Position numbers and translations under genes: made by a program. Of a stretch of 64,000 nucleotides of DNA, positions 1 through 64,000 are shown piece by piece. The first letter of the stretch is position 1; every line of letters starts with the position of its first letter. The notes below the pieces were generated by a model. That model made no database searches. It was not told the origin of the DNA and saw nothing but the letters and a program-made list of their open reading frames with translations. The DNA comes from Candidatus Hodarchaeota archaeon (lineage in GTDB: Archaea > Asgardarchaeota > Heimdallarchaeia > Hodarchaeales > Hodarchaeaceae): contig JAEOSR010000137.1 in assembly GCA_016840285.1 (NCBI GenBank), positions 1 through 64,000 of the forward strand. Direction: 5' to 3'.

Positions 1-93
1 AAGAAGGATTTGACGACCTTCTACTTTTTCAAGATAAAACTCCCTACTGGAAACATTCCTGCGTCCTAAAATGATTATAGTGAACAATTTCGA

Positions 94-1128
94 TTATATT
101 ACATCTATAATCCCGTTTTCTGCTAATCCAAATACTGCTTCATTTTCAGGAAGGAGAGGACTGTCAACAATTCGGGCAATTCGACGCTCACCCTTTGATT
201 TCCGAAGGTATACCCGCGTTTGAGCTGCATGAGCAACAATGTGTCCTCCTACTGGATGTGTGGGATCCCCAAAAAATTGGTCAGGTTTAGCATGAACTTG
301 GTTTGTGACTATGACTGCTAGATTCCCGATTTCAGCTGCACGAAGGATTGTATGAATATGTTGATTAAGCTTCTGTTGACGTGCAGCTAAAGTCCCCCGC
401 CCTACATATTCAGCACGAAAATGAGCAATCAAAGAATCAACGACTAATAATTTTACATTTTGAGTAGGTAAATAATCCTTAATCATTTTTTCTACTAATA
501 CCATCTGGTGATCGGAATTATGAGCGCGTCCATGTAAAATGTTCTCTAGCAGCAAATCTTCATCTAATTCATCTTTCCAGCGACTTGCCATTGACAATAT
601 TCTCTCTGGACGGAACGTACTTTCACTGTCGATATAGATTACTTTCGGGTAATTATCACTTTCTCGTAATCCGCCTTTTTCACGAGGCAGCTGAACAGTC
701 ACGCAGAGTTGGTGGGCAATCTGAGTTTTTCCTGTACGAAATTCTCCAAAAAGTTCCGTAACAGATCCAGTTTCAATTCCACCACCAAAAAGTTCATCTA
801 ATTTCTGACTACCTGTTGTAACTTTAGCCAAATCCTGACGACGGGCCAGAACCGTTTTCGCAGTTTCAAAATCGATATCTAGTGCCTCTCGTGCTGCTTC
901 AATTATCTTTGTTACCGTTTTCTCGCCCATACTTGCGATTGAGGTTAATTCACCAATTGAAACAGTTGCAATGGATTCTAACGTCGAAAAACCAGCCTCT
1001 ACTAATTTTGCAGCTGTAGAAGGGCCTATTCCAGGCAGATCAGTAATGGATGTCACAGCTTTAATCGTTTCATCAGCTTTCGTTGTTGTACTTGTTTCAG
1101 TAGTTTCAGTTTTTTTCTTCGGTGCCAT
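94..1128 (-). CDS. radA: RadA recombinase (RecA/Rad51 family)
   Basis: Strand-exchange ATPase of homologous recombination, which forms filaments on single-stranded DNA. An N-terminal helix-hairpin-helix (ITDLPGIGPSTAAKL) is followed by the RecA core with Walker A GEFRTGKTQ, Walker B LLVVDS and the loop NQVHAKPD. The C-terminus ends normally. The open frame reaches 1182, but the ATG at 1126-1128 (MAPKKK, 344 aa) gives a standard-length RadA. The extra 18 residues do not look like family sequence. No intein is present. The Walker A has Arg-Thr where many archaeal RadA proteins have Gly-Ser, as in eukaryotic Rad51/Dmc1. The gene stands alone, divergent from the pilus operon. Confidence 0.95.
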   Translation of the reverse strand: MAPKKKTETTETSTTTKADETIKAVTSITDLPGIGPSTAAKLVEAGFSTLESIATVSIGELTSIASMGEKTVTKIIEAAREALDIDFETAKTVLARRQDLAKVTTGSQKLDELFGGGIETGSVTELFGEFRTGKTQIAHQLCVTVQLPREKGGLRESDNYPKVIYIDSESTFRPERILSMASRWKDELDEDLLLENILHGRAHNSDHQMVLVEKMIKDYLPTQNVKLLVVDSLIAHFRAEYVGRGTLAARQQKLNQHIHTILRAAEIGNLAVIVTNQVHAKPDQFFGDPTHPVGGHIVAHAAQTRVYLRKSKGERRIARIVDSPLLPENEAVFGLAENGIIDVI

Positions 1129-1466
1129 TATCATACCAGTCCAAGAGGGAGATTCTCTCAAAGGATCAATGAGAAATATCATTTTTTTGAACCCATGAAC
1201 TCCTTAAATCTTTTCTGCTTTTAAGGAATAAAACGAAATGGGAACTTTTATGAAAGACTCTACTATCCTTAAGAGTAAATTTGATAGAACCTCCTCTTAA
1301 TTCTCGACAAGAATTTTTATGATCTTAAGAAGCATAATTACTGAATGTGAAATATTTTTCTTAGGAATACAAAAATCCTTAAATCATTACATCTTTGATA
1401 ATATATCCGTGAGGTATGACTTGTTTATAGTGATTATGCTTTGAAAACGATAGAAAGGGATCGAAC

Positions 1467-2411
1467 TTGAACAAATGTATTATCACTCAACTGAAACTTA
1501 AAATTATACAAGTTTTTTCGAAAAATCGTGGTGTATCTCCTGTTCTAGCGACAGTTATAATATTTGGTTTAATTATCACAGGCGTCATGATCACATTCGT
1601 TCAAGTTGTCCCGTATATCCAACAAGCTCAGAGTGAACAGGCGATAGCGACAACTCGTAATAGTTTCTTAGAGCTGGATACAACAATTAAATCTGTAATA
1701 AGTGAAAGCGGCGCTCCTGGAGGTTTTCGGACAGTCCTCTTTAATAAACCTGCTGGACGCATAGAATATGACCCAGAGCGTTATCTTTATGGATTAAGGT
1801 TACTTGATCAAGATGAAAACCTTGTCTTCAACATACTAGAGGAAACAACAAATGAAACTACGGGCGGATTTCTACCAATCGGAGTATTAGACTGGATTTA
1901 TAATAGCCCTCGAGCCGTTGTTCCCCGTGGAACCACGAAATATTTAACTGGACCTGACCCCTATAAAATTCGTGAACCTATATTCCTGACTGGTACTTTT
2001 ACCTTAACTGAATATCAAGATCTAACTAACTTAACTCTAAGCCATCTTGATGATAGAAGACACCACGTGACCCTGAACTATCGAATATCCATTTATTTAA
2101 CAATTTCAACACAACCAGATCCTGAAATATGCTTTGAGGTCTTTCTAATCCTCTTATCGGCAGATTTTGAATTTATTCGAAACCAATTTCAACATCTCAC
2201 AATTCATTCTTATAATAGGTTTTCCACTCCATATATTTTACCAGAAAACGACTCAATTGGAGCTATAGAATTAGTGTGGGATAATTTTCAACCATCAGGA
2301 ATAACTACTACATCCCTTTGGAGTACACATACTATTCAAGGGTTTGATCTACAATACTTCGATATTGTGGTACAAACAATGGTTTATGAAGTAGGACTTT
2401 CTACATCTTAA
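1467..2411 (+). CDS. Type IV pilin-like protein, class III signal peptide
   Basis: Surface pilin or archaellin-like subunit. Near the N-terminus a basic stretch is followed by NRGVSPVLATVIIFGLIITG, the typical archaeal prepilin signal (cleavage after the Gly, conserved hydrophobic helix for filament assembly). About 270 residues of beta-rich, Thr/Asn-rich extracellular domain follow, with several possible N-glycosylation sequons (for example NLTL, NETT). Start is TTG at 1467. It opens a run of same-strand genes reaching 12.7 kb. It would be processed by a prepilin peptidase such as the one at 57.1 kb. Which filament it builds (archaellum or adhesive pilus) cannot be told. Confidence 0.75.
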   Translation: MNKCIITQLKLKIIQVFSKNRGVSPVLATVIIFGLIITGVMITFVQVVPYIQQAQSEQAIATTRNSFLELDTTIKSVISESGAPGGFRTVLFNKPAGRIEYDPERYLYGLRLLDQDENLVFNILEETTNETTGGFLPIGVLDWIYNSPRAVVPRGTTKYLTGPDPYKIREPIFLTGTFTLTEYQDLTNLTLSHLDDRRHHVTLNYRISIYLTISTQPDPEICFEVFLILLSADFEFIRNQFQHLTIHSYNRFSTPYILPENDSIGAIELVWDNFQPSGITTTSLWSTHTIQGFDLQYFDIVVQTMVYEVGLSTS

Positions 2412-2425
2412 AGAATACTAAATTA

Positions 2426-2887
2426 GTGGGTAACATGGCATCTCAATATATCACCTTCATGATCATCTTTATACTTGGTTTGAACTTAGTTATAATAACA
2501 AATACCATGTTCTTGACTTTAAGTGACCAATTTCGACAAAATATTGCAGAAGTAGAAATGACGCGTATTCTTGATCTAATTCAAAGGCAGATTCAGCAAA
2601 CGCTTCTTCTTTCTAGAGATAATAATCAGATGATCGAACAACAACTAGAACTACCACCTCTCATTGGGGAAATGTCTCCTTATTTCATTGAGATATCTAA
2701 CTCAACCGATAATCAGATTATATTACATGGTTTCTCTTCAAATGGAGATATAAATCAGATGAAATCCTTCTCACTGGCCCCAAAATACCTTATTGAAACT
2801 ACAGAATCAGTATTTGAAAGTGTAAACTCTTTATTGACCTTACATATTGAAAAAAACGTAAATAGAATAATAATAACCATTTCTTAA
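2426..2887 (+). CDS. Small membrane protein, FlaF/FlaG-like or minor pilin
   Basis: A 153-residue protein with one N-terminal hydrophobic helix (ITFMIIFILGLNLVIITNTM) and a polar, Gln-rich domain likely outside the membrane. Start could be GTG 2426 or ATG 2435 (MASQYITF). Position between the pilin and the secretion ATPase, together with size and topology, resemble archaellum stator proteins FlaF/FlaG (ArlF/ArlG) or a minor pilin. No signature residue decides. A 164-nt AT-rich gap separates it from the ATPase gene. Confidence 0.55.
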   Translation: MGNMASQYITFMIIFILGLNLVIITNTMFLTLSDQFRQNIAEVEMTRILDLIQRQIQQTLLLSRDNNQMIEQQLELPPLIGEMSPYFIEISNSTDNQIILHGFSSNGDINQMKSFSLAPKYLIETTESVFESVNSLLTLHIEKNVNRIIITIS

Positions 2888-3051
2888 GTGTATCATATTG
2901 ATTGATAAGTCTTGAAAATTTACCATCTTTATTCCAAGAGAAAACCTAAAAATATCACCATTAAGAAATAATAACCTAGGAAAAAATTGAACTTGAAAAA
3001 AAAACATTACTCTTTGAATTAAAAAAGAAAAAAAATAGGAGCTACAGATAG

Positions 3052-4560
3052 ATGGCAGAATCAAGTAGTCTAATTCGAGAAACATATCCTTTAATCCCCC
3101 CATTCAGTTATGCATTAGTTGCAACCGACCCTGAAACCAAACAAACTAAATATACTGTTGTTGAAGTTCCTTTAAGCACTAAAGAGAATGAAATCTTAGA
3201 TATGATTAAAAATATTCTCGAAGAGGAATTGGATGTAGATTTTAATGTCCTTAAAAATCCTGAGGTTGCACGTGATTACCTTCGATCGAAAGTAATTCGA
3301 ATTGCTAAAGATTATGGTCTAAAACTAGATGAGAAAACCTTTGATAAGATTAATTATCACATTACTCGCGATTTTGTAGGCTTTGGTCCGATTGATGCAA
3401 TGCTAAAGGACCATAATGTTGAAGATATCTCTTGTGATGGGGTAGGAATTCCTGTTTATATCTGGCATCGGAAATTTGAGAGTATCCAAACGAACGTTAA
3501 ATTTGAGGAGGAGGATAACTTGGATGCTTTTATCATCAAACTAGCTCAACGGGCTGGACGCCATATCAGTGTGGCAAGACCTTTACTTGATGCTGCGTTA
3601 CCCGATGGCAGCCGACTTCAGCTTACCTATGGACGGGAAGTTACTCAGCGTGGGGGTACTTTTACTATCCGTAAATTCCGTTCTGATCCATTAACAATTA
3701 CAGATATGGTAATTTTCAACACCATTGATGAAGATTTAGCTGCATTCTTATGGTATGTTCTGGAAAATAGAAATTCCGTTGTTATTGCAGGAGGTACAGC
3801 AGCAGGAAAAACATCATTACTAAATAGTCTTGCTATGTATATCAGACCTGGGATGAAGATTGTTTCGATTGAGGATACAGCAGAACTTAATCTTCCCCAT
3901 GAAAATTGGATCCCGGCTGTGGCTCGTGAAGGTTATGGAGGACGTGAAGCTGATGGAACCCGTAGAGGAGAGGTCTCAATGTATGAACTGTTACGAGCAG
4001 CACTTCGCCAAAGACCAGATTATCTTTTTGTTGGAGAAGTACGAGGAGCAGAGGCTTATAACCTCTTTCAAGCTATGGCTACTGGTCACACTGGAATGGG
4101 AACAATCCACGGTGACAGTGTAACTGGAACTATTAGACGTTTAGAGAATGAACCAATGAATATTCCAAGGACATTAATTCAGACCTTAAACATACTTCTC
4201 GTTCTTCGAAAAGTCCGCAGGGGTGATAAACAAGTACGACGAGTGATTGAATGTACTGAAATTGTAGGAATCGACCCTGTGACTACGGAATTGATAACAA
4301 ACAAGGTATTTGGATGGAATGCCCGTGAAGATGCATTTATCAACTATGGACGATCCTACGCTTTAGAAGGTATTCAAGAAGCCCAAGGATTGACAGAAAC
4401 CCAAGTTTACGATGAACTTGAGCGCAGAAAAACCATCTTAAGATGGATGGTTAAAAAGAAGTTGGCTCATTTTTCTCAGGTTTCAGAAGTAATAAACAGT
4501 TATTACCAGAGTGCTCTTGAAACAGTTGATCGTGCGAAACGAGAATTAAAAGCTATTTAA
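3052..4560 (+). CDS. Type II/IV secretion system ATPase (ArlI/TadA/PilB-like)
   Basis: Hexameric ATPase that drives assembly of type IV pilus-like filaments at the cytoplasmic side of the membrane. Walker A GGTAAGKTS at about residues 247-255, the Asp box IEDTAELNLPH, Walker B FVGEVRG and the His box GHTGMGTIHGDS are all intact. The 502-residue length and the LPHENW motif match archaeal ArlI-type ATPases better than bacterial PilB. ATG 3052 is preceded by a GGAG Shine-Dalgarno (about 3038-3041). It is followed at 11-20 nt spacing by two membrane platform genes, the normal ArlI-ArlJ order. Confidence 0.9.
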   Translation: MAESSSLIRETYPLIPPFSYALVATDPETKQTKYTVVEVPLSTKENEILDMIKNILEEELDVDFNVLKNPEVARDYLRSKVIRIAKDYGLKLDEKTFDKINYHITRDFVGFGPIDAMLKDHNVEDISCDGVGIPVYIWHRKFESIQTNVKFEEEDNLDAFIIKLAQRAGRHISVARPLLDAALPDGSRLQLTYGREVTQRGGTFTIRKFRSDPLTITDMVIFNTIDEDLAAFLWYVLENRNSVVIAGGTAAGKTSLLNSLAMYIRPGMKIVSIEDTAELNLPHENWIPAVAREGYGGREADGTRRGEVSMYELLRAALRQRPDYLFVGEVRGAEAYNLFQAMATGHTGMGTIHGDSVTGTIRRLENEPMNIPRTLIQTLNILLVLRKVRRGDKQVRRVIECTEIVGIDPVTTELITNKVFGWNAREDAFINYGRSYALEGIQEAQGLTETQVYDELERRKTILRWMVKKKLAHFSQVSEVINSYYQSALETVDRAKRELKAI

Positions 4561-4580
4561 GATAATATGGAGTGTTTGCT

Positions 4581-5477
4581 TTGAGTAAGGTTATCAGAAG
4601 AGTCGGTTATCTCAGATTTGGCAGATTTCTTGAACCATGGATTGAAAAAGGGCGCTTTGAGAGGCTTAATACACGTTTAAAAAAAGCAGGTATGGATATT
4701 TCCGTACGCGCTTACCTAGGAAGCGCCGTTTTTAGTTCGATCTTGGTGGGCACATTATCTTTTATTTTGGTAACAATAAGTAGCATAATGCTACTACAAT
4801 CTACAGGCGTACAAGATCAGCTTTTTCCATCCGTCTCGCTTGGAATAGTCATTGGGGCGATAATTGGCATTTTAACATATTTACCCTTCATTTACTGGCC
4901 CCAGATGAAAGCCACAGATCGTAAAATTTTAATAGAGGCAGGGTTACCTTCTACAGCTTCTTATCTGTCTGCTATGTCAAGTTCAGGGGTTCCTCCTAAT
5001 AGACTGTTTTATTCACTTGCAGGAGAAGCCTCAGTTGCTCCAGAAATCTCAAAAGAGAGTAAAAGAATTACACGGGACATCGAGATCTTTGGATATGATA
5101 TTCTGAAAGCTTTACGTACAGCAAGTGAAAGATCCCCTTCCGAAAGATTTGCCAAATTTTTAGATGGAATGTCGGCATCTGTCACAAGTGGAGGGGATTT
5201 AACCTTTTATCTGTCTGCTGAAGCACGATCTTTAATGAAATTGAAGGAGGAAGAAACAAAGGAGTTTATTGAACAGTTAGGAGTATTAGCGGAAATTTTT
5301 ATGATTTTAGGAGTAGTTGCTCCTTTGTTTTTCGTTGTTATTATCGCTATTCTTGCGGTTATTTCACCGGAGATAATGATCTTAACCATCATCATGTTGA
5401 TGTTAACTTACGTAATAATGCCTATCTTATTAATTGTAATGATTTTATTAATCTCTACAATATCACGAGAGGTTTAG
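4581..5477 (+). CDS. Type II secretion system F / TadC-family membrane platform protein
   Basis: Polytopic inner-membrane platform protein working with the ATPase just upstream. Two hydrophobic hairpins flank a central cytoplasmic T2SSF domain; the motif IEAGLPSTASYLSAMSSSG is typical for the family. The frame is open from GTG 4572, but TTG 4581 lies 8 nt after GGAG (4569-4572) and gives MSKVIRRV, so I prefer it. At about 299 residues it is half the length of ArlJ/FlaJ, and a second T2SSF protein follows. The two probably act as a heteromeric platform like TadB/TadC. Confidence 0.8.
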   Translation: MSKVIRRVGYLRFGRFLEPWIEKGRFERLNTRLKKAGMDISVRAYLGSAVFSSILVGTLSFILVTISSIMLLQSTGVQDQLFPSVSLGIVIGAIIGILTYLPFIYWPQMKATDRKILIEAGLPSTASYLSAMSSSGVPPNRLFYSLAGEASVAPEISKESKRITRDIEIFGYDILKALRTASERSPSERFAKFLDGMSASVTSGGDLTFYLSAEARSLMKLKEEETKEFIEQLGVLAEIFMILGVVAPLFFVVIIAILAVISPEIMILTIIMLMLTYVIMPILLIVMILLISTISREV

Positions 5478-5497
5478 CAGATAAGAGGTTGAAATTA

Positions 5498-6514
5498 ATG
5501 GGAAAATTAACAAAAAACCGCGAGCAGTGGATCTGGATCCTTTCAATATTTCTCTTCATAATCGCATTAGGAGGTGCCTTATTCTTTTACATTCCAATCA
5601 TTAACCACGTTTTTCCAGTGACCCCTCCCGAAGCCATTGAAGGATTAGAAGATCCAATAGATCACCCTTATCTTGATATTGTGAGTGAGGTCATCAGAGA
5701 CCCATTCATTGGTTTTTTTGACATTATAGACATAACAGTTTTAGCCATTCTTGTTTTGATAATTATCCCAGCCTGGGCATATCATTCCGACCAAAAATGG
5801 CGTGATGACATTGATGACAATATACCATCCTTGTTACGTGAGGTTTCTGACGCTCAAAAGACTGGACTTCCATTACCAAGAGCAATCATGTCAGCAAGTA
5901 AACACAATTATGGGGCTCTTACTCCTGAACTGAAAAAAATGGCAGCCAAAATCAGTTGGGGGATTCCTTTTAGTAAAACACTCCGAAGTCTGACTGAAAA
6001 TACAGAAACTCCTCTCATGAGAAGAACCTCACTATTAATCTTAGAAGCTGAACGTTCAGGAGGAGCCATTGAGGATGTTTTCGATTCTGCTCATAAACAC
6101 GTATCAGAAGTTCTTGGATTAAAACGGGAACGTCTTGGGGCAATGAAACCATTCACATGGATAATTTTTGTTTCTTATGTCGTCTTCTCTTTAGTTATGA
6201 TCATTTTACTCACATCTTTCTTTCAAACCTTAGCTATAAGCATGGTGGAAGCTGTTTCAGAAGGGCAAGAACAAACAGCAGCATTGCCATTTAACGTCGC
6301 AGGAATGCAATTAATTTTCTTTCATTTAATGGTTATTGAAGCAGTATTTGCAGGCCTCATAGCAGGTAAAATGGGCCAAGGTAATGCGTATCTTGGATTA
6401 CGCTATTCCTGTTTTCTTTTAATCATTTGTTACTTGCTTTTTAAACTAATGTTATATCAACAGGTCATAACTGATGCTATATCACAAATCCTTTCATTAT
6501 TCGGTCTGGGATAA
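5498..6514 (+). CDS. Second type II secretion system F / TadC-family protein
   Basis: Partner of the preceding platform protein. N-terminal transmembrane helix, then an external loop, a second helix, and the cytoplasmic T2SSF domain (DNIPSLLREVSDAQKTGLPL ... LEAERSGGAIEDVF), then three C-terminal helices. ATG 5498 lies 9 nt after GAGG and is preferred to TTG 5489. Sequence is clearly different from its neighbour, so the pair is not a recent duplication. The operon position supports one membrane platform made of two subunits. Confidence 0.8.
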   Translation: MGKLTKNREQWIWILSIFLFIIALGGALFFYIPIINHVFPVTPPEAIEGLEDPIDHPYLDIVSEVIRDPFIGFFDIIDITVLAILVLIIIPAWAYHSDQKWRDDIDDNIPSLLREVSDAQKTGLPLPRAIMSASKHNYGALTPELKKMAAKISWGIPFSKTLRSLTENTETPLMRRTSLLILEAERSGGAIEDVFDSAHKHVSEVLGLKRERLGAMKPFTWIIFVSYVVFSLVMIILLTSFFQTLAISMVEAVSEGQEQTAALPFNVAGMQLIFFHLMVIEAVFAGLIAGKMGQGNAYLGLRYSCFLLIICYLLFKLMLYQQVITDAISQILSLFGLG

Positions 6515-6542
6515 ATAATTTGTAAAATAGAGGTCGAACTTC

Positions 6543-6998
6543 ATGGGAAAAGAAGAAAAAATGCTTACAGAATTGTTAGAAAAAGTTTCAGCTCTAGAAG
6601 ATAAATTTACCAATATAGAGTTTTTGATGGTTCAAGGTATGGGAACAGGGGGAACTGCACCCAAATCTACGTCATTAACGTCTGTAACTACTCCCCAAGC
6701 TGGTCCTGTTGAAGTTGACTTAGCCCCTCTTGAAAAAAGAATCTCGGAAATTGAAAACAATATCTCGGAAATAATGAATAAAATGAATAATTTAGCAGAG
6801 TTAACCTCCACAATGAAAACAGAGAAAACACAGAAAGCTGATGAATTAATTTCTCAAGCCACTTCTCTCTTAGAGAAGGGTCTCCAATTGACAGAATTAG
6901 AAACGACTATGCTAGAATTAAAAGATCGCATCCAAGAGATAGTCATTCAACTAGAAGTAGCGAATGTTGGTTCTTCTACCGAGGATGCTATATCTTAG
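6543..6998 (+). CDS. Coiled-coil protein of the pilus operon
   Basis: A soluble 151-residue protein with no recognisable family. Two heptad-rich regions (about residues 1-25 and 60-145) flank a Thr/Ser/Gly-rich linker. No membrane segment or signal. Its place between platform and pseudopilin genes is where archaellum operons carry FlaC/D/E-type cytoplasmic scaffold proteins, so a scaffold or switch role is possible, but this is inference from position only. Confidence 0.6.
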   Translation: MGKEEKMLTELLEKVSALEDKFTNIEFLMVQGMGTGGTAPKSTSLTSVTTPQAGPVEVDLAPLEKRISEIENNISEIMNKMNNLAELTSTMKTEKTQKADELISQATSLLEKGLQLTELETTMLELKDRIQEIVIQLEVANVGSSTEDAIS

Positions 6999-7029
6999 TA
7001 TGTTTATATGAGTAATTTCGTAATTTTAA

Positions 7030-8196
7030 ATGGGTAACAAAATGTACTTTTCAAGACTAAAAAAACGACGACGTGGGCAGATAAGAGCTGTCGACTTCGT
7101 GGTGAGTCTTTTTCTCTTCTTACTCATGTTATCGCAGTTAATTCTAATTGTAATAAATGTTCAAACTGGGATAAGAACCAGTTCTGGCACTGTAACTTAT
7201 GAAGAACTAGATATTTTTGGACGTCAATTACTTCTTGAAGAAGGAGATCAAGATTGGGGCTATTATCAAACGCTACCATCAACATTTGGCCTTGCAGATA
7301 AAAATGTACAATCATACCTGTCTTTAGATAGTGCAAAAATTGCCCGACTCGTCACTGGTACACCAATTCCGATATCATTTGTATCAGGTTATGAAATGTA
7401 TGATTACACCACTCTTATAGAGACCATTGGTCTAAAAAAGAATTACGATTTCCAATTAGGATTTTTTCCTTTGTTATATCCAAAAGTCAGAGTTTCTTCT
7501 ACAAATTTTGCACAGGTTAATGTACAAAATACGTATAACATTTCTATTTCTGATGTTAGGGTTAATTTCTTTACCATTGATTTAACCAACGGTAATATAA
7601 TTTTGGAAGGGGAAACATTGACAGATTCAAATGGGGATACTTCCCTCCAGCTGTCTGATCCTACTGAAGATATCCAAGGAGGAGAACACATCGTATTCGT
7701 CATCGTAGAGAAAGGTCCTCTTTGGGGGATGAATTGGGGTTTCCATGATCCAATTTCTGATGAAGTCATCGTCGGTTCATCTTCAAGTACAACTATTTGG
7801 GGAGGAGGTACCAATTCCACGAGTCTTTTGGTAACAGACATTCTGGGTGTAGCACCTGACTCACATTTTCTCTCGATCATATACCAAAACAGTACATCGG
7901 GTTATTCAAACAAAACCATAAATCTAGGTACTGCTCTTGATGGAAATGAGACAACTTCAATTCCTAATGAAGGATTAGTCGCATTTATCAGTACTATTAG
8001 AACCGATAATCAATACCAAGTGGGAATAGGATCATATCCTACGATTCTAAATCGTATTTCGACTGATGGGATATTCTATCGGGTATTTGGAGAACTAATT
8101 CCTGGAAGTAGGACAAAATCGATGTTATCAAAGTCATATCCTGTTATTGTCAGAGGTACTTTAATGAGCTGCCAATTAACCTTATGGAGCGAATAG
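7030..8196 (+). CDS. Pilin-like surface protein with RGQ cleavage motif
   Basis: 388 residues. The N-terminus KKRRRGQIRAVDFVVSLFLF is followed by a hydrophobic helix: a basic patch, then Gly-Gln, then helix, fitting the archaeal prepilin rule (cleavage after Gly). The rest is a beta-rich extracellular domain with many Asn-X-Ser/Thr sites. Starts at ATG 7030. Its end overlaps the next gene by 13 nt, so translation is probably coupled. This and the next two genes share the (R)RGQ signature, suggesting a minor-pilin complex. Confidence 0.65.
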   Translation: MGNKMYFSRLKKRRRGQIRAVDFVVSLFLFLLMLSQLILIVINVQTGIRTSSGTVTYEELDIFGRQLLLEEGDQDWGYYQTLPSTFGLADKNVQSYLSLDSAKIARLVTGTPIPISFVSGYEMYDYTTLIETIGLKKNYDFQLGFFPLLYPKVRVSSTNFAQVNVQNTYNISISDVRVNFFTIDLTNGNIILEGETLTDSNGDTSLQLSDPTEDIQGGEHIVFVIVEKGPLWGMNWGFHDPISDEVIVGSSSSTTIWGGGTNSTSLLVTDILGVAPDSHFLSIIYQNSTSGYSNKTINLGTALDGNETTSIPNEGLVAFISTIRTDNQYQVGIGSYPTILNRISTDGIFYRVFGELIPGSRTKSMLSKSYPVIVRGTLMSCQLTLWSE

Positions 8197-8699
8197 AACA
8201 GATGAAGAAGCAAAGGGGACAATTACAAATTGCAGAAACACTTGTTTCAGTAGCCCTAATGTTAGTTCTCGCTCTTCTCTTGATAGGCGCGACCAATCAA
8301 ACTCTGTCGTCTTACTCCAATCTTATAGGTCTAGATCAATCAGCAACGGATATTCTTACAGCTGCAGATGAAGCAGGTTTGTTAAGACCTGTCATATATC
8401 TTTATGGAGACTCTAGATATAGAGAAGAACATTCTTATTACAAAGATCTACTGGATGAATATATTTTTGCTATGGTTTCAAATAATATTGATTACACCCT
8501 AATTGCTCATGAAATAAATAATGGTACAATTGACCAAGATTATTTTAGCCTTATTGGGTCCTCAACAGCCCTTGCAGCGCTCCAACAAGGAGGTGAAGGA
8601 GTTGTTGCGAATTACCATCTAGGTTCCTTTACTTCAGCTACGTTTGGTCAGTATACCACGCAATATCTTGTACAACTATACTTATGGGAGAAATTCTAG
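8184..8699 (+). CDS. Pseudopilin-like protein with RGQ cleavage motif
   Basis: 171 residues: MKKQRGQLQIAETLVSVALM then a hydrophobic helix, again a basic patch followed by Gly-Gln as in prepilins, and a small C-terminal domain. The start overlaps the previous gene by 13 nt. An internal ATG at 8202 (MKKQRGQL) would give a shorter, more pilin-like leader and cannot be excluded. Gly-Gln-Leu directly before the helix makes it a probable FlaK/PibD-type substrate. Confidence 0.6.
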   Translation: MERIEQMKKQRGQLQIAETLVSVALMLVLALLLIGATNQTLSSYSNLIGLDQSATDILTAADEAGLLRPVIYLYGDSRYREEHSYYKDLLDEYIFAMVSNNIDYTLIAHEINNGTIDQDYFSLIGSSTALAALQQGGEGVVANYHLGSFTSATFGQYTTQYLVQLYLWEKF

Positions 8700-9422
8700 A
8701 TGGCACTTCTAGGATTCATACACTCGAAAAAACACAGAGGTCAAATGTTCATCTTAGCGACAATGTTGATTGCAGTTTATATTGTAATGATGACATCTGC
8801 GTTGATGAATCTTGGAGCTGAAAGAGTCGAATTTGATCGGGAAACCTTACGAGAGCCATACCTAGATTCAAAACGTGAAATTCAGAGTTATTTGGAACTA
8901 ATTCTAGCTGAATACACTAAAAGTGAAACAACATTAACTCCTAGTACAGCTATCACTAGAATAGAAGAGTTCCTAACTCGAATGGAAATACTCAACTCTG
9001 CCAGAGGAGTAACTTCAGAATTCCAATTATCTAGACCGAACTTCAATCTTACAGCTCAACAAGCTCCTTATGAGAATGTTTCAGGCCTTTTCGGAACTGT
9101 TTACAATAGTCAAATCCAAGCAGAATTACATTTGAGGATGAGTGCTATATCATCTACATTCACTATTGATGAAGCTTTTTCTATTGTTTTTATTGGACGT
9201 GCTGAAATTCAAGGCAGTAGTGTTATCATACAGCAATCAAGAGGAAGACAGTTCGAATACATAGATGTTACTTCAATCTATATTTTGAATGCTACTCATT
9301 CTCTTATTCCATCTTCTACTCCAGACCAAACTGGTATTTATTACTTTGAAGGGCTAGACAACCTTGACGATCTAGGCATCCTTAACGTTACCTTGATGAA
9401 TGGGGTTCATATTTTATCGTGA
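8700..9422 (+). CDS. Pseudopilin-like protein with RGQ cleavage motif
   Basis: 240 residues; KKHRGQMFILATMLIAVYIV is the third RGQ-type signal in a row. The remainder is an extracellular alpha/beta domain. It starts directly after the preceding stop codon (no gap), so the three genes form one translational unit. The next gene, PolD large subunit, begins 6 nt later on the same strand. Family beyond the pilin-like N-terminus is not recognised. Confidence 0.6.
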   Translation: MALLGFIHSKKHRGQMFILATMLIAVYIVMMTSALMNLGAERVEFDRETLREPYLDSKREIQSYLELILAEYTKSETTLTPSTAITRIEEFLTRMEILNSARGVTSEFQLSRPNFNLTAQQAPYENVSGLFGTVYNSQIQAELHLRMSAISSTFTIDEAFSIVFIGRAEIQGSSVIIQQSRGRQFEYIDVTSIYILNATHSLIPSSTPDQTGIYYFEGLDNLDDLGILNVTLMNGVHILS

Positions 9423-9428
9423 GAGCAA

Positions 9429-12400
9429 ATGATAGAAAAAGAGTTTCGTGAATACATTCAAAATATAAAAAACGTTCTTGAAACTCAAGTTCAATTAGCG
9501 AAGCAGGCAAGAGCTCGCAAATTTGACCCCATATCCACTATAGAATCCAGACTTACTTTTACCTCAAAAACAAAAATAGCTGCAATTCTTAATATCCCGA
9601 AATTAGAGGAATATATCCCTCCAAATCTTTCCTATCATGAAAGTCCTCTTCTTTTGGCGGCAGATATTGCCAAACAGATTGTTAATGGCCGATTTGTTAA
9701 GGATTCTCGTGAGAATCTGATATTACTGGCACTACACAGTGCTTTAGTTATTATTAGTCAAGGATTGATCTCGGTTCCACATGAAAGCATACCAAAGATT
9801 TCAATTGGCTCCAAATCTAATCATTTAACTATCTGCTTTTCTAATACAATACGATATGTCACTGGAGAGACAATCGGCCTAGTAATCCTAGTCGCTGATT
9901 ATATTCGGCATTTTTTACATCTTAATCGTTTTAATCCATCTCCAGAGTTAATAAGTAGGTATGTTGAAGAGTTAGAAATTTATCTTGCACTGAACGATCG
10001 GTCTTGGAATTTAAGAAAAGACTTAATTACCTTTTTAGTTCAGAATATCGGAGTTGAAATTTCTGGAGAAGCGTATGAACGAATAGAAGTTAAGAAATAT
10101 AGAAATTTACCTAATATGACTAATAGATTACGAATGGGAATGTGTGTTGCTTTTGATAAAGTGATAGAGAATCTCAATTCAATTGCTCACCTTCGTCTAA
10201 TATCAGGGATTCCAGAGTGGGAATGGCTTGTACCCCCTTTTAAAGGGGTAAGAAGGGGAAAACATGAGTTTGGGAAAGGAGAAGTACGTGGAACACAGCC
10301 TTTACTCTCGAGATCGGGGAAACCTGGGGGATTTAGGTTAAGATATGGCTATTCACGCAATACAGGCCAAGGTGCAGCAGGAATCCACCCTGGGACAATG
10401 TATCTTTCAGAAATGCTTTCTCCAGGCACGAATATTAAAATAGATTTCATGGAACGACCCCTCACTGTTTTTCCTGTTTCAACCCTAACAGGTCCTTTAG
10501 TTGAATTGAAAGATGGATCTAGCGAGAGGATTAAGTCCTTAACAAGAATCCGTGAAGTGGAAAATGAAGTGACGCAGATCTGGGAAATGGGAGATATTTT
10601 ACTTTCCCCAGATGATATTCCAGCAACAGAAACCATTGAGTTTTCTGCTTGGACTGAGGAGTGGTGGAGTCAAGAGATCAAACATGCGATTTCAACAAAA
10701 TTCAGATCACTTGAAAATTTGGCGATGACTATACGCATTTCTCCTATAGAGTTAGAGAAATTATTAATGGAACCAACAAGTATTCATCCTTCACCAGAAA
10801 TAGCTCTTAACTTAAGTAAGATAACTGAAGTGCCTATCCACCCTTATTATTCTTTTAATTGGAACGAAATCGCTATTAGTGATCTAATAAGATTAATTCA
10901 AAAATTAAATGGCTCTAGCGAAGAATTACTTCCCAATGATGATGATTTAAAGAGTATTCTTAGGCAATTAGGTGTTCCTTTCGTTATTCTCAATGATAAC
11001 ATTCAATCAGAACGATTTCGGCCCTATATACATTCATTAAGAGGAAAAGAAAAAGAAATTACTCAGATTTTAGGACAATCAACACCAGTAGGAATAGAAC
11101 AATTGGTCCAAGAGCTGACTAAAATCCCTATAAGATCACTGTGTCATAGAAGAATTGGATTAAAGGTTATAAGAGCTGAGAAAGCGGAACATCGCCACAT
11201 TAATCCACCAGCACATATTCTTTTTCCAATTGGTTCTCATGGGGGTACTCAAAGAAATCTATTAAGAGTTAAAAAAGGAGTAAGTGTTGATATTCAAGTT
11301 TCAGAAAGGTTTTGTCCAACATGTGGGGAATCTACATATGTTTCTTATTGTCCAAAATGTTTAGAAAAAACTAAACAGCATTTTGTGTGTAAGAAAGGAC
11401 ATATTTCTGAAACAAGAAATTGTTCTGAGTGTGGTCAATTTGCTTTTCCTGCAAGAATTAAACCAATCGATGTTGCAGGTTTGATAAAGTCTGGTGTTAA
11501 AAAAACGGGATTTAATGATTATAAAAAAATAAAAGGAGTTTCATTTCTTAACAGTAAGAATCGGATTCCAGAACATATCATTAAAGGAATATTACGAGCA
11601 AAGCATAATATTTTTGTGTACAAAGATGGAACAAGTCGTTTTGACCAAACTAACGCGAAAATTTCCCATTTCACACCTAATGAAGTTCACATATCTGTCG
11701 AGGACCTCATAAGACTTGGCTATACTCACGATGTATTTGGTAATGATTTGATACAAGATGATCAACTCATTGAAATCAATCCTTATGATGTAATAGTGAG
11801 TAAAACAGCATGTGAATTTCTTGTCAATTTATCCAAGTTCGTTGATGATGAATTGACATTTTTATATGAATTACCTCCTTATTACCGAATTAAATCCCTG
11901 AATGACATTATTGGCTCTTTAATAATAGGGATGTCCCCATTCTCAATGGTTGCAGTCATTGGAAGAATCATTGGGTATACAGATAACAACGTCACTTATG
12001 CTCATCCTGTATGGCATATCCAAAAAACTCGAAATTGTAATGGTGATATTGATTCCATAACACTCCTTTTAGATGTCTTACTTAATTTTTCAACAGAATT
12101 TATTCCTACCTCACGTGGAGGAACAATGGATGTGCCAGCCATCATTAATCTTTCTGATAAATGGGAAGAAACATCAGTTTATGCCAGTTACGATTCAGTA
12201 TTAATGAACCTTTCATTTTATCAAAATCTAATTAATAATCCCATAAAAGAAGAATTATTAACCTATAGAAAGTCATATCTTACACCACCTTTACTGGTTT
12301 CCCACACAATTGATAATATTTCTCGTTATAATTTCAAGAATCTTTTTCGTGAAAGCAAAATTGTCTCAAAAATTGAGATTGAGCTACGAGTTCTCAGTCG

Positions 12401-12749
12401 TATTCGGGGAGTAAAAGAAGGGGAGTTCGTAGACAATATTTTGGTAAATGATTTCTTACCGAAAATTACTTCCTCAATGACACGATTCTTCCTCCAACCT
12501 GTGCGTTGTAACATATGTAACACAACTTTCAGGCGTATCCCTCTCTCAAAATGTCCTGTTTGCCATCGTCAGACTATTGGATTGACTTTATCTGAAGGAT
12601 GGGTTCTTAGATATTTACAAATTGTTAATCAACTAAAAGACCAATATGATTCGGATATCTCCGAGTATTGTCATTCTTGGGTTGAATTGGTTGAGCTAAA
12701 TAAGCGATTATTATTTGATAAGGGGCCCCGTCCCACCACACTTATCTAA
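9429..12749 (+). CDS. polC: DNA polymerase D large subunit (DP2), divergent, catalytic Asp replaced
   Basis: Catalytic-subunit family of archaeal replicative PolD. Family landmarks are visible throughout: N-terminal helix region, GKPGGFRLRYGYSRNTG, PPAHILFPIG, zinc ribbon CPTCG...CPKC (about residues 629-665), LLLDVLLNFSTEF and a C-terminal zinc module CNIC...CPVC (about 1027-1050). The active-site motif, normally NCDGDED, reads NCNGDID (N869 to D875): the first catalytic Asp is Asn (codon AAT at 12039). Other usually invariant blocks are also eroded: GPIRSAGGTAQ appears as SNTIRYVTGETIG, and MGRPEKA as VIRAEKA. Full length (1106 aa), with no frameshift or intein. It is probably a polymerase-inactive paralogue kept for a structural role. 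The small subunit DP1 is not in the window. Confidence 0.88.
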   Translation: MIEKEFREYIQNIKNVLETQVQLAKQARARKFDPISTIESRLTFTSKTKIAAILNIPKLEEYIPPNLSYHESPLLLAADIAKQIVNGRFVKDSRENLILLALHSALVIISQGLISVPHESIPKISIGSKSNHLTICFSNTIRYVTGETIGLVILVADYIRHFLHLNRFNPSPELISRYVEELEIYLALNDRSWNLRKDLITFLVQNIGVEISGEAYERIEVKKYRNLPNMTNRLRMGMCVAFDKVIENLNSIAHLRLISGIPEWEWLVPPFKGVRRGKHEFGKGEVRGTQPLLSRSGKPGGFRLRYGYSRNTGQGAAGIHPGTMYLSEMLSPGTNIKIDFMERPLTVFPVSTLTGPLVELKDGSSERIKSLTRIREVENEVTQIWEMGDILLSPDDIPATETIEFSAWTEEWWSQEIKHAISTKFRSLENLAMTIRISPIELEKLLMEPTSIHPSPEIALNLSKITEVPIHPYYSFNWNEIAISDLIRLIQKLNGSSEELLPNDDDLKSILRQLGVPFVILNDNIQSERFRPYIHSLRGKEKEITQILGQSTPVGIEQLVQELTKIPIRSLCHRRIGLKVIRAEKAEHRHINPPAHILFPIGSHGGTQRNLLRVKKGVSVDIQVSERFCPTCGESTYVSYCPKCLEKTKQHFVCKKGHISETRNCSECGQFAFPARIKPIDVAGLIKSGVKKTGFNDYKKIKGVSFLNSKNRIPEHIIKGILRAKHNIFVYKDGTSRFDQTNAKISHFTPNEVHISVEDLIRLGYTHDVFGNDLIQDDQLIEINPYDVIVSKTACEFLVNLSKFVDDELTFLYELPPYYRIKSLNDIIGSLIIGMSPFSMVAVIGRIIGYTDNNVTYAHPVWHIQKTRNCNGDIDSITLLLDVLLNFSTEFIPTSRGGTMDVPAIINLSDKWEETSVYASYDSVLMNLSFYQNLINNPIKEELLTYRKSYLTPPLLVSHTIDNISRYNFKNLFRESKIVSKIEIELRVLSRIRGVKEGEFVDNILVNDFLPKITSSMTRFFLQPVRCNICNTTFRRIPLSKCPVCHRQTIGLTLSEGWVLRYLQIVNQLKDQYDSDISEYCHSWVELVELNKRLLFDKGPRPTTLI

Positions 12750-12972
12750 ATTAAAAATTTTCTCTATTGGGGAGCACTTGACTCGCTAAGGTCATATTCA
12801 TAAAAGATCTGAGATTGTGAAAGGGGAGGAAGCATGTTTCTTATACATCTTCTAGAAGTATTTATGAAAAGGTTTTTTTAAGTTGAGTAGAACAAAGAGC
12901 TTGGATACAACTTTTTCAAGAGGAAAAGAGAAAGATCCAAAGGAAAACCTACATCTGCAGGTGACTTAAAAG

Positions 12973-13614
12973 TTGATTGATAACGAAAGAGAGGTTTTAA
13001 TAGGTAATCTGCTAAAAACACAATCAGTAGGGGATGTATCAAAGAAAAATAGAGGGATTATATCAATGCCAAGCGACCAACCTGTGACAGAAGCAGCGAA
13101 ATTGATGGTAGAATATCAGGTTGGTTCAATAATTGTTATGAACGCCCAGATAGAAGGAATCATCACGAAGGGCGATATTATACAACGGGTTGTGGGTCGT
13201 GCGTTAGATCCAGGAATAATTTTGGTTGATGACGTCATGAGCAAACCTGTTTCTTTTGTTTCAGCAGATGAGACCCTAGAGAATACAATGTTGATGATGG
13301 GGCAAGAAAACATTGAAAGAATCTTAGTAGTTGAAGGTAGTGACCTTTCTCAGCCCTTAGGCATTGTTTCAACAAATGATATTCTCAAGTTTGCCCCAGG
13401 ATTACTTCGAATTCACAGAGAGCGTCTGCTTATGGAAACAATAAATAAGTCTATTGATGACAATAACCGAGAATCCATTGAGTTTGAAGGATTTTGTGAT
13501 GATTGTGGTAACTATTCGGAAAACCTTAAGAGTGCAAATGGTTATACATTGTGTCCAACATGCATTGAATCTCCTCCAGAAGAAGATCAATCCTCTGATC
13601 AAGATGTTTTATGA
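12973..13614 (+). CDS. CBS-domain pair protein with C-terminal zinc ribbon
   Basis: 213 residues. Two CBS motifs (about residues 20-80 and 85-145) form a nucleotide-sensing Bateman module; MPSDQPVTEAAKLMVEYQVG and MSKPVSFVSADETLENTMLM are typical CBS starts. A short zinc ribbon follows (CDDCGNY ... CPTC, about 172-196). Such archaeal proteins are thought to be regulators that bind adenosyl ligands; the target is unknown. Start is TTG 12973, preceded by GGTGAC. Convergent with the Rqc2 homologue. Confidence 0.8.
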   Translation: MIDNEREVLIGNLLKTQSVGDVSKKNRGIISMPSDQPVTEAAKLMVEYQVGSIIVMNAQIEGIITKGDIIQRVVGRALDPGIILVDDVMSKPVSFVSADETLENTMLMMGQENIERILVVEGSDLSQPLGIVSTNDILKFAPGLLRIHRERLLMETINKSIDDNNRESIEFEGFCDDCGNYSENLKSANGYTLCPTCIESPPEEDQSSDQDVL

Positions 13615-13626
13615 ACAGACTTATGA

Positions 13627-15699
13627 TCAACCACCAAGACTCTTATAATTGGGCTTTATATCTGAATCTTTTTTATCACTCAATCCTCTATACTTCACTT
13701 CTGTGATCATTGAATCGTATGGAATAGCTTGAACGAATTCATTTAGATTTATTCCACGTATTTTAGCTTTATCTTCGGCATTCTCAGTCTTTTCTACTAG
13801 AATCTTTTGGATTTGTTTAGCGATCTTTCCTTTTGTTACTGAACCGGGTTTTATAATTATGGAAATCGGACTATATGATCCAATGTCTTCCTCTGAGCCA
13901 TATATTACCATAGCATTGAATTCCTCAATTTGTACTCCGATCGCTAAAGCCATTTTAACACCTCTGATATATGTTCGTGTTCCCCGAATTATTATTCCTC
14001 CCTTTGGGATATACTCGCCGCTTGGTGCTGTAAAACTGGCCCCCTCTGCGGGTACATAATAAACATCCACAGCTCCATACCCAGCTTTCCAACCACTTGA
14101 AAAGGAAACTGCTAGGAGCGCAGCAGAGGCAATATCTTCATCTGCGATATTGTTACTACTGGAATCACGAATTAAAATGGTATAAGGTGCCCCACGTAAC
14201 TCTGCATGGAAGAACAGATCATTATTTTTCATTCGACGTTTAGCAATTTCCTCATTACTTTGGATATCCTTACCACCAATAATTAGAAATCCATTCAGAG
14301 TTTTTGTCCAGTGGTATTTTTCATACCATTTTCTTTTTCTTCTTTTTAAAGAAAACTTATCAACAAACTGTTGCTCTGATATATCTTTTTCAAGTAGATT
14401 AATTCTTTTTTCAGTTTCAAGTACAGCTTCCTTGGCTGGTACAATTTTCCTGGTAGCTTTTTTAGCACGCTCATAATATTCATTTGCAATTTCAGTTGCT
14501 GATTTTCTGAAGTCTACTTCGATTATTTCTGTTTCAAGATTGAGACGAATGGAACCACGTTCAGGAATAATTTCTTCGAATATTCCTGCTGAAGACATAC
14601 CCTGGTTTTTCGCTTGTAATAATTTAGTCTGGATTTCAGGCCAAGTGATATTTTTTCTTCTAGCAGTCATGATTGTTTTTAATAGTTCTTCAATCTCAGT
14701 CAAATGAAGATAAACCTTGTCTCCTAACTCCTTATACTTCTTTTTCTTAATTTTAAAATCAATAATAGCTTGGTTCTGTGCCTTTAGAACTTTGAGAAGT
14801 TTTTTCTTCTCTCGATTGTGTTGTTTCAGATCAAGAGACATTTTCGGGGTGATATTTGAATAGTAAAAATCTAACGTTAAAGAAAACCTGTCGAAATATT
14901 TTAATTTTCCTGTTATAGATTTGAGTTCAATTGGTTGATATAATAATGGTGTTTCATCTGAATCAAGAACTATTGCTGGCTTTGGATCTTCTAGATCCGT
15001 TTTAATTTCCTTAATAGATCGTAAGATTTGACCGATTTCTTCATCACAAATTTCTTGGTTTTTTTTAGTTTTGTTTATGTTAGACCTAGCTAAAATTTCC
15101 TCCATCATGAGACCCCCTCCTCCTGTTTTTTTAGCAAGCGTTCTCACAATGTCTTCATTTTCCATATCTTTTGCTCTTATGATCTGACTAATTTCTTCAT
15201 ATGACATATTTAGAATTGTTTTCCCTCTACTAGGTGGAAGCTCAAATTCTTTTCCTGGAAGCACGTCACGATGGCGCATTTTTTTATACCAAAGAGCTGA
15301 TATTACGCGATTTCGGTCTCCAACAACAATGAAATTTGGACGGTTTCCAAAGATTTCAACATAAATTCTATATTCTTGTTTTCCTCTCAGATTGATTTCG
15401 ACCAATCGATCAAAATCAATTTGATGAAGCCCTAGCACTTCAGCTCCCTTTAGGTGTTGTCTTATTGCTAAAATTTTGTCAGAGGGGCGTTCTGGAACTG
15501 GATGTTTCACCTCTGTTAAATGGATCCGTATTCCTGGTTCTATTAAGAGAAAGGGATTTTTGAAAAGGCCTTTACCTTTGAATTTGAAAAGGTAGAATGT
15601 ATCTGTTATGTCACGATAGATATTATCCACACGATATCCTATTAGACCCTGTAATTCCTTTGAAATGGCATAAACATCTAAGCTAGACATTCTTTTCAT
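13627..15699 (-). CDS. Rqc2/NEMF homologue (NFACT family ribosome rescue protein)
   Basis: 690 residues. Binds stalled large ribosomal subunits with peptidyl-tRNA; archaeal and bacterial members recruit tRNA for C-terminal tailing. An N-terminal NFACT-N domain (SSLDVYAISKELQGLIGYRV; RPSDKILAIRQHLKG) is followed by a long central coiled coil (about 280-440) and the NFACT-R domain (NNDLFFHAELRGAPYTILI, then SAALLAVSFSSGWK). The final segment is basic. Complete length and motifs give high confidence. The family name was formerly fibronectin-binding protein, which is misleading here. Confidence 0.9.
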   Translation of the reverse strand: MKRMSSLDVYAISKELQGLIGYRVDNIYRDITDTFYLFKFKGKGLFKNPFLLIEPGIRIHLTEVKHPVPERPSDKILAIRQHLKGAEVLGLHQIDFDRLVEINLRGKQEYRIYVEIFGNRPNFIVVGDRNRVISALWYKKMRHRDVLPGKEFELPPSRGKTILNMSYEEISQIIRAKDMENEDIVRTLAKKTGGGGLMMEEILARSNINKTKKNQEICDEEIGQILRSIKEIKTDLEDPKPAIVLDSDETPLLYQPIELKSITGKLKYFDRFSLTLDFYYSNITPKMSLDLKQHNREKKKLLKVLKAQNQAIIDFKIKKKKYKELGDKVYLHLTEIEELLKTIMTARRKNITWPEIQTKLLQAKNQGMSSAGIFEEIIPERGSIRLNLETEIIEVDFRKSATEIANEYYERAKKATRKIVPAKEAVLETEKRINLLEKDISEQQFVDKFSLKRRKRKWYEKYHWTKTLNGFLIIGGKDIQSNEEIAKRRMKNNDLFFHAELRGAPYTILIRDSSSNNIADEDIASAALLAVSFSSGWKAGYGAVDVYYVPAEGASFTAPSGEYIPKGGIIIRGTRTYIRGVKMALAIGVQIEEFNAMVIYGSEEDIGSYSPISIIIKPGSVTKGKIAKQIQKILVEKTENAEDKAKIRGINLNEFVQAIPYDSMITEVKYRGLSDKKDSDIKPNYKSLGG

Positions 15700-15941
15700 A
15701 CCTTACAATCGACTCCTTTCTCAAAAATCGAGATATTCTCTGAAAATAACTATTGTATCAAGTATCAAAGCAATCTAGGTATATTTATTAATGATCGTAA
15801 TCTTAACTTAATGTGCTTGATGCAAGATATAATACTCGACATATAAAAACAGAATGTTATTCTGAAAGAAAGGATCAATTAACTCACACCAAGGCTTTTA
15901 AATAACAAAAAAGATTATGATGATAAAAAGGATGAATTTTA

Positions 15942-16532
15942 ATGACAACAAGAAGAAGTACTACTAAGACTACTAATCCTATGATCAATACCATACTTGT
16001 AATTTCCGTAGGTTTATCTGCTCTAGAGATCTCTCAGTTATTTTTTGATCCTAGTAATGCAGCCTCTTTAACAGCTTTAGAACTAAATCCTATCGTTGAA
16101 AGCATGTTTGAAGGAATGTCCCTTTCTGCTACAACACTAGTATCATTTATAGCTGTTTGGGTGGCATGGATAATTTCAGGAATGATTGCTGGAGTTAGAG
16201 CAAAGCATGGCTTCTGGGGTGCTGTGGCAGGATTCTTTGGAACTCTTATTGGAGCAGGATTCTTAGCAGTACTTAATACTGATGCACTACAAGATTCAGC
16301 TTCCCTTACACCTTTTCTTTTGGGGACTGCAGCATGCACTTTAGCCTGTTGTATAGCTGCTTACGCAACGGGTAATGCTACAAAAGTAAAGGCGGAAGCA
16401 GCAAAACCAAAACCAACAAGAAAAGTATGGGCTGCATCCAAAACCAAGGAATGGACCTGTAGGAAGTGTGGTACTAATATCCCACCAGGCGCTTTTACAT
16501 GTCCAACATGTGGCGAACCTGTAATCGAGTAA
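15942..16532 (+). CDS. Membrane protein with C-terminal zinc ribbon
   Basis: 196 residues, family not recognised. About three to four hydrophobic helices (around 14-32, 64-86, 91-112, 125-144) with small-residue-rich sequence GFFGTLIGAGF. A Lys/Pro-rich linker leads to a cytoplasmic zinc ribbon (CRKCGTNIPPGAFTCPTCG). Such membrane-anchored ribbons are common in Asgard genomes. Start ATG 15942. Convergent with the coiled-coil gene. Role unknown. Confidence 0.65.
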   Translation: MTTRRSTTKTTNPMINTILVISVGLSALEISQLFFDPSNAASLTALELNPIVESMFEGMSLSATTLVSFIAVWVAWIISGMIAGVRAKHGFWGAVAGFFGTLIGAGFLAVLNTDALQDSASLTPFLLGTAACTLACCIAAYATGNATKVKAEAAKPKPTRKVWAASKTKEWTCRKCGTNIPPGAFTCPTCGEPVIE

Positions 16533-16590
16533 AAACCACGGTTAAACAAAGAGAAAAAAATGGGATTTTTGCTTTTCAAGCAAAAATACC

Positions 16591-17118
16591 TTATAAAATT
16601 CTTTTTTGACGTAAATCTTCAAGTTGACTTGATCTTTGATTAATTTCAGTAAGTAATTCCGTCAACACCTCATCCAGTTCAAGAAATTTCTTATTTTCAA
16701 CATTTGAATAGAGATCATTACCAACTGATCCAAGTTCATTAGAATGGAGGGATTTATACGTGTTCCGTAATGTAGATTCCATTTGTGTAAGGCTTTGAAC
16801 AAGATCTCTAGACAATTGAGTTCCTTGTTCTGTTAGATTACTTTCTAATATTTCAATTCCGCTTAATTCTGTTAATAAATCTACAAGATCCCAATATTGT
16901 TCTTTTAGTTCTTCTAAAAGAACACCAATTCTTTTAATTCGTTGTTTCTTCTCATCCACGCCATCAGATCTATTAATAGAGGTCTTCAAGCTGGAGACAT
17001 GTGCCTTTAATTCCTCGTAAAAATCCGAAGCAAAAGCACGATGATTTTCTATTTCACGAAGCAACCGAGATATCTCGGAGGCAATAGAAGTAGATGTACG
17101 AAACTCGGTGTTGTTCAA
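16591..17118 (-). CDS. Coiled-coil protein of unknown function
   Basis: 175 residues, almost wholly predicted alpha-helical with heptads across the length (for example LLREIENHRAFASDFYEELK). No cysteine cluster, signal or membrane segment. No family recognised. Sits convergent to the membrane zinc-ribbon gene and upstream of GatD on the same strand, with a 198-nt gap. Probably expressed, as the frame is clean and has normal codon use. Confidence 0.55.
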   Translation of the reverse strand: MNNTEFRTSTSIASEISRLLREIENHRAFASDFYEELKAHVSSLKTSINRSDGVDEKKQRIKRIGVLLEELKEQYWDLVDLLTELSGIEILESNLTEQGTQLSRDLVQSLTQMESTLRNTYKSLHSNELGSVGNDLYSNVENKKFLELDEVLTELLTEINQRSSQLEDLRQKRIL

Positions 17119-17315
17119 CTCTTGATATCTCCTATTGTTTTAGCCAAAAATGAATTGGGAGAGGAAAGAAAACTACATCATTACGAGTTTGTAGGACATA
17201 GTTCTCGTTGGCACTAAAACACCGTATGATTCCGATTGTGCTTAATCATCTCCTGAATAAAAAGCTTTTCGTAATCAGCAAAATATGATATCAAAAATAT
17301 AATAGTAGAATATGT

Positions 17316-18665
17316 CTATGGAAACTCCCGAAACCTCTCCCGTAACAAAATTTCTCCCTTTAGATTTGTTTTCATTAGTTCTTTTATCTTAATGGCTTTT
17401 TGATAGTTTCCTAGGAGATAAGAGAGCTTGATATACGCTGTTTCTGGAAGTATATTGACAGGAATGACTCCAGCCGCCTTGAAATGCCTTCCACTTTCAT
17501 ACACGGATAATCCTGTAAACCCATGTAAACATTGTGTGGTCATTACGACAATTATTTCGTTATCAATAGCTTTTTTTATTATTGGGATCAATTCGGTTGA
17601 AAGATGACCTAGTCCAGTGCCTACAAATACGATTCCCTTATACCCTGTGTTTATATAATGCTCTATTAATCCAGGTTGGATGCCTGGGTAATGATAAATC
17701 AATCCAATCCTTTTTTCAAATTTCTTATTTATAATCAAGTCCTTATTTTTATTCGATTCAATTTCATCTATATATTTACGATCTTCGCTGAAATGGTGTA
17801 TTTTTCGATCTGTAATACGGCCTAAAGGACTTCCCCCAATTGTTCTAAATGCATTTCTACGGCTACTATGCATTTTACGGACACGAGTCCCTTTATGAAT
17901 AGCACTTGATGTATTTGATGATTCTTCATGCATGATAACCACAACTTCTTTCTTTGCTTGAGGGGATGTTGCGTATAAAACAGAGTTATACAGGTTGAGG
18001 AAAGCATCTGAAGAGGGGCGGTCTGAAGATCGCTGTGATCCTGTTATTACAATCGGGACGGGAGAGTTTGTAATAGCAAATGAAAGAGCAGCCGCAGTAA
18101 AAGCCATTGTATCGGTTCCATGAGTTAAAACAATCCCTTGAGGTTTTTTGGTTTTAATAGTGTTTTCAATTGCTGTTAAAATTGTTCCATAATGCGTGAA
18201 ATTGACATTTTCTGAGAAAATATCAAAGAGAAGCTGAGTTTCAATTCTGGCTAGGTCGGCGATTTCAGGAAAAGAGGATAAAAGCTCATCTGGAGTCAAT
18301 GCGGGAATTGTTCCTCCTGTTCGATAATCTAACCGTGAGGCAATCGTGCCTCCACAACCTAAAATTGGAATAAAAGGTAAATCAGGATTGTAGATTATGT
18401 CAGGTTTAGGAACTCGATACTCACCCTTAATATGGTCAAATTTTTTAACAGATTGAATATTCTCAATATTAAATCCAATATTGTAACCAGTGGGTAGCTT
18501 TAAACTAATAAATCTTGGATCTGCTAGTTCATTCCTAGGAAGGATCACCCCTTTCAGAGTAGCAGTGTCTTTTTTTACCTCAACCTCATCCCAAACTTCC
18601 AAATTGTGTTTTTTCAACCAGTTTAAGGTTGAATTTTGGTACCCAGGATATTTGTCATCTGGCAC
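17316..18665 (-). CDS. gatD: Glutamyl-tRNA(Gln) amidotransferase subunit D
   Basis: Asparaginase-like subunit that releases ammonia from Gln (or Asn) for conversion of Glu-tRNA(Gln) to Gln-tRNA(Gln) by GatE. An N-terminal AnsA-like beta-barrel (LEVWDEVEVKKDTATLKGVI) precedes the asparaginase core with both catalytic blocks, GCGGTIASRLDYRTGG and THGTDTMAFTAAALSF. Start is GTG (18663-18665), just after the GatE stop (15-nt gap), so the two are one operon with gatE first. 449 residues, normal for GatD. Confidence 0.93.
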   Translation of the reverse strand: MPDDKYPGYQNSTLNWLKKHNLEVWDEVEVKKDTATLKGVILPRNELADPRFISLKLPTGYNIGFNIENIQSVKKFDHIKGEYRVPKPDIIYNPDLPFIPILGCGGTIASRLDYRTGGTIPALTPDELLSSFPEIADLARIETQLLFDIFSENVNFTHYGTILTAIENTIKTKKPQGIVLTHGTDTMAFTAAALSFAITNSPVPIVITGSQRSSDRPSSDAFLNLYNSVLYATSPQAKKEVVVIMHEESSNTSSAIHKGTRVRKMHSSRRNAFRTIGGSPLGRITDRKIHHFSEDRKYIDEIESNKNKDLIINKKFEKRIGLIYHYPGIQPGLIEHYINTGYKGIVFVGTGLGHLSTELIPIIKKAIDNEIIVVMTTQCLHGFTGLSVYESGRHFKAAGVIPVNILPETAYIKLSYLLGNYQKAIKIKELMKTNLKGEILLRERFREFP

Positions 18666-18680
18666 TTAACTGTCTCCACT

Positions 18681-20612
18681 TTAATTTTCTGAAATCTGTT
18701 TTTTCAAGTGTTTCTGCAACCTTTCACTTATTAATTTTCCATCAATTTTTCCCCTGGCTTCTTTCATCACTAATCCCATCAATGGTGAGAAAGCATCCAT
18801 CCCTTGCTCCTTAACAAGATTTTGTGAGCGTTCTAGAAGAGTAATGATGAATCTGTCTAATTCTTCTTGAGACATGTAACCGACTCCTGATATTATTTTA
18901 GTTAATGATTTCGTTGGATGTGTACCTAGTTGACTTAAGATATCAGGAATTGCTTCCTTGGCGATTTCTTTCGATTTAAGTGCCTCAAAAATGTCGAGCA
19001 AATGCGATTTTGTTATATTACTTGTGTCCACACCTTCTCTTGAAATTGCAGTTAATGTTTGTGTTAATATAGTCACAACAACTTTGATTGGAGCTCCTTT
19101 TTGAATCAGTTCTTCGAAAATTTCAGCTTTGTTGTCATAGATCAAATTTTCAGCTAATTCTCTAGAGATGAAATAATCGTTACTTAATTGCTGGATTTGA
19201 TCCCAAAGATTTTCTGGAAGATTCTCTTCAATCTTCTTAACTTGCTTCGGGTCAATTATGATAGGTGGAAGATCTGTATCTGGATATAACCTACTTCTAC
19301 CATGTAAATCTCTTGTAAATGTAGAGATTCCGTTTGCATCTACGTGTCGTGTCTCTGGATGAACTCCCTTAAAAGCAGCAATTATTCTTTCATGTACAAA
19401 AGAAAGGGCTCTTTGTGTTTCTTCTTTCTTTCCAATAACAATGACATAGGCAGAATTCTCTTCATGACAAAATCTTGATAATTCTTGAATTTCATTCTCA
19501 GAGAATTTATATTTCATCAAATCCTCATCAGAATGGATAATCCCTTTTAGATTAGTGAATGATTTAACCCGTTCAGAGAGTTCTGTTCCAAAGTGCTTAT
19601 TTGGTTGTAATTCTCTACCTAAAAGTCCCTCAAATCCAGTAATAGGGAGTAAAAAAACTTTTTCTTTCCTTTTAAGGGCAGATTGAATTATTTTTGAGCG
19701 AGTTGTAGAAAAAACTTCTGTTGCATTTAGAATTTGAAAGGGAATATCTTTAGGATGTATGTTTCGTTTTTGAAGCACCTCTTGAATTGATATCAATCCC
19801 AATTGTCTTTGGATTTCAAGATCAATGGCATTTGGGATCAACTGTAGCAATTGAATACCTTTTAGCTCAACTCGGTCTCCTTTTGTGATACTTACATTGA
19901 TATCCTGACGTATGGTTCCTAAACCTTTACGTACTATACCTGACGATTTGATCAGCATTCCTAATGTTCTTGCTGCAGAAACTACTTCTGTTGGAGAATA
20001 TAAATTATGATCTGTTACGATCTCAATTAATGGAATACCAAGACGATCTAGCTTAAAAAAGATTTGTTTGTCCTCACTTCGGTCATTATCCTTACGAGCA
20101 GCATCTTCTTCAATATAAATCCAAGAAATGGGCAATTTCTTTCCTATATCCCCTGTAGAATCTTCCATCAGCGAAATATATCCATCGTAACCAATAAGAG
20201 CTGTTCTTTGGAATCCACAGGGAACAGATCCATCTAAATAGTTTTTTCTACATACATTTGTTTCTGTAACAATCTGACAATTCATCATCCTTGCTAACAT
20301 GATACCATCATAAAGAGCTTCACTATTGATAGGGAAAGGTGGGGTTTCATCTAATTCATAAGTACAAACACTATCAAAGACTTCGTAAAAGATTGTATGA
20401 TCTTTCTCAAATTCAATAAGCAAAGCTGGATCATATTCACCCATCTCACCTAGTACTGGACGAAACTTGCGTTGTACAATAGCTTGTGACTCTTCGTTTG
20501 TCAAGTTTGCTGGGCAATGACAAAACAATTTTCTTTCAGTAGAAAGCTGCGCGTGAATCTCTATCCCCGCTTTAAACCCTAAGCTATCGTAATCAAATAC
20601 TTTCTTTGCCAT
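18681..20612 (-). CDS. gatE: Glutamyl-tRNA(Gln) amidotransferase subunit E
   Basis: Kinase/transamidase subunit of archaeal GatDE. GatB-like core (FKAGIEIHAQLSTERKLFCHCP; SGIVRKGLGTIRQDINVSI; GRSRLYPDTDLPPI) with the AspRS-type insertion in the middle and a C-terminal tail domain (YqeY-like, SPLMGLVMKEARGKIDGKLI). The frame extends to 20639, but ATG at 20610-20612 (MAKKVFDY) matches family starts. About 643 residues. Upstream of gatD in the same operon. Confidence 0.93.
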   Translation of the reverse strand: MAKKVFDYDSLGFKAGIEIHAQLSTERKLFCHCPANLTNEESQAIVQRKFRPVLGEMGEYDPALLIEFEKDHTIFYEVFDSVCTYELDETPPFPINSEALYDGIMLARMMNCQIVTETNVCRKNYLDGSVPCGFQRTALIGYDGYISLMEDSTGDIGKKLPISWIYIEEDAARKDNDRSEDKQIFFKLDRLGIPLIEIVTDHNLYSPTEVVSAARTLGMLIKSSGIVRKGLGTIRQDINVSITKGDRVELKGIQLLQLIPNAIDLEIQRQLGLISIQEVLQKRNIHPKDIPFQILNATEVFSTTRSKIIQSALKRKEKVFLLPITGFEGLLGRELQPNKHFGTELSERVKSFTNLKGIIHSDEDLMKYKFSENEIQELSRFCHEENSAYVIVIGKKEETQRALSFVHERIIAAFKGVHPETRHVDANGISTFTRDLHGRSRLYPDTDLPPIIIDPKQVKKIEENLPENLWDQIQQLSNDYFISRELAENLIYDNKAEIFEELIQKGAPIKVVVTILTQTLTAISREGVDTSNITKSHLLDIFEALKSKEIAKEAIPDILSQLGTHPTKSLTKIISGVGYMSQEELDRFIITLLERSQNLVKEQGMDAFSPLMGLVMKEARGKIDGKLISERLQKHLKKQISEN

Positions 20613-20867
20613 TGTTTGTCGCATCCGACTAATTAACAAGATTAATCCAAAGGATTAGGAAAGAAGAACTTGTCAGATTGTAGGAATAATTTTTTATTTC
20701 CATAAAGACAGAAAATGAATCCAAATAAAACATTTGAATACCTTTGTGGAAGCTTTTGATTTCTGTTTCAACAAGGATGTTAAAATGTAAAAATTTTTAT
20801 TTTTGGTTTTGTTTCCTAGATTTTTTGACTAGAAACTTTATTACAGGATATTATTAAGGGAAATTGA

Positions 20868-22133
20868 ATGGACGCAATAATTCTCACGGCTGGTAAGGCT
20901 ACTCGTCTTTATCCGCTTACAAAAAGCATTCCTAAACCTTTAATGCCAATAGCAGGATGTCCTTTAATCTGTCATATTCTAGATGCTTTATCGGCCAATA
21001 TTAATCATGTTGTCATTGTTATTGGAGACAAAGCAGATGTAATTCAAGAAACTATAAGTCAAAAGAGATATCCATTCAAGATTGATTGGGTTACCCAACA
21101 AGAGCAACGGGGAACTGGCCATGCAGTAAAAATCTGTGAACAGCATATTGATTCTAAATCATTTTTCATGATATATGGTGATATTTTTACTAGTCAACAG
21201 GCAATCAAAGAAATTATACTATTGGGACAAACGAATGATCGCAACAAAGGTATTTTTTCAGCCAAAAAAGTAAGTAATCCTGAAAAATATGGATGCCTTG
21301 AAATTAAAGATGATTATTTAGTCAGAATATTTGAAAAACATCCCCAACCTCCAAGCTCTTTTATCAATGCAGGAATGATGGTTTTACCCTCAACGATTTT
21401 TGATTATTTAACTCATACTTCAAAATCGAGTCGGGGGGAAATAGAACTTACAGATGGTATAAATCAGCTTATTCAGGACGGTTATTCTTTCTCCATATAT
21501 AACATTAAGGATCACTGGATTGATATTGGGTATCCTTGGGATCTATTAACTGCAAATGAGGTAGGTATGGAAAAACAAGAATTCCCCACAATCACCTCTC
21601 CTCTTTCTGTAACGATAGAAGGACGGATTAAAATCGCAGAAAATGTGATATTACGACCAGGTACATTCATTCAAGGTCCAGTTGTTATTGAAGAAAATGT
21701 GATTGTAGGTCCTAATTGCTTTCTCCGCCCAGGTACGTATTTAGGGAAGAATGTTCGTATAGGAAATGCTGTGGAGATTAAGAATAGTATGATTCTTGAT
21801 AATACAACTATAGGCCATCTTTCCTATGTAGGAGACTCTGTTATTGGAAGATACTGTAACTTTGGCGCTGGAACCAAGATAGCAAACCTAAGATTAGATG
21901 AGAAAGACATTTATATGACAATCAAGGGTGAACGAATCTCGTCAGGAAGAAGAAAACTTGGTGTTTTTATGGGGGATAGCGTTAAGACGGGAATCAATGT
22001 TTCTTTAATGCCTGGAGTCACTATAGGAGAAAACTCACAAATTGGAGCTCACACGTTAGTTAACCAAGATGTTGCTCCCAATACTCTATTCTATTATGAT
22101 CCCACGAAAGGTCCTGTCAAAAAACCTCTTTAG
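20868..22133 (+). CDS. Bifunctional sugar-1-phosphate nucleotidyltransferase/acetyltransferase-like (GlmU-like)
   Basis: 421 residues. The N-terminal GT-A nucleotidyltransferase has the signature LTAGKATRLYPLT and KPLMPI, plus GTGHAVK and the metal-binding YGD. From about residue 250 a left-handed beta-helix of hexapeptide repeats follows (VILRPGTFIQGPVVIEENVI), ending in the CoA-binding region. Architecture matches archaeal GlmU-type enzymes making UDP-GlcNAc or a related activated sugar for surface glycans. Substrate cannot be fixed from sequence. The radical SAM gene follows at 21 nt. Confidence 0.85.
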   Translation: MDAIILTAGKATRLYPLTKSIPKPLMPIAGCPLICHILDALSANINHVVIVIGDKADVIQETISQKRYPFKIDWVTQQEQRGTGHAVKICEQHIDSKSFFMIYGDIFTSQQAIKEIILLGQTNDRNKGIFSAKKVSNPEKYGCLEIKDDYLVRIFEKHPQPPSSFINAGMMVLPSTIFDYLTHTSKSSRGEIELTDGINQLIQDGYSFSIYNIKDHWIDIGYPWDLLTANEVGMEKQEFPTITSPLSVTIEGRIKIAENVILRPGTFIQGPVVIEENVIVGPNCFLRPGTYLGKNVRIGNAVEIKNSMILDNTTIGHLSYVGDSVIGRYCNFGAGTKIANLRLDEKDIYMTIKGERISSGRRKLGVFMGDSVKTGINVSLMPGVTIGENSQIGAHTLVNQDVAPNTLFYYDPTKGPVKKPL

Positions 22134-22154
22134 AAACTCAAGGTACGAAGAAGT

Positions 22155-23621
22155 ATGAGGAGGAGTCGTCTAAAAGAGATAAATGTTATTCAAAAACCAA
22201 CTCATGATGTGCAGTGGCGTATTGGATTGGTGTATCCAAACTCATATTCGATAGGAATGTCAGGTTTAACAGTTAAACTGCTATATCATCTTTTAAATCA
22301 ACATCAAAATATATATACTGAACGAATTTTCTTTAATGCAAACCTCCCGGGGCCTCCTAAATCAATTGAAACTGGAAAGATGTTAACTCAATTTGATCTT
22401 CTAGCTTTCACTTTTCAGTTTGAACTTGATTATATTAATGCAATCAAGATGTTACTCCGATCTGGTATCCCTGTGTATAAAAATAACAGGATTTCAGATC
22501 ATCCTTTATTGTTAGCTGGAGGTCCTACAGTTACTACCAATCCTGAACCATTATATGATATTTTTGATGTTTTTTTCTCAGGTGAATTTGAATCGGTTGC
22601 AGAGCTTTTTCTTGAGACGTTTATCACAAATAAACATGGTGTATTACAAGATACAATCCTGTCTGTACCTGGCTTTTATACACCTCAAGACATAGAGCAT
22701 CAAGTATCGCCAAAAATAACATCGAATCTTGATGAGGTGAACTATCCTACAGCACAAGTCCGTCCAATTAAACCTCTGAAAAAAGGGGTATTGGATGGGT
22801 ATTTTCTTCAGGTCTCAAGAGGATGTACCCATGGGTGTCACTTTTGCTTAATTGGAAAGTATTTTCGCCCACAGAGAGAAAGATCCCTCCTAACGCTAAT
22901 GAATTTGGTAAATAATGGTATCAAAGGTACGAAAACTGACTTTTTTTCTCTCATTGGATCAAGCGTGGCTGATTACAGTCAAATCAAGGAGTTATTAGAT
23001 CATTTTAATAAAAAAAAATTGAAGTTCACCCTTCCAAGTATCAGAATTGATTCAGGAATAGAAGTTCTCGATTCAATTAAACAAGCTGGATTGAGAAGTC
23101 TTAGTATTGCCCCAGAGACTGCATCAGAAGACGTTCGATTTGGAGTTGGGAAAAAAATTAGTAACTCCCAGATATATGAGTTTATTCAAAAAGCTGACAA
23201 CCATAAAATCCGAGAGATCAGACTTTACTTCATTCTAGGTTTAACATCAGATATTTTCTCAGAATCACATGAAATAGTGAATTTAGTTAATAACTTAGCT
23301 GAATCCTGTCCTACTGTTAAATTCACAATATCTGTAACCCCTCTCATTCCAAAACGAGGTACAAAACTGGAAAATAAATGTGTAAATTACAAAGAAATTC
23401 AACAAGGTTTTAATATCTTGAAACAGAATTTAAGAAGAACTGTGCGTTATAAATCATTTCCGATCCATTGGGCGGCAATACAAGCTATTCTCTCAATTGG
23501 AGGGCGAGAATTAACACTAATCATGGCCGATATTGCAAATAAAGGAGGATCTTACCAGAGTTGGAAAAAAAACTTAGATATGGAACCAATAGACTATTAT
23601 CTTAAACATCATTGTTTCTAG
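22155..23621 (+). CDS. B12-binding-type radical SAM protein
   Basis: 488 residues. An N-terminal cobalamin-binding-like Rossmann region (GLVYPNSYSIGMSGLTVKLL; LAGGPTVTTNPEP) precedes a radical SAM barrel with the 4Fe-4S motif CTHGCHFC at about residue 226-233. It belongs to the YgiQ/TIGR03960-type or methylthiotransferase-like radical SAM families with an archaeal profile; the reaction is unknown. ATG 22155 follows the nucleotidyltransferase by 21 nt, so co-transcription is likely. Confidence 0.75.
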   Translation: MRRSRLKEINVIQKPTHDVQWRIGLVYPNSYSIGMSGLTVKLLYHLLNQHQNIYTERIFFNANLPGPPKSIETGKMLTQFDLLAFTFQFELDYINAIKMLLRSGIPVYKNNRISDHPLLLAGGPTVTTNPEPLYDIFDVFFSGEFESVAELFLETFITNKHGVLQDTILSVPGFYTPQDIEHQVSPKITSNLDEVNYPTAQVRPIKPLKKGVLDGYFLQVSRGCTHGCHFCLIGKYFRPQRERSLLTLMNLVNNGIKGTKTDFFSLIGSSVADYSQIKELLDHFNKKKLKFTLPSIRIDSGIEVLDSIKQAGLRSLSIAPETASEDVRFGVGKKISNSQIYEFIQKADNHKIREIRLYFILGLTSDIFSESHEIVNLVNNLAESCPTVKFTISVTPLIPKRGTKLENKCVNYKEIQQGFNILKQNLRRTVRYKSFPIHWAAIQAILSIGGRELTLIMADIANKGGSYQSWKKNLDMEPIDYYLKHHCF

Positions 23622-23669
23622 AAACCATAACCTTTGTAAAGATAGATAGAGAAACCTAGAAACAATGGA

Positions 23670-25418
23670 TCATCGGGATTGAGAATCAATCAATGTTTTT
23701 GCATCCCGAAGATATCTAAGTGCATCCCTTACATTTGTAATGGGAGAAAGAGGTACACTTCCAACACGGCTTTTGTGAATATTATCTAATAATTTCTCGG
23801 CTAGGATACGAAATCGGGGAATTGACTTCGGGGAATCAGTTGTGAGAGTCTCAAGAAGCTCTTCAGCTTCTTCAATCCGCCCTTGGGCTGAAAGCATAAT
23901 TGCTAAAAGACATTGTCCTTTTGTACGCTCAGGAATACCTTTAAGCTTCTCTAAACTTTCAGTTATCATATTTTGTGCTTCCTGAAGGACTTTGGGATCC
24001 TCAGAAAGCCTATATTCATTTAGATATATTTCAGCTTGCGTGTATAATAGAGTTGACCGAAAATCAGGACAATTGTCGATAAGTTTCATTGCATCAATTA
24101 AAAATATCTTTGCGATGCCAATATTATGGATGTGAAACTCGTATTTCCCTTGGATATAATGATAATAAGCTTTTGAACAATTTTTTAGATCATTTGCTTT
24201 GATGGTCTCAAAAATATTAGGGATTTCATCCACTTTATTCAGATCTATAAGCAATTCAGCATATTTCAGTTTAAAATCATGTTGGAATTGTGGATCTTTT
24301 GATTCTAATTCTTCAACAATTGAAAGGGCGGTTTTTGCATGAGTTAAAGCGAGATCATCCTCTGATTCTAGGAAGAAAACATAAGCTAGCCCAAATTCTA
24401 CTTTTATTTGGTAAAGAGAGCAAGAGAAGGTTTTAGCTTTCTCAAGAACGAGTTTAAAAATCTGTTTTGCCTCTTGTAATTGCCCTTGTTCAACAAGGAA
24501 CCAGGCTTTTTGAATTAATGGGTAGATGGATAATCCACCATCGAATTCTTCACTCAGTAATGCTGTTAAGGAAGTAGCTTTAGATAAATATTCGGAGGCC
24601 TCATCATGTTTTGCCTTAGAGACATAATATGATGCAAAATTTGTATAGGCTATGATCAAGCGATTATTAGCATTGATTAACTGATATTCCCGAATTGCGG
24701 CTTCTAAATGACGCTTAAAGATGTTTCCTTCTTCTTTATGTGACATTAAGGTGTATAGGAGGCCAGTATTCAAATGATGTTGAGATTGCTCCACTACTTT
24801 TAAGGCCTCAGAGAGATCAATTTTGGCTTCTTCTATGTTTTTTTTGAAAGCAAAAGTTTGGACAGGGAGAAATAAGGGTTGATAGTTTGAATTAGAGTTA
24901 AGATCATCTTCAAAAATCCGTTTGATTGTAAAATAGCATTTTTTGAGAGTAGTCTTTTTATCCAAGTTGCTTAATAATAGAATATACGGCGTAGCAACGT
25001 CAAATAATGCAGGCCAGTCTTTGGAAGCTTCTAACTGAGAAAATCCCTTTCCAATAATTATGATGCCTTTATCAGAATTAATTAGCTCTGTAATTCCTGC
25101 TCCAACATATGAAAGTAAGAGTGAATCAGATTGAGTTTCGGCTTCTTTGATAAGGAAGTCAGATTTATTAGTGAAGAATTCTATATTAGCCTGAATCCAG
25201 GCTATTTTCGAACATAATGCCCAAAGTACGCTAGGTGGCTTTTCTTCTTTGTCAAGAAGATTCCGAATAAGGATATACCAGTCATCGAGCTTCGGAACAG
25301 AGTCTTTTTCAAGAATTTTTGAAATATTATTTGTTATTATAGTGATCCATTGATCACTAATGCGATCAGCAAAAATCGCCAGCTCAGCGGGAAATTCTAT
25401 CCTCTTCATTTTAAACAC
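23670..25418 (-). CDS. TPR-repeat protein
   Basis: 582 residues built largely of paired helices typical of tetratricopeptide repeats, recognisable from about residue 185 onward (for example AWFLVEQGQLQEAKQIFKLV; AIMLSAQGRIEEAEELLETL). The N-terminal third is helical without clear repeat register. No membrane segment, zinc site or catalytic motif. Probably a protein-protein scaffold; partner unknown. Similar tandem-TPR proteins are expanded in Asgard genomes. Confidence 0.7.
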   Translation of the reverse strand: MFKMKRIEFPAELAIFADRISDQWITIITNNISKILEKDSVPKLDDWYILIRNLLDKEEKPPSVLWALCSKIAWIQANIEFFTNKSDFLIKEAETQSDSLLLSYVGAGITELINSDKGIIIIGKGFSQLEASKDWPALFDVATPYILLLSNLDKKTTLKKCYFTIKRIFEDDLNSNSNYQPLFLPVQTFAFKKNIEEAKIDLSEALKVVEQSQHHLNTGLLYTLMSHKEEGNIFKRHLEAAIREYQLINANNRLIIAYTNFASYYVSKAKHDEASEYLSKATSLTALLSEEFDGGLSIYPLIQKAWFLVEQGQLQEAKQIFKLVLEKAKTFSCSLYQIKVEFGLAYVFFLESEDDLALTHAKTALSIVEELESKDPQFQHDFKLKYAELLIDLNKVDEIPNIFETIKANDLKNCSKAYYHYIQGKYEFHIHNIGIAKIFLIDAMKLIDNCPDFRSTLLYTQAEIYLNEYRLSEDPKVLQEAQNMITESLEKLKGIPERTKGQCLLAIMLSAQGRIEEAEELLETLTTDSPKSIPRFRILAEKLLDNIHKSRVGSVPLSPITNVRDALRYLRDAKTLIDSQSR

Positions 25419-25632
25419 TAAAGTAACTAATGATCAAATAATACTACGTAAGTTCAGCTTTTATTGAAAGGATAAAAAGCTTCATGTTTAGACAAAATAC
25501 AAATGATGATAGAAAGATATTTTTTATCAAGATTAGAAATAGTAAAATGATAATTTATTGTGTCAAGTTTAAAGTTTAAATGGATTTTCAAGACTTGAAC
25601 TAAGAAATAACAAGATTATTGGAGTTTGGAAT

Positions 25633-26832
25633 ATGTCTATCCTAATAGGCATTGTTGGTAAACCATCGTCAGGAAAAACAACTTTTCTAAATGCTCTTTG
25701 TGGTACATCAGCAAAGACTGCTGAATATCCTTTTACCACAATTCAAGCAAACCAAGGAGTGGGATATGTCACTACACCATGTGTGTGTCAAGAACTTAAT
25801 GTAACTTGTAATCCCCGTAATTCAGAATGTGTTGATAGAGTTCGGAAAATACCTATTAAGATTATTGATGTAGCTGGATTGGTTCCAGGTGCTCATGAAG
25901 GGAAAGGTATGGGAAATCAATTTTTATCCGATCTTGCTCAAGCTGATATTCTTATTCATGTGGTAGATATTTCAGGATCTCTGAATGAGGAGGGAGAAAC
26001 CGTTGATCCTGGAAGTCATGATCCAATGAAGGATATAGCGTTTTTAGAGAATGAAATTGCTGCGTGGATGCGTGGAATCTTAAAAAAGGATTGGGAACGT
26101 GCTGTACGAAAAGCAGACACAGAAAAAAAGAATATTGTGGATTTTATTACTGATAAAATGACAGGATTGAAAATCACGAAAAGTAAAATAATGAAAGCAG
26201 TTAATTCAGCCAATTTAGATATCTCTGCTGTCAAAAAGTGGAATGAAGACGATTTATTACAGCTTTGTCACGAAATACGCAAAATAGGAAAACCAATAAT
26301 CATTGCAGCAAATAAAATCGATCGTCCTACTGCGAAGGATAATTATGAACGCTTGAAAAAGGAATTCGGTGAAACTATTGTATCAACTTCAGCGCTCACT
26401 GATATTGTTCTCCGAAATCTTGTTAATCAAGGTAAGGTAGAATATTTCTCTACTAGCGGTCGTTTGAATCTCATAGGTAGCATGTCATCAAAAGAAGAAT
26501 CAATTGTTAATAAAATTCAAACAGAGATATTAGTACCATACGGAACCACGGGAATCTTTGAAACGTTGAATAAAGCAGTATTTACTGTTTTACAACTTCA
26601 ACCTATTTATCCTGTTGCAGATGTAACTCATTTTAGTGATAATGATGGAAAAGTTCTCCCTGATGTATTCCTCGTTAAAAGTGGTACAACTATTAAAGAA
26701 TTTGCTGGGTTAATCCATCAGGATCTCTTCAAGAACTTTATTCATGGTATCGATGCTCGCACGAATCGGCGGGTTTCTGAAAAACACGAGTTACAATTTG
26801 GTGATGTAATTAAAATTGTAGCTGCTACTTGA
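25633..26832 (+). CDS. YchF/OLA1-like Obg-family GTPase with TGS domain
   Basis: 399 residues. G1 GKPSSGKTT, G3 DVAGLVPGAHEGKGMGN and G4 NKID, with a C-terminal TGS domain (DVFLVKSGTTIKEFAGLIHQ). An insertion with CVCQELNVTC and CVDR in the G domain, together with the long helical region, matches the archaeal YchF-type branch rather than DRG. Role is ribosome-associated nucleotide binding, inferred from family. ATG 25633 is preceded by GGAG. Complete. Confidence 0.88.
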   Translation: MSILIGIVGKPSSGKTTFLNALCGTSAKTAEYPFTTIQANQGVGYVTTPCVCQELNVTCNPRNSECVDRVRKIPIKIIDVAGLVPGAHEGKGMGNQFLSDLAQADILIHVVDISGSLNEEGETVDPGSHDPMKDIAFLENEIAAWMRGILKKDWERAVRKADTEKKNIVDFITDKMTGLKITKSKIMKAVNSANLDISAVKKWNEDDLLQLCHEIRKIGKPIIIAANKIDRPTAKDNYERLKKEFGETIVSTSALTDIVLRNLVNQGKVEYFSTSGRLNLIGSMSSKEESIVNKIQTEILVPYGTTGIFETLNKAVFTVLQLQPIYPVADVTHFSDNDGKVLPDVFLVKSGTTIKEFAGLIHQDLFKNFIHGIDARTNRRVSEKHELQFGDVIKIVAAT

Positions 26833-26839
26833 AATTGAG

Positions 26840-27352
26840 TTATCCTTCTAGGTCATCGTCTTTTGTGTATCTTTTTTGAATTATTTTCTTTGTTCTAATT
26901 TCTTCAGACTTTCTATAATAGTAATCAGAAGACCGTTTAGGGCCAAAACTTCGTATACCTGAAGTTTTGATTTTTTCTGTTAGCTCTTTTCCTGTTTCCA
27001 CTGAAAGTTGGCCTTGCTTGGTTAAAAAGTCAATGATCTCTAGACCTTCTTCATTAGTTCGTGCTCTAGCTAAGAAATCAAAAATATTTGGCTCATAATT
27101 GCTAAAAGGATCCAAATCTTGTCTTTCGTTCTTCCATGGGGAAATAGAATTCGTTTCATCTTCAACTTCATCTATCCTCACACTCATTTCACTACTGACA
27201 AGCTCGATGTATAAAGCAGGGAATTTTTCCCGGATTTCATCGATTGATATGTTCTGTTTGATAGCAAATGTCTCTAAAGAAGATTTCTTCTGTGGCTTCT
27301 TTTTGGAATCTTCAGGGTATTTTTCTACCATCGATATGCTTCCGAATTTCAT
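26840..27352 (-). CDS. Conserved archaeal protein, DUF2095-like
   Basis: 170 residues. The segment from about residue 38 (IREKFPALYIELVSSEMSVR ... FDFLARARTNEEGLEIIDFL ... GIRSFGPKRSSDYYY) recalls the uncharacterised archaeal family DUF2095; I judge this from memory of the pattern, so moderate confidence. ATG overlaps the stop of the dehydrogenase gene (ATGA), so the two are translationally coupled. Function unknown. A later ATG at 27331 is possible. Confidence 0.6.
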   Translation of the reverse strand: MKFGSISMVEKYPEDSKKKPQKKSSLETFAIKQNISIDEIREKFPALYIELVSSEMSVRIDEVEDETNSISPWKNERQDLDPFSNYEPNIFDFLARARTNEEGLEIIDFLTKQGQLSVETGKELTEKIKTSGIRSFGPKRSSDYYYRKSEEIRTKKIIQKRYTKDDDLEG

Positions 27353-28296
27353 TCTAACTTGGTAGCATTAACGGAGAATTCAGGTTTTTGACCATTAAGT
27401 ACTAATTTGACCTGTTGAGCTGTTATATGACCTGCTCTTTCTTGTGCTTCTTTTGTTGAGGCGCTTATATGAGGAGAGACGTAAACATTCTCCAGTTCAA
27501 ACAATTTGTTATTTTTCACAGGTTCAACAGTAAAGACATCGAGCGCTGCTCCCGCTATCTTTTTGTCTTTTAATGCATTATAGAGGGCATCTTCGTCAAT
27601 AATACCGCCCCGTGCACAATTTATGATAAATGCAGTTGGCTTCATTTGCTCCAACTCCTTCTTACTGATCATACCACGAGTTTCATCAGTTAACAATGCA
27701 TGAATTGTGACAAAATCAGACCTCTGCAGTATAAGTTTAAGATCTTCTATTTTTTCCGCTCCAATCTTATGAAAAACTTCATCAGGAAGATATGGGTCAT
27801 AGACCAAACATTTCAACCCAAAAACTTTCGCTCTTTTCACAACCTCGGCTCCGATTCTCCCACAACCAACAAATCCTAATGTTTTACCGAATAATTCCAT
27901 CCCCATAAGCTGTTTTTTTGGCCATTCACCCTTCTTAGTTCTACTGGAAGCTTGGATAATTTTTCGACTCAGAGCGAGGATAAATGCTATTGTCATTTCC
28001 GCAACAGATATTGTAGAAGCACGAGGGGAGTTTACAACATATATCCCTCGTTCTGTGGCAGCCTTCACATCAATGTTATCGACCCCAATACCAGCTCTAC
28101 CAATCACTTTCAGTTGGGTGCCCTTTTCGATGACTTCCTTTGGTAGCTTGGTAGCACTCCGGACAATTATCGCGTGATATTTACCTATTTCGTTTAATAA
28201 ATCAGCTGGGGGGTAGTGGTGATCTATTACTTCGAACTCTTTTTTCAATTCCACAATTGCAGAAGCTGCAATCGAATCTGCTATTAAGATTTTCAT
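27349..28296 (-). CDS. serA: D-3-phosphoglycerate dehydrogenase-like (SerA family, no ACT domain), copy 1
   Basis: 315 residues; oxidises 3-phosphoglycerate in serine synthesis, or a related 2-hydroxyacid. Rossmann motif GCGRIGAEV with the NAD-selecting Asp (VYDPY), catalytic Arg in NCARGGIIDE, Glu in DVFTVEP and His in VSPHISAS. It lacks the C-terminal regulatory domains of long PGDHs. Very similar to the copy at 31.4-32.3 kb, which lies in opposite orientation. Coupled to the DUF2095-like gene by a 4-nt overlap. Confidence 0.88.
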   Translation of the reverse strand: MKILIADSIAASAIVELKKEFEVIDHHYPPADLLNEIGKYHAIIVRSATKLPKEVIEKGTQLKVIGRAGIGVDNIDVKAATERGIYVVNSPRASTISVAEMTIAFILALSRKIIQASSRTKKGEWPKKQLMGMELFGKTLGFVGCGRIGAEVVKRAKVFGLKCLVYDPYLPDEVFHKIGAEKIEDLKLILQRSDFVTIHALLTDETRGMISKKELEQMKPTAFIINCARGGIIDEDALYNALKDKKIAGAALDVFTVEPVKNNKLFELENVYVSPHISASTKEAQERAGHITAQQVKLVLNGQKPEFSVNATKLE

Positions 28297-28680
28297 TTTT
28301 ATTGGTTTCCTCTGAATGTGAACAGGTTTTACAAGGTTCTATTCTTTTTGTTTGTATCTATAATCCATAAAGGGTTCATAAAAGCGTCGAAAACATGTTT
28401 AACAGTGATTGAAAGTTGATAAAACGAATTGTATTAAAGTTCCGATATGAATTATGCGATTTTTTAAGCAGAGAAATTTGGATCTATTGAATCTACATTG
28501 TATATCAAGTTCTTCTGGGTTATTTGTGGTCAAATTTTAGTTATGGTGATATCTGTAATTACATTTAAAAAGACATAATTGATGATAATCGATGATCACA
28601 TCTAACTGTTCTTTAGTATTATTTTGATACTAAAGAATTTGGGGATCGAATGATAGAATACAATTAAGATAAGGGTCTAG
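28297..28680. other. Intergenic region between divergent genes
   Basis: 384 nt, AT-rich, between the divergently transcribed dehydrogenase (minus) and the beta-helix protein (plus), so it must hold both promoters. I see no RNA gene, no clear repeat and no open frame with a convincing start. Confidence 0.6.
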
Positions 28681-31107
28681 GTGTTGATAGAGCAGATAAA
28701 ACGACGAATGAACCGTAAATCTGTTTTTTTTATCATTATTCTGTTATTTATGCTTATTAATTACCACATTCAAATGAATGGATCGATAGATGGTTTATGT
28801 TACGATCGAAATGCAATTTTAAGCATTCCTCACCTTGAAAAAAACCCAGAAAATCATCTTAAAAAGGCTTTATTAGTTGGGAATACTCATATTCCAATAA
28901 AAATAAACTTACTACTGAATAGAGGTAAGAAATTAGAGAAAATGTCACGGTTCAATTATGAAGAACATGAACCAATTGTGATCGATGGAAATGACGACTT
29001 TTTAGCTCATGCAGTTACAGAAAACTGGCCTGGAGATGGAAGCCGATCCAATCCTTTTATTATTGACGGTTATACAATTGATAATTTTTATTCTGACTTT
29101 TCTATTGATATCTACAACTCTGATGATTACTTCCAAATCAGTAACTGTCAAATATTGATAAATGGAAGAGAAGGAGGAATAAAGCTTTCAAATGTAGAAA
29201 ATGGGAACATCACAAATAACATAATAACTAATGGAAGCCTTGGAATTCAGTTGAAAGATTTTGGCGATTCTTATTGCTCAAATATTATAATTTCAAATAA
29301 TGTGATTCAGAATGTCAATTGTGGAATTAATATTATGGGGGGATCAGCTGGGATTAATGTCTCCTCAAATCAAATTAGTAATATTCTAAATTCTGGTATT
29401 AAGCTTCAAAACGCAGGATCTTCTGAAATAGTGATTAATACGATCGAAAACTGCGGAGGATGTGGTATAGACAACATTGGACAGATAAGTGATGGTGCTC
29501 ATTATTCACGCATCATCTCGAATATAGTCAGGAATAATAATGAATCAGGAATTTCAATCAAAGATAGTGACTCAAATACTTTGATTAATAATATAATTTA
29601 TGATAATAAGGGAGGATTATTATTTGAACGATCAAATGATAATCTCCTGTTCAATAATACTATTTATAATCATGGGGATAGTTCGGGGTTCTTAATTTCT
29701 TCCTCTGAAAATAATAACATCTCTACTAATTTCATCTTCAATAATCTTGCTGGAATTTCCCTTTATGGTTCAACGGAAAATGTTTTTACAAATAATTATG
29801 TCTACGCTAATGAAGACATTGGTATATTCCTTGATGATCTAGCAGACAGAAATAATTTCTCTAGAAACCTGATTTCAAATAATCATGAAGCTATTTGGAT
29901 TCAACGGTCAAACTACAATCTCATCACAGAAAATCTTTTTTGGAAGAATATTGCCTCAGGTATAATTATAGAATTTGATTCTAATTATAACATTGTTTCA
30001 TTTAATGATTTTTCTGATAATAGTATACCAATTTCACCACAGGCGGAGGATAATTACTTAAATTCAACTAATACTTTTGTATATAATTATTGGAATGAAT
30101 GGATCTCCCCTGATGTTGATTCGGATGGAATAGTAGACGATCCTTATCCTATTGATTATAATCAGGATTCATACCCTCTCACGGGATTAGATCTAAATCT
30201 CCCTCATCTAGTGCTAACTCCAAGAATCTTGTCTCCTAAAGAGAATGACCTGCTTAATGGAACCGTGTACATTAATTGGACGTTATCTGTCGATTCCCAC
30301 AAACATGTAGTCAGCTATACTCTTTCTTACTCCTCTGATAATGGTAACAACTGGACAGAAATAAAATCTAGCCTTAGTTATCATTATTACAGATGGGATA
30401 CAACAACGATTCCAGATGGTACTAATTATCTGATCAGAGTTGTGGCACATTGTGATGACGGATGTTCTTCTAGTGGAAGTATAGGAACATTAACAATTCA
30501 GAATAAGGTAGAAGATCCATATTTTTTACCAACTCAAATAATATTTGCTTTTCTATTGGCTGTGTGCTCCATAGCAGCAGGATACTACCTTGTGAATACA
30601 AAGTTTAGAGCCCCAAGCTTCACTGAATATTTCCAATCAAATAAAATTGAATTTCTAAAGCCGATATACCATAAACTGATTATTGGGCTGGAAAGCATAC
30701 AAACCGCGATTATGTCTGAAGGTGCGGTAATACCACTTTTAGAAGAGCCAACAATGCCCACAAGCTTAGTTACGTGGTTTCCAGATGATTATCGCAGGGA
30801 ATTAAAAACAAATTTAAAAGGAAGAACCATATTAACCTTGATAGAAATCGCTTTCCAGTATTCAGAGGATGCGAACCTTACTAAGCTGGCTCAAGCCCTA
30901 GATATCCCTGTCTCAACTCTTTCTGATGAATTAAAAAAGCTTATAAGACTTAACTACCTTGATTTTCATATAACCCCGCAAGTTCTTCATGATGGGCGAT
31001 ATCGGCACTACATTATCACAGCGAAAGGAATTTCCTTCTTAAAAATCTTGAAAAGCGCGTTAGAACTTTCGATACGACGAGCTAAAGAAAAAGAACAATG
31101 CGATTAA
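28681..31107 (+). CDS. Surface parallel beta-helix protein with transmembrane helix and cytoplasmic winged helix
   Basis: 808 residues. An N-terminal signal or anchor (about 14-26, FFIIILLFMLINY) is followed by NosD/PbH1-type right-handed beta-helix repeats from about 105 to 460 (many GI.. NN.I turns), then DVDSDGIVDDPYPID, a calcium-type loop, and a fibronectin-like domain with the YTLSYSSDNGNNWTE motif. One strong transmembrane helix follows (about 615-637). The C-terminal 170 residues are cytoplasmic and end in a winged helix (ANLTKLAQALDIPVSTLSDELKKL). The layout suggests an extracellular ligand or contact read directly by a DNA-binding domain. It lies between two inverted SerA-like genes. 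Start codon (GTG 28681 or a nearby one) uncertain. Confidence 0.8.
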   Translation: MLIEQIKRRMNRKSVFFIIILLFMLINYHIQMNGSIDGLCYDRNAILSIPHLEKNPENHLKKALLVGNTHIPIKINLLLNRGKKLEKMSRFNYEEHEPIVIDGNDDFLAHAVTENWPGDGSRSNPFIIDGYTIDNFYSDFSIDIYNSDDYFQISNCQILINGREGGIKLSNVENGNITNNIITNGSLGIQLKDFGDSYCSNIIISNNVIQNVNCGINIMGGSAGINVSSNQISNILNSGIKLQNAGSSEIVINTIENCGGCGIDNIGQISDGAHYSRIISNIVRNNNESGISIKDSDSNTLINNIIYDNKGGLLFERSNDNLLFNNTIYNHGDSSGFLISSSENNNISTNFIFNNLAGISLYGSTENVFTNNYVYANEDIGIFLDDLADRNNFSRNLISNNHEAIWIQRSNYNLITENLFWKNIASGIIIEFDSNYNIVSFNDFSDNSIPISPQAEDNYLNSTNTFVYNYWNEWISPDVDSDGIVDDPYPIDYNQDSYPLTGLDLNLPHLVLTPRILSPKENDLLNGTVYINWTLSVDSHKHVVSYTLSYSSDNGNNWTEIKSSLSYHYYRWDTTTIPDGTNYLIRVVAHCDDGCSSSGSIGTLTIQNKVEDPYFLPTQIIFAFLLAVCSIAAGYYLVNTKFRAPSFTEYFQSNKIEFLKPIYHKLIIGLESIQTAIMSEGAVIPLLEEPTMPTSLVTWFPDDYRRELKTNLKGRTILTLIEIAFQYSEDANLTKLAQALDIPVSTLSDELKKLIRLNYLDFHITPQVLHDGRYRHYIITAKGISFLKILKSALELSIRRAKEKEQCD

Positions 31108-31360
31108 ATCTAATTGGTCAAGAATGAATTCATTGGAACCATAAAAAGTTTTTTTCGATGATTCAGCAAGCCAATTGAATTCTATCATTTTTCTAATTTT
31201 TTCTTTCCTGGAGAATTATTCCGAGAATTCGTAGGATATTCTGTTCTTATTAACAGTTTCAACTCCAGATCAATTGCTTGAGATTTCTAGTTCAAGCAAG
31301 CTTGAAAATTATGATTATTAGAGATTGAGGTGAAACACGATTCTTGAATCTGAACAAAAC

Positions 31361-32311
31361 ATGAAAATTTTGGTAACTGATCCAATAGCCCCTTCTGCAA
31401 TAACAGAATTACAGAAAGAGTTTGAGGTAACGGAACAACACTACTCCCCCGCTGAACTATTAACGGAAATAGGTAAATATCATGCGATAATTGTCCGCAG
31501 TGCGACCAAGCTTCCACGGGAGGCCATCGAGAAAGGTACCCAGCTAAAAGTGATTGGCCGAGCGGGAATTGGCGTCGATAACATTGATGTCAAAGCAGCT
31601 ACAGAAAGAGGTATCCTAGTTGTGAACGCGCCACGATCTTCCGTTATTTCTGTGGCAGAACTGACATTAACATACATGCTTGCTCTCAGCTGTCGTTTAG
31701 TCAATGTAACAAATGAAACTAAATCAAATATGAATCCGAAAAAATGGTTAAGGCGGACAGAATTGCATGATAAAATATTAGGGTGTATAGGATGTGGAAA
31801 AATTGGTATTGAAGTAATTACAAGAGCAAAGGTTTTCGGGATGAAATGTCTGATTTACTCCCCTAACGTTCCTCCTGAAGTCACTGAAAAAATGGGAGTG
31901 GAAAGAACTGATGATCTTGATTATCTACTTCAAGTATCGGATTTTGTTACAATTCATACTAAATTAAAAATAGAGACTCAAAGTTTGATTAGTAGACGAG
32001 AATTAGAACTCATGAAATCAACAGCTTACCTAATAAACTGTGCCCGAGGAGGTATTGTAGACGAACACGCCCTTTATGATGCTTTGAAAGAAAACAAGAT
32101 CGCGGGAGCAGCGCTCGATGTGTTTGCTGACGAACCTGTACGAAATAACAAATTATTTGAACTGGAGAATATCTATGTCTCCCCCCACATTGGAGCCTCC
32201 ACCACTGAAGCTCAAGAACGAGTTGGACAAGTTATTGCTAACCAGATTAAAATGGCTTTAAACGGTCAAACACCTGACTTCATTGTTGAAAAATCCTATT
32301 TTCCGAATTGA
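31361..32311 (+). CDS. D-3-phosphoglycerate dehydrogenase-like, copy 2, altered cofactor site
   Basis: 316 residues. Same family as the minus-strand copy; the first 100 residues are nearly identical between the two. Catalytic Arg (NCARGGIVDE), Glu (DVFADEP) and His (VSPHIGAS) are kept, as is GCGKIG. The residue after the second Rossmann strand is Ser (IYSPN) where copy 1 has Asp (VYDPY); loss of that Asp often goes with NADP use or changed cofactor binding. The middle region (WLRRTELHDKILGCIG) is also diverged. Probably a neofunctionalised paralogue. Confidence 0.85.
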   Translation: MKILVTDPIAPSAITELQKEFEVTEQHYSPAELLTEIGKYHAIIVRSATKLPREAIEKGTQLKVIGRAGIGVDNIDVKAATERGILVVNAPRSSVISVAELTLTYMLALSCRLVNVTNETKSNMNPKKWLRRTELHDKILGCIGCGKIGIEVITRAKVFGMKCLIYSPNVPPEVTEKMGVERTDDLDYLLQVSDFVTIHTKLKIETQSLISRRELELMKSTAYLINCARGGIVDEHALYDALKENKIAGAALDVFADEPVRNNKLFELENIYVSPHIGASTTEAQERVGQVIANQIKMALNGQTPDFIVEKSYFPN

Positions 32312-32475
32312 TAGCAGATCAATAGGATTGAATCAGTTTCCTCTATTTTTTTCTCCAAGAATAGAGATTGAACAATTTTTGATAATCATTTTATACCTTA
32401 TCGAAAACGTCTTCCTCAAGTATCTCCGTGCTGGAATGTTGCCGAGTGAGTAATAAACTCACATCCGCAGAACCT

Positions 32476-32484
32476 AAAGGAGGT
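32476..32484 (+). promoter_or_regulatory. Shine-Dalgarno site of L15e
   Basis: AAAGGAGGT, the strongest ribosome-binding site in the window, 7 nt before ATG 32492. It decides the start codon and fits high expression of a ribosomal protein. Confidence 0.8.
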
Positions 32485-32491
32485 AATCTTG

Positions 32492-33055
32492 ATGAGTGCT
32501 TATAAATATATGTCTAACTTCTGGAAAGAAAGAAATTATGATTTTAAGCAGCTGCGAATCTCACGTTTGATAAGATGGAGGCGAGAACCAGCTGTCATTC
32601 GAATTAAAAATCCTACAAGGATTGACAGGGCTCGTTCGCTCGGGTACCGTCGTAAAAAGGGTTATATAGTGGCGAGAGTTCGTGTTCCACGTGGTGGGCG
32701 CAGGAAATCACGGCCAAGAAGTGGAAGGCGCTCAAAACGAATGGGAGTTAAACGCATTACTCCCAAGAAATCTAGACAGTGGATAGCAGAAGAACGATGC
32801 TGGCGCCGTTTTCCGAACCTTGAGGTTCTGAATAGCTACCCTGTGTTAGAAGATGGACGACATCGATGGTTTGAAGTGATCTTAGTTGATCCTCATGCCC
32901 CAGAAATCTTATCAGATCCAAAAATCAATTGGATTTGCAACAGAAGCAGTCGTGCTCGTGTTACTCGAGGAAAAACTTCAGCTGGTCAGAAAAGTCGGGG
33001 ATTACGTAGACGAGGAAAGGGAACGGAACATATCAGACCTTCCTACGATCGTTAA
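32492..33055 (+). CDS. rpl15e: 50S ribosomal protein L15e
   Basis: Archaeal/eukaryotic large-subunit protein. Basic throughout with the family blocks SAYKYMSNFWKE, RVPRGGRRKSRPRSGRRSKR and LEVLNSYPVLEDGRHRWFEV. ATG 32492 follows a near-perfect Shine-Dalgarno AAAGGAGGT (32476-32484), which selects it over TTG 32489. About 187 residues, normal. Followed at 121 nt by the RNase P proteins, a conserved archaeal grouping. Confidence 0.96.
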   Translation: MSAYKYMSNFWKERNYDFKQLRISRLIRWRREPAVIRIKNPTRIDRARSLGYRRKKGYIVARVRVPRGGRRKSRPRSGRRSKRMGVKRITPKKSRQWIAEERCWRRFPNLEVLNSYPVLEDGRHRWFEVILVDPHAPEILSDPKINWICNRSSRARVTRGKTSAGQKSRGLRRRGKGTEHIRPSYDR

Positions 33056-33176
33056 TCAGCTTCCTCTCCTTTTTTTTAAATTTAAACTCATAATTTGTGC
33101 AATTTTTAGCTAACTTCAAATTACATTTTAAAGCCTAAAACAAAGAAAGCTACAAAAAATTCTGGATGTGAAGATA

Positions 33177-33917
33177 ATGCCTCGGAATTTTGTGGATTCG
33201 CTTATTCCTATCCAGGAATCCCAATTATCGACATTTCTTCATACTGCTATCCAATTAGGCTTCATAGAAATATGGATCAGCAATCCAACAAAAGAAGAGA
33301 AGAAACTAATGACCCAATCTTCCTTTACTTCTCTTATACGTATGTACGAGCGATTGGATATTGGATTAAACAACGAATCTAAAGTACAGATGACTTCGTT
33401 ACTTCGTCAACAAAGACGCGAAATCCCAATTATTGCAGTAACATGTTTAACCCCTGACCTTACTGCATGGGCGGCGCAAGACAATCGTGTTGATATTTTA
33501 AAATTTCCTGTATTTCAGATTGGAAAACTGATGTCCCGATCCATTGCGAAACTTATGATTAAATTTAATAAGCATTTGGAAATCCAACTAGCGGAATTGT
33601 ATTCTCTTCCTGATCGTCAACAAATTCCCGCTTTAAGACAAATTCGTTCTGCCTTAGAAATAGCTACTCGAAAGAATGTTCCGATTCTCTTCTCATCTGG
33701 AAGTAAGAAGCCAGATCAAATGCGCTCTCCGCGAGAATTAGCATCATTGGCGCAAATGTTACTAATGAATTCTAGAAAATCTCTGGATTCTCTAAGTACT
33801 ATCCCACAAGAACTTATCCAGAGGAATTTGCTTAAGATTAGTCCCGATTATATTGCTCCAGGTGTGTTTAAAATCTCGTCTCCAGCTCTTTTGACTGTGA
33901 ATATGGAGGAGGAATAA
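33177..33917 (+). CDS. rnp3: RNase P protein component 3 (Rpp30)
   Basis: Protein subunit of archaeal RNase P, which matures tRNA 5' ends. TIM-barrel family; features include FVDSLIPIQESQLSTFLHTA, the mid-domain DNRVDILKFP and the C-terminal RNAIRSALEIA-like block (RQIRSALEIATRKNVPILFS, SPRELASLAQMLLM). ATG 33177 (MPRNF) is preferred to GTG 33168, being about 7 nt after GGATGTG. Rnp2 follows after 5 nt. Confidence 0.88.
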   Translation: MPRNFVDSLIPIQESQLSTFLHTAIQLGFIEIWISNPTKEEKKLMTQSSFTSLIRMYERLDIGLNNESKVQMTSLLRQQRREIPIIAVTCLTPDLTAWAAQDNRVDILKFPVFQIGKLMSRSIAKLMIKFNKHLEIQLAELYSLPDRQQIPALRQIRSALEIATRKNVPILFSSGSKKPDQMRSPRELASLAQMLLMNSRKSLDSLSTIPQELIQRNLLKISPDYIAPGVFKISSPALLTVNMEEE

Positions 33918-33922
33918 ACATA

Positions 33923-34324
33923 ATGGATGAACGAATACGGTACTTAAATATTCGATTTATTAGTACATTACAACTCCAAGAAAAAGACGCTTGGTTTACC
34001 ATCTCCTCAGAAGTAAAGCGTCTTTTTGGAACGCATGGAGCAGCAGAAGTTGGTTTGTTTCTCTCCTATTTTGACCATGTAAATCAGGGAGGAATTTTCA
34101 GAGCATCACACAGGTATGTTTATCGTGTTAGAGCTGCTATTTGCTTTATTCACTCGAGATACAATGTTCCTATACTTATCTTTTCAGAAAATATCAGTGG
34201 TTCTTTGAAAAAGGCGAAAAGACTTTTGAATATTGAAAAACATATAGATCGTTATCATACCCTTCGAGAATTGCTCTATAACAGCTGGGGACAAAACCTC
34301 GATGATGACAAAAAACCAAACTGA
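33923..34324 (+). CDS. rnp2: RNase P protein component 2 (Pop5)
   Basis: 133 residues, second RNase P protein, forming a heterotetramer core with Rpp30. Recognised by the N-terminal RYLNIRFIST and the central GTHGAAEVGLFLSYFD plus RVRAAICFI, the RNP-like fold of Pop5/Rpp14. ATG 33923 is preceded by GAGGAGGA within the end of rnp3, so translation is coupled. A terminator-like hairpin follows the gene. Confidence 0.87.
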   Translation: MDERIRYLNIRFISTLQLQEKDAWFTISSEVKRLFGTHGAAEVGLFLSYFDHVNQGGIFRASHRYVYRVRAAICFIHSRYNVPILIFSENISGSLKKAKRLLNIEKHIDRYHTLRELLYNSWGQNLDDDKKPN

Positions 34325-34371
34325 ATTTAATGTGGAAACCGTCCCAGTCTGAGAGGTTGGGTCTTAAGGAT

Positions 34372-34401
34372 CCCACTTTTCTCGCTTCTTGTGGGTTTTT
34401 T
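34372..34401 (+). terminator. Hairpin with T-run after rnp2
   Basis: CCCAC (34372-34376) pairs with GTGGG (34391-34395) across a 14-nt loop and is followed by TTTTTT. Position 48 nt after the rnp2 stop codon fits a transcription stop for the L15e-rnp3-rnp2 unit. In archaea the T-run alone may suffice. Confidence 0.45.
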
Positions 34402-34406
34402 CACCT

Positions 34407-34470
34407 TCTAATCCTCTGACCCACCCTTTTGGTTCTTCTACCATCATCAGGGTGGGTAACGGCTATTAGA
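34407..34470. repeat. Nested inverted repeat
   Basis: A 9-nt perfect inverted repeat, ACCCACCCT (34419-34427) and AGGGTGGGT (34449-34457), sits inside a second pair TCTAAT (34407-34412) and ATTAGA (34465-34470). It lies between the convergent rnp2 and the Cas6-like gene, so it may be a bidirectional terminator or a small structured RNA. The GC content is higher than the surroundings. Confidence 0.4.
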
Positions 34471-35347
34471 GGCTTTTTTGTGCATATATCATTGATATTC
34501 GGATTTTATCAAGGTCTTGCACTATCAAATTAGCTATTACCAGTAAATGATTTCTCAGAGCGGTATGCCCGTGGTTCATGGATTCAGTTAACAACCGTAA
34601 CTCCTTGCTTTCATAAATGAATCGGTACAGATTCCAGATATTTTGTTGTTTCACCTCCGTTATTTTTTGTGCAAGTTTTTTAAAGTCTAGTTTCTTTAGT
34701 TCTCGTTTTGCTTGCCAATTATATCGACCGATGATAGGAGAGTGGATTTTTCGGGTGATTCGTGCCGCTAACTGATCATAGTATTGAAATGTTTTGATTA
34801 AGGGGTCATCAGTTTGATCGTGATGGCTTCGCAGCCTATTTACTAGTTTTTCATCTTTTAATGGAGGCTCGACATAGATTTTCGAATGATGTTTGGTGGT
34901 ATGAAAGAAATCGTGGAGAAGAGCGTATTGAAGTAACTCCTGTTGTCCTTTCGTCAATTTCAACGGCAATCCTTTCCGTATCCTCAATTTTTTCGGATAG
35001 TTTTTCGTATCAAGATAGGATCGGTTGTTTAATATTCTTGCTTTGATCCACTGTATCAATCCTAACCCTTCATTTTGATATTTTCCTATTTGAGTGATTT
35101 TAAGCAATTTAAAGATTTTTCTTTGCAATTTCATAAAAGATCTATTTGTATATTGTAATTTAATTGTTCCTAGATAGCAAATAAAGGAATAAGGATACAT
35201 AGGTTTTGCAGTATCGATTTTAGTATAATAACGGTGAATGGGGGGATAAATACTCGCTTTACAACCGAAAATAAAGAACCGTGTTTTTTTCGTTATCAAT
35301 GGAGTTAGGATTTTTCCTTCCAATTCAACCCCGAAACTTTTACACAC
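34466..35347 (-). CDS. Cas6-like RAMP-domain protein with helical C-terminal region
   Basis: 293 residues. Residues about 50-100 (YLGTIKLQYTNRSF, then LLKITQIGKYQNEGLGLIQW) look like the C-terminal part of Cas6-type CRISPR endoribonucleases: a beta-strand followed by LL..a..IGK...GLG, the glycine-rich RAMP loop. The C-terminal half is helical and carries LLHDFFHT and RSHHD...DQLAARI, which could be an HD-like phosphohydrolase arrangement; this part is speculative. The usual N-terminal Cas6 half is missing or unrecognisable. Start is GTG (35345-35347). It lies just downstream of a broken RAMP gene, supporting a CRISPR origin. Could instead be an unrelated RNA-binding protein. Confidence 0.45.
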   Translation of the reverse strand: MCKSFGVELEGKILTPLITKKTRFFIFGCKASIYPPIHRYYTKIDTAKPMYPYSFICYLGTIKLQYTNRSFMKLQRKIFKLLKITQIGKYQNEGLGLIQWIKARILNNRSYLDTKNYPKKLRIRKGLPLKLTKGQQELLQYALLHDFFHTTKHHSKIYVEPPLKDEKLVNRLRSHHDQTDDPLIKTFQYYDQLAARITRKIHSPIIGRYNWQAKRELKKLDFKKLAQKITEVKQQNIWNLYRFIYESKELRLLTESMNHGHTALRNHLLVIANLIVQDLDKIRISMIYAQKSL

Positions 35348-35365
35348 ATCCAGTTGAACCCCTAT

Positions 35366-35731
35366 TCAATTAAGATTACCTTTCTCTAGGTATTTAGCCC
35401 ATTCTTTCAATGCAGTAGTCACATTTTCTGAGAGACACTTTTCTTGGAGCTGTTCTTCAACAATAAACTCATCATTTTGGATCAATTTTAATTTACGAAT
35501 GGATTTTTGATCGATTAGTTTCAAGCTGATAACATTAAGTTCTGCATAGCCTGAGTTATAACCCCGTCCTAATTTTCGAAGGTAAATGACGGATTCAATT
35601 AAGAGTCCCAGTTCAACTGGAGTACATTCTGTGACATCTATTTCAAACTTAAATTCACCCGTAAAATATCGCTCACTAAAATCTTGAATTGGTTTATCAA
35701 TAAGAAAAGTTTCAAATAAACATGAATAGAT
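35366..35731 (-). pseudogene. Headless RAMP (Cas7/Csm3-like) gene remnant
   Basis: Open frame of about 121 codons with no start codon near its 5' end (an in-frame stop lies at 35732-35734). The translation includes FTGEFKFEIDVTECTPVELG followed by LRKLGRGYNSGYAELNVI: an acidic strand, a helix with ELGLL, then the glycine-rich loop, the usual C-terminal half of Cas7-group RAMP proteins of type III CRISPR complexes. The N-terminal half is absent. It is followed after 18 nt by the Cas6-like gene on the same strand. I read it as a decayed cas gene; a frame with an unseen start is less likely. Confidence 0.5.
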
Positions 35732-35799
35732 TTAACTTAATTATTTGTTATGCATCTGTAACATAATTCTCTTTCAAAATAAATATGATTGATTTAAAA

Positions 35800-36660
35800 A
35801 TGAAAATTGCGATTTTTGGTGATGTTCATGGGAATATTCATGCACTAGAAAGTGTCTTAGAAGATATTGAATCAATTAGTCCAGATCATGTTGTATGTAC
35901 AGGTGATCTTCTCACACCATATCCTGGGGGTAAGGAGGTCTGGAATGTTTTAAATCATCATAATATTCCTATTACAAGAGGGAATGTAGAAGATAAATCG
36001 CTAGATTACTTATTAAATAATAGTAAAAGTGATTTACATAACAATATCCGATATAAACCTTGGAAATATGTTCTAAAATCATTTCCCAATAAAATTGTTG
36101 ATAAATTAATAAATCTTCATCTAGTACATACAATTGAAGGTCCTCACGATAATAAAATAATGATATGCCATGGAACACCAGCTAATAATCGTGATTATCT
36201 TTTTGATTTTGTTAGGAATCCTCAATTTGTAAATTTTAGAGAGTCTGGAGTTAATGTAATAGTAGCAGGGCATACACACCAGTATCACCATATTCGGCAA
36301 AAAGGTATATTATTAGCTACCGCTGGAGCTACTGGATTAAGTTATAATGGATCTTCAATTGCTGAATATCTTATATTAGAGTTTAAAAATAATAGATGGA
36401 TTCCTAGTCAAAAAAAGGTACCTTACGATTCTACCTTGCTAGTCGAAGATATTATTAGAACAGATTACTTAAAAAAAGGAAGTCCACTATCGTGGATATA
36501 TTTGGACATGATTTTGTCCCATACGAATTCAATTTTTGATTTATTAACAAATTATTCTCCAAACCCATGGCCAAATACAGAGGAAGAATGGAAAGTTCTT
36601 TGTCAGGCTTATTTAGAAAAGAATAATAGATGGTACAGTATCAAAAATGTTCTTGATTAA
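35800..36660 (+). CDS. Calcineurin-like metallophosphoesterase
   Basis: 286 residues. All metal-binding blocks of the YfcE/MJ0936-type family are visible: DVHGNIHALE, GDLLTPYPGG, RGNVED, CHGTP and GHTHQYHH. Probably a phosphodiesterase; substrate unknown. ATG 35800 (MKIAIFGDVHG) fits the beta-strand that starts the domain; ATG 35785 adds five residues. The last 85 residues extend the usual domain and have no known match. Lies next to the cas remnants but in opposite direction. Confidence 0.85.
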   Translation: MKIAIFGDVHGNIHALESVLEDIESISPDHVVCTGDLLTPYPGGKEVWNVLNHHNIPITRGNVEDKSLDYLLNNSKSDLHNNIRYKPWKYVLKSFPNKIVDKLINLHLVHTIEGPHDNKIMICHGTPANNRDYLFDFVRNPQFVNFRESGVNVIVAGHTHQYHHIRQKGILLATAGATGLSYNGSSIAEYLILEFKNNRWIPSQKKVPYDSTLLVEDIIRTDYLKKGSPLSWIYLDMILSHTNSIFDLLTNYSPNPWPNTEEEWKVLCQAYLEKNNRWYSIKNVLD

Positions 36661-36694
36661 TAATGCTAAAGTTCCAAAATAGTAATTCTCAAAG

Positions 36695-36780
36695 ATTTCA
36701 CTTAATTGAGACTTATCCCCAGTTTTTTTCAACTATTTGAAACTTTATCCTAACAGTTTTCACTTATTTGAAGCTCGATC
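36695..36780 (+). repeat. Three short imperfect direct repeats
   Basis: Units beginning at 36695, 36725 and 36756 share TTTCA-(C/A)-(T/A)-TATTTGAAACTT-like sequence followed by ATCC or GATC, with a period of about 30-31 nt. They fill part of the 296-nt gap between the phosphoesterase and the membrane protein gene. Function unknown; they differ from the CRISPR-like repeats at 46.8 kb. Confidence 0.35.
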
Positions 36781-36956
36781 ACTTCAGTTATTCATAGAAA
36801 AGTAGGGTTCTACCCTCTTCGTTTGGTAAAGTGAACTATCATTATTTTGAAACTTCCACACTCAAGCCCGTCTACCCAAGTTTACTAGACAACGGCTAAC
36901 CAGATTTACAGAGAAATTAGGATCTTTTCCAATACTGAATTATTTGATGAAATTTG

Positions 36957-37379
36957 CTATTGTTCTGCTAAACTGAGGTATAAATAGCCTAAAATTAATC
37001 CTGAGACTCCTACAAAAAACAAACCAAACCATACATCGTAAATTACCAGACTTGAAAATGCAAAAATCACAATGATCCCTGCGATTTCAAGCAACCCTGT
37101 TCTTCCTCCTGTGTATTCGCGAATCATTGTATAGACCATGAGAGTGGAAAAAAACATTATTCCCCACACTATCAAATGAAAGACGGTTAGAAGAGGTGTA
37201 AATGTTCCTTCAAATAATTCAAACTCCCAGAATAGGAATTCTAGATAGTTCTCCAATTCAATTGGGAAGAAGAGAAATAAGAGCTCTAGTAGGGCGCATA
37301 TTGAGAGTATGAGTGTTCCTAGAATTAATGTTCGTACTTCTTTTGAGACCCACAGATTTCGATATATTGTTTGAGCCAT
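36957..37379 (-). CDS. Small integral membrane protein
   Basis: About 140 residues with four hydrophobic helices (LILGTLILSICALLELLFLF; HLIVWGIMFFSTLMVYTMI; GIIVIFAFSSLVIYDVWFGL; VSGLILGYLYLSLA). ATG 37377-37379 (MAQTIYRN) is favoured, 10 nt downstream of AAAGGAG; the open frame extends to 37409. No family recognised; function unknown. Confidence 0.6.
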   Translation of the reverse strand: MAQTIYRNLWVSKEVRTLILGTLILSICALLELLFLFFPIELENYLEFLFWEFELFEGTFTPLLTVFHLIVWGIMFFSTLMVYTMIREYTGGRTGLLEIAGIIVIFAFSSLVIYDVWFGLFFVGVSGLILGYLYLSLAEQ

Positions 37380-37409
37380 AACTCTTCCAACTCCTTTCAG
37401 AGTTCTCAA

Positions 37410-37917
37410 GACGTTGCCACTTTGGGTTCAGTTTTTATTTTTTTGTTTTTTTATAGGCTTCTCAAAATGAATCCTCCACAATATAAAAAGGGAGATCAGT
37501 AGTTTTATAACGAGGATCGCAGAATCTCAAATTCACTCAGAAAATGAATGCGTACGACGAACTTAGAAGATAGATAAAATGAAACTAGTTGAACTATAAC
37601 CTTTAAAACTATTTTTTTTTGAATATAACCAACTTATTTAGAAGTAAATCTTTGCTAATTCTGGCTAATAAAATACTTACTGATTTAGGGAAGCAAAAGT
37701 GGAAATAAAAGCTAATATTTATAAGCTAAGGAAATAGGAGAAAGATAATGAATGTATTGAAGAAGGCTTTTCCTATCTTTACAACTAGCGTTTTACGACA
37801 ATTAGACAGTTCAAATAGGATTGTGAGCCTAATAAATGCCAGTTTCAGCTAGGATATTGTTATGATCGAAACAATTACTCTTGGGAATAAAAGTTCTGTT
37901 CAATCAAAGAGGTCTGA
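37410..37917. other. Long leader/intergenic region before a small GTPase gene
   Basis: 508 nt. It holds the promoter region of the membrane protein gene (minus), a T-rich tract, and two short plus-strand frames before the GTPase: 37748-37852 (listed separately) and ATG 37862-37921 (19 codons, no good ribosome site, its stop overlapping the GTPase start). I see no tRNA or clear repeat. Confidence 0.5.
37748..37852 (+). CDS. Possible 34-residue small protein or leader peptide
   Basis: ATG at 37748 lies 6 nt after TAGGAGAAA, a better ribosome site than most genes here have. The peptide starts MNVLKKAFPIFTTSVLRQLD and ends at TAG 37852. It is basic-amphipathic. It precedes the GTPase gene by 65 nt and could be a leader or a small protein. 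No homologue known to me; the frame could be chance. Confidence 0.3.
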   Translation: MNVLKKAFPIFTTSVLRQLDSSNRIVSLINASFS

Positions 37918-38622
37918 GTGTTGAAGATAGTCCTTTTAGGCCCCTATAATAGTGGAAAATCAACAACCGTCCAAAAGATATGTAGTGGCTCTGCGATTTC
38001 TATCGATTATGGTGGAACCACTGTTGCGTTGGATCATTGTCGAACCCAAATCTATGGGGTTGAAATCTTCTTATTTGGAACTCCTGGGCTTCAACGATTC
38101 GAGATAATCCGAAAGATATTAAGCAAAGGAGCAGATGGCATACTTTTTGTAATTGATTCTGTAAACGTTGCCTCGTTTGAAGAAGCCGAAAAACTCCTGA
38201 GAGAGGTTTATGATATTCTACCTGGTGTTCCTATTGTGCTCTGCGCAAATAAACAAGACATTAAGGGTGCAAAAAGCCCCCAAGAAGTAGCAGATGCAGT
38301 CCTAGGCAAAGATAAGGGGAATATTTCAATCATAGGAACTTCAGCTAAAACTGGAGAAAAGCTTGAGCATGTTTTAGGTCTTATTGTGCTTAATGCAATT
38401 AAACAATATTATCATATACTTATAGCTGTGAAGAAATCAAATGGGGAACTTGCACAGATTGCCAAAAACATGAAAGAACCTGAAGAAATTGTGTTCTCTC
38501 AGCTTCAATTTGCTTCTTGGAGACGTCTTATAATTGCTGACTGGGATACCCAGCGATTCACTTTAACAAAAGGTGTTAGACAGATCACAGATATTCTCGA
38601 ATTTGGGCACAAACAAATTTAA
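37918..38622 (+). CDS. Small Ras/Arf-like GTPase with C-terminal winged-helix-like domain
   Basis: 234 residues. G1 GPYNSGKST, G2 Thr in YGGTTVALDH, G3 degenerate as GTPGLQRF (no DxxG Asp), G4 NKQD and G5 GTSAKTG. The first 170 residues form the G domain. The last 60 (SNGELAQIAKNMKEPEEIVF ... RRLIIADWDTQRFTLT) look like a winged helix, an unusual fusion. Belongs to an archaeal small-GTPase group seen in several phyla. Start GTG 37918 or TTG 37921. Next gene is a zinc-ribbon protein. Confidence 0.8.
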   Translation: MLKIVLLGPYNSGKSTTVQKICSGSAISIDYGGTTVALDHCRTQIYGVEIFLFGTPGLQRFEIIRKILSKGADGILFVIDSVNVASFEEAEKLLREVYDILPGVPIVLCANKQDIKGAKSPQEVADAVLGKDKGNISIIGTSAKTGEKLEHVLGLIVLNAIKQYYHILIAVKKSNGELAQIAKNMKEPEEIVFSQLQFASWRRLIIADWDTQRFTLTKGVRQITDILEFGHKQI

Positions 38623-38663
38623 GCAGTTTATCAATATATCATTCAAGAAAGGAGTTGACATGT

Positions 38664-38843
38664 TTGGTTGAAAAACCTGATGTCTATATTTGTCAAACTA
38701 AAGGTTGTGAACATCGTTTTCAAAGAGCGAAATTTATCACTGTTGAAGACGAAGATGGAATCTATATAACAAAACCCAGTTGTCCGAAGTGTGGTACAAC
38801 AGATATAATCTCTTCTGCTTGGTTGCTAAAAGAAGAAAAATAA
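38664..38843 (+). CDS. Small zinc-ribbon protein
   Basis: 59 residues with CQTKGC ... CPKCG, a four-Cys zinc site. TTG 38664 is preferred: GGAG at 38651-38654 is 9 nt away, whereas TTG 38655 directly follows it. It lies 41 nt after the GTPase gene and 24 nt before the THUMP gene, so probably the same operon. Family unknown; may be an RNA- or protein-binding adaptor. Confidence 0.6.
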   Translation: MVEKPDVYICQTKGCEHRFQRAKFITVEDEDGIYITKPSCPKCGTTDIISSAWLLKEEK

Positions 38844-38867
38844 TACTACTAGCGAGGCCACATTGTG

Positions 38868-39404
38868 ATGAGCTTCCTGATTAGCTCACAGCGGTCTTTT
38901 GAACGGGACGCTCTTTCTGAGGCTTATTACGTTATTTCTGATGTTCTAGGATATAAAACTCATCCTTTAAGATCCCGTGTCCCAGGTCTGGCAATTTTAC
39001 GATTAACAGAGGAAACCAAACCATTTCGCGTTATCAAAGAAATTCGCCAATATATTCAAGAAAAAGGCCCCTTAGTAGCCTGTTTAAAAATAGTACCTCT
39101 CGAACGATTAATAAAGACCAATCTCTCCGAGATTGTTGAAAATGCAGTATCTCTTGCGAAATTAAAGATCCTTCCGACTGATTCATGGAAGATCCATGTT
39201 CGGAAGCGACAAACCAACCTTAGGACGTTACAGGTAATTGAAAAAATTGCCGAGAATATTAATTGGGGAGTAGTAAACTTAACATCGCCAGATTTGGAGA
39301 TCCGAGTTGAAATTATAAGAGATTTAACTGGAATTTCTGTTATGGAACCACATTTAGTTTTCAGCCTAGCACATCTATGGGAAGAAGAGCAAAAAGGCAA
39401 ATGA
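38868..39404 (+). CDS. THUMP-domain protein (Tan1-like)
   Basis: 178 residues. The C-terminal half matches the THUMP RNA-binding fold, with WKIHVRKRQTNLRTLQVIEK and NLTSPDLEIRVEIIRDLTGI. There is no catalytic domain, so it resembles Tan1/THUMPD1, the tRNA-binding partner of the acetyltransferase that makes ac4C12. The N-terminus (EAYYVISDVLGYKTHPLRS) fits the associated N-terminal domain. ATG 38868; GTG 38865 also possible. Convergent with the KEOPS gene, another tRNA-modification factor. Confidence 0.75.
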   Translation: MSFLISSQRSFERDALSEAYYVISDVLGYKTHPLRSRVPGLAILRLTEETKPFRVIKEIRQYIQEKGPLVACLKIVPLERLIKTNLSEIVENAVSLAKLKILPTDSWKIHVRKRQTNLRTLQVIEKIAENINWGVVNLTSPDLEIRVEIIRDLTGISVMEPHLVFSLAHLWEEEQKGK

Positions 39405-39410
39405 TCTTAA

Positions 39411-39929
39411 CTACTCTAACGCTAAAAGAGCTATTTTTTGAAGAACTGCTTTTTCAATTTCATTAAACGTAAAATCGGTTGCATTGTACCCGTCATTACT
39501 TAGCATTTTGATAAAGAGTTCATTTTTAGATGAAAAATCATCTAAGAGGTTAATGTTTGGTTTCATATGTAGTTCTTCTTGCAGTTGATAGCTGGTATTG
39601 ATTAATGGCTGAGATCTTTCACCTAGTAATATTCCAGCAACATCTTTTGTGGTTTTTTTCACTCCCAAGAGAGCAATTGCTTTTTTTATTTGTCGTTGGG
39701 CAGCCACATAAAGAAGAACTTCGATAGAAAGGGTTTTTGATATCATTCGATTATTCTTTCTTGCATTTAATGCGTGCCAAGCAGCAGAGAAGAGGTGACG
39801 ATAACCCCAGATATACTGATTATCGAATAATTGTGATGCTAATATACTGTATTTGGTTCTGTTTTTGGTTAAAATCATCCTTATATCTGAATGTGCCGAC
39901 TCAGATATAAGAGTTCCAGTAAAAACCAA
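39411..39929 (-). CDS. cgi121: KEOPS complex subunit Cgi121
   Basis: Subunit of the KEOPS complex that makes t6A at tRNA position 37; Cgi121 binds the tRNA 3' end. Recognised by HLFSAAWHALNA, ISKTLSIEVLLYVAAQRQIK and the C-terminal VLQKIALLALE, matching archaeal Cgi121 (MJ0187-like). The first start available is TTG 39929, but an upstream in-frame stretch encodes KSYIIENVDGTLLL, which looks like the missing first beta-strand; translation may start at a rare codon (ATT/ATA) upstream. Other KEOPS genes are not in the window. Confidence 0.8.
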   Translation of the reverse strand: MVFTGTLISESAHSDIRMILTKNRTKYSILASQLFDNQYIWGYRHLFSAAWHALNARKNNRMISKTLSIEVLLYVAAQRQIKKAIALLGVKKTTKDVAGILLGERSQPLINTSYQLQEELHMKPNINLLDDFSSKNELFIKMLSNDGYNATDFTFNEIEKAVLQKIALLALE

Positions 39930-40094
39930 TAAGAGGGTTCCATCAACATTTTCAATAATATAAGATTTATTTTGGGGTATTTAAATGACTCTCCATTTGT
40001 TAGCGAGAAATTTTACTTAACTAGGTTTTTTTTAACGTGTACTGATTTTGTAGTAATATTCCTACAGTTCAGTTTAAAGTGTTGATATGGCAAG

Positions 40095-40697
40095 ATGGTT
40101 ACGTTTAAAATAGTCAGCTGGCAAGAAATAGACCATTTAGCACGTAAACTTTTTCATCTGATTAAAAATGATGGATTTGAGCCTGATATCATATTAGGTA
40201 TAAGTAGAGGAGGGACAATTCCAGCTAGATTATTGAGTGATATGTTTGAAGCAGTGATACCATTCAAAGAGGGAGGAAATACCTCAATATTAGCCAGCAT
40301 GCAGATTAAATTCTATACAGCAATAGCAGAAACTCATACCCGACCGATAGTAGCACAAGATGTAACGGTCGAGATTCAACAAAAGAGGATCTTATTGGTA
40401 GATGATCTAGTGGATAGTGGAGAAAGTATTCAGTGTGCTCTCGATTATCTAAATTTAAAAAATCCTAAAGAAATTAAAATTGCCGCTCTTCTCCACAAAC
40501 CTTGGTCCAAGGTCACCCCACATTATTACGTGGAGGAAGCAACGGAATGGGTAGTATTTCCCCATGAATATTACGAATTCATGACCGAACGAACCATTTC
40601 AAAAGGATATGATAAAGCAGAAGCATGGGCGACTTTTCTGAAGTTGGGCATCCCCGACTCATCCGTCTCTTTCTTCGTAGAGAACTTTCTATCCTAA
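40095..40697 (+). CDS. Purine phosphoribosyltransferase-like protein
   Basis: 200 residues, type I PRTase fold. N-terminal ILGISRGGTIPARLLS and the PRPP-binding loop ILLVDDLVDSGESI are intact. The C-terminal VVFPHEYYE and related motifs resemble archaeal xanthine/hypoxanthine-guanine PRTases (Gpt/HptA-like). Exact base specificity is unclear. Start ATG 40095. Divergent from cgi121. Confidence 0.82.
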   Translation: MVTFKIVSWQEIDHLARKLFHLIKNDGFEPDIILGISRGGTIPARLLSDMFEAVIPFKEGGNTSILASMQIKFYTAIAETHTRPIVAQDVTVEIQQKRILLVDDLVDSGESIQCALDYLNLKNPKEIKIAALLHKPWSKVTPHYYVEEATEWVVFPHEYYEFMTERTISKGYDKAEAWATFLKLGIPDSSVSFFVENFLS

Positions 40698-40796
40698 CAT
40701 ACTAACGGAATCTATCCTTCAAGAAAAAGTACTTTTGCAGATGAAAATTCTGATTTTAATGTCTTAAAAAACCTTGAATTAGGCCTCGTGAATAGG

Positions 40797-42689
40797 ATGC
40801 AGTTATTGTTAATTCACTCAGATGGTTTTAGTTGGAAAATTAATGATAAAGCTGTGAGTAATCCAGAACCGTTAACAGATCACATTTTAGGCGAGTACAC
40901 TACAAATGAATCCGTGATGATCGTTTTTATTGGTGTTGAGACTAGTGATACCGAGAATGCAGCCTTTATAATTGAAAAAACTGTATTAGAACTTCAACAG
41001 GCCCTCCTTGATATTAAAGAAACGAATATTATTCTTTATCCTTGGGTACATCTAGTTAAAATGACACCAGCTAAACCAACTGATGCTTTAAGCATTCTTC
41101 AAACATTACATATACAATTGGAAAAGAATATTCCTGATTTCCATATTCTTCGTGCTCCATTCGGGTATTATAAAAGATTCTCTCTACAGTGTAAGGGGCA
41201 TGCTCTTGCGGAACGCTCCAAGGAGATTACAAGTGGAGATAGAATTTCAGAATCAGCAATTGAAGTAACAGCTGCAATTACAGCCGAAGATGAAGTAAAA
41301 TCTCAATTTTACATTCTTAATCAATCTGGTAATTTAATTCAATATGAGAAATACAACTATGAAGATTTAAATGACCTTCAAATATTTGTTAATTATGAAA
41401 CAGCAAAAGATAGGAGCGTAAGTTCTCCTCCTAAGCATGTTGAGCTCATGAAACAATTGGAATTAGTCGATTACGAAGAAGGCAGTGATGCTGGAAATTT
41501 TCGCATTCTTCCCAGAGGTTACGTTGTTAAACATTTAATTGAAAGTCACGTTCTCGAGATGGCAATTAAATATGGCGCGATGGTTGTTCAAACTCCTCTA
41601 ATGTATTCCTATGAACACCCCTCACTGAAAAAATATTTAGCCCGTTTTCCTGCTCGTCAGTATATAGTAAAATCTGGTCAGAAAGACTATTTTCTCAGGT
41701 TTTCAGCCTGTTTTGGTCAATTCCTTACGTTGTCTGACTCAATAATTAGTTATCGTCAGCTTCCTTTGAAAATGTACGAATTATCAGCTTCTTTCAGACG
41801 TGAACAGCGAGGTGAATTAGCTGGTATCCGCCGCCTCCGTGCTTTCACTATGCCTGATTTGCATACTGTAGCGATAGATATGCCAATGGCTAAGAAAGAA
41901 TTCGAATCTCAATTTATACTTGCACTTCAATATATGAATGATATTGAGGTCAATTTTGAGACTGCATTTCGAATGACAACCAGTTTCTATGAGGAGAACA
42001 AAGATTGGATCATATCACTGATAAATAAGCTCGAAAAACCGATTCTAATCGAGTTATTCGATACAAGGTATGCTTATTTCATTTTAAAATTTGAATTCAA
42101 TATCGTAGACGCTCAGAAAAAAGCTGCTGCCTTATCCACAGTCCAAATAGATGTAGAAAACTCAGAACGGTTTGATATTAAATTCACCAATGAACAGGGA
42201 GAAGAAGTCTATCCCCTTCTATTACATTGCTCCTTGTCAGGATCTACTGAACGTGTAATTTATGGTGTTCTCGAAGAACAACTCAAACAAATGCATAAAG
42301 GTATCAAACCCCAAATTCCCCTATGGTTATCACCCACTCAAGTTCGGATTTTACCAGTCACTAGGGAATTCATTCCCTATTCTGAAAAAATTGCTGAAAA
42401 ATTGGAACAAAACAATTTTCGAGTAGAAATTGATGATCGTGATCTCTCCCTAGCCAAGAAAATTCGTGCAGCAGAAAAACTTTGGACCCCTTTGATTTTT
42501 GTAATAGGTAAAAAGGAAATAAATCAAGAGAAAATAACTGTTCGTTACAGAATGGAGAATACACAAGCATTTCAAACTTTAAAAGAAATAATAACATACA
42601 TCGAAAAGCATACTGCAGAAAAACCGACTTTTTTACGAGCTTTCCCGAAACTCGTGTCTTCACAACCAATTTTCACACGTGAGGTTTAA
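40797..42689 (+). CDS. thrS: Threonyl-tRNA synthetase, archaeal type
   Basis: Charges tRNA-Thr. Archaeal N-terminal editing domain of the D-aminoacyl-tRNA-deacylase fold (MQLLLIHSDGFSW), followed by the class II catalytic domain (SASFRREQRGELAGIRRLRA for motif 2, and HCSLSGSTERVIYGVLEE for motif 3) and a C-terminal anticodon-binding domain (LPVTREFIPYSEKIAEKLEQ). The zinc-ligand Cys (SACFGQF) and both His positions are present. ATG 40797 is preferred to GTG 40788. About 630 residues, normal length. A tRNA-Thr gene lies elsewhere in the window (56.8 kb). Confidence 0.95.
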   Translation: MQLLLIHSDGFSWKINDKAVSNPEPLTDHILGEYTTNESVMIVFIGVETSDTENAAFIIEKTVLELQQALLDIKETNIILYPWVHLVKMTPAKPTDALSILQTLHIQLEKNIPDFHILRAPFGYYKRFSLQCKGHALAERSKEITSGDRISESAIEVTAAITAEDEVKSQFYILNQSGNLIQYEKYNYEDLNDLQIFVNYETAKDRSVSSPPKHVELMKQLELVDYEEGSDAGNFRILPRGYVVKHLIESHVLEMAIKYGAMVVQTPLMYSYEHPSLKKYLARFPARQYIVKSGQKDYFLRFSACFGQFLTLSDSIISYRQLPLKMYELSASFRREQRGELAGIRRLRAFTMPDLHTVAIDMPMAKKEFESQFILALQYMNDIEVNFETAFRMTTSFYEENKDWIISLINKLEKPILIELFDTRYAYFILKFEFNIVDAQKKAAALSTVQIDVENSERFDIKFTNEQGEEVYPLLLHCSLSGSTERVIYGVLEEQLKQMHKGIKPQIPLWLSPTQVRILPVTREFIPYSEKIAEKLEQNNFRVEIDDRDLSLAKKIRAAEKLWTPLIFVIGKKEINQEKITVRYRMENTQAFQTLKEIITYIEKHTAEKPTFLRAFPKLVSSQPIFTREV

Positions 42690-42886
42690 GATACAATAAT
42701 TAAGAACCCATATAAATCATTAAAGAAACAATAATACCAAATACACCGTCCTCGAAAGGGATTGTTAGTACACTTTCAGAGGAGAATATATTAGGTAGAC
42801 TGTCAAGATGAGCATTTAGTTTAGAAAATTCAGAATTCTACCTCCTATGTGCTTTAAGTTAACATAACATTTGAAAGGGAAATAGA

Positions 42887-43432
42887 ATGCCCACGAAATT
42901 GTTTGGTCGTGAAATTGAAAATCAAATCGCTTTTGTAGGCTTAGCGAATGCAGGGAAAACAACATTGGTTAAAAGACTTAAGGGTGACGATAATCTAGAG
43001 ACCGTTCCAACAATGGGAATGAATATTGAGACATTAAAAATCGGTGATATTGAAGTAATGGCAGTAGATCTAGGAGGACAGCCCACATATCCTACCAGCT
43101 TGTGGGAACCATTTGTTTCCGAGGCATCTGGTATTGTTTTTGTCTTCGACTCCGCAGATAGCTCTAAAGTAGAGAATGCTGGAGTTTGGTTAAAGAATGT
43201 GATCCAATGGGCACCAGAAGACTCTGCATTTCTTTTTTTGGCGAATAAACAAGATTTAACAGAAGCAATGTCCCTCGAGAATATTATCCATACATTAGAG
43301 CTCGAAACGGAAATGGCTACAAGACCCAGAACCTTTGCTGTGTACCCTTGTTCAGCGTTGACTGGTGAAGGCGTTGATGAACCGTGGCAGTGGATGAGTG
43401 ATAGATTCCGCAGTAAAAGGACACGGAAATAG
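42887..43432 (+). CDS. Arf-like small GTPase 1
   Basis: 181 residues. G1 GLANAGKTT, switch I Thr in PTMGMN, G3 DLGGQ, G4 NKQD and G5 CSALTG, all Arf/Sar-type. The Gly2 myristoylation site of eukaryotic Arfs is absent (starts MPTKLFGR). Directly followed (15 nt) by a second Arf-like gene, so the two are an operon and could act as a pair. Membrane or regulatory role is inferred from the family. Confidence 0.88.
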   Translation: MPTKLFGREIENQIAFVGLANAGKTTLVKRLKGDDNLETVPTMGMNIETLKIGDIEVMAVDLGGQPTYPTSLWEPFVSEASGIVFVFDSADSSKVENAGVWLKNVIQWAPEDSAFLFLANKQDLTEAMSLENIIHTLELETEMATRPRTFAVYPCSALTGEGVDEPWQWMSDRFRSKRTRK

Positions 43433-43447
43433 AGATAGGTGCCCTAA

Positions 43448-44011
43448 ATGAGTTTCCTTTCAAAGTTACGTGCAAAATTTGCGAAAGAAAAGTTAACTGT
43501 GAAGATTGCGTGGCTTGGTCTTGACCAAGCAGGAAAAACTACCCTTGTCAAAAGAATTACTTCTGGAGAATTTGACAGCAGCACTTTTCGAACACTGGGG
43601 ATGAATGTTGATGAATTTAGTTCGGGGAATGTTAGATTTATTTCATGGGATATTGGAGGCCAAGAAGCATTTCGGGAGTCTCTTTGGGAAAGCTACATGT
43701 CAGGCAGTATGGGAATCGTATATGTGGTCGATAGTGCTGATAGATCGAGAATAGCTGAAGCTAAGATAGAATTATGGAAATATGTTCTTGATAATGACAA
43801 AGTTGAGAACATCCCAATTCTAGTTCTTGCGAATAAACAGGATTTGCCTGATGCGGCGTCTGCGGGGGAAGTGGCCCGAGGACTTAATCTCCATAAAGTC
43901 ACCACGCATTCATACGCCATTGTACCAACATCCGCCAAGACTGGTTTTAATGTGGAAGAAGGACTTGAGTGGCTTCGTCAAAGAGTGACAGAGAAAATCG
44001 AACTCTTGTAA
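43448..44011 (+). CDS. Arf-like small GTPase 2
   Basis: 187 residues. G1 GLDQAGKTT, switch I Thr in RTLGMN, G3 DIGGQEAF, G4 NKQD and G5 TSAKTG. Closer to canonical Arf than its upstream neighbour (GGQEAFRESLWESYM). No N-terminal Gly2; the first 15 residues are basic and could form an amphipathic helix. Convergent with a membrane protein gene after 26 nt. Confidence 0.88.
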   Translation: MSFLSKLRAKFAKEKLTVKIAWLGLDQAGKTTLVKRITSGEFDSSTFRTLGMNVDEFSSGNVRFISWDIGGQEAFRESLWESYMSGSMGIVYVVDSADRSRIAEAKIELWKYVLDNDKVENIPILVLANKQDLPDAASAGEVARGLNLHKVTTHSYAIVPTSAKTGFNVEEGLEWLRQRVTEKIELL

Positions 44012-44037
44012 CCAAAACAAGTTTGTTTTGGATTCAT

Positions 44038-44838
44038 CTAAGTCCGTTTCTTCTTCATAACTACTTTCTCTGAGACCTCATTAACACGTTCACACAAAGC
44101 AACAAAGAATTCTTGCACCTTTTCAAGATATAAATCTTCATTGATCCGCGCATAAATACGAATGGAGGGATCTTCAGCAGAATTGATTGATATTCGAACA
44201 GCAACTTTACGTATATTATGAAGTAGTTTCAACAGATTTTTATCCCCGAGGAAGTACGTCCCAGCCCGTTGGGAAGTCGCTTTTAGCAAGAAAAACTCAT
44301 CTAACTGTTTTATGCCTAACTCAATTTCCTCGAGTTGAAATAGGAGATCCTGGTGTTTTTTGATTTGTCCCTCTTCATTTTTAGGAATAATCTGTATTTT
44401 TGTAGGGATTTTTCCTTTCTTAGAATTTGCTTCCAGAGCAATGTAATCATTTACACCTGCAAACCAAGAAATGATAACCGACAACATAAGATGTCTTTCT
44501 TCTAATGCAAAAACCACCCGAAAATCCTTGAATGGTATATTTTGTGATTTCTTATACTTTGGAACAAGTAAACCCCCATTTGAACTCTTCTCTTCCATAA
44601 CTAGATCATCAAACTCCTCTACAAAGATTTCAAGCAAAGCATCTCGCGCTAACTCCATAATTTTACGATTTTTTCGTCTTCCAGCCCATAATAGATAGAA
44701 AGTAAAGAATAGAACCGTTCCAGGCCCTAAAAACAGCACAATATAGTCTATTATCCCAGATCCATTTTGGAGAAATATATGAGTGGAATATTTGAAAGGA
44801 AGTCTAAAAAGTCCCAAAGATGACATCATTGAACTCAT
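44038..44838 (-). CDS. Single-pass membrane protein, unknown function
   Basis: 266 residues. An N-terminal region with one hydrophobic helix (about 29-51, YIVLFLGPGTVLFFTFYLLW) is followed by RRKNRK, which puts the rest (about 210 residues, mixed alpha/beta) in the cytoplasm. No known family. Its position next to Arf-like GTPases and the JAMM/E2 genes suggests, but does not show, a membrane-trafficking role. Confidence 0.55.
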   Translation of the reverse strand: MSSMMSSLGLFRLPFKYSTHIFLQNGSGIIDYIVLFLGPGTVLFFTFYLLWAGRRKNRKIMELARDALLEIFVEEFDDLVMEEKSSNGGLLVPKYKKSQNIPFKDFRVVFALEERHLMLSVIISWFAGVNDYIALEANSKKGKIPTKIQIIPKNEEGQIKKHQDLLFQLEEIELGIKQLDEFFLLKATSQRAGTYFLGDKNLLKLLHNIRKVAVRISINSAEDPSIRIYARINEDLYLEKVQEFFVALCERVNEVSEKVVMKKKRT

Positions 44839-45009
44839 GTTTTACATTTTATTAAGCAATTTAAATTATTTTTCTTCGGAAATTTATTGTTATTAGTTCC
44901 CATCCTTTATAGTGACATTTTCATAAAAAAGGAAAAGCTCTAATGCTATATTCAAACAGATTATTACTTCAAACTCACACAATCCGCCCCCTAAAAATGG
45001 TTCCACAAT

Positions 45010-45621
45010 TTACTTTTCTTTATGTTGAATATAGCTAGCAATTTCCTGATGCTTGAAAGAATCTGTCCCTGGTTCACGAACAACTTGGTAAAATTTGAAA
45101 GCTGCAAGGCCATTCATGTCGATCTTGGTAGGTTCAACTACAAGTGCAACAGAAAGGGTATTATGGAGCTGAAAAGAGAAAATATGAGTGTTTACATCCG
45201 TTTGAGATAGAAATAAACCATAACCTGGGTGAGAATGCCACCATCCCAAGCAATAGTAATCATTCTCCAGTATTTTTTCAAAAACTTTAAAATCTTCATC
45301 GGAAAAAGAAACAGAAACTTCGTCGCCTTCTGCAACAAAAAAAATTTTAGATATCATTAGTTCATTAGGCCGGAGTTCTTTTCCACCTAACAGACCAATA
45401 GCTTCCCTAGGGATAGCATCTTTTGAATATTTGGTCATTTCATGGAGTAATGATCCCAAAATGGTAACTGATTTAACCTGGGGGACTGAAGGAACATGAA
45501 AGTCTTCAGCTTCCCTTATTTTTTCAATTGATTCCTTTTTTGTTGTTTCAACAGCCTCTGTAGTTGGAATTTTGGAATTTTCGGCCTTAGCTCCTTTTGG
45601 TGTTTTTTTATTATCAGACAT
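45010..45621 (-). CDS. JAMM/MPN+ metalloprotease (Rpn11-like deubiquitinase)
   Basis: 203 residues. The JAMM zinc site is complete: Glu73 in PREAIGLLGG, His129-x-His131 in WHSHPG, and Asp142 in SQTD after Ser139. A 40-residue polar, Thr/Lys-rich N-terminal tail precedes the domain. Such Asgard and Thaumarchaeota-related proteins cleave ubiquitin or SAMP conjugates. It is 32 nt downstream of the E2 gene on the same strand, an operon of conjugation and removal. Because the ubiquitin here ends in GG, it is more likely to remove conjugates than to process precursors. Confidence 0.9.
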   Translation of the reverse strand: MSDNKKTPKGAKAENSKIPTTEAVETTKKESIEKIREAEDFHVPSVPQVKSVTILGSLLHEMTKYSKDAIPREAIGLLGGKELRPNELMISKIFFVAEGDEVSVSFSDEDFKVFEKILENDYYCLGWWHSHPGYGLFLSQTDVNTHIFSFQLHNTLSVALVVEPTKIDMNGLAAFKFYQVVREPGTDSFKHQEIASYIQHKEK

Positions 45622-45653
45622 AGACCATTCACAATATTTATATTATTGATCGA

Positions 45654-46196
45654 TCATTTAGCATGCTTTTTGGTCCATTCTTCAGCCGTATCCCAAAAGA
45701 TTTCAAAACTTTTTTTCATAGTCTCTCCAGCTTCAGGGTTAAAAGGATCATTTGGATCAACAAGATATTCTGGAAAATCTACATCCCCTGTTGCCCGATA
45801 AACATCTAACATCATTTCGATATGCTCAAATACACTGGGTAATGTGATTGTTTCCTTCCATCCCCCTGATTTCCCTAGATTATTCCAATTGACAAGACTT
45901 AAGCATACATTAGAGCCCCATTTCCATTGAGTTGTGCCAATTGCAATATTGGGATGCCATATGGGAGTTATAAAGTTGCAAATCGGAGGTTTGAAGGGAT
46001 ATTCTGGGGGGAGATCAACAGTGATCTCAAACTCACCCCCATCATAAGGAGTCTCTTTCCTCCCCTTAATTGTTGCCTTATAGTGGTGTAGATTGTTATT
46101 AACAATAACCCACTTGACATGGCTTGTTTTTGGAGGATAAGTTTTTAGCATTCGTTTAAATTCTTCTCGTAATCGTCTTGAGTGCAAATCCTGCAA
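45654..46196 (-). CDS. E2 ubiquitin-conjugating enzyme
   Basis: 180 residues, UBC fold. N-terminal helix RRLREEFKRMLKTYP, PEYPFKPP, HPN (81-83) and the catalytic Cys98 in SNVCLSLVNW are all present, so it should form a thioester with the ubiquitin at 48.2 kb. C-terminal helices with DVDFPEYLVDPNDPFNP are longer than minimal E2s. Start is TTG (46194-46196). A truncated second copy, 87 percent identical in the shared 70 residues, lies 0.8 kb upstream. Confidence 0.92.
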   Translation of the reverse strand: MQDLHSRRLREEFKRMLKTYPPKTSHVKWVIVNNNLHHYKATIKGRKETPYDGGEFEITVDLPPEYPFKPPICNFITPIWHPNIAIGTTQWKWGSNVCLSLVNWNNLGKSGGWKETITLPSVFEHIEMMLDVYRATGDVDFPEYLVDPNDPFNPEAGETMKKSFEIFWDTAEEWTKKHAK

Positions 46197-46315
46197 GGTA
46201 TTCTCACCTTTTGAATAAAGGTAGATGAATGAAATTAGAACCGATTGATAGAATCATGAGGTGAATACTAATATAATAATTTATATTATAAGTGGCAAGA
46301 TTGAGATTCAATTTC

Positions 46316-46727
46316 TCAGTCTAAATCGTTAGAATTTAACTTATTTTCCTTGTTAGTTGCTAACCATTCTAGATTTTTTAAGTAAAAATCAGTAATGTTC
46401 TTAGAATCCCGAGTAACCGTCTTAAACTTCTTCCATGTCGTAACAGTACTTTTTAAAGGCATACCTCTTAGTTCATAACCCTTAGACATCTTCCAGGTAT
46501 CTTGTATTTGATCAATTATACTTCCATCATCTAAATTACCAATAAAAGGTCTATCTATAATCAGATCTATCTCTTTGGAATTGAAATCTTGGAAAATTTC
46601 GCGAGCTGCTTCAACTCCCTCTCCAAGCCTATCTATCCCATTATGGTTGTCCCAACTAGCAATAATAACAATATGATGTCCATCTATAAGATTATTCTTC
46701 TTAAATTTTGATATTTCGTTTGATTCA
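46316..46727 (-). pseudogene. Headless open frame beside the CRISPR-like repeats
   Basis: About 135 codons from the edge of the first CRISPR-like repeat to TGA at 46316-46318, with no ATG, GTG or TTG in its first 60 codons. The translation includes DGHHIVIIASWDNHNGIDRL, LIIDRPFIGNLDDGSIIDQI and GYELRGMPLKSTVTTWKKF. I do not recognise the family. The clean frame suggests a real gene whose 5' end was lost at the repeat junction. Confidence 0.4.
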
Positions 46728-46912
46728 TTTCAATCCTCACGAAGGAGGAACGCTCCTTTCAACTCGAAGACCAACATTAACTTTTACTTATACGCTAGGA
46801 TTTTAATCCTCTCAAGTGAGGAACTCTTCTTGCAACGAAGCCTATGATGCAGGAACTAATTGTTGGTATGATCAATTTCAATCCTCGCAAGGGAGGAAAC
46901 CTTTTCTGTAAC
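46727..46912 (-). CRISPR. Decayed three-repeat CRISPR array
   Basis: Repeats at 46727-46763 (37 nt), 46800-46836 (37 nt) and 46875-46912 (38 nt) with spacers of 36 and 38 nt. On the minus strand they begin GTTGCAA-like and end GATTGAAAT (one ends GATTAAAAT), the hallmark tail of many archaeal repeats, with an internal CCTC/GAGG stem. The first two are identical at 29 of 37 positions, so the array is degenerate and probably inactive. No cas1/cas2 is nearby; a Cas6-like gene and a RAMP remnant lie 11 kb away. Confidence 0.6.
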
Positions 46913-46940
46913 TTCACCGAAAAATGCTTCTATTCTATTA

Positions 46941-47174
46941 TTAGGGAGGTTTAAAGGGATACTCTGGAGGCAAATCAACTGTGATCTCCCATTCACCCCC
47001 CACATAAGGTGTGTTTGGTTTTCCTTTAATATTCGCTTTATAATGATGAAGGTCATTGTTAACAATAACCCATCTAACAGGGCTTGTTTTCGGTGGATAT
47101 GTCTTCAACATTCGTTTGAACTCTTCTCTAAGCCTTCTAGAGTGTAAATCTTGCACGTTGGTATCATCCTTCAA
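46941..47174 (-). pseudogene. Truncated duplicate of the E2 gene
   Basis: 77 codons. Residues 8-77 match the N-terminal 70 residues of the intact E2 (61 of 70 identical), then the frame stops right after YPFKPP, before HPN and the catalytic Cys. It therefore cannot carry ubiquitin. Downstream sequence is CRISPR-like, so truncation and repeat insertion may be one event. Start is TTG 47174 or GTG 47156. It lies divergently upstream of the UEV-ubiquitin-E1 operon, perhaps the ancestral E2 position. Confidence 0.75.
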
Positions 47175-47377
47175 AGTTTACTGGTCTGTTCTCATTGGTA
47201 ATCAAAATTTAATTTCTTTTAGTGCAAAAGATCACTTATATTTTCTCCACACTTCGCCGATATTTAAAGCTGTGGTTGGTAAGTAGAAGAAATGGTACAA
47301 AATGAGTTACCTTTTTAAGGTCAAGAGACTGACTAATCCTGCACATATTTTCTTCTAATAACGGGTGATCGAAAAAA

Positions 47378-48166
47378 ATGGAAGATACCCAAACTGATGT
47401 TTCCCAATGTAACGGTTGTGGAGCTCCCCTTCATGTTAGACCAACATTCCAACATCCTGTAAAGTGTGAATACTGTGATCTTTCAAATTACTTGAAACGA
47501 ACAGCTATTACACCAACAGAAGCGAAAATGATGGATGAAGCGGAAAAAGCAGAAAGTTACTATTTCATTTATCAGGAATCACAAAAAATACTGGAAAACT
47601 TCCCAGGGGAATTCGTTGGTGATGAAGTAGGCAAATTAAGAATTAAGATGCAAGTCAATGAATATGCTTTCCCTCTTTTAATCGTGTTAGATGATTTACC
47701 TGACCGACCTTATATTGATGGCCCTTCTAAGCTAAGGGAAGTCTTAGATTGTGAAATAAATGATTTGGAAAATATGAAAAACTGGTCACCTGGTTCAAGT
47801 TCAGTTTTAGATGTTTTAGAAGAGATTCATCTGAAAACTGCTGAGCGAATGCCCCAAGTTATGGGAGAACCCGTTTCAGTATCAGAACCCTCTGCTACTC
47901 AAGAAGAACGCGATCCTCTCATACGTCAAATTCTTACTAATTATGACGCATCAGCATCGAAGAAAGAGATTGCTGTAAGATTCTACGCCCAGGATGGCGA
48001 AGTGATAAATTTTACAATTAAGAGAAAAAAGAATCTACCCATAGGTCTCGAAAGTGAAACTCTTACCAAATATCCGCTTATTCGTGGACCTTTAGAAGAT
48101 TATGCGAAAGGAAGAATTGATATTCTTACTACACTCTCAGAAATCGAACGAATGTTTTATACTTAA
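47378..48166 (+). CDS. Zinc-ribbon protein with RWD/UEV-like (inactive E2-like) domains
   Basis: 262 residues. A zinc ribbon (CNGCGAPL ... CEYC, about 11-33) is followed by a segment (about 65-155) with E2/RWD order: LRIKMQVNEYAFPLLIVLDD, then RPYID, then SSSVLDVLEEIH, without a catalytic Cys or HPN. A second, shorter unit (about 180-262) repeats a similar pattern. It probably binds ubiquitin or the E2/E1 rather than catalysing transfer. It is the first gene of the ubiquitin-E1 operon (20 nt before ubiquitin). The fold assignment is inference; an unrelated adaptor is possible. Confidence 0.6.
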   Translation: MEDTQTDVSQCNGCGAPLHVRPTFQHPVKCEYCDLSNYLKRTAITPTEAKMMDEAEKAESYYFIYQESQKILENFPGEFVGDEVGKLRIKMQVNEYAFPLLIVLDDLPDRPYIDGPSKLREVLDCEINDLENMKNWSPGSSSVLDVLEEIHLKTAERMPQVMGEPVSVSEPSATQEERDPLIRQILTNYDASASKKEIAVRFYAQDGEVINFTIKRKKNLPIGLESETLTKYPLIRGPLEDYAKGRIDILTTLSEIERMFYT

Positions 48167-48186
48167 ATTAAGCAGAAGGTGAAAAA

Positions 48187-48507
48187 ATGAGTAAAAAGGA
48201 TGTTGTTTGGGATTCCAGTTCTACAGGGAAAGCTCCTGATAATGGTATTGAGAAAATGATTAAAGTTCGTTTTAAAGATCCACAGCTTCCTCCAGATCAG
48301 AATATTCGGGAAAAATATATTAATATTAATGGGACCGTTTTTCAGGCTATCATTGCGGCTCGTGATGCCTTTAATATACCGGAAGTTGTGCCGATCGCTT
48401 TATTATTTAAGGGAAGAAGAATGAATCCTTCAAATAATCTCTCTTCCTATGGAATAGAGCAAAATGCTATTCTTATGATCGTTCCAGATCAAATTAAAGG
48501 AGGATAA
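48187..48507 (+). CDS. Ubiquitin-like modifier ending in Gly-Gly
   Basis: 106 residues. Beta-grasp fold: MIKVRFKDPQLPP, a helix TVFQAIIAARDAFNI, VPIALLFKGRRMNPSNNLSS and YGIEQNAILMIV. The frame stops directly after DQIKGG, so the conjugation-ready C-terminus needs no processing. About 22 N-terminal residues precede the fold. It lies between the UEV-like gene and the E1 gene in one operon. Sequence identity to eukaryotic ubiquitin is low, but order and ending are clear. Confidence 0.88.
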   Translation: MSKKDVVWDSSSTGKAPDNGIEKMIKVRFKDPQLPPDQNIREKYININGTVFQAIIAARDAFNIPEVVPIALLFKGRRMNPSNNLSSYGIEQNAILMIVPDQIKGG

Positions 48508-48545
48508 TATCCTCTTCTATTAATTTCAAAGGATCATTTCATGCT

Positions 48546-49778
48546 ATGACCCGAGATCTTCCTTCTTCTTCTAAATATGACAGACAGGAACGATTAGCTC
48601 TTTGGGATCAACATATTATAGAAAATAGTGCGATTTTAGTGGCAGGTGTGGGAGGGACTGGTAGTGAACTGGTTAAAAACTTGGCTTTATTAGGTATTGG
48701 TAGCCTTATTCTAGTCGATGATGATACAATCGAATATTCGAATTTAAATCGCCAAATGTTATTCAAGGAGGAAGACGTAGGGCAGAAGAAGGCAAAAATT
48801 GCCAAAAAAAGGATTCAAAAACAATTTAATCCTGATATTAAAATCAAACAATACTCAAACAAATTACAAAATATACCTCAAAAGATTTTTCAGAAGGTAG
48901 ACATCATTGCTGGCTGTGTAGATAACTATTTGGCACGACAATATCTCAATGCGATGGCAATTGAACTGAAGATTCCTTTGATTGATTCAGCAACGGATGG
49001 GTATTTTGGTCAAATTCAGTATATAAAACCAAGAATAACAGCTTGTTTGGCTTGTGAAACGCATCCACCACCAGATGAGACTCGAGTATTGACAGCTCCG
49101 TGTACTTTAGTAGGAGTTCCTCGTGTGAGGGAACATTGTGCTTGGAAAGCTCTTTATGAATTCAATGCAAAACATGAGAGGGAGCCAGTAGAAACCTCGC
49201 CTGAAGATATTACAGAGCTAACAAAATTTGCGAATAGTTGTACTAAAGAACATAATTTCGGACAATTCAATAAAAAAGAGCTTCTGCAATTAATTCTTTT
49301 TCATGTACCCAGTTTGATCACTGTTAACGCGGTAATAAGTGGAATACAATCGCAAGAAATAGTGAAATCTCTTTTTTTAGAGAAAAAAGAGTTTTTAAAA
49401 GAATCAGAGCGAACAACACTGAATAATTTACTGAAAGCTCAGAGATTTCGGATTCCACATTTTTCTGTTTATTCAGCTTTAACAGGAACTATAAATACAT
49501 TCGATCTGGTTCCCGATCCAAGTTGTTTGGTATGTGGCCAATCTAATTCCACAAAACATAGTGGACAAACTATAGTTGTAGATCGTAAAGCACTTTTTGG
49601 ATCTATTCTTGACACAATCCGCCAGGAACATAAAAAAGATTATATCGGATTCCGAGGAAATTTCCTCCTACCTGAAGATGAAACCATCCAAAAGATCCTT
49701 TCTGATGGTGACAGGATAACTCTCAGTTCTGTAGATGAGGAGGAGGAGATTAGGTTGCAATTAATATTCCGAGATTAA
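48546..49778 (+). CDS. E1 ubiquitin-activating enzyme
   Basis: 410 residues. Adenylation domain with GVGGTGSE (about 33), LVDDDTIEYSNLNRQ and DNYLARQYLN; zinc ligands CLAC (about 165-168) and CLVC (about 331-334). The putative catalytic Cys186 lies in APCTLVGVPRVREHC, the CT(I/L)xxxP...HC pattern of eukaryotic E1 subunits rather than bacterial ThiF/MoeB. The last 75 residues look like a beta-grasp ubiquitin-fold domain that would recruit the E2. ATG 48546. It follows the ubiquitin gene by 38 nt. Confidence 0.92.
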   Translation: MTRDLPSSSKYDRQERLALWDQHIIENSAILVAGVGGTGSELVKNLALLGIGSLILVDDDTIEYSNLNRQMLFKEEDVGQKKAKIAKKRIQKQFNPDIKIKQYSNKLQNIPQKIFQKVDIIAGCVDNYLARQYLNAMAIELKIPLIDSATDGYFGQIQYIKPRITACLACETHPPPDETRVLTAPCTLVGVPRVREHCAWKALYEFNAKHEREPVETSPEDITELTKFANSCTKEHNFGQFNKKELLQLILFHVPSLITVNAVISGIQSQEIVKSLFLEKKEFLKESERTTLNNLLKAQRFRIPHFSVYSALTGTINTFDLVPDPSCLVCGQSNSTKHSGQTIVVDRKALFGSILDTIRQEHKKDYIGFRGNFLLPEDETIQKILSDGDRITLSSVDEEEEIRLQLIFRD

Positions 49779-49791
49779 AAGGAGAAAAAAA

Positions 49792-50106
49792 TTACTCTTT
49801 GAAAAACAGTCGGATCTTGTCTCTTCTTTTTGGGATTATTGGATTGATTTTCGGGTTAATATATGGTTCTTTGAAACCATGATCGGTGGGTTGATCATAA
49901 GTCAACCTGTCATAAAGGCTAGTGGTTATTCGGTCTCGTGATTTGGGAGTGGTTGTAGGTTTTTTGTAGAATTTCCGAGTAGCTCGTGGGCGGTGTTGGG
50001 AAATAACCGTGCGTTTTCCACACTTAGGGCAATACCAACTTCCAGAAATGGGGAGATCTCGCGGAATATACCCACAGTTTGTACACTTAATTTCTTTCTG
50101 AGCCAA
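49792..50106 (-). CDS. Small zinc-ribbon protein in the ubiquitin cluster
   Basis: 104 residues. KCTNCGYIPRDL ... YCPKCGKR gives four Cys, a zinc ribbon rather than an eight-ligand RING, so it is not a small RING finger E3. A basic, Arg/Lys-rich tail follows. It lies on the opposite strand between E1 and the UFL1-like gene, and its function is unknown. Confidence 0.6.
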   Translation of the reverse strand: MAQKEIKCTNCGYIPRDLPISGSWYCPKCGKRTVISQHRPRATRKFYKKPTTTPKSRDRITTSLYDRLTYDQPTDHGFKEPYINPKINPIIPKRRDKIRLFFKE

Positions 50107-50250
50107 TATAATGATTCCTCACGTCATTTTCACAATTTTTCTACTCTGCAAGAGAGTAAAGAATATATAAAAATACATTTCTAATTTTCAATAAGAGGAC
50201 AAATATTCCATGCTATTATATTCTTTCAGCAAGAGATTTGAGTGAGATTA

Positions 50251-52002
50251 ATGTTCGGGAGAAAGAGACATAAATGGTTGACAGAAGCTCAAATGGCACA
50301 GATTCCTATCAAATTGCGTGAAATGGCCCCAAAAGAAAATCCAAGTGATGTTGCTTCATTCCTGCGGACAAAAATTGGTTCAAAGGAACTGAATGGCTTT
50401 GTCAGTTTTGATGACAAGAAATTTATCCCTACTATCTTCCTTCAACAATATATAGCTCGTGAATTAACAAAGGGTTATGTAGACATCTGTGATGTTATTG
50501 ACAATACAAATTTACCAGGTGAGTTGTTAGAAACCCAGATTAGCATGAATGCGCAGAATTTTGATGGTTTTTTTGATCTTATCCATCGTAAGTTTTTCAC
50601 ACTCCAAGGAGCTAAAACTGAAGTTAAACAGATTTTAAGCAGTACTACCTCCTTAGACTTAAAATTTCTTTTAAACAAACTTTATTGGACTGAGGATCAC
50701 CTCGAAGGCATCATAGAACTTCTAGCCAAAGATGGTCAATTCATTGGATACATTGATCCCATAAGTCAGCGAATACACAATTTTACTGATTTAAACTTCT
50801 CTTCCTCCTCAGGTCTACAGAGAAATATAAAGAGACTTAATCGCTATATAAATACCAGTTTTTTATTGGAATCAGAAGTTTCACTTAATCACATCAGTAA
50901 ATTGACACGACTATCTAAAGAAGAATGTCTTGAACTCCTGGAAAAAAACCGTGAAGAACTTAAAATTATCTTTTCAGCCAATTATGAATATTTATATCCT
51001 ACTATGGACATAATAAACCAAGTATTAAAAGATGTATTCGTCTACAGAGAAATTCCAATTGAATTTTGGCTTCAACGACTTGATGTAGACAGGGCTGAAT
51101 TTTTCAATATACTCCAAATTCTAAATCAAAGTTTGAAAGGAACCTTGAATGACGTTGAATTCAAAGCTCCATCTTTAAGAGAATGGTTTGAAAATGGAAT
51201 TGGAGTTGAAGATTTAGCTTCTTCATTAAATCTAGACCCATTGAATCTCTTAAATCGACTTCACAAGTTGGCACGACTCTTTGGACTCCGAATTATCGCT
51301 GGAGAAACCGCTGATCCATTTTTAGTTAAAGGTGTAAAACACTTTGAGGTTTTTTGCCAGGTGGATACTTCTTCGTATACTGATCCTCATTTATATTTCG
51401 AATGTCAAAACTGTAGACGGATAATGTGCTCAAATTGCCGTTCCATAGGAAGCACACATGTATGTCCATTTTGTGGAAACATCTCAGCGTTTATTATTGA
51501 TCTCCCGAGGCATTGCTCCCAATGTATGGTTAATTACACTCATTCATATAATTTACTCGATGCTGAGGAATGTCATTTTTGTAAAAAAGGTCCTTTAAAG
51601 TTAGGATGGACTGAATACGAACTCCCTTATTCAAAAAAACCTGAATCCGATTCAGTTCTTTTTGAGTTCCTTGAGCAAACTTCTAAAGCGGAAATCCCCC
51701 TCCGAGAAATCTTTTCTTTATTGAATCGGTCTGATAGTGAGACAATAACCTTAATAGAAGACCATATTCTTCATGGAACGATTCAAGGCTGGATTTCCAT
51801 TCAAAAAATGATCTTACGATTAGAAAAACAAAAAGAAGAGTTTCTCTGTGGTGTCTGTGAACTCCCCCACGAAGATTCTACAAGATATTCATGCGCATCC
51901 TGTAGTACAAAAGTCTGTACAGACTGTTTCAAAGAAATTAGCTCTGTAGGAATGATATTCTGCCCCGCATGTGGCGGAAATCTTGAACAGGAAACTCAAT
52001 AA
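50251..52002 (+). CDS. Winged-helix protein with UFL1-like N-terminal half and RING-like C-terminus (candidate E3)
   Basis: 583 residues. About residues 45-145 follow the UFL1 pattern: FIPTIFLQQYIARELTKGYV, D(I/V)xxxI, then NLPGELLETQI and repeated winged-helix units up to about 370. Next is a Cys-rich zone (CQNC...CSNC...CPFC, then CSQC...CHFC, about 385-445). The end (about 533-575) has eight cysteines, C-x2-C-x11-C-x2-C-x4-C-x2-C-x11-C-x2-C, a RING-type cross-brace spacing. The location after ubiquitin and E1 supports an E3 role. ATG 50251 (MFGRKRH) is preferred to GTG 50242. Assignment is by motif reading. Confidence 0.65.
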   Translation: MFGRKRHKWLTEAQMAQIPIKLREMAPKENPSDVASFLRTKIGSKELNGFVSFDDKKFIPTIFLQQYIARELTKGYVDICDVIDNTNLPGELLETQISMNAQNFDGFFDLIHRKFFTLQGAKTEVKQILSSTTSLDLKFLLNKLYWTEDHLEGIIELLAKDGQFIGYIDPISQRIHNFTDLNFSSSSGLQRNIKRLNRYINTSFLLESEVSLNHISKLTRLSKEECLELLEKNREELKIIFSANYEYLYPTMDIINQVLKDVFVYREIPIEFWLQRLDVDRAEFFNILQILNQSLKGTLNDVEFKAPSLREWFENGIGVEDLASSLNLDPLNLLNRLHKLARLFGLRIIAGETADPFLVKGVKHFEVFCQVDTSSYTDPHLYFECQNCRRIMCSNCRSIGSTHVCPFCGNISAFIIDLPRHCSQCMVNYTHSYNLLDAEECHFCKKGPLKLGWTEYELPYSKKPESDSVLFEFLEQTSKAEIPLREIFSLLNRSDSETITLIEDHILHGTIQGWISIQKMILRLEKQKEEFLCGVCELPHEDSTRYSCASCSTKVCTDCFKEISSVGMIFCPACGGNLEQETQ

Positions 52003-52027
52003 TCAAAAAAGTTAATCAATTTCGAAT

Positions 52028-52918
52028 TCATTGCATTTGAGCCTTAACTTGAGCTAGCTTCTGCGAGTATTTGTCAGTCAGCTTTTTATACTTTTCCTCG
52101 GATATTTTCCCGTTTAGAAACATTTCATCGGCTTGTTCAAGCATTTGTTCATATTTCTTTACTTTCTCTGTAATAACATCAAGCTCTTTTCTTTGTTCTG
52201 CTAATTCCTGTTGTTGTTCCAGGACTTGTTTTTCAATTTCATATGATAATAGAGTCTGATATTCATCAGGTACCTTAAAACCCCCGATGTCCAATCCAAC
52301 TAGTTCTAGGCCCCATCGAGATGTTTCAGGCCCAAGTTCGGATCGAGTTTGGATTTCTAAGCTTCTACGTTCCTTAAGTAATTCAGGTACCGTATAACGT
52401 GACATTACATGTTTCACTGCGGCAATTATTGTTTGTTTAACCCAATTTTTCAATTCAATTCCAGAGTAATACTGCTTATGTGAAACCACGTTCATAATAA
52501 AATTACGGGGATTAACCACTCTCATACGAGAGATACCATAGCAACCCACCATGATATTATCAGAAGTATAGACTCCTGGTGTTCCCCATTTAATGATGAA
52601 TTCGCGTTTCGTCACCCAGATAATTTCACTACCAGGCCGTTTGGCACTCTTCTCGAGTTGATAGATACCACTTCCAGCTACTCCTACTAATGACCCTGAT
52701 TGCAATAATATAGCATTTTCAGGATCTTTAACAATGAATCCATCATACTTCCGAAAACTATCATAATCTTCGGATTTTATCCTACTTATCAATGAACTTT
52801 CTGTTTCTGGTCCAAAATCGGAACTCAAGATAGTTTTTCCTTTAAATTTTTTTGTTCCGATATGCACAGCATCTCCTATTCTGCGAAATAATCCACCAAA
52901 CTTCTCTACTTCTGCCAT
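52028..52918 (-). CDS. SPFH/band-7 domain protein
   Basis: 296 residues, stomatin/prohibitin superfamily. The SPFH part (about 15-215) includes REFIIKWGTPGVYTSDNI and RSELGPETSRWGLELVGLDI, closest to the YdjI/virion-core-like branch. A C-terminal coiled coil (about 218-295) follows. No transmembrane helix is visible, so membrane association would be peripheral. Its start is 10 nt downstream of the EAP30-like gene, so they probably form one operon. Confidence 0.82.
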   Translation of the reverse strand: MAEVEKFGGLFRRIGDAVHIGTKKFKGKTILSSDFGPETESSLISRIKSEDYDSFRKYDGFIVKDPENAILLQSGSLVGVAGSGIYQLEKSAKRPGSEIIWVTKREFIIKWGTPGVYTSDNIMVGCYGISRMRVVNPRNFIMNVVSHKQYYSGIELKNWVKQTIIAAVKHVMSRYTVPELLKERRSLEIQTRSELGPETSRWGLELVGLDIGGFKVPDEYQTLLSYEIEKQVLEQQQELAEQRKELDVITEKVKKYEQMLEQADEMFLNGKISEEKYKKLTDKYSQKLAQVKAQMQ

Positions 52919-52928
52919 CAGATTTCAC

Positions 52929-53915
52929 CTACCAATCGTTATCCCCATACAATCCAGGAAAATAATATTGATCTCCTGTATCAAGAGATGAGACTTTTCG
53001 AGCTATTTTTTGCTCAACTAGACTTTCAAGAACTCTAACCACGCGCTGTTGATCCCATTTCGTTCCCAATATAACATCCTCCAGGGTCACGAATCCCTTG
53101 TTAACTGCTAAATCAAATACTTTTCTCGCATCACTCCCTAGAGTAACAGGAACAAATTCTACTATCTTTACGCCTGCTCTTTTAGAAATTCCTTCAATAA
53201 GAGCTTGTTTTATCAGTCGTTTGCAGGATTTTTCTAGATCTTTGGTTGAAAATTTAACATCAGGAACCTGGTTTTTTAAAGCTGTATAGAGGTTTGCAAG
53301 CGAAATATAACCACCAGAACTTGCACGAAGATTTTTTCCATACTCAAGAATTAAATCATCAAGTGTTTGTTCAAATTTTCCTTTTCCAAATAGTTTAGGC
53401 TTCTTAGTAGCATCTAAAGCTGTTACAGTCAATGCACGGCCTTCTTTTCGAAGCAATTCTTGTTCTAATTGTTTAATTCGCGCATCATATTTCTTCTGTA
53501 AGTTTTTGATGTTCTCTGTTGAAACAGGAGCTCCATCAGCTAATTTCTTTTGAACCTGAACAACCTCGTTCAATCGAGTGATTTGTTCGCGAATTTCACG
53601 AATCTCCTCACGAACATCCAGACCCTCTTCACCAAAATCAAGATCCTCTGCTAATCGTACTGATTGATCTGCTATTCGCTCACAGAGAATAGATGCAAGT
53701 AGCTGTGCAACCCTTATTTCACCGCTAGATTTGAGATTAGATATTGATTGGTCAGGATGGAGAATGAAGTCAGGTATGGTTTCACCTATGTATCGGATTT
53801 CTTCGAATCTTGTATAAATTTTAATTGTAATATCAGCAGCACTTCGAGCATTAGTTGAAACACTACTATTTAAACGTGTCAAGGCGTTGCTGGCTTTTAA
53901 GAAGGATTCTTTCAT
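52929..53915 (-). CDS. ESCRT-II Vps22/Vps36 (EAP30)-like protein
   Basis: 328 residues. An N-terminal helical region and coiled coil (about 95-165) precede two tandem winged helices (about 195-325): GGYISLANLYTALKN, FSTKDLEKSCKRLIKQ, then VTLEDVILGTKWDQQRVVRV, and a final QYYFPGLY. That order and spacing match the EAP30 family (Vps22/Vps36) of ESCRT-II. Asgard archaea are known to encode such proteins next to ubiquitin genes. Co-directional with the SPFH gene. Moderate confidence: a generic double winged-helix protein is the alternative. Confidence 0.6.
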   Translation of the reverse strand: MKESFLKASNALTRLNSSVSTNARSAADITIKIYTRFEEIRYIGETIPDFILHPDQSISNLKSSGEIRVAQLLASILCERIADQSVRLAEDLDFGEEGLDVREEIREIREQITRLNEVVQVQKKLADGAPVSTENIKNLQKKYDARIKQLEQELLRKEGRALTVTALDATKKPKLFGKGKFEQTLDDLILEYGKNLRASSGGYISLANLYTALKNQVPDVKFSTKDLEKSCKRLIKQALIEGISKRAGVKIVEFVPVTLGSDARKVFDLAVNKGFVTLEDVILGTKWDQQRVVRVLESLVEQKIARKVSSLDTGDQYYFPGLYGDNDW

Positions 53916-54299
53916 GAATTAAGTCACCACTCTTGGATATATTGCTGATTTCAAAAAGGAGCTTTCAGCTCATCTATAACAGGCACTCTGAACCAGATAT
54001 TCCACTTATATTTGCATTAGTCACGTTTTCTATCTTTTTAAAGCTTTATGTTGGGGCGTTTTCTGACATGTACCTTGGCTATTCAACGTTTTCTGACTAC
54101 ATAATCCTTGTCATCGTAGTTGTTATGAAGAATAGAACTAGTATTCAAGAATAGTCGGTATCATTAATGCTTTATCTCAATTGATCACTAAAATACTCCT
54201 TTAAAGGAGGTAATAGACCCTATTTTTGACTCTGCCTTTGTTCACTCTGCTCAATAATACATCTTGTTTAAAATACGCTTTCTCAAATAACTAAATAAT
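53916..54299. other. Intergenic region
   Basis: 384 nt between the EAP30-like gene and the acetyltransferase gene. A 73-codon plus-strand frame (53933-54154) has no ribosome site or family resemblance and I do not call it. A GGAGG at about 54205-54210 is not followed by a credible frame. No RNA gene seen. Confidence 0.5.
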
Positions 54300-54806
54300 T
54301 CACGAAGAATGGATTGGGGTTTTAGGAACTTTCTGAACCATTAAATATGCTGATTCAAAGTCTCGATAATAATGACGAATTTCTTTTAAGATTTCATAAC
54401 CTAATGATTTATAGAGATTTACTGCTGGAATATTTGTTACTCGAACTTCTAAATAAAGTTCATTTACTCCCTGTTCAATCATAGCTTCAATTGATTCCTT
54501 TAGCAATTCTGATGCAAAACCTTTTCTTCGATATTCTGATTTTATAGCAATGCTCACAGTATGCCCTTTCTTTGAACGATGAAAGATAGAGTAATGACTT
54601 AGTCCTTTCTCAATCCGAGCCATTGTATACCCAATTAGCTCCCCATTCATCTCTGCAATCAAGAAAGCAGAAGGTAATTCTGAATAAATTGTCCGAAAAA
54701 AACTTTCTGGATAGTTTTCTGGTAATGTTTCTCTATTAATCTCCATAACTTGATCTAAGTCTTTTAATTCGAACCTTCGGATGGTTATTGATGATTGTTC
54801 TGTCAC
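54300..54806 (-). CDS. rimI: GNAT N-acetyltransferase, RimI-like
   Basis: 168 residues. The acetyl-CoA loop lies in SIAIKSEYRRKGFASELL (R-x-x-G-x-A) and the C-terminal motif is LEVRVTNIPAVNLYKSLGYE, both as in RimI/Naa-type enzymes that acetylate protein N-termini. Start is GTG at 54804-54806, overlapping the nop10 stop (GTGA), so it is translated as part of the S27e-aIF2alpha-nop10 unit. Confidence 0.85.
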   Translation of the reverse strand: MTEQSSITIRRFELKDLDQVMEINRETLPENYPESFFRTIYSELPSAFLIAEMNGELIGYTMARIEKGLSHYSIFHRSKKGHTVSIAIKSEYRRKGFASELLKESIEAMIEQGVNELYLEVRVTNIPAVNLYKSLGYEILKEIRHYYRDFESAYLMVQKVPKTPIHSS

Positions 54807-54979
54807 AATAATCCCCGTTGTTTAGCAAGTTCTTTCATTTTCCGCCTATATTTAGCATATTTATCATAAGGAGAAAATTTTGGTGGATACGCGCTATGAA
54901 ATCTTTCCCCACATTTATCACAAATTTCCTTTGATTTATCAATAGTGTAGCTACATGTACACTTTCTTAACAGGCGCAT
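54803..54979 (-). CDS. nop10: H/ACA RNP protein Nop10
   Basis: 58 residues. Zinc-ribbon start RLLRKCTCSYTID...CDKCGERF followed by SAYPPKFSPYDKYAKYRRKM, the signature of archaeal Nop10, which binds Cbf5 in H/ACA guide RNPs that make pseudouridine. ATG at 54977-54979 and TGA at 54803-54805. It overlaps the rimI start. Located after aIF2-alpha, the usual archaeal arrangement. Not on standard ORF lists because of its size. Confidence 0.93.
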   Translation of the reverse strand: MRLLRKCTCSYTIDKSKEICDKCGERFHSAYPPKFSPYDKYAKYRRKMKELAKQRGLL

Positions 54980-55002
54980 TCGTATCTCCGAGTGTCTTAA
55001 TG

Positions 55003-55788
55003 TTATTTTCTTTCAAATGAATAATCAGTATCATACGGGGCAAAGTATTTCTCTGCTTCTTGTTGTACATCCTTCCAAATATCTTCTGCAGTCCTCCAAT
55101 CCCCGCTTTCGACCACAAATCGATAATCAGGAGGAGAAATGACCTGAATATTAAGGTCTGAACCTTTATGCTTTTTATTGAAGTTTTTCTGAAAAGATTT
55201 GAAAAATTCCTTTAATATAATAACTCCCTCGGATTCGTAGCATGTTATATTAACAAGACCAGTTAAGCGTACCATCGGAGGTTGTAATTCTTTCAAAGCT
55301 AGTTGATAAATTTCTTGAGCTACCAAATCAGGTATTCCAATCTCTGTGAGTACACTCTCTCCGTTTTCTCTTGCTCGTATTAGACCTTCATAAATCGAGC
55401 CAAAATTCCCTATAATGGATCCTTCAACATTTTCTAGAGAGCCTTCAACTTTCTCACAAGCAACTGAAACTAGTCCTCTTGCGCGATTCTCCTGTTTGAA
55501 TTCAGTGAGTTTTGACCTTCGTTGTGGCTCCGATACTCGGCGAATGGACATATCTATCTCCCCACGAGAAGTGTCAACACGAAGAATTTTTGCTACTGCT
55601 CTTTGGCCTTCGCGAATGTGGCTCCGAATATTTCGTACCCAAGTACGACTCAATTCTGAGATATGTACAAATCCGGCTTCTGAACCGAGTTTTTCGTAAT
55701 CAAAAATCTCAAAGTAAGCCCCATGGGGAGTAAGCTTTGAACATGTACCAAGTACTAATTCTCCTACGCTTGGGAAGCTAGCTTCCAT
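55003..55788 (-). CDS. eif2a: Translation initiation factor aIF2 alpha subunit
   Basis: 261 residues. S1 domain (GELVLGTCSKLTPHGAYFEI ... GFVHISELSRTWVRNIRSHI) followed by the helical and alpha/beta domains of eIF2-alpha. The stretch SELSRTWVRNI parallels the eukaryotic Ser51 region SELSRRRIRSI. It delivers initiator tRNA as part of the aIF2 trimer. Operon with S27e (15 nt upstream) and nop10 (23 nt downstream). Confidence 0.93.
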   Translation of the reverse strand: MEASFPSVGELVLGTCSKLTPHGAYFEIFDYEKLGSEAGFVHISELSRTWVRNIRSHIREGQRAVAKILRVDTSRGEIDMSIRRVSEPQRRSKLTEFKQENRARGLVSVACEKVEGSLENVEGSIIGNFGSIYEGLIRARENGESVLTEIGIPDLVAQEIYQLALKELQPPMVRLTGLVNITCYESEGVIILKEFFKSFQKNFNKKHKGSDLNIQVISPPDYRFVVESGDWRTAEDIWKDVQQEAEKYFAPYDTDYSFERK

Positions 55789-55803
55789 ATATTATCGCCT
55801 CTT

Positions 55804-55992
55804 TTAGTCTAACACTTCTATTACTTCGCCATACAATTTTGCTATTCCGCCACTAGGTTCCGCTAGTGTTTTTCCACATACACGACAAGTAACATGGGTT
55901 GTGGCATGAGAAAAGACTTCTTGAACATTTCCACACTCACATGTAATTTTCAAGAATTTTGAACGAGGTTGAGGTATATAGCTTCTTCTCAT
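55804..55992 (-). CDS. rps27e: 30S ribosomal protein S27e
   Basis: 62 residues with the family zinc finger CECGN ... CRVCGK and the ends SKFLKITCECGNVQEV and GGIAKLYGEVIEVLD. Small-subunit protein found in archaea and eukaryotes. It starts 16 nt downstream of the gins51 stop and leads into aIF2-alpha. Confidence 0.95.
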   Translation of the reverse strand: MRRSYIPQPRSKFLKITCECGNVQEVFSHATTHVTCRVCGKTLAEPSGGIAKLYGEVIEVLD

Positions 55993-56008
55993 AATTTTTC
56001 GCCTAAAA

Positions 56009-56617
56009 TTATTTTTCTATCTCTGTTCCTATTAATCTTGCCATTCCTCGGGTAATCAACGCTTTAGCGTTCTCTACGGGTAGATGTACAACATCGTGCC
56101 TAATTAATGGACCATATCGCTTCTCATCCAGCCCAATAAAGGCTTCAACATCATCGAGAATCCTTATTGTCAAATTGCTCGGGGATGGGGGAATAGCATC
56201 TCTATTCTCCTCAATTTGACTAGATTCTTCATCTGAATCGTTCTGAAGATTCGTGATTGCAAGATTTTCCTGAGTATCTAAAATGTTTGGTTTCTCCATG
56301 CCAAGCATTTCAATAGAATTTCTTAAATCTTTGATTAATCGACGTTCTCCCCATGTTGTATGACCCAATTCAATAGGCATATTGTAAATAACCGAATTCA
56401 AAATTTTGGATAATCGTAACTGAGCAATATCTTTTCTAAGAAACTCCATGCGTTCAATTATTTCATCAGCTAACTCTTCCCACTCTAGATTTTGTGTTTT
56501 TTGATAGAGCTTTGTTAATTTTCCGTCCATTGAGATATAGAAATCAGCTGGTATCTCTAGAAGTGACAAACTAGCTTTTTCTTTCAACCAAAGCTTATAA
56601 AGCTCTTTGTATTCCAA
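56009..56617 (-). CDS. gins51: GINS complex subunit Gins51
   Basis: 202 residues. Helical A-domain in the first 110 residues (ADEIIERMEFLRKDIAQLRL) and a C-terminal small B-domain (TIRILDDVEAFIGLDEKRYG, DVVHLPVENAKALITRGMAR), the Sld5/Gins51 order. A polar linker (about 115-145) joins them. GINS is part of the archaeal replicative CMG-like helicase complex. It heads the S27e-aIF2alpha-nop10-rimI run. Confidence 0.88.
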   Translation of the reverse strand: MEYKELYKLWLKEKASLSLLEIPADFYISMDGKLTKLYQKTQNLEWEELADEIIERMEFLRKDIAQLRLSKILNSVIYNMPIELGHTTWGERRLIKDLRNSIEMLGMEKPNILDTQENLAITNLQNDSDEESSQIEENRDAIPPSPSNLTIRILDDVEAFIGLDEKRYGPLIRHDVVHLPVENAKALITRGMARLIGTEIEK

Positions 56618-56776
56618 GTAACCATCTCAACTATATTGATCAGTTCTGATCCAAACGATCTGGTTTTTAGGGTTTTATTACCACTTATCCCCAAGACTCA
56701 GTAAGAACGTGATTCATACATAAAGCTATTACAAAAACAACATGTAATCTAATTTATTGTATCTTTTTTGGAATAG

Positions 56777-56914
56777 AGCCACTGGCGCGAATTTCATGAA
56801 AACTCTCTCGAAAGTATTCATTTTGAACGCGCGACATCCTCCTTTCTGTTTCTCAATCAATTGATGAATGAGAATTACCAAGGAGGCGCTATAACCTAGC
56901 TAAGCCACAGTGGC
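56777..56914 (-). tRNA. tRNA-Thr(GGT) with two introns (anticodon loop and T-loop)
   Basis: Folds as a complete tRNA once two inserts are removed. Acceptor GCCACTG (from 56914) pairs with CAGTGGC (66-72) with U73, which archaeal tRNA-Thr uses. The D-arm is GCTT..TAGC, the anticodon stem CCTCC/GGAGG with loop TTGGTAA gives anticodon GGT, and the T-stem is GCGCG/CGCGC with loop TTCAAA-T. Inserts: about 32 nt (56875-56844) at the standard 37/38 site and about 31 nt (56821-56791) within the T-loop at about 59/60. The first insert has an inverted repeat TTCTCA/TGAGAA and the second ATGAA/TTCAT. All stems are perfect but for one D-stem mismatch. Splice points are estimates. Confidence 0.88.
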
Positions 56915-56947
56915 TGTTTTCAAGGTAGTAACCTACCTATTAACACC

Positions 56948-56959
56948 CTTTTTATAAAG
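56948..56959 (-). promoter_or_regulatory. TATA box of the tRNA-Thr gene
   Basis: CTTTATAAAAAG on the minus strand, 34-45 nt upstream of the mature 5' end; transcription would start near 56920-56930, leaving a short leader. A GGTAG/CTACC inverted repeat (56924-56937) lies between. The match to the archaeal TATA consensus is good. Confidence 0.55.
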
Positions 56960-57124
56960 AATTTAATTTTTTTTCTCCCTTTAACTGATAAAATTTTTCT
57001 TAAACTTTTACATGCGAAGTGTTAATATGACCCATATTTTATGAAATTAAATACGTTTATTAAACTAAGAGATTACCTAATAGATTAACAATTACTAACT
57101 ATCCAAGAAAAGGTTAGACTTGGA

Positions 57125-57952
57125 ATGATTGGATCAGAGTTAAATGTGGTTCTTCTAATTCTTTCTTTTTTTTTATTATTAATTGGATCTTGGCAAGATC
57201 TCAAGACTCGTGAAGTAGCTGATTGGATTTGGCTGACTATGATTGGAGGAGGAATCATAATCCACTTATTACAAATTCTTTTACGTCTTCTGGAAAATAA
57301 ACCGCTCCTTGATTACATCGTACCCGTGTTTCTTAATATCACTTTTGCAATCACCCTAGCATTGTTTCTTACTTTCTCAGGATTAGGAGGAGAGGCTGAT
57401 AGGATAGCCTTTGTTGCAATTGGAGTCGCCTCTCCGATCACTCTCCCATTGATTATCTTCCAGAATCAATCATACGAAATTCTCATTACTATTACTCCAA
57501 AAATCCTCAATATATTCTTTAACGCCTATTTAATCGCTTTTCCTGCCCCGATACTAATTTTTTGCTTCAATGTTGCTTATCAACGTTTACATCCTGATCT
57601 GTATGTTCTTTCAAACGAATCTCTATTGACAAGACTTTTTATTCGCTTTATTGGCTATCCCCACGAAACTCAAAATCTTGAAAAAGAGCTTATAGAGAAA
57701 CCGTGGCATTTTGATTTTTTAGAAAAATATAATGAGGAAACTGGCTGGATTGTAGAGCTTCGAGCACGCCTCGATACCCCTGAGGCTGATATTACGAGAA
57801 AACAAGAAATAAGCTCCTTGATTCAATCCGAAAATAAAAAATCAATTTGGGTTCAACCTTCCCTCCCATTTATTTCAATTTTAATGCTCGGATTTGTTGC
57901 TGATGTTCTTGTAGGAAATCTTGTTTTATTAATCATGGTGATTCTGTTATAA
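57125..57952 (+). CDS. Prepilin/preflagellin peptidase (A24 aspartic protease)
   Basis: 275 residues, several transmembrane helices. The first catalytic Asp lies in GSWQDLKTREVADWIW and the second in GLGGEADRIAF (GxGGxAD form used by archaeal FlaK/PibD). A non-membrane C-terminal part of about 80 residues and a final helix extend the fold. It should cleave the prepilin signals of the 1.5-9.4 kb operon, although it is 48 kb away. ATG 57125. Confidence 0.85.
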   Translation: MIGSELNVVLLILSFFLLLIGSWQDLKTREVADWIWLTMIGGGIIIHLLQILLRLLENKPLLDYIVPVFLNITFAITLALFLTFSGLGGEADRIAFVAIGVASPITLPLIIFQNQSYEILITITPKILNIFFNAYLIAFPAPILIFCFNVAYQRLHPDLYVLSNESLLTRLFIRFIGYPHETQNLEKELIEKPWHFDFLEKYNEETGWIVELRARLDTPEADITRKQEISSLIQSENKKSIWVQPSLPFISILMLGFVADVLVGNLVLLIMVILL

Positions 57953-58090
57953 TGTTTATTAGACAAAAGAGAATGATTATATACTTCACAACATACTACC
58001 TCTTCATAATTTGAATCTCTTTATACAATGAGCTAAATTTATTAATAATCAATAATGATTTTGAATTGTGGACAACTAGGGTGACATTAA

Positions 58091-58585
58091 ATGATAGACC
58101 CCAGAAGATTTGACACTGTACTCAGTAAAATCATTAAAAGCGAACCGGGTATTAAAAAGGTAATTCTTGTTGATCGAACTGGTCTTACAATTGCGCATGT
58201 TTCGAAATTCAGCTATGTCAGTGTTGATGTGGATGGGATCGGGGCTATTGCTTCAGCTGTATTTATGGCGTCAGCTGAACAAGGACTAAATCTGACAATT
58301 GGTGGATTAGATATCGTTACATCTGAGTTTGATACTGGAAAAATCTTTGCAAGCACCTGTGGTCGTGGAATTCTTACAATAATTTCTGATGCTGAAGTCA
58401 ATATTGGAATGATTCGTCTACTCATGAGAAAGGCTAATGAAGAGCTTAGTAGCATTTTAGACGAGTTTTTAGCGGGAAAACCAACACGACCGATAGGAGG
58501 GATGGCCTCTGCGGCTCCTGAGGTACGAACTAGTCTTGAAAAAGATGAATTAGAAGCAGCTTTACGAGAACTTGAAAAATTCTAA
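58091..58585 (+). CDS. Roadblock/LC7 domain protein
   Basis: 164 residues. The roadblock fold covers about residues 5-118 (KVILVDRTGLTIAHV; IASAVFMASAEQGL). A 40-residue tail ends in charged sequence. It is 25 nt upstream of an MglA-like GTPase, the arrangement of MglB/MglA and of Rag-Ragulator-type systems, so it probably acts as GTPase partner or GAP. Confidence 0.88.
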   Translation: MIDPRRFDTVLSKIIKSEPGIKKVILVDRTGLTIAHVSKFSYVSVDVDGIGAIASAVFMASAEQGLNLTIGGLDIVTSEFDTGKIFASTCGRGILTIISDAEVNIGMIRLLMRKANEELSSILDEFLAGKPTRPIGGMASAAPEVRTSLEKDELEAALRELEKF

Positions 58586-58610
58586 TCCTCCTACCGAGGA
58601 GACTTATTTC

Positions 58611-59198
58611 TTGAGAAAGGACGCAGAAGGTCGTCACCGATTCAAAATAGTTTTCTACGGACCATCTTTGGGTGGAAAAACATCAACTTTAGCTTGGTTG
58701 TATAACAAAGTAGATGGTCTAGAGAAAGGTAAGTTCACGCAATTAGCTGATCCGACAGGACGAACGTTATTCTTCGATTTTGTTCCAATGCAAGCAACCA
58801 CTGACGTAGTTTTTGATGTATACACCACTGCAGGGCAAGAGCGTCACAAGCACCAGCGAAAAATAGTACTTCAAGGGGTAGATGGTCTAATTTTCGTGGT
58901 AGATTCGAGTGCCTCTCAATATCAAGAGAACATAGAATCATTTAACGAATTAAAAACGCAACTAGGTGACCAACTAGGTACAACAATCCCTCTTGTGATT
59001 ACTCTCAACAAACGTGATGTTGAGGATGCATTACCCAGATCAGAATTAATCCAAAAATTACAAATCCAAGTTTATCCTATATATGAGACTGTTGCAACCA
59101 CTGGTCTTGGTGTTAAGCGTGCATTTCAGTCACTAGCTCGTGAAATCATCATGATTCAACTCTATGGAACTAAAGAATCTCAAATAGCAAAGGCATAA
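58611..59198 (+). CDS. MglA-like small GTPase
   Basis: 195 residues. G1 GPSLGGKTST, G3 replaced by the Thr-Ala-Gly-Gln type TTAGQERH (no Asp), and G4 NKRD; this pattern fits the MglA/archaeal Gtr-like family. The open frame reaches 58572, but TTG 58611 (MRKDAEGRHRFK) is 10 nt after GAGGA, so I prefer it. Works with the upstream roadblock protein. Confidence 0.85.
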   Translation: MRKDAEGRHRFKIVFYGPSLGGKTSTLAWLYNKVDGLEKGKFTQLADPTGRTLFFDFVPMQATTDVVFDVYTTAGQERHKHQRKIVLQGVDGLIFVVDSSASQYQENIESFNELKTQLGDQLGTTIPLVITLNKRDVEDALPRSELIQKLQIQVYPIYETVATTGLGVKRAFQSLAREIIMIQLYGTKESQIAKA

Positions 59199-59685
59199 CT
59201 TGAGATTACTTCTCACATAGCCTTCAAGTTATTTTTTTCTACGAGTGGTCGTTTTACAGGCAATGACTTCATGAAATTAGCTTTTAGATTATCTCCCGAC
59301 AACAATTTCTACTTATTTCAACATATTATTACAAAGAAACAACGAGGAGATCTTCACTCTTTAATTAAATAACTCCATCTAAAATACAATATTTTGTTGT
59401 ATATGACATAATACCTACATGTTAGGAACTTATTTTTGACTTCCTGTTTTTTTTAGCATAGATCTGCTTTCGTAGTTAGTAGATATCGAATCATAGTTCC
59501 TGTTAAAATTTTAGGAATAAGAATTCTTATATATAATAATAAGAAAATTCACATAAGTCGACAAAAGGAAGAATTGAAATCAGAATAAATCACTGCAAGA
59601 ATTCCTGAAATTCACAATTATCTTACAAAAAAGAAAAAAATTGAAAGAAACGTTACAGGAATGACTTGTAATAGGGGTATACCAA
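59199..59685. other. Intergenic region
   Basis: 487 nt, strongly AT-rich, between the MglA-like gene and the second roadblock gene, both on the plus strand. A 156-codon antisense frame that starts here overlaps the roadblock gene and is a shadow. I see no RNA gene or repeat. Confidence 0.5.
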
Positions 59686-60090
59686 ATGTACATTCCGGAT
59701 AGTGAAACAGATACCCAAGTGCATAAAGAAATAGCAGAAGTGCTCGAAGCTTTCGTGAGTAAGTTACCGGCCATAGATTTTGCCGCAGTGGTGTCATTGG
59801 AGGGATTGCCAATTTCATCTTGGCCCCCAACATTACCAGCAGGGTTAGATGACGTACGAGTGGCGGCTATGACTGCTGCGATTTTAAGCTTGGGTGAAAG
59901 AGCTGTGATGGAAATAGGTAAGGGAGAAATGACTCGCATTTTAGTTGAGGGTGATAGTGGATACTTAATTTCGGTACAAGCTGGGACAAAAGCCGTACTA
60001 GCAACTTCAGCAAGCCGTTCAGTGAAACTGGGATTAATATTTCTGGACATGAAACAATCTGCAAAAAAGATTGCTGAAATCCTTGGCTAA
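59686..60090 (+). CDS. Second roadblock/LC7 domain protein
   Basis: 134 residues, entirely roadblock: FAAVVSLEGLPISSWPP, MTAAILSLGERAVMEIGKGE and GYLISVQAGTKAVLATSA. Single-domain, without the tail of the first copy. Convergent with the TPR gene. Likely a homodimer or partner of small GTPases. Confidence 0.87.
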   Translation: MYIPDSETDTQVHKEIAEVLEAFVSKLPAIDFAAVVSLEGLPISSWPPTLPAGLDDVRVAAMTAAILSLGERAVMEIGKGEMTRILVEGDSGYLISVQAGTKAVLATSASRSVKLGLIFLDMKQSAKKIAEILG

Positions 60091-60138
60091 TAACGAATTT
60101 TTTTGAAACAAGGGGAAAAAAATAGCAAAGATAACTGT

Positions 60139-61389
60139 TTAGAGTTCATATAGTCGATCTTTCATTTGTTGCGCCTTCAGTCGGTAAAATTCGTGAAATT
60201 GATGTTCTTTGATTGCTTGAGCTTTTTCAGCAGCGAATTCAAAATGCATCAGAGCTTTTTCAAATCCTCCCTGTAAAGCTTCAATCTCACCAAATAGACC
60301 ATGCGAAATAACTAGTCCTTTCATTTCATCAAGTCCCTCAAATTGCTGGATGGCTTCTTCAAGATAATATGTTGCTTGAGCAACACCAGAACTATCCCCT
60401 TGTCGTATGAAATGGCCTAATACTTTAGCCATATTTACCTGTGAAATTGCTAGAGAATGTCGATCCTGTCTTGATTCAGCCAAGGAGCGAGACTTGTCAA
60501 AATTTTTCATTGCTTCCTCATATTTTTCCACACGGTAGTAACACTCTCCGATATTGCAATATGCGTTAACAACCGCTCTATGAATATTAGCGCGTTTAGC
60601 GCGTTCAAGTGCTTGTTCAAATTTTGCAATAGCCTGTTTATAAAGACTATTTTCGTATAAAAGGATGCCTTCAGACGATAAAATATTTTCTTCAAGCATT
60701 GGATCTCCTAATTGGGTAGTAAATTCCCAAAGTGCCTCCAAACGATTCTTAGCAAGATCAAAATTCATGGAATCAAGTGATAGCTCAGATTGAGCGAATA
60801 CAGCATGAAATTTACCGTTAATATCTGTTAAAATGTCGAATATTTTGTAAGCTTTTGTGAAATTCTCCATGGCTTTTCTTGGATCTGCTTTCATAATCTT
60901 TCTGCCTTGCTCGATTAAAAGCCAAGGTTCTTCCCCAATGATGTCACTAATAATTTTCCATTCGCTCTTAGGTTTAGCTGAAATTATAATTTTGCTTTTC
61001 CATAAATCAGGTTTATCAAACAAATCAGAGACAAGATTCAATAGAAGATTACTGTCTCCACCCGCTTTATCTGACAAGCTTTTGGGACCTACTCCACGGA
61101 GTCTTAAATCACCTTCAGTAAACTCAAAAAGTATTCCCAATGGGATACTTTTTGTCCTGGACTCTCCCCATTTCCGGCCAACAACCACAAAGCAATTAAT
61201 GGGTTGAACATTCTGATTACCCCGAACTACTCCTTTAAGCCCTTGGATCCAAGTATGGTCTGTTTTGAAAAACCCAGCGATTAATTCACCCTTGAATTCA
61301 GGATCCCAATCAACAAGAGTTTCTGTGTCAAAAAGATCGATTTCCTCGTCAACTCCACCTAAAGCAAAGTTAACTTTCCAACTAACCAT
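60139..61389 (-). CDS. TPR-repeat protein with novel N-terminal domain
   Basis: About 416 residues. The first 135 residues form an alpha/beta domain (VSWKVNFALGGVDEEIDLFD; NCFVVVGRKWGESRTKSI) of no recognised family. About 155-415 are TPRs (AYCNIGECYYRVEKYEEAMK; YKQAIAKFEQALERAKRANI). ATG 61389 (MVSWKVN) is 7 nt after GGATGAC and preferred; the frame extends to 61416. Next to roadblock/GTPase genes, so a scaffold or regulator of that module is plausible but unproven. Confidence 0.7.
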   Translation of the reverse strand: MVSWKVNFALGGVDEEIDLFDTETLVDWDPEFKGELIAGFFKTDHTWIQGLKGVVRGNQNVQPINCFVVVGRKWGESRTKSIPLGILFEFTEGDLRLRGVGPKSLSDKAGGDSNLLLNLVSDLFDKPDLWKSKIIISAKPKSEWKIISDIIGEEPWLLIEQGRKIMKADPRKAMENFTKAYKIFDILTDINGKFHAVFAQSELSLDSMNFDLAKNRLEALWEFTTQLGDPMLEENILSSEGILLYENSLYKQAIAKFEQALERAKRANIHRAVVNAYCNIGECYYRVEKYEEAMKNFDKSRSLAESRQDRHSLAISQVNMAKVLGHFIRQGDSSGVAQATYYLEEAIQQFEGLDEMKGLVISHGLFGEIEALQGGFEKALMHFEFAAEKAQAIKEHQFHEFYRLKAQQMKDRLYEL

Positions 61390-61516
61390 AACAGGCGTCA
61401 TCCTTTTGTCTAACAAGAGACATGTACAAACTTTATTTAATTAATTATTAAATTATACCAAATATTTTTCTTTTGAGTATATTAAATTATGTTTAAACTT
61501 TCTCAATTTGTTCTTA

Positions 61517-62950
61517 TCATGGCTCTGGATCATCAATTGAGAGTTCTTTATCTCCACGATACTGTGGGTGATATTTTTTCAACATTCTTGGAGGAATACG
61601 CTTTAATTCCTCTTCTGGGAGATCCGATAGTAACTCCCATGCTAATTCTAGGGTGTAAAAAATCTCTCTTGCTTCATAGTGGCCCTGGCGTAAAAATTCG
61701 TTTTCAAATCGATCAGCGAAATCTAGGTATTTTTTGTCCACACTAGTTAAGCTTTCTTCTCCTACTACTGCTACTAGGTCACGTAAATTTCTTCCCATTG
61801 AATACCCAGCAAACATTTGATCAGCTACTGGTTTATGGGTCACATGGGTTCTGTTTCGACCTATTCCCTCTCGCATCAAACGACTAAGACTAGGCATCGG
61901 ATCGATAGGTGGGTAGATACCCCTACGATTGAGATCCCTGTCGATAATCAACTGGCCCTCTGTAATATAACCAGAAAGATCAGGAATAGGGTGAGTAATG
62001 TCGTCGGAAGGCATAGATAATATCGGGAGCTGAGTTATCGTCCCTTTTTTACCTTTTATTCGGCCAGCGCGTTCATAGATGGTAGCTAGGTCTGTATAGA
62101 GGTAACCTGGATATCCTCGCCGTCCAGGAACTTCTTCTCGTGCTGCGGAAATTTCTCGGAGAGCTTCAGCATAATTGGTTATATCTGTGAGGATAACCAA
62201 ACAATGGTAATCATATTCAAAAGCTAAATACTCAGCGACCGAAAGAGCAATACGAGGGGTAATCAATCTCTCAGCTGCGGGGGAATCTGCAAGATTTAAG
62301 AACAAGATAACTCGTTCTAAGGCGCCAGTAGTCTCGAAATCAGATCGGAAGAAACGCGCCTCTTCTGTTGTGATTCCCATAGCTACAAAAATTACGGCAA
62401 ATTCTTCTTCTTTACCCAACACCTTTGCCTGTCTGGCTATTTGGGCCGCAATATTATTATGGGGTAAACCACTCCCAGAAAAAATAGGTAATTTTTGCCC
62501 CCGAATAAGTGTGTTTAAGCCATCAATTGATGAAATCCCTGTCTGGATGAACTCCCGTGGAAATTCTCGCGCATATGGATTAATGGGTGCTCCTGTTATA
62601 TCTAGATGTTCTTCAGCGAATATTTGAGGACCTGAATCAATAATTTTTCCGCTTCCAGAAAAGATTCGGCCAAGCATGTCTTGCGATACTGCAATTTTTA
62701 TCGTTTCACCAAGAAATCTAACGGATGTTTTGTGGGTATCGAGACCCTGGGTTCCTTCAAAAACCTGAACCACAGCGATATCTTCAGAGACTTCTAACAC
62801 TTGGCCAGTTCGCTTCTCACCATTGGGAGCTAGAACGTTAACGATTTCACCGTAAGAAATTCCTTTAATATCTTTGACAAAAACTAATGGCCCTGCGATT
62901 GCTGAAACAGTGGAATATGTGATAATCGAAGAAAAGGATTCGTCTGTCAT
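61517..62950 (-). CDS. atpB: A/V-type ATP synthase subunit B
   Basis: 477 residues. The non-catalytic B subunit of the A1 head: [20 protein letters not shown] replaces a normal P-loop, as is typical. Other landmarks are [40 protein letters not shown] and [16 protein letters not shown]. The C-terminus ends with [18 protein letters not shown]. Neighbouring subunits (A, D) are not on either side, so the gene is separated from the usual operon in this window. Confidence 0.95.
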
Positions 62951-63149
62951 AATTTCACACCGAAGAAGTAACTTTCAATTGAATAAATCTATTAATATGA
63001 TTTTCTCAAAATTGTTTCGTTCTTACGTAAGAAACAGGTTAAATTTACGATTCGATCAAATTCTCATAATTCAACATTCAAATCTCCCTATATCTGAAAT
63101 TTTAAGTCGAGATTCCAATAATGGAGAATATTAATACTAAGCTCAGCAA

Positions 63150-63968
63150 TTATTTCCTTACTCTAAGGGTGTCCTTTTTATTCTTCTTGTTTATTTTTTC
63201 CCAATATGAGAAAATCCCACCAGTCAACTCACGCATTAATACTTTTGCTGCTTCTGTGATATTCGGTTGAGCACCTTTCAGAATCATCCGTCGCTGCTGT
63301 GCAATATGAGTAAGTATCGCTTCATTATTCATAGTGAGGGAGGGAATGTCATACCGTTGAATAAAACCCTCCGAATAGTGTTGTCGTATTCTATCAAGAA
63401 AATAAAATGAGGTCTTTAACGGATCTTCTAGATTATCGATAGAAGAAGCTCCCATAAAGACTTGAAGATCTTTATCTGGATGATCAAAAGGGATAACTCC
63501 TGGAGTGTCATACATAAGGATTTTTTGCGATATACGTATGATTTGTAGATGTCTTGTAACACCAGGTTTCAATCCTGTAGGAACGACGTGTTTCCCTCTC
63601 AGAATATTCAAAAGACTACTTTTTCCTGTATTGGGGATTCCTACAACTGAAACTAGGATCTCTTTCTTCTTTGGAGCGTGTTTGACTATTTTTTGCCTTA
63701 GAATTTTTGTACCTTGGCGTTTCTGAGCAGAGATGTAAACTGTTGGATAATCTTGGCTAAAAATCTTTTTTGTATGTTCACAAATGTGCTGTGGAACTAA
63801 GTCACACTTATTTAAAACAATAATAAGAGGAATACTTATTTTTTGAAGATGTTTTTCGATTGATGACACCCGACTAAGCAAAGGTAACCGACCATCAATT
63901 ACTTCCAGGATTAAATCACAATTTTTGATCAATTCGAACACTTGACGGTGTTCTTTTCGGCGTTTCAT
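63150..63968 (-). CDS. Circularly permuted GTPase, YlqF/YawG family
   Basis: 272 residues. G4 NKCDLVP and G5 (YISAQKR) come before G1 GIPNTGKSSLLN and G3 YDTPGV, the circular permutation of ribosome-assembly GTPases such as RbgA/YlqF and archaeal YawG relatives. ATG 63966-63968 (MKRRKEHR) is used here, but the frame stays open upstream (RSLTKLVD) to the window end, so the true start may lie beyond it. Function in large-subunit assembly is inferred from the family. Confidence 0.88.
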   Translation of the reverse strand: MKRRKEHRQVFELIKNCDLILEVIDGRLPLLSRVSSIEKHLQKISIPLIIVLNKCDLVPQHICEHTKKIFSQDYPTVYISAQKRQGTKILRQKIVKHAPKKKEILVSVVGIPNTGKSSLLNILRGKHVVPTGLKPGVTRHLQIIRISQKILMYDTPGVIPFDHPDKDLQVFMGASSIDNLEDPLKTSFYFLDRIRQHYSEGFIQRYDIPSLTMNNEAILTHIAQQRRMILKGAQPNITEAAKVLMRELTGGIFSYWEKINKKNKKDTLRVRK

Positions 63969-64000
63969 ATCAACCAGCTTAGTAAGACTTCTTAGGGAGA

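Follow-up and report, generated by a model that had tools for sequence, protein, structure and literature searches.

Two predicted bulge-helix-bulge introns, one of them in the T-loop, in a Hodarchaeales tRNA-Thr(GGU) gene, and the recurrence of such T-loop introns in Asgard archaea

In the Crenarchaeota, notably the Thermoproteales, tRNA genes have been described that carry several introns apiece, including non-canonical bulge-helix-bulge (BHB) introns at positions such as 59/60 (outlined in PMC4090602, which attributes them to Sugahara 2007/2008 and Fujishima 2010), and as many as three introns are recorded for a single archaeal tRNA gene (as stated in PMC8450103). Among Asgard archaea, the main text of a report on Atabeyarchaeia and Freyarchaeia describes multiple and often non-canonical tRNA introns, 228 of them in three genomes (PMC11291895). 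A loop lysine of the splicing endonuclease (EndA), together with the residues that follow it, has been tied to cleavage and to a broad substrate range by two papers whose main texts treat that loop as crenarchaeal and do not contain the word Asgard (PMC6379350, PMC12397907). The two-gene form of the Asgard enzyme may already have been described, since a further study, as far as its cited text goes, identified and classified EndA in its archaeal genomes (PMC12918454). Within the open-licence literature of PMC, no paper was found that treats T-loop introns in Hodarchaeales or Heimdall archaea, or that describes the loop for EndA of Asgards.

The window considered here is a stretch of 64,000 nucleotides from a Hodarchaeales contig, and it contains a 138-nt gene for pre-tRNA-Thr(GGU) with two introns (Table 1). 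The initial annotation had proposed a tRNA-Thr(GGT) on the minus strand with inserts of approximately 32 nt at 37/38 and approximately 31 nt in the T-loop, and this proposal was confirmed to the base, the tabulated coordinates being exact at that resolution. It had also held that all four stems form once both inserts are removed: the acceptor (7/7), anticodon (5/5, CCTCC/GGAGG) and T stems (5/5) are indeed complete, but the D stem retains just three standard pairs (GCU/AGC). The spliced product is 75 nt long and is called as tRNA-Thr(ggt) by ARAGORN, and its T-loop matches that of the intronless orthologues, so that removal by rule at both sites yields a functional-looking tRNA. From the unspliced gene, ARAGORN made no call in the window under default or ordinary intron settings (a lowered score threshold returned 534 calls, which is noise), and Rfam gave no match in the window at gathering scores. 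The expectation that a standard finder would miss the gene thus held for these two programs, but tRNAscan-SE 2.0 might catch it, since its archaeal mode seeks non-canonical introns (as described in PMC8450103). A scan of both strands of the 64 kb for a T arm and acceptor stem, with introns allowed, found no second locus.

Table 1. Features of the tRNA-Thr(GGU) gene, by position in the window
Feature	Positions	Strand	Basis or remark
pre-tRNA-Thr(GGU) gene, 138 nt	56777..56914	-	sequence reading; orthologues in L001-L011 and L045
acceptor stem, 5' strand GCCACTG	56908..56914	-	7/7 pairs with 56784-56778
D arm GCTTAGCTAGGTTATAGC, intron-free in the window gene	56888..56905	-	D-loop intron in 11/13 orthologues
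anticodon GGT (GGU)	56877..56879	-	sequence reading
intron 1, 32 nt, position 37/38, between A37 and A38	56844..56875	-	absent in L008
T stem, 5' strand GCGCG	56828..56832	-	5/5 pairs with 56789-56785
intron 2, 31 nt, T-loop 59/60, between A59 and U60	56791..56821	-	canonical BHB
T stem, 3' strand CGCGC	56785..56789	-	pairs with GCGCG
acceptor stem, 3' strand CAGTGGC, and discriminator T73	56777..56784	-	pairs with GCCACTG

The BHB fold whose absence from the T-loop had been named in advance as refuting evidence is present there in canonical form. The T-loop intron constitutes an exact 3-4-3 motif stacked on the T stem, with a central helix of four base pairs (UUCA, positions 54-57, with UGAA at the intron end), a 5' bulge AAA, a 3' bulge AUU, and an intron helix UGAA/UUCA; cuts between the second and third nucleotides of each bulge leave UUCAAA joined to U, which is the T-loop of five intron-free orthologues. 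When the exon side was held fixed and the remainder of the T-loop segment was shuffled, the same in-register canonical motif arose in 20 of 20,000 trials. The insert at 37/38, which had likewise been thought compatible with a BHB motif, proved so in a slightly relaxed form, its central helix consisting of three standard pairs (U32U33G34/CAG) and a G35-A apposition; by visual layout, its intron helix is UUCUCA/UGAGAA and its 3' bulge AAA, divided after the second A.

Thermodynamic modelling is lukewarm on the T-loop motif. RNAfold placed the whole precursor at a minimum of -53.3, as against -45.4 when constrained to the motif, and in the minimum fold three stems (acceptor, anticodon and T) and the hairpin of each intron are formed, with the short central helices absent. 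In the T arm taken by itself, the motif (-13.8) costs 1.8 kcal/mol relative to the minimum (-15.6), in which a symmetric internal loop takes its place. Across 66 other T-loop introns of Asgard tRNAs, the full central helix appears in the minimum fold of 26, and the median gap is 0.3.

The reading preferred here, to which a probability of about 0.94 is assigned, is that of a working gene for tRNA-Thr(GGU), probably the sole GGU gene of its genome, whose precursor with two BHB introns would be spliced to the 75-nt tRNA. Its elements were established by sequence comparison, namely the motif, the intronless orthologues, the covariation of the stems and of R57 with its partner Y, the recurrence of the intron class in many Asgard tRNAs, and the presence, in most relatives, of RtcB and a pair of EndA genes; from these we infer transcription, cleavage, ligation, the sequence in which the introns leave, and which enzymes act in the window organism. 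The gene would be transcribed with both introns, the endonuclease would cut at both sites, 37/38 and 59/60, two nucleotides into each 3-nt bulge, and the exons would be joined, most likely by RtcB, to give a standard tRNA. In the predicted T-loop motif the loop itself would supply the exon half, with U54 U55 C56 R57 paired to YGAA, A58 and A59 lying in one bulge ahead of the 5' cut and U60 in the other behind the 3' cut. Since that exon half is the near-universal T-loop, a short intron ending in YGAAAU should fit almost any tRNA.

Orthologues were gathered as 11 loci reached through relatives of the neighbouring eIF2-alpha gene, each with a tRNA-Thr nearby (on the opposite strand in L008), and a twelfth, L045 of genome G012, found with a tRNA core pattern on a contig too short to show neighbouring genes. 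An orthologue was thus present in 12 of the 12 family genomes examined, which makes 13 genes with that of the window. A D-loop intron is missing only from the window gene and L005, and the 37/38 intron is found in 12 of the 13. The T-loop intron occupies eight (the window, L003, L004, L006, L007, L009, L010 and L011) and is absent from L001, L002, L005, L008 and L045; seven orthologues carry all three introns together. Because the 13 genes differ in their intron sets, intronless relatives display the spliced product, and the varied combinations of three intron sites amount to a natural experiment on the gain and loss of tRNA introns. By hand count on a tree of four neighbouring proteins, with G012 left out, the T-loop intron requires at least four changes. 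Six of the seven other genes that contain it have the motif in the identical 4-bp form; the seventh, L003, has UUCA/UGAA with a weak intron helix, and its central helix is given as 3 bp by the motif finder. In G001, the nearest relative for which a genome was available, tRNA-Thr has no T-loop intron.

These comparisons bear most directly on the principal rival reading, in which the locus would be a decayed tRNA-Thr pseudogene with an insertion in its T-loop. That the BHB motif is not the lowest-energy fold in the window gene fits such decay, as does the occurrence in L004 of broken-looking tRNA-Thr copies beside an intact one. A decaying copy, however, is hard to reconcile with exon stems that are all intact and that covary across the insert: the 5' strand of the T stem takes four forms among the 13 orthologues (GCGCG, GTGGG, GCGAG and GGGGG, two of which co-occur with the T-loop intron), and the 3' strand always matches, 5/5. 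Nor does it fit an insert that recurs at the same site in eight of the 13 genes with the same YGAAAUU end, or the finding of exactly one perfect core match in each of the 12 genomes. Two further near-matches to the core turned up, one in G004, where the tRNA has the anticodon GGC, and one in G011 (to which L004 belongs), where the copy is decayed. The initial annotation had named a second intact tRNA-Thr(GGU) as potential evidence against the locus; none was found in the 12 relatives with the core pattern at up to three mismatches, a search that a gene with a very different body would escape. The pseudogene reading is accordingly given a very small probability, and the working gene remains preferred.

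Introns of the same kind were sought elsewhere in the family with the pattern GTTCRAA-N12-40-YGAADTYC, run against a reversed pattern as control, and the 12 genomes yielded 206 matches as against 110 for the reversed form. An intron helix of at least four pairs adjoining the bulges was present in 34 of 204 rows, compared with 4.7 expected from shuffling. Forty regions, most of them picked for such a helix, were fetched; at 31 of the 41 matched sites within them at least four of the five T-stem pairs form, and 29 family sites were complete tRNAs with a T-loop intron (L142 is cut by a contig end, and L179 is doubtful). The isotypes include Ser, Asn, Pro, Arg, Lys, Glu, Gln, Gly and Phe, the calls for L151, L155, L159 and L169 not being trusted. 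In G007, neighbouring tRNA-Arg genes (TCT and CCT, at L166) have T-loop introns that differ at one of 30 bases, and in G004 the introns of two tRNA genes (L159, L160) differ at one of 29. Near-identical introns in different tRNA genes point to copying between those genes, and in these two genomes suggest that introns were copied, or genes converted, recently. The Rfam tRNA model RF00005 matched 21-37 times per genome in the 12 genomes, with only 150 candidates scored in 11 of them.

At greater distances the same class was again encountered. A looser pattern matched 53 of 58 genomes of the class Heimdallarchaeia, often barely above its reversed control; in four of these from outside the family, 20 of the 33 rows listed were chosen by visible pairing, and all 20 regions fetched were complete tRNAs whose T-loop introns measure 18 to 33 nt. 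Across the phylum, a strict pattern that clears away most of this background gave 177 matches as against 13 for its reverse, and matched 100 of 227 Asgard genomes; it admits some chance matches (L273, for example) and is blind to T stems lacking G52-C62, a type that includes those of the window and of the G011 tRNA-Thr, and neither G001 nor G011, among others, was matched. Twenty rows from genomes outside the class, picked among the matches listed, comprised 18 complete tRNAs with a 5/5 T stem and an acceptor stem, one with a 4/5 T stem (L262), and one that is not a tRNA (L273). The initial view that T-loop introns are rare and known mainly from Thermoproteota was sound as to their occurrence in Crenarchaeota, but overestimated their rarity, since the class recurs across Asgard genomes. 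By eye, an apparent tRNA-Gln (TTG) with a 59/60 intron was also seen in five genomes (L268-L272, in G117, G120, G128, G129 and G140), where both strands of the intron helix have changed, which suggests long vertical persistence.

The 66 confirmed T-loop introns mentioned above come from the regions fetched in the family, the class and the phylum, which were selected in part for an intron helix, though not for the pair between R57 and Y, and some of them are orthologous to one another and hence not independent. In this set the R57-Y pair is A-U in 37, G-C in 27 and G-U in two; A-C, expected 15.1 times were the two positions independent, does not occur. These introns also bear upon a second rival, according to which the T-loop insert would be retained in the mature RNA as an expanded T arm. 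Inserts of 18-36 nt at 59/60 in many tRNAs vary in sequence and keep the motif constant, that motif is one whose standard cuts restore a normal T-loop, and the insert is wholly absent from five of the 13 orthologues. Retention is therefore judged even less probable than decay, and removal of the insert from a working precursor is again favored.

When set beside the described systems, the window gene is a genuine, well-supported tRNA gene with two introns, of an already known type. It and its Asgard counterparts resemble the crenarchaeal introns, as these are presented in PMC4090602, in the 59/60 position, the BHB motif, the presence of several introns per gene, and the near-alike introns found in different tRNAs; they differ from that account in their Asgard host, in a BHB that is mostly canonical 3-4-3, and in a common YGAAAU 3' end, although that end was required by the search pattern. 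With the text cited from PMC11291895 they share Asgard tRNAs that have several introns, often at non-canonical positions, and the present comparison differs from it in treating other Asgard classes, exact positions, presence and absence among relatives, and the type of EndA. Three aspects go beyond the ordinary, as judged from these genomes: how often the T-loop class occurs among Asgards, how neatly it fits the universal T-loop, and the conservation of the EndA loop.

The initial annotation had held that a T-loop intron implies an endonuclease with relaxed substrate choice. That implication does not follow as stated, because the T-loop BHB is canonical; the enzyme itself was examined, along with RtcB and the uniqueness of the gene, in relatives of the window organism. 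The EndA family (PF01974) was found in 226 of 227 Asgard genomes, many of which are fragmentary assemblies: 187 have two genes, two have three, and 37 have one, so that 189 of the 227 have two or more. In Hodarchaeales, the shorter protein contains the catalytic Tyr, His and Lys. The best solved relative of the catalytic subunit at L012 is that of Aeropyrum pernix (3P1Z, E 2.4e-43), in an alignment that spans the crenarchaea-specific loop, and the loop lysine is there followed by P-K. The lysine is present in all 44 catalytic loci sampled from 44 Asgard genomes, and is followed by P-K or P-R in 41, with P-N, A-N and I-K once each; this sample leans to typical sequences, since 30 of the 44 were best-scoring family hits. 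For the longer protein, a motif search picked 11 loci (10 distinct genes), and by eye none of them has the catalytic His. Judged by these residues, the EndA of Asgard relatives does bear features linked to broad specificity. The pair thus resembles the crenarchaeal (alpha-beta)2 enzyme, with a catalytic subunit that has the loop lysine and Tyr/His/Lys and a second subunit without the His, and differs from it in being found in Asgard archaea.

Within the family, two PF01974 genes are present in 11 of 12 genomes, and RtcB in 11 of 12. In the exception to the former (G003, CP070760), searches by family and with a second-subunit protein found no second EndA gene, and the single gene is of the catalytic type; despite this, its tRNA-Thr has three introns, and other tRNAs of the same genome have T-loop introns. 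In the exception to the latter (G002), no RtcB was found in the 1.4 Mb available. Both may be gaps, given a run of N in L003 and the small size of G002.

Asgard archaea are thought to be the closest archaeal group to eukaryotes, in which a heteromeric endonuclease excises tRNA introns that lie for the most part at 37/38. A broader reading, which is offered tentatively and is somewhat less probable than its converse, would hold that the 59/60 introns form an Asgard-wide class, cleaved by a loop-bearing, two-subunit EndA, which spreads among tRNA genes because the universal T-loop provides the exon half of a canonical BHB, and that this system was inherited by the archaeal ancestor of eukaryotes. 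If so, (i) the 'crenarchaea-specific' EndA loop would be common to Asgard archaea; (ii) multi-intron tRNAs and a heteromeric EndA, loop-bearing and broad in specificity, would have been present in the archaeal ancestor of eukaryotes; and (iii) the TSEN complex would have narrowed from a broad state, rather than breadth having been gained independently. The occurrence across Asgards of T-loop introns and of a loop-bearing pair of endonuclease genes renders the origin of eukaryotic tRNA splicing testable on real sequences. One proposal (put forward in PMC10307638) makes the Hodarchaeales sister to eukaryotes, a placement that is disputed (in the abstract of PMC12395588). In a more practical vein, some finders overlook genes of this kind, so that Asgard tRNA sets can appear incomplete.

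The history of the window gene itself may differ from that of its neighbors. Beyond the tRNA lie a Gins51-like gene (PF22090), a gene that we take to be S27e, eIF2-alpha, and one that we take to be Nop10-like, in an order kept in all 11 related loci; the eIF2-alpha, 1 kb downstream, is 95% identical to a protein named 'Candidatus Hodarchaeales archaeon'. A tree of four neighbouring proteins groups the window with L001 (bootstrap 100), whose tRNA-Thr is interrupted in the D-loop but not in the T-loop and has GTGGG as its T stem. The best match of the window tRNA is instead L004 (88% over 126 nt), with which it has in common the GCGCG T stem and the T-loop intron (T-loop content identity 0.87), as well as 133 nt of upstream flank at 81%. 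An assembly or chimera artefact in the metagenome-derived contig, for which the closeness of gene and upstream flank to L004 rather than to the sister L001 might be cited, is the least credible of the alternatives, since the flanking protein genes, on either side, go with L001, and in independent assemblies a gene of this kind lies close to the same neighbors. For a genuine, working gene, the simplest reading is a plausible replacement of the tRNA gene through recombination with a relative; retention of an old allele may be an alternative to such horizontal replacement.

Several further observations were made by the way. In L004 (G011), two broken-looking tRNA-Thr copies were seen by eye near the intact three-intron gene, at approximately 1419-1549 (+) and 1782-1746 (-), and the stretch between them resembles the upstream flank of the window gene. 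Elsewhere in the window, positions 45010-52002 hold a ubiquitin-type cluster with an E2-like gene (PF00179), a JAB protease (PF01398) and a ThiF/E1-like gene (PF00899), together with a weak match to a PCI domain (PF01399), and two 2-hydroxyacid dehydrogenases (PF02826/PF00389) lie on opposite strands about 3 kb apart, at 27349-28296 (-) and 31361-32311 (+).
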